A stretch of DNA of 8,495 bases from Gemmatimonadota bacterium (GTDB taxonomy: Bacteria > Gemmatimonadota > Gemmatimonadetes > Gemmatimonadales > GWC2-71-9): NCBI GenBank assembly GCA_003221985.1, contig QHUQ01000190.1, positions 1-8,495 on the forward strand. Direction: 5' to 3'. Positions 1-8,495 of this stretch are shown here, piece after piece (position 1 is the first letter of the stretch; the number at the start of each line of letters is the position of its first letter). The notes beneath the pieces are model-generated. The model had not been told where the DNA came from and made no database searches. It was given only the letters and a program-made list of their open reading frames with translations. The position numbers and the translations under genes are program-made.

Positions 1-389
1 ATCTCCTGCTGGCCCGTGTAGATCTTCGCCAGCATGATCGCCGTTTCGTCGGCTTCGGTGCCGCTCGTCGTGAAGAAGCTCTTCTTGAGCTTCCCGGGCG
101 TGATCTGCGTCAATCGCTCGGCGACGCGGACCTGCTCGACGGTCGGGTAGACGCTGGAGGTGTGCACCAGCCGGGCGACCTGGTCCTGGATCCGCTTGAC
201 GAATTCCGGATGCGAATGCCCGATGCCCGCGGTCAGGATGCCGCCGAAGAAGTCGAGGTACTCGCGCCCGTCGAGGTCCTTGACGCTCGAGCCGTGCGCC
301 TCGGTGATGACGACCGGTTCGGCGTAGTAGTTCGCTACGCAGGGGAAGAGAAATTCTTTGTGTTTGGCGCGTACGGTCTGCGAGTCCAT
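1..389 (-). CDS. Class III (PLP-dependent) aminotransferase, N-terminal part, AGXT2-like / beta-alanine aminotransferase
   Basis: Only the first 129 residues are in the window; the gene continues past position 1. The protein begins MDSQTVRAKHKEFLFP and has the typical class III N-terminus: YYAEPVVITEAHGSSVKDLD, then YLDFFGGILTAGIGHSHP, then LVHTSSVYPT, and FFTTSGTEADETA (the SGTEA cofactor phosphate-binding region). This order resembles the alanine-glyoxylate / beta-aminoisobutyrate aminotransferase 2 group. The PLP-binding lysine would lie outside the window. The ATG at 389-387 shares one base with the dihydropyrimidinase stop (TGATG), and GAGGGAG at 407-401 could serve as ribosome binding site with an 11-base gap. 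In this operon it would move the amino group of beta-alanine or beta-aminoisobutyrate to pyruvate or glyoxylate, giving malonate or methylmalonate semialdehyde. The exact substrate is inferred from context; other omega-aminotransferase activities are possible. Confidence 0.88.
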   Translation of the reverse strand, partial: MDSQTVRAKHKEFLFPCVANYYAEPVVITEAHGSSVKDLDGREYLDFFGGILTAGIGHSHPEFVKRIQDQVARLVHTSSVYPTVEQVRVAERLTQITPGKLKKSFFTTSGTEADETAIMLAKIYTGQQE

Positions 390-1777
390 CAGTGTGTTGG
401 CTCCCTCTTCAAGAATTGGCCACGGCCGATCGTGCCGACGAACTCGCCGTCGCGCGCTTGAATCTGCCCGCGGACAGTCACGGCGCTCGCGCGTCCCTTC
501 TGCTCCCATCCTTCGTACGCGTTGTAATCGGCGTTCGAATAGCTGCATTCCTTCCCAAACTTGCCATGATAGCCCGGATCATAGACGACCAGATCGGCGT
601 CGCTGCCCAGCTGAATCGCGCCCTTTTTCGGATAGAGCCCGAACAGCTTCGCGGCCTGTGTCGAGCAGGCGTCCACCATCGTCTGCAATGTCAGCCGGCC
701 GGCGGCGACGCCGCAGGTGTGGACCAGATCCACTCGTTCCTGAACCGACGGGATGCCGTTGGGAATCTTCGTGAACGCATCCCGTCCCATCGTCTTCTGG
801 TCGGCGAAGCGGAACGGCGCGTGATCGGTGGCGATCGTGCTGATGTCACGCGACTTCACGCCGGTCCACAGCACGTTCTGATTGGCTTTGGCGCGCAGCG
901 GCGGGGACATCACGTATTTCGCCCCGTCAAACCCGTCCTTCGCGGCGTACGTCTCGTCCAGCACGAAATGCGGGATGACCGATTCGATCCATACATTCAC
1001 GCCGCGCTGCCGCGCGGCCAGTGCCGCTCGCACCGCCGGCTCGCACGACGTATGCACGATGTAGACGTGAGTGCCGAGCAGCTCCGCAAAGGTGCAGAGA
1101 TGGTGAACGCCGTCCGCCTCGACGATCGGGGGCCGGGAGGGGCCGTGCCACTCCGGGCCGGTCTTGCCGGCCGCGAGCAGCGATTTCTGCAGCGCGTCGA
1201 TCGCGTCCGCATTCTCGCAATGCGCGGTCACGATGACGCCCAACTCTTTGGCCAATCGCATTGTTTCGAACAAATCGCCATCTGAGAGGTTTAATGCCCC
1301 TTTGTAAGCGAGGAACACCTTGAAAGAGGCAACCCCAGCCTTCACGATCTCGCGAAACTGCTCGCGGATGTGTTCTTCGAAGCGCACCACCGACATGTGA
1401 AACGTGTAGTCCACCGCAGCGAGTCGCTCGGCCTTGGATTTCCACAGCTCAAACGCAGCAAACGGCTCGTCGGATGCGCCCGGGCAAATCATTTCGATCA
1501 GCGTCGTCGTGCCGCCCGCGAGCGCCGCCTTGCTCGCCGATTCATAATCGTCGGCGGCGTAGGTACCCATGAAGGGCAGATAGATGTGGACATGCGGATC
1601 GATGAAACCAGGAAAGACATACTTCCCGCGCGCATCCACGATCTCCGCGCCGGGAGCGACGAGCCGGTCGTCGATCTTCGGCTCGATCCGCGTAATCGTC
1701 TCGTGTTCGGCGTAGATGTCGCCCGTGAAGTCTTCCGAGGGCGTGATGATGCGACCGCCGCGGATCAGGAGCGCCAT
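389..1777 (-). CDS. hydA: Dihydropyrimidinase / D-hydantoinase
   Basis: A 462-residue cyclic amidohydrolase that opens the ring of dihydrouracil or dihydrothymine to the N-carbamoyl-beta-amino acid. The metal-site residues of the dihydropyrimidinase family are visible in order: H62 and H64 in FPGFIDPHVHI, K153 in ASFKVFLAYKG (the lysine normally carboxylated to bridge two zinc ions), H186 in VTAHCEN, H242 in IVHTS and D318 in ATDHAPF. The substrate-loop motifs YKG, SPPLR and KIPNGIPSVQER are also present. Length is usual for the family and no interruption is seen. The start at 1777 overlaps the end of the upstream methyltransferase gene by 13 bases, and no clear ribosome binding site precedes it, so coupled translation is likely. 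Hydantoinase activity on other cyclic ureides cannot be excluded, but the beta-ureidopropionase and semialdehyde dehydrogenase neighbours favour pyrimidine breakdown. Confidence 0.94.
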   Translation of the reverse strand: MALLIRGGRIITPSEDFTGDIYAEHETITRIEPKIDDRLVAPGAEIVDARGKYVFPGFIDPHVHIYLPFMGTYAADDYESASKAALAGGTTTLIEMICPGASDEPFAAFELWKSKAERLAAVDYTFHMSVVRFEEHIREQFREIVKAGVASFKVFLAYKGALNLSDGDLFETMRLAKELGVIVTAHCENADAIDALQKSLLAAGKTGPEWHGPSRPPIVEADGVHHLCTFAELLGTHVYIVHTSCEPAVRAALAARQRGVNVWIESVIPHFVLDETYAAKDGFDGAKYVMSPPLRAKANQNVLWTGVKSRDISTIATDHAPFRFADQKTMGRDAFTKIPNGIPSVQERVDLVHTCGVAAGRLTLQTMVDACSTQAAKLFGLYPKKGAIQLGSDADLVVYDPGYHGKFGKECSYSNADYNAYEGWEQKGRASAVTVRGQIQARDGEFVGTIGRGQFLKREPTH

Positions 1778-2247
1778 CTGGGCATCCAGCGCCTGCGGCT
1801 GCGCGTGTATTCCTCGTAGTCGGCGCCGAAGTTCCGGCGCAACACCGGCTCCTCGTAGAACAGCACGAACAGATGCGCCATCGACCAGAAGATGATCGTG
1901 TAGAGGACGAGCCCAATGGAGCCGTAGAACATGGCGGCGCCCAACAGCACGAGGCCGGCGCCGATGTACATTGGGTTGCGCACCCAGCGATAGGGCCCCG
2001 CCACCACCAGCTTGCGCGGCGGGTCAAACGGCGCGGGCGTGCCTTTGCCGATGAACGCGAACGTGAGGACCGACGCAATCGCCAGCGCGGCACCCGCGAC
2101 GACGACCAGCATCGCCGTTATCTGTATCGGTCCGATGTCCGTGGGTCGGACGATTCCCGCTGGAGCCAGGATCCGGTCCGGGACGAAAACCAGCAACAGC
2201 CCGATGAACAGCGTGGCGTACGTCAGCGCCCGAAAGAGGACGAGCAT
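1765..2247 (-). CDS. Small integral-membrane methyltransferase, isoprenylcysteine/phospholipid methyltransferase type
   Basis: A 160-residue membrane protein. Hydrophobic segments are at about residues 5-24, 42-66 and a long one or a pair at about 95-127. The conserved C-terminal signature of the ICMT/PEMT-like families is clear: PRKLVVAGPYRWVRNPMYIG (the GPY..VRNPMY S-adenosylmethionine-binding region), then FYEEPVLRRNFGADYEEYTRSRRRWMPRW. Members methylate a prenylcysteine carboxylate or a lipid head group, but most bacterial ones have no known substrate and none can be read from the sequence here. The ATG follows directly on the beta-ureidopropionase stop (TAG-ATG), and its own 3' end overlaps the dihydropyrimidinase start by 13 bases, so it is built into the operon. 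It has no obvious step in pyrimidine catabolism; a role in membrane adaptation or a chance passenger are both possible. Confidence 0.83.
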   Translation of the reverse strand: MLVLFRALTYATLFIGLLLVFVPDRILAPAGIVRPTDIGPIQITAMLVVVAGAALAIASVLTFAFIGKGTPAPFDPPRKLVVAGPYRWVRNPMYIGAGLVLLGAAMFYGSIGLVLYTIIFWSMAHLFVLFYEEPVLRRNFGADYEEYTRSRRRWMPRWRS

Positions 2248-3117
2248 CTACGGCAGCTGCCTCACCATGTCGTCGTACGTCTCGGGCCGCCGGTCGCGGA
2301 AAAACTGCCAGGTGCGCCGCACCTCCTCGATCATGTCGAGATTCATCTCGGCGACGACCAGCTCGTCTTTGTCCTCGCTGCCTTGGGCGAGAAAGTTGCC
2401 GCGCGGATCCACGAAGTAACTCGAGCCGTAGAACTGCCCGATGTTCCATGGTGCTTCGCTGCCGACGCGATTGATGCACCCCATGAAGTAGCCGTTCGCC
2501 ACCGCGTGCGCGGGTTGCTCGAGCTTCCAGAGATATTGCGACAGTCCCTTCACCGTCGCGGACGGATTAAACACGATCTCGGCACCGTGCAGGCCGAGCA
2601 GTCGCGCACCCTCGGGGAAGTGACGGTCGTAGCAGATGTACACGCCGATCGTGGCGTAGCGCGTCTTGAAGACCGGATAGCCGAGATTGCCCGGCTTGAA
2701 GAAGAATTTCTCCCAGAAGCCCGCGGTGTGCGGGATGTGGTTCTTGCGGTACTTGCCGAGATAGCTGCCGTCGGCGTCGATCACGGCCGCCGTGTTGTAG
2801 TAGACGCCGGCCATCTCGCGCTCGTAGATCGGCACGATGATCACCATTTCGTGCTTCTTCGCCAGCTTCTGCATCAGCTCGATCGTCGGCCCCGGAATCG
2901 GCTCGGCGATGTCGCACCACTTGGCGTCCTGGCTGGGGCAGAAGTAGGGGCCGTTGAACACCTCCTGCAGGCAGAGCAGCTGCACGCCCTTCTTGCCGGC
3001 TTCCTCTATATAAGGAAGGTGCTTGTCGAGCATCGCCTTGCTGATCTTCTCGACCGATGCTCCCGAGTCGTTGATCGGGTTCGACATCTGGATCAAGCCG
3101 CCGACGACTTTTCTCAT
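2248..3117 (-). CDS. Beta-ureidopropionase (N-carbamoyl-beta-alanine amidohydrolase), nitrilase superfamily
   Basis: A carbon-nitrogen hydrolase that splits N-carbamoyl-beta-alanine or N-carbamoyl-beta-aminoisobutyrate into the beta-amino acid, CO2 and ammonia. Counting from a GTG at 3123, the nitrilase triad is E54 in CLQEVFNGPYF, K127 in GKYRKNHIP and C164 in VYICYDRHFPEGARL. Further family motifs are AEIVFNPSAT, HAVANGYFMGCINRVG and YFVDPRGNFLAQ. I prefer the ATG at 3117 (289 residues, starting MRKVVGGLIQMSNP) over the GTGs at 3123 and 3120. It shares one base with the upstream TGA (TGATG) and has GAGG five bases before it. The RKNHIP and CYDRHFPEGAR wording is that of the animal UPB1-like nitrilase type rather than the M20 amidase type used by many bacteria. 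An N-carbamoyl-D-amino-acid hydrolase is less likely. Confidence 0.93.
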   Translation of the reverse strand: MRKVVGGLIQMSNPINDSGASVEKISKAMLDKHLPYIEEAGKKGVQLLCLQEVFNGPYFCPSQDAKWCDIAEPIPGPTIELMQKLAKKHEMVIIVPIYEREMAGVYYNTAAVIDADGSYLGKYRKNHIPHTAGFWEKFFFKPGNLGYPVFKTRYATIGVYICYDRHFPEGARLLGLHGAEIVFNPSATVKGLSQYLWKLEQPAHAVANGYFMGCINRVGSEAPWNIGQFYGSSYFVDPRGNFLAQGSEDKDELVVAEMNLDMIEEVRRTWQFFRDRRPETYDDMVRQLP

Positions 3118-4427
3118 CACCACCTCGAGATCACGACTTTTTTGTCGGTATAGAAATCAATTGAGTCCTGGCCATGCGCCTTCAGGTCTCCAAAGAACGA
3201 GCCCTTCGTCCCGCCGAACGGGAAGAAGGCCATGGGGGCTGCGACACCGATGTTGACCCCGATCATGCTCACGCCCACCCGATAGCGAAACTCCCGCGCC
3301 GCCTTGCCGCTCTGCGTGAAGATCGACGTCGCATTGGCGAAGCCCGACCGCTGCACCATCTCGATTCCTTCGTCGAGGTTGCTGACGTGCGTGACAGAAG
3401 CGACGGGGCCGAAGATCTCCTCCTTGCCGATCGTCATGTCGGGTTGCACGCCGTCGAACACCGTCGGACCGACGAAATGACCACGCGGGTGTTTCTCGAC
3501 CTTCGTCGCCCGACCATCGAGGAGCAGCGTCGCGCCCTCTTTTCGCCCGGCCTCGACGTACGACAGCACTTTCTCCTTGTGTTTTGCCGAGATGACGGCG
3601 CAGCCGAACAGCGATTCGCTGATATTGGCGACGGCGCGATCCATGTCGGCGTCGGGCATCACGATCACGTGGTTCTTCGCGCCGCCGAGCGCCTGCACGC
3701 GCTTGCCGTACTTCGCGGCTTCCGTGTAGACGTGCCTGGCGACGGGCGAAGAGCCGACGAACGAGATTCCCGCGATACCCGGATGCGCGAGCAGCGCGTT
3801 CACCACGTCCTTGGCGCCGTGCACCATGTTCAACACGCCCGGCGGTATCCCCGCTTCGTGTACGAGCTCCAGAATGCGCGTCGATGAAAACGGCACCTGC
3901 TCACTGGGCTTGAGCACAAACGTGTTGCCGGTCGCGATCGCGTACGGCCAAAACCAGCAGGGCACCATCGCGGGGAAGTTGAACGGCGTGATCGCGGCGA
4001 AGACGCCCAACGGTTGGCGGACGTATTCGCAGTCGATCCCTGCCGCGACGTCCTCGAGCGCTTTGCCCATCATCAGCGTCGGGATGCCGCACGCGTGCTC
4101 GACGTTCTCAATCGCGCGCCGCACCGACCCTCGGGACTCGTCGAGCGTCTTGCCGTGCTCACGCGTCACCGTCGCGGCGAGGTCCTCGAATTGCTGATCC
4201 ATAAGGAACTTCAACTTGAACAGGTAACGGGCGCGGACGACCGGCGGAACTTCACGCCATTTCAGAAAAGCGGTTTGCGCGGCGCTGACCGCGGCATCGA
4301 CGTCGCGCGCACCCGAGAGCGGCACCTTGCCGAGCTGCTCGCCGGTCGCGGGGTTCGTCAGATCGAGGTAATCGGCGGCGGAGGGTGCAATCCACTCCCC
4401 GCCGATGTAGTTGCGGAGGGTTTTCAT
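3117..4427 (-). CDS. mmsA: CoA-acylating methylmalonate/malonate-semialdehyde dehydrogenase, with internal loss of the catalytic-cysteine segment
   Basis: In intact form this enzyme oxidises malonate or methylmalonate semialdehyde with NAD+ and CoA to acetyl- or propionyl-CoA, the last step of the pathway. Family motifs: LRNYIGGEW at the N-terminus, ITPFNFPAMVP (N150), VLKPSEQVP (K173), FVGSSPVARHVY, LGGAKNH (this subgroup lacks the usual ALDH glutamate), EEIFGPV (336-342) and PFGGTKGS (403-410). The length is only 436 residues against roughly 480-500 in the family. At residues 274-280 the protein reads FGCA-VIS. Relatives have FGCAGQRCLA, about 40 more residues, then GPVIS. The missing stretch holds the catalytic cysteine, yet the frame stays open and both flanks look normal. 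As written, the protein should bind NAD+ poorly or not catalyse at all. An assembly deletion is the alternative. The ATG is preceded directly by an inverted repeat with no well-spaced ribosome binding site. Confidence 0.9.
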   Translation of the reverse strand: MKTLRNYIGGEWIAPSAADYLDLTNPATGEQLGKVPLSGARDVDAAVSAAQTAFLKWREVPPVVRARYLFKLKFLMDQQFEDLAATVTREHGKTLDESRGSVRRAIENVEHACGIPTLMMGKALEDVAAGIDCEYVRQPLGVFAAITPFNFPAMVPCWFWPYAIATGNTFVLKPSEQVPFSSTRILELVHEAGIPPGVLNMVHGAKDVVNALLAHPGIAGISFVGSSPVARHVYTEAAKYGKRVQALGGAKNHVIVMPDADMDRAVANISESLFGCAVISAKHKEKVLSYVEAGRKEGATLLLDGRATKVEKHPRGHFVGPTVFDGVQPDMTIGKEEIFGPVASVTHVSNLDEGIEMVQRSGFANATSIFTQSGKAAREFRYRVGVSMIGVNIGVAAPMAFFPFGGTKGSFFGDLKAHGQDSIDFYTDKKVVISRW

Positions 4428-4461
4428 CCCCTTAGCCTAGGGACGGCTAAGGGGTTGTCAA
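4428..4461 (-). promoter_or_regulatory. Inverted repeat and candidate promoter/operator directly before the pyrimidine-catabolic operon
   Basis: A perfect 10-bp inverted repeat, CCCCTTAGCC (4428-4437) and GGCTAAGGGG (4445-4454), flanks a 7-base centre and ends right at the dehydrogenase ATG. On the minus strand a perfect TTGACA (-35-like) lies at 4461-4456. A 16-base spacer then leads to TAGGCT (4439-4434), a weak -10 match. A transcript from this promoter would begin near the ATG, so the mRNA could be leaderless. No T-run follows the repeat on either strand, so an intrinsic terminator is less convincing than a repressor operator, although a stem-loop ending the upstream gene remains possible. 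If a longer transcript is made, the AAGGGG arm next to the ATG would be held in the stem. Confidence 0.6.
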
Positions 4462-4476
4462 CTCACGAACTGCGCC

Positions 4477-5484
4477 TTACAGCGCGGGCACGGCATTCTC
4501 CTCGATCTCGAACCGAACGGTGACCTGGCGCAGCCGGCGATACACCGGCATGACCAGATGTAGCTGTGGATCGAAGTAGTCCCTGAGCATCGGGGGTCGC
4601 GGATGCTTGAGGTAGGCGTCGGGATTCTTTCGGACCTCGGTGGCGGCCACCGCATCCACCTCGTCCCGGGACGCGCAGTGCTGAATGATGCACGGGACGT
4701 GCGTGACGCCCAGCTGGCGGAGCGCGTAGGCTCGATGGCTGCCGTTGTTCAACACGAGCCGCTTCTCCGCATACACGGCGTTGAGGAAATTGGAGCCGAG
4801 GCCGACGGCGATCCCGACGAGTCCCACGAACTTGCCCCGTGCCGGATAGTCCTTGATCTGATCGCGTTGCAGCGGCACCGCCCCGAGAAACCGCAGGTCA
4901 TTCGACGGGGACACAAAGACGAACCGGTCGTGCTGCACGCGGGACCACCTCACGGGCGGCTCGTCGTGATCGTGCAGCAGGCAGGTGCGAAACACCTGCT
5001 CGTCGCCCGGCGTCCGTCCACCGTTCCCCAGACTGGTTGCGAGCTGCCGCACGTACGTCAGGTCGATGTGCTTCTGGTACACGACCAGCCGATCCAGCTC
5101 GACGAAGGCGACGTCAGTGGGGACGGTGTTGAACCCGTCGCGCACCAATGGGTCCCGGAACAGCTCGATCAGGAGAGGCTCGTATTTCGATCCCAGCGGG
5201 CGCATGGGCGGGTCATCGGCCAACCCCGCCTCCTCCGTCTCGAGACGGCGGACGCGCTCATGGGCGCTCTGCCACGCAGCGACGAGGGCCGGTTCGTCGG
5301 GCGGCGTCACGGCGTGACTGCGGGCGAAACGGACCAGGTCTCGCATCCGTGGGCGGCCCGTCAAATAGAGGTATTCGTCCGGCCGGGGGGCGGGGGCGGG
5401 GGCGGGGGCGGGCCGTGCGTCGGACGGCGCAGGATCCGGACGCGCGACCGGTGCGACGGCGACGGCTCTGGATTTCACCACCAT
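4477..5484 (-). CDS. ParB/Srx-like-motif protein of unknown function, linked to the M50-HlyD exporter gene
   Basis: A 335-residue soluble protein that I cannot assign to a named family. The N-terminal 36 residues are Pro/Ala-rich (PAPAPAPAP at 25-33), probably a flexible tail. A helical part follows at about 62-85 (WQSAHERVRRLETEEAG). VAFVELDRLVVYQKHIDL (126-142) and NNGSHRAYALRQLGVTHVPCII (246-267) resemble the paired motifs of the ParB/sulfiredoxin fold; the second is like the G-x-H/R-R nucleotide-binding box of ParB and of the free-serine kinases SerK/SbnI. Residues 270-335 have no motif I recognise. The ATG at 5484 overlaps the end of the exporter gene by 10 bases and has GGAG eight bases upstream, so the two are almost certainly co-expressed. 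A nucleotide-using enzyme acting on the small peptide (for example a kinase) is a hypothesis; a DNA-binding role is not supported by context. Confidence 0.75.
   Translation of the reverse strand: MVVKSRAVAVAPVARPDPAPSDARPAPAPAPAPRPDEYLYLTGRPRMRDLVRFARSHAVTPPDEPALVAAWQSAHERVRRLETEEAGLADDPPMRPLGSKYEPLLIELFRDPLVRDGFNTVPTDVAFVELDRLVVYQKHIDLTYVRQLATSLGNGGRTPGDEQVFRTCLLHDHDEPPVRWSRVQHDRFVFVSPSNDLRFLGAVPLQRDQIKDYPARGKFVGLVGIAVGLGSNFLNAVYAEKRLVLNNGSHRAYALRQLGVTHVPCIIQHCASRDEVDAVAATEVRKNPDAYLKHPRPPMLRDYFDPQLHLVMPVYRRLRQVTVRFEIEENAVPAL
5385..5412 (+). repeat. Tandem GGGGGC tract with G-quadruplex potential
   Basis: Five G-runs of 6, 5, 5, 5 and 3 bases, each separated by a single C, lie on the plus strand. 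This fits the simple rule for intramolecular G-quadruplexes (four runs of three or more G with short loops). It is the template strand for the minus-strand gene and encodes the alternating Ala-Pro tail of the ParB/Srx-like protein. The near-perfect hexanucleotide unit suggests growth by replication slippage; whole-unit changes keep the frame and only change the length of the Ala-Pro linker. Confidence 0.8.
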
Positions 5485-7907
5485 GACCAGAACTCCACTT
5501 TGAACGTGCGCGCCAGGCGTCGCGTGATCAGCCCGATGATACGTCGCTCGCCCGCGTAGATCTTGCCCTGGCCCGTCATCCCCGGCTTCAGGAGCAGGTC
5601 GCGATTGTCGATCCGTGTCGTCACCACAAACGTCCGGGGGGATCCAGCGCTGCTGCTCACTGACGTGCTGGTGCTGCTGCTGCTCCCGCTGGACGTTCCG
5701 CTCACCGTCGTCTGCAAGCCGGACTGGGGTGTCCCTTCGATCGCCACGGCCGTCACGGTGCCCCGGAACGCGATGTCGGGGTAGGCGCGTACCCGGAGCG
5801 CGACCGGCTGGCCCGCCCGGACGTCGGCGATTTCCTTCTCCGAAACGATCAGCTGAGCGCGCACCGTGCTGAAGTCATACACCTTGGCGATCAGGGCGCC
5901 CTGCGTGACCAGTTGGCCGCGCATCTCCCGCAGCTGGCGCGACGGCGTTGCGACGATCCCGTCGGCCGGGCTGACCACGGTCAGCAAGCGGACTTCTCCT
6001 GCGAGGAAGCGCTGTTGATGTTCGAGCGCCGCCAGCTTTGCGCGCGCCGACTCGAGGTCCTCCGGGCGGACGCGCGCGTAGAGCATGGCAAGCCGCCCGC
6101 GAGCGTCGTCGCGGTCGTGCCGGGCTGCCGCAAGCTGGTCTTGCGCGGCTTGCAGCTCCTGGCGGGTCGCTGCCCCGGTTTCGAACAGGCGCGCGAAGCG
6201 CGCAGCGTTCTCCTCGGCGGAGCGGAACCGGTCGTCGACCCTGGCCACCGCGACCTCGTTCAGCGTGACCTCTTCGGGCGCAGGACCCTTTTCAGCTTTC
6301 TTGAGCTGGGCGCGCGTATCCTCGATCGACGCTTCGGTCTGGTGCAGCTGGGCCAGGGTCGCGGCGTTCGACAGCCGCGCGATCACATCGCCCGCCCGGA
6401 CTGGGTCGCCCTCGTCCACCAGGATGTCATCGACGATCCCATCGACCGGCGCCCGCACATCGGCGTTCTGCTCGGGGAGCACGGACACCGGGCCGCCGAT
6501 GCGCAGCTGCACGGGAACGAAGGCCGCCACCAGGGCGGCCGTCACCGCGAGAACCGTCCACTTCACCCTCGGCGACCAGCCGGGCCGGCGCGCGGCGGGG
6601 GGGGGGGGAGAGGACGGGCCGGTCGCGGCCTGTGCCGCGGCGGGATTCGTTCCGTTCTCCGGCGGCGACGGCGTGTCGACGTCGTCAGCGCCGTCGTCGC
6701 CGTCGTCCTCGGGATCGTTGGGGCGGGCCGCTCCGCCGAACAGCTTGCGCAGCTTGCGCCGCGACTTGGTGCCGGTGAGACCCGCGAAGACGAGGAGGGC
6801 CCACGACTGGTGGGTCTCGATCAGGTAACCGCCTGCCGTGACCACCACGTAGCCCAGGATGGAGAGCGAGGTGACCGAGCCTGCTAATCCATAGGCGAGA
6901 TAGACCCAGCGTTCGCGCGGTGAAGGATCCGTGACGATGCGCTGACTCGCGCCCACGAGACGCTTGACCAGGCCCCCGACATACCGAAACGATCGCTTTC
7001 TCAGGTTGGGCAGCTCCAGGTAGTCGCTCAGCAGGTAATAGCCGTCGAGCTTGATGAAGGGGTTCAGGTTGAAGAGCGTCTTGATGCCCGACAGGGTCAT
7101 GACCAGCAGCGCGGCGTAGTTGATGCGCGTGTCGACGTCCGTCACGCGCCAGGCCAGGGTGGCGAGCGCCCAGAGAAACAGCTCGAAGTAGGGCCCGGCA
7201 AAGCCGACCCACAGGCGTTTCGCCTTCTCCGGGAAAAGCCATGCATCGCTCACGTTCGTGTAGAACGAGGGCGTGAAGTAGATCAGCAGGAAGCCGAGGT
7301 CGTGCACCTCGCCCCCGAACCGCTTGCACGTGAGCCCGTGGGCGAACTCGTGCGCCGCCGCCAATCCGAGGCTGACCAGGAGGAACAGCGGAATCGACGA
7401 CAGGCGGTATAGCCGCGACAGGTCCGCGCGGATATCGCTCCAGCCGAAGAGCGTGAGCCCTGTTGCGAAGACGATGAGCGCCGCCGACAGAACCAGGAAC
7501 TGTGGCGTGAAGCAGAAGCGTACCCGGTGCACCAGACGGTTGAAGAGTCGATCCGGGTCGAGCAGCCGGAACCGGAGGTACAGCAGGCTGCCTCGCATCC
7601 GCCGGTGCGAGTTCGCTGAGTCCGCCGCGTCGTCTTGGCCTTCCAGGAGACCGCTCTTTGTGAGCTTTTTGACGAACACGGCGAGGGCGTCGGCCGGGAG
7701 CGAAGCGTCGAAGCGCGCCTCCGCTCGTTGCCGCACCACCTCGAGCGGTGTTTCGCCGTCGAGCTGATCGGCGATGAACTGCTCGAGCTCGCCGAACCGA
7801 AAGAACTTGCCGGAGCGTGAATCTTTGACGACGTACCGCGTCGTGCCGGCTGCCTGCTGCTGGCTGACCGTCAGGTCGCTTCGGAGTTTCGGCGGAGCAG
7901 AACGCAC
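5475..7907 (-). CDS. PqqD-like / M50 zinc metalloprotease / HlyD adaptor fusion, putative peptide processing and export protein
   Basis: An 810-residue three-part inner-membrane protein. Residues about 10-90 look like a PqqD-type peptide-binding domain (RYVVKDSRSGKFFRF, then DQLDGETPLEVVRQ and a C-terminal GLLEG). Residues 105-365 form a multi-helix core with the M50 motifs HEFAH (186-190) and NPFIKLDGYYLLSDY (283-297, third metal ligand D288), as in putative peptide zinc metalloproteases next to peptide exporters. An acidic and Pro-rich linker (399-441) follows, then a membrane helix (449-467). The rest is a HlyD adaptor: lipoyl half-motifs ADVRAPVDGIVDDILVDEGD (482-501) and VVSPADGIVATP (644-655) flank a coiled-coil hairpin (about 516-642), and the C-terminal beta domain ends in LLLKPGMTGQGKI. 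A Ser-rich insert (736-756) interrupts that domain. The start codon is GTG with no clear ribosome binding site. The likely role is recognising, cleaving and exporting the upstream small peptide; no ATPase or outer-membrane channel gene is in view. Confidence 0.9.
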   Translation of the reverse strand: MRSAPPKLRSDLTVSQQQAAGTTRYVVKDSRSGKFFRFGELEQFIADQLDGETPLEVVRQRAEARFDASLPADALAVFVKKLTKSGLLEGQDDAADSANSHRRMRGSLLYLRFRLLDPDRLFNRLVHRVRFCFTPQFLVLSAALIVFATGLTLFGWSDIRADLSRLYRLSSIPLFLLVSLGLAAAHEFAHGLTCKRFGGEVHDLGFLLIYFTPSFYTNVSDAWLFPEKAKRLWVGFAGPYFELFLWALATLAWRVTDVDTRINYAALLVMTLSGIKTLFNLNPFIKLDGYYLLSDYLELPNLRKRSFRYVGGLVKRLVGASQRIVTDPSPRERWVYLAYGLAGSVTSLSILGYVVVTAGGYLIETHQSWALLVFAGLTGTKSRRKLRKLFGGAARPNDPEDDGDDGADDVDTPSPPENGTNPAAAQAATGPSSPPPPAARRPGWSPRVKWTVLAVTAALVAAFVPVQLRIGGPVSVLPEQNADVRAPVDGIVDDILVDEGDPVRAGDVIARLSNAATLAQLHQTEASIEDTRAQLKKAEKGPAPEEVTLNEVAVARVDDRFRSAEENAARFARLFETGAATRQELQAAQDQLAAARHDRDDARGRLAMLYARVRPEDLESARAKLAALEHQQRFLAGEVRLLTVVSPADGIVATPSRQLREMRGQLVTQGALIAKVYDFSTVRAQLIVSEKEIADVRAGQPVALRVRAYPDIAFRGTVTAVAIEGTPQSGLQTTVSGTSSGSSSSTSTSVSSSAGSPRTFVVTTRIDNRDLLLKPGMTGQGKIYAGERRIIGLITRRLARTFKVEFWSWW
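6597..6608 (+). repeat. 12-base homopolymer (poly-C in the coding strand) inside the exporter gene
   Basis: Twelve consecutive G on the plus strand read as exactly four CCC codons (PPPP, residues 434-437) in the linker between the protease core and the HlyD part. Gain or loss of one base would shift the frame and leave the PqqD-M50 half without its adaptor. Such tracts can act as slippage switches and are also prone to sequencing error. Confidence 0.85.
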
Positions 7908-7922
7908 GGCGTCGGTGGAAGG

Positions 7923-7945
7923 CCGCGGGAACTGCTGTCCCGCGG
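7923..7945 (-). terminator. GC-rich hairpin between small peptide gene and exporter gene (candidate attenuator)
   Basis: The 57-base gap between the two genes holds an 8-bp perfect stem, CCGCGGGA (7923-7930) and TCCCGCGG (7938-7945), with a 7-base loop. No U-run follows in the minus-strand transcript, so it is more likely a partial stop or an mRNA-stabilising 3' stem for the peptide message than a full intrinsic terminator. Together with the weak translation start of the exporter, it would favour many peptide copies per exporter. Confidence 0.55.
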
Positions 7946-7965
7946 TCTTCCGTTACTCCGAGACG

Positions 7966-8172
7966 CTACGAGCTACAGCTCTCGGCACTCTTGCTCTTGG
8001 AGGTCTTCGTGCCTGACGCGCTACTGCCGTCGCAGCTGCGCTCGGAGCTGCCGCTGCCACCGTCACCGCTGCTCTGGCACCCGATGGTGATGCCCAAGGC
8101 GGGCAAGGAGACGCCCAAACACGGTGCAACGCGCTCCTCGAGACGCTCCAGCTGGGGATTCAGGTGTCTCAT
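7966..8172 (-). CDS. Small Ser/Gly/Cys-rich peptide, candidate substrate of the adjacent protease-exporter
   Basis: A 68-residue peptide beginning MRHLNPQLERLEERVAPCLG, with a leader-like half and a very different second half. Residues 1-14 are charged and helix-prone. Residues 15-31 are hydrophobic (VAPCLGVSLPALGITIG). Residues 33-68 are hydrophilic: 15 Ser, 2 Thr and several Gly and Lys in 36 residues, ending SCSS. Cysteines are at 18, 32, 47 and 66. The ATG at 8172 is fixed by a full AGGAGG eight bases upstream. Its position right before a PqqD-M50-HlyD gene suggests a ribosomally made secreted peptide that is processed and exported by that protein; Ser, Thr and Cys would be the natural modification sites. 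An alternative is a short lipoprotein, since TIGC at 29-32 after the hydrophobic stretch loosely resembles a lipobox. The LEERVAP N-terminus recalls, from memory only, short motifs at the N-termini of planctomycete-type surface proteins. Confidence 0.78.
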   Translation of the reverse strand: MRHLNPQLERLEERVAPCLGVSLPALGITIGCQSSGDGGSGSSERSCDGSSASGTKTSKSKSAESCSS

Positions 8173-8180
8173 TTGCTTCT

Positions 8181-8186
8181 CCTCCT
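8181..8186 (-). promoter_or_regulatory. Strong ribosome binding site of the small peptide gene
   Basis: The minus strand reads AGGAGG followed by eight bases and ATG. It is the best Shine-Dalgarno match in the window and supports the small gene as truly translated at high level. Confidence 0.85.
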
Positions 8187-8495
8187 CTAACGAGTCGAAT
8201 AAGCGTCATGAGTGTCTCGACGCGACCGTTTCGATGCGCAACCTGCGTGCCCGAACGCGTGATGCGGCTCGGTTGCTACGCTGCTCGGCGGCAACAACCG
8301 AGACATTGTCGGACTAACCCTGGCAGACGGCCGTACGAGCGTCGACCCCGGACGTCGAGGTGTAGAGCCATGTTCGGCGATGGGTTTAAACCTGCGGGCG
8401 CGGGATGCACGTCGCATTTTTCCCCGTCCGTCATCCGGCTGCGACGCAGCGAAGTGTACGGCAACGGCGTGCGGTCCGGGGAGTTTTCCCTAGAC
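8187..8495. other. Gene-free leader/upstream region of the small-peptide cassette
   Basis: I see no convincing gene here; open frames on either strand read as Arg/Ser-rich low-quality translations. The region should hold the promoter for the minus-strand cassette, but I find no clear -35/-10 pair. Two symmetric elements stand out: CTCGGTTG (8268-8275) with its complement CAACCGAG (8295-8302) across 19 bases, and the palindrome GGTTTAAACC (8383-8392), an AT-rich island in GC-rich DNA that could be an operator core. Both could be chance. The region continues past the window end. Confidence 0.5.

Follow-up and report, generated by a model that had tools for sequence, protein, structure and literature searches.

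Organization of the locus

The window, i.e. the whole 8,495-nt stretch of DNA analysed here, carries on its minus strand a three-gene unit encoding a short peptide, a large fusion protein (hereafter also referred to as the exporter) and a third protein, with the following features:

8181-8185, minus strand: GGAGG ribosome binding site, ending 8 nt ahead of the peptide ATG (sequence)
7966-8172, minus strand: precursor peptide gene, 68 aa (ORF list)
8122-8172, minus strand: leader region, motif LERLEERVAP, family form LExLEeRIAP (family comparison)
7969-8121, minus strand: predicted core, a short hydrophobic stretch LGVSLPALGITIGC and then a Ser-rich tail (sequence)
5475-7907, minus strand: fusion RRE-M50-HlyD gene, 810 aa, GTG start
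7638-7898, minus strand: RRE (PqqD-like) domain, residues 4-90
6741-7556, minus strand: M50 site-2-protease module, residues ~118-389 (daptide_HExxH and Peptidase_M50 matches)
7338-7352, minus strand: HEFAH zinc/catalytic motif, residues 186-190 (sequence and alignment)
7041-7064, minus strand: NPFIKLDG, second M50 motif, residues 282-289 (alignment)
6573-6740, minus strand: acidic, Pro-rich, low-confidence linker, residues 390-445 (pLDDT)
5541-6518, minus strand: HlyD/EmrA-type periplasmic adaptor, residues ~464-789
5478-5540, minus strand: C-terminal helix ending in FWSWW (alignment and structure model)
5475-5484, minus strand: 10-nt overlap of the fusion and third genes
4477-5484, minus strand: third gene, ParB/sulfiredoxin-fold protein, 335 aa
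4732-4743, minus strand: GSHR motif of the third protein, residues 248-251 (alignment)

The first-pass annotation of this DNA had described a leader/core peptide with a strong ribosome binding site, PqqD-like, HEFAH and HlyD parts joined in one chain, and a third gene overlapping the fusion. All of these elements were confirmed, but the span assigned to the cassette (5475-8172), which holds the peptide and the fusion, leaves nearly all of the third gene outside. The overlap recurs with an identical offset in 5 of 23 other assessed loci. The closest named relatives are from Gemmatimonadota, namely P0021 (72% identical), named Gemmatimonadales, and L012, a Gemmatimonadetes MAG. The L012 exporter (7202-9535) is split over two frames, reflecting either an assembly error or a real interruption, and is preceded by an ORF for a class-V aminotransferase.

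To the left of the third gene lie a methylmalonate-semialdehyde-dehydrogenase-like gene and genes for a nitrilase-family hydrolase, a PEMT/ICMT-like methyltransferase and a dihydropyrimidinase, followed at the far left by a class-III aminotransferase (PF00202, daptide type) that is cut by the window end. The methyltransferase and the aminotransferase are situated in a catabolic context, at a distance of 2-4 kb from where the third gene ends, and by ORF clustering they do not recur beside other cassettes; they were taken as unrelated to the unit. The aldehyde-dehydrogenase-like ORF (3117-4427, 436 aa) aligns with TIGR01722 (477 positions) in two separate stretches, and visual inspection did not show the segment that normally surrounds the catalytic Cys. 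Possible slippage sites are 12 consecutive G in the linker-coding part of the fusion gene (6597-6608) and GGGGGC repeats at the start of the third gene (~5379-5412). An Rfam scan of the window returned no match at gathering score, and no pump gene was present among the scanned window ORFs.

Domain architecture of the fusion protein

Searched with the complete window protein, the Pfam PqqD model gave only E 0.2, yet among 30 N-terminal fragments 14 matched it at E<=0.01, the best of them at 3.4e-6, a level that none of the other Pfam families reached. The N-terminal structure model matches lasso-peptide RREs, revealing a PqqD fold at the position where the first-pass annotation had anticipated one. 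Over the following region, Pfam Peptidase_M50 matches at E 1.2e-5, just below its cutoff, and the NCBIfam model daptide_HExxH (NF041824) covers residues 8-362 with E 6.4e-61 and a score of 206.6 against a cutoff of 300. The HEFAH residues are nearly invariant over 69 aligned rows, window included (H186 in 69/69, E187 and H190 in 68/69), the single deviating row being L012, translated across its frameshift, and D288 and P283 of the second motif are each present in 69/69. It is on these matches and motifs that the M50 identity of the middle module is based. The linker that follows has pLDDT values below 50 at residues 399-435 and 437-444. The C-terminal half matches Pfam HlyD_D23 at E 7e-19 and adopts, in the structure model, the barrel-sandwich and hairpin fold of HlyD/EmrA. 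At the extreme end of the protein, FWSWW (window 5478-5492), W807 is kept in 68/69 rows and W809 in 67/69.

A peptide family with a common leader

The 68-aa window peptide consists of a 17-aa leader, MRHLNPQLERLEERVAP, and a predicted 51-aa Ser/Gly/Cys-rich core, which contains four Cys in all and ends in SCSS. A protein database entry of 69 aa (P0258) is 96% identical to it over its full length. Another 46 loci were fetched with the fusion protein alone, giving 47 with the window, and peptides adjoining the exporter in these loci are therefore independent evidence. A strict regular expression for the leader, applied to the ORFs of all six frames in these 47 sequences (633,224 bases), returned 69 ORF matches, 62 of which lie on the exporter strand at most 1.6 kb upstream of the exporter, and a leader ORF (LExLEeRIAP) is found upstream of the exporter in 39/47 loci. 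Among loci with no such upstream match, the L003 peptide sits just inside an exporter start that was called too early, 22-26 aa versions lie downstream in L039, L041 and L046, the exporter ORFs of L020, L042 and L045 are truncated or broken, and L040 has no leader-motif peptide among its six-frame ORFs. The near-identity of P0258 and the concentration of leader-motif ORFs upstream of exporters argue that the window peptide is a genuine gene and not a chance ORF.

Column statistics were derived from 80 peptides collected by regular expression from two locus sets. In the LE.R segment, Leu occurs in 80/80, where the expression allowed Leu, Met or Val, and Glu in 80/80, where Glu, Asp or Lys were allowed; Arg is present in 79/80 and Pro in 78/80, with Ala fixed by the expression. 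The columns after the leader Pro stand at 0.95-1.76 bits, in keeping with the earlier proposal of a conserved N-terminus and a variable C-terminal half. A database search with a profile of 25 peptides scored 7980 candidates, of which 3855 reached E<=10, and a leader motif of the LExLEeRIAP kind is present in all of the best 120 of these 3855; as the search was seeded with the motif, this result shows abundance, not independent conservation. No Pfam or NCBIfam model matches more than one of the 25 family peptides.

Two further groups of peptides were observed. In the sample of the G001 phylum, six regions (L102, L104, L108, L109, L111 and L113) have a distant exporter and, 2-7 kb upstream, peptides whose leader is longer, ends like ELSVEELEERIAP and is followed by only 3-10 residues. 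L117 and L118 carry three and four near-identical 31-aa copies, respectively, of MAKKSTKKVVKLNVERLEKRIAPTRAAIAMG, on the opposite strand and downstream of the exporter.

Distribution of the exporter and the peptide

An exporter tree was inferred for 71 of 83 exporters, leaving out 12 shorter than 650 aa, with a short search and SH-aLRT support only. Exporters followed by the third gene form one clade of 24 rows (support 95), in 22 of which the third gene is present, as expected from the earlier suggestion that the three genes stay together. In another row (L019) the contig ends before the third gene could appear, while L007 keeps peptide and exporter without the third gene and has a core with 7% Ser. 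Five more third-gene loci fall outside the set used for the tree (L020, L033, L042, L044 and L045); the third protein of L033 is only 28% identical to that of the window. The three-gene cassette is a real, conserved unit. The rows with Ser-rich (type A) cores, described below, come from MAGs labelled Gemmatimonadota, Acidobacteriota, Verrucomicrobiota, Actinomycetota, Nitrospirota, Bacteroidota and Ignavibacteriota; these phyla are MAG labels, and the Actinomycetota row (L004) nearly duplicates a locus from Gemmatimonadota.

In even genome samples of three phyla, the exporter was detected at E<=1e-50 in 16/200, 19/247 and 1/240 genomes, counts that include the seeds and rest on scoring only the top few candidates in each genome; the one genome of the last sample (the G006 phylum) is the seed itself. 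The exporters of these samples, together with two more, provided 38 further exporter regions, two of which are copies of L008 and L003. A RIAP peptide is present somewhere in 16/38 and absent from 22/38. Among the 22 exporters without it, 21 score 177-349 bits against the window protein and L130 scores 579 bits; the regions of L106 and L130 begin at the exporter. Seven exporters with a RIAP peptide also score only 207-253 bits. The expectation that exporter and small peptide occur together thus holds within the window's own clade, where the peptide accompanies 23 of the 24 tree rows and the remaining row is L130, whose sequence begins at the edge of a contig, but not throughout the 38 further regions, where nearly all of the 22 exporters without the peptide are distant. 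With the peptide in 16 of the 38 regions and low scorers on both sides, the leader peptide characterises a large share of the family but not every PqqD-M50-HlyD protein.

Core types and the third gene

Two types of core were distinguished. Type A cores, which include that of the window (SSERSCDGSSASGTKTSKSKSAESCSS), are for the most part rich in Ser, accompanied by Gly, Lys, His or Cys, e.g. SKSHGSKSHGSK, and type B cores are Asn/Pro/Gly-rich, with one to five peptides per locus and blocks such as NPGNNNPPLNNTNNPGNEGTGGQVSTG common to MAGs labelled as different phyla. Near-identical Asn/Pro/Gly blocks were seen in the type B peptides of L014, L017, L018, L027, L030, L036, L043 and L133. Defining a Ser-rich core as S>=0.15 and S>N+0.05, a threshold of our own choosing, and counting 46 assessable loci out of 51 with a peptide (5 were dropped for having too little downstream sequence), the third gene was associated with Ser-rich cores (21/2 vs 1/22 by locus; Fisher 1.5e-9, or 1.7e-8 once near-duplicates are removed), although these p values overstate the link because the tree shows about one gain and one joint loss. 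The third gene was adjacent in 5/5 sampled cases. Several third-gene loci, such as L009, L011 and L026, have Cys-free cores.

Other genes also occur near type A cassettes. A FemAB-family gene is found in 7/47 loci, six of which (L013, L022, L023, L024, L028 and L035) also carry an unassigned oxygenase-looking protein of ~225 aa, so labelled by eye only and with no Pfam or NCBIfam match at E<=0.5; in the seventh, L001, FemAB stands alone. The tabulation of FemAB against Lys-rich cores was not significant (4/3 vs 6/13, p 0.37), and neither gene is claimed here as part of the system. No other gene family near the cassette occurs in more than 7/47 loci, except for one scattered cluster in 15.

Fold of the third protein

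Structure comparison assigns the third protein to the ParB/sulfiredoxin (Srx) fold, with middling Z scores and agreement among the matches listed; Foldseek returned no match at E<=0.001. Its relatives number 1339 at E<=1e-3 among 7990 scored. The GSHR motif is conserved across 58 aligned third proteins (Gly, His and Arg in 58/58, Ser in 55/58), its Ser occupying what we take to be the position of the sulfiredoxin catalytic Cys (GCHR). This Cys is found in 0/58, and the third protein was thus rejected as a sulfiredoxin. A likeness to Cap5F was likewise set aside: when the third-protein profile was compared with PDB sequences, its two matches, both to Cap5F, had E 0.14 and were taken as chance.

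A ParB/Srx-like protein lies between cobC and pduO/bluB in 6/6 acidobacterial loci (L141-L146; L150:5321-6190). These B12-operon proteins are weak relatives of the third protein and occur where a threonine kinase would be expected, making them candidates for the L-threonine kinase of B12 synthesis. The third protein itself is a nucleotide-binding-fold protein, may be a kinase and may act as a modifier of core serines.

Proposed pathway and alternatives

Our analysis supports the architecture of the cassette, a common leader, the joint inheritance of peptide, exporter and third gene within one clade and the RRE, adaptor and ParB/Srx folds, whereas leader binding, the cut site, the direction in which the core would travel and, most of all, what the third protein does chemically are inferred. 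In the proposed pathway, the 68-aa precursor would be bound in the cytosol through its leader, LERLEERVAP, by the RRE domain of the fusion. The third protein would then act on the Ser-rich core, most likely by nucleotide-dependent Ser/Thr phosphorylation, which is the least certain step. At the inner membrane the M50 module would remove the leader, cutting at Ala-Pro or directly behind it, and the HlyD/EmrA-like half of the fusion would take over the core and deliver it to an outer-membrane channel encoded elsewhere. Processing and export of the peptide are likely, and we regard the leader-dependent (RiPP-type) secreted-peptide system as a whole, from RRE binding through Ser modification and M50 cleavage to adaptor-mediated export, as on balance probable. 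A broader extension, which we put forward as a rather unlikely speculation, is a widespread class of ribosomal phosphopeptides in which a ParB/Srx-fold kinase acts on Ser/Lys/Gly/His-rich, often repetitive GSKSHGSKSHGSK-like cores before trimming and export by one chain, with the FemAB-like transferase and the oxygenase-looking protein adding changes in some loci. Such products would be matrix- or mineral-organising peptides of soil bacteria, for which the silaffins of diatoms offer a comparison.

Recognition, cleavage and export could also proceed as proposed on a core that stays unmodified, with the third protein serving as a nucleotide-dependent switch, chaperone or regulator. We hold this to be a serious alternative, if a less probable one, since a role as NTP-binding switch is known for the ParB-type fold (PMC12704722), exporters outside the clade have a leader peptide with no third gene after them, and L007 combines peptide and exporter in the same way; the tie of the third gene to Ser-rich cores and its consistent adjacency argue against it, and the B12-operon relatives point to an enzyme acting on a small hydroxy amino acid. 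Were the core instead the target of another nucleotide-dependent reaction, such as adenylylation or a sulfiredoxin-like reduction or repair of Cys, its own Cys would be possible targets, but the Ser that replaces the sulfiredoxin Cys and the Cys-free cores of several third-gene loci render this improbable.

The peptide might instead be a regulator or signal consumed by the protease in regulated intramembrane proteolysis, with the HlyD half exporting something else, as could be imagined for the members with few residues after RIAP, several of which sit beside ORFs that look like regulators by eye (L104, L109 and L113); the cores of the window's clade are long, constrained and often repetitive in composition, as expected of a product, and we consider this reading slightly more improbable still. 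Some relatives are named 'multidrug resistance efflux pump' in the source, but an ordinary multidrug-efflux adaptor preceded by a spurious small ORF is hardly credible, being contradicted by the conserved leader ORF upstream of most exporters and by the RRE fold.

If the leader-dependent pathway is correct, leader recognition, leader removal and hand-over to an export adaptor would be built into one polypeptide, and the order of RiPP maturation steps would be directly testable in one protein. A peptide would then join the substrates of the ParB/Srx fold through the third gene, whose distant relatives are candidates for a threonine kinase in acidobacterial B12 synthesis. The peptide family is common in the database and, by MAG label, spans several phyla of poorly cultured soil bacteria.

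Comparison with known systems

The fusion resembles the epipeptide metalloproteases YydH/LiaK in being an M50-like RiPP protease with a weak NCBIfam match (E 6.2e-9), but scores 35.9 against a cutoff of 225, and no CxxxCxxC motif occurs among the selected ORFs of the cassette loci. This motif marks radical SAM enzymes, which the first-pass annotation had not seen in the locus, and was searched in the 47 loci by regular expression alone, with 0 occurrences in 360 selected ORFs >200 aa and 1 in all 549 ORFs. Partner radical SAM enzymes accompany the His-Xaa-Ser (Hxs) repeat RiPPs, to which one of 25 family peptides shows a match (HxsA4, E 6e-4), presumably via Ser/His repeats; no candidate for such a partner came up among the 360 selected ORFs, the window offering little upstream sequence. 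Unlike lasso-peptide B1 and other RREs, the RRE of the cassette sits in a membrane protease-adaptor chain, and the adaptor differs from EmrA, MacA and HlyD in being membrane-anchored through the RRE-protease. The third protein shares the ParB/Srx fold with the free-serine kinases SerK/SbnI and with sulfiredoxin, but has an extra N-terminal helical region and no significant sequence match (SerK NCBIfam E 0.094).

New RRE fusions with glycosyltransferase and glutathione S-transferase are described in the RRE-Finder paper, in whose main text the words M50, HlyD and protease do not appear. In a literature search covering largely non-subscription papers, we did not find the combination of RRE-protease-adaptor, Ser-rich peptide and third gene described, and papers with the leader strings LEERIAP, EERIAP or LEQRIAP were, by title, on fungi or palynology only.

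The closest parallel is with the daptides. According to PMC10036551, daptides have an RRE N-terminally fused to a site-2 protease (the RRE-intramembrane peptidase MpaP) and a precursor (MpaA) with the leader motif ELExMEAP and an invariant C-terminal Thr. The window fusion has the same RRE-protease arrangement, the precursors of the family are short, some members have an aliphatic stretch after the leader, and some loci have several precursors, all as in the daptides of that paper; the family leader is (E)LEERIAP. Set against the daptide motif, the window RLEERVAP and the family ELEERIAP/KLEQRIAP have L, E and AP in common and differ at M(-4) and E(-3). It is mainly this likeness, including the Ala-Pro with which both motifs close, that leads us to expect leader recognition and cleavage behind Ala-Pro, and by analogy with the daptide P(-1) numbering the window peptide would be cut there. 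Membership of the daptides was rejected, as the window peptide ends in Ser, not Thr, and NF041824 stays below its cutoff. Further differences are the fusion of the protease to a HlyD adaptor, the cores, the third gene and the genes directly beside the window peptide, the fusion and the third gene, which are not daptide enzymes (the window has only 323 bp upstream of the peptide). The earlier statement that the locus fits no RiPP class has accordingly to be revised, given that the RRE-protease half and the leader closely parallel those of daptides (PMC10036551), which points to a known kind of peptide system in variant form. On sequence grounds, the cassette is a peptide system of the RRE-site-2-protease kind, with an added adaptor, different cores and a third gene.
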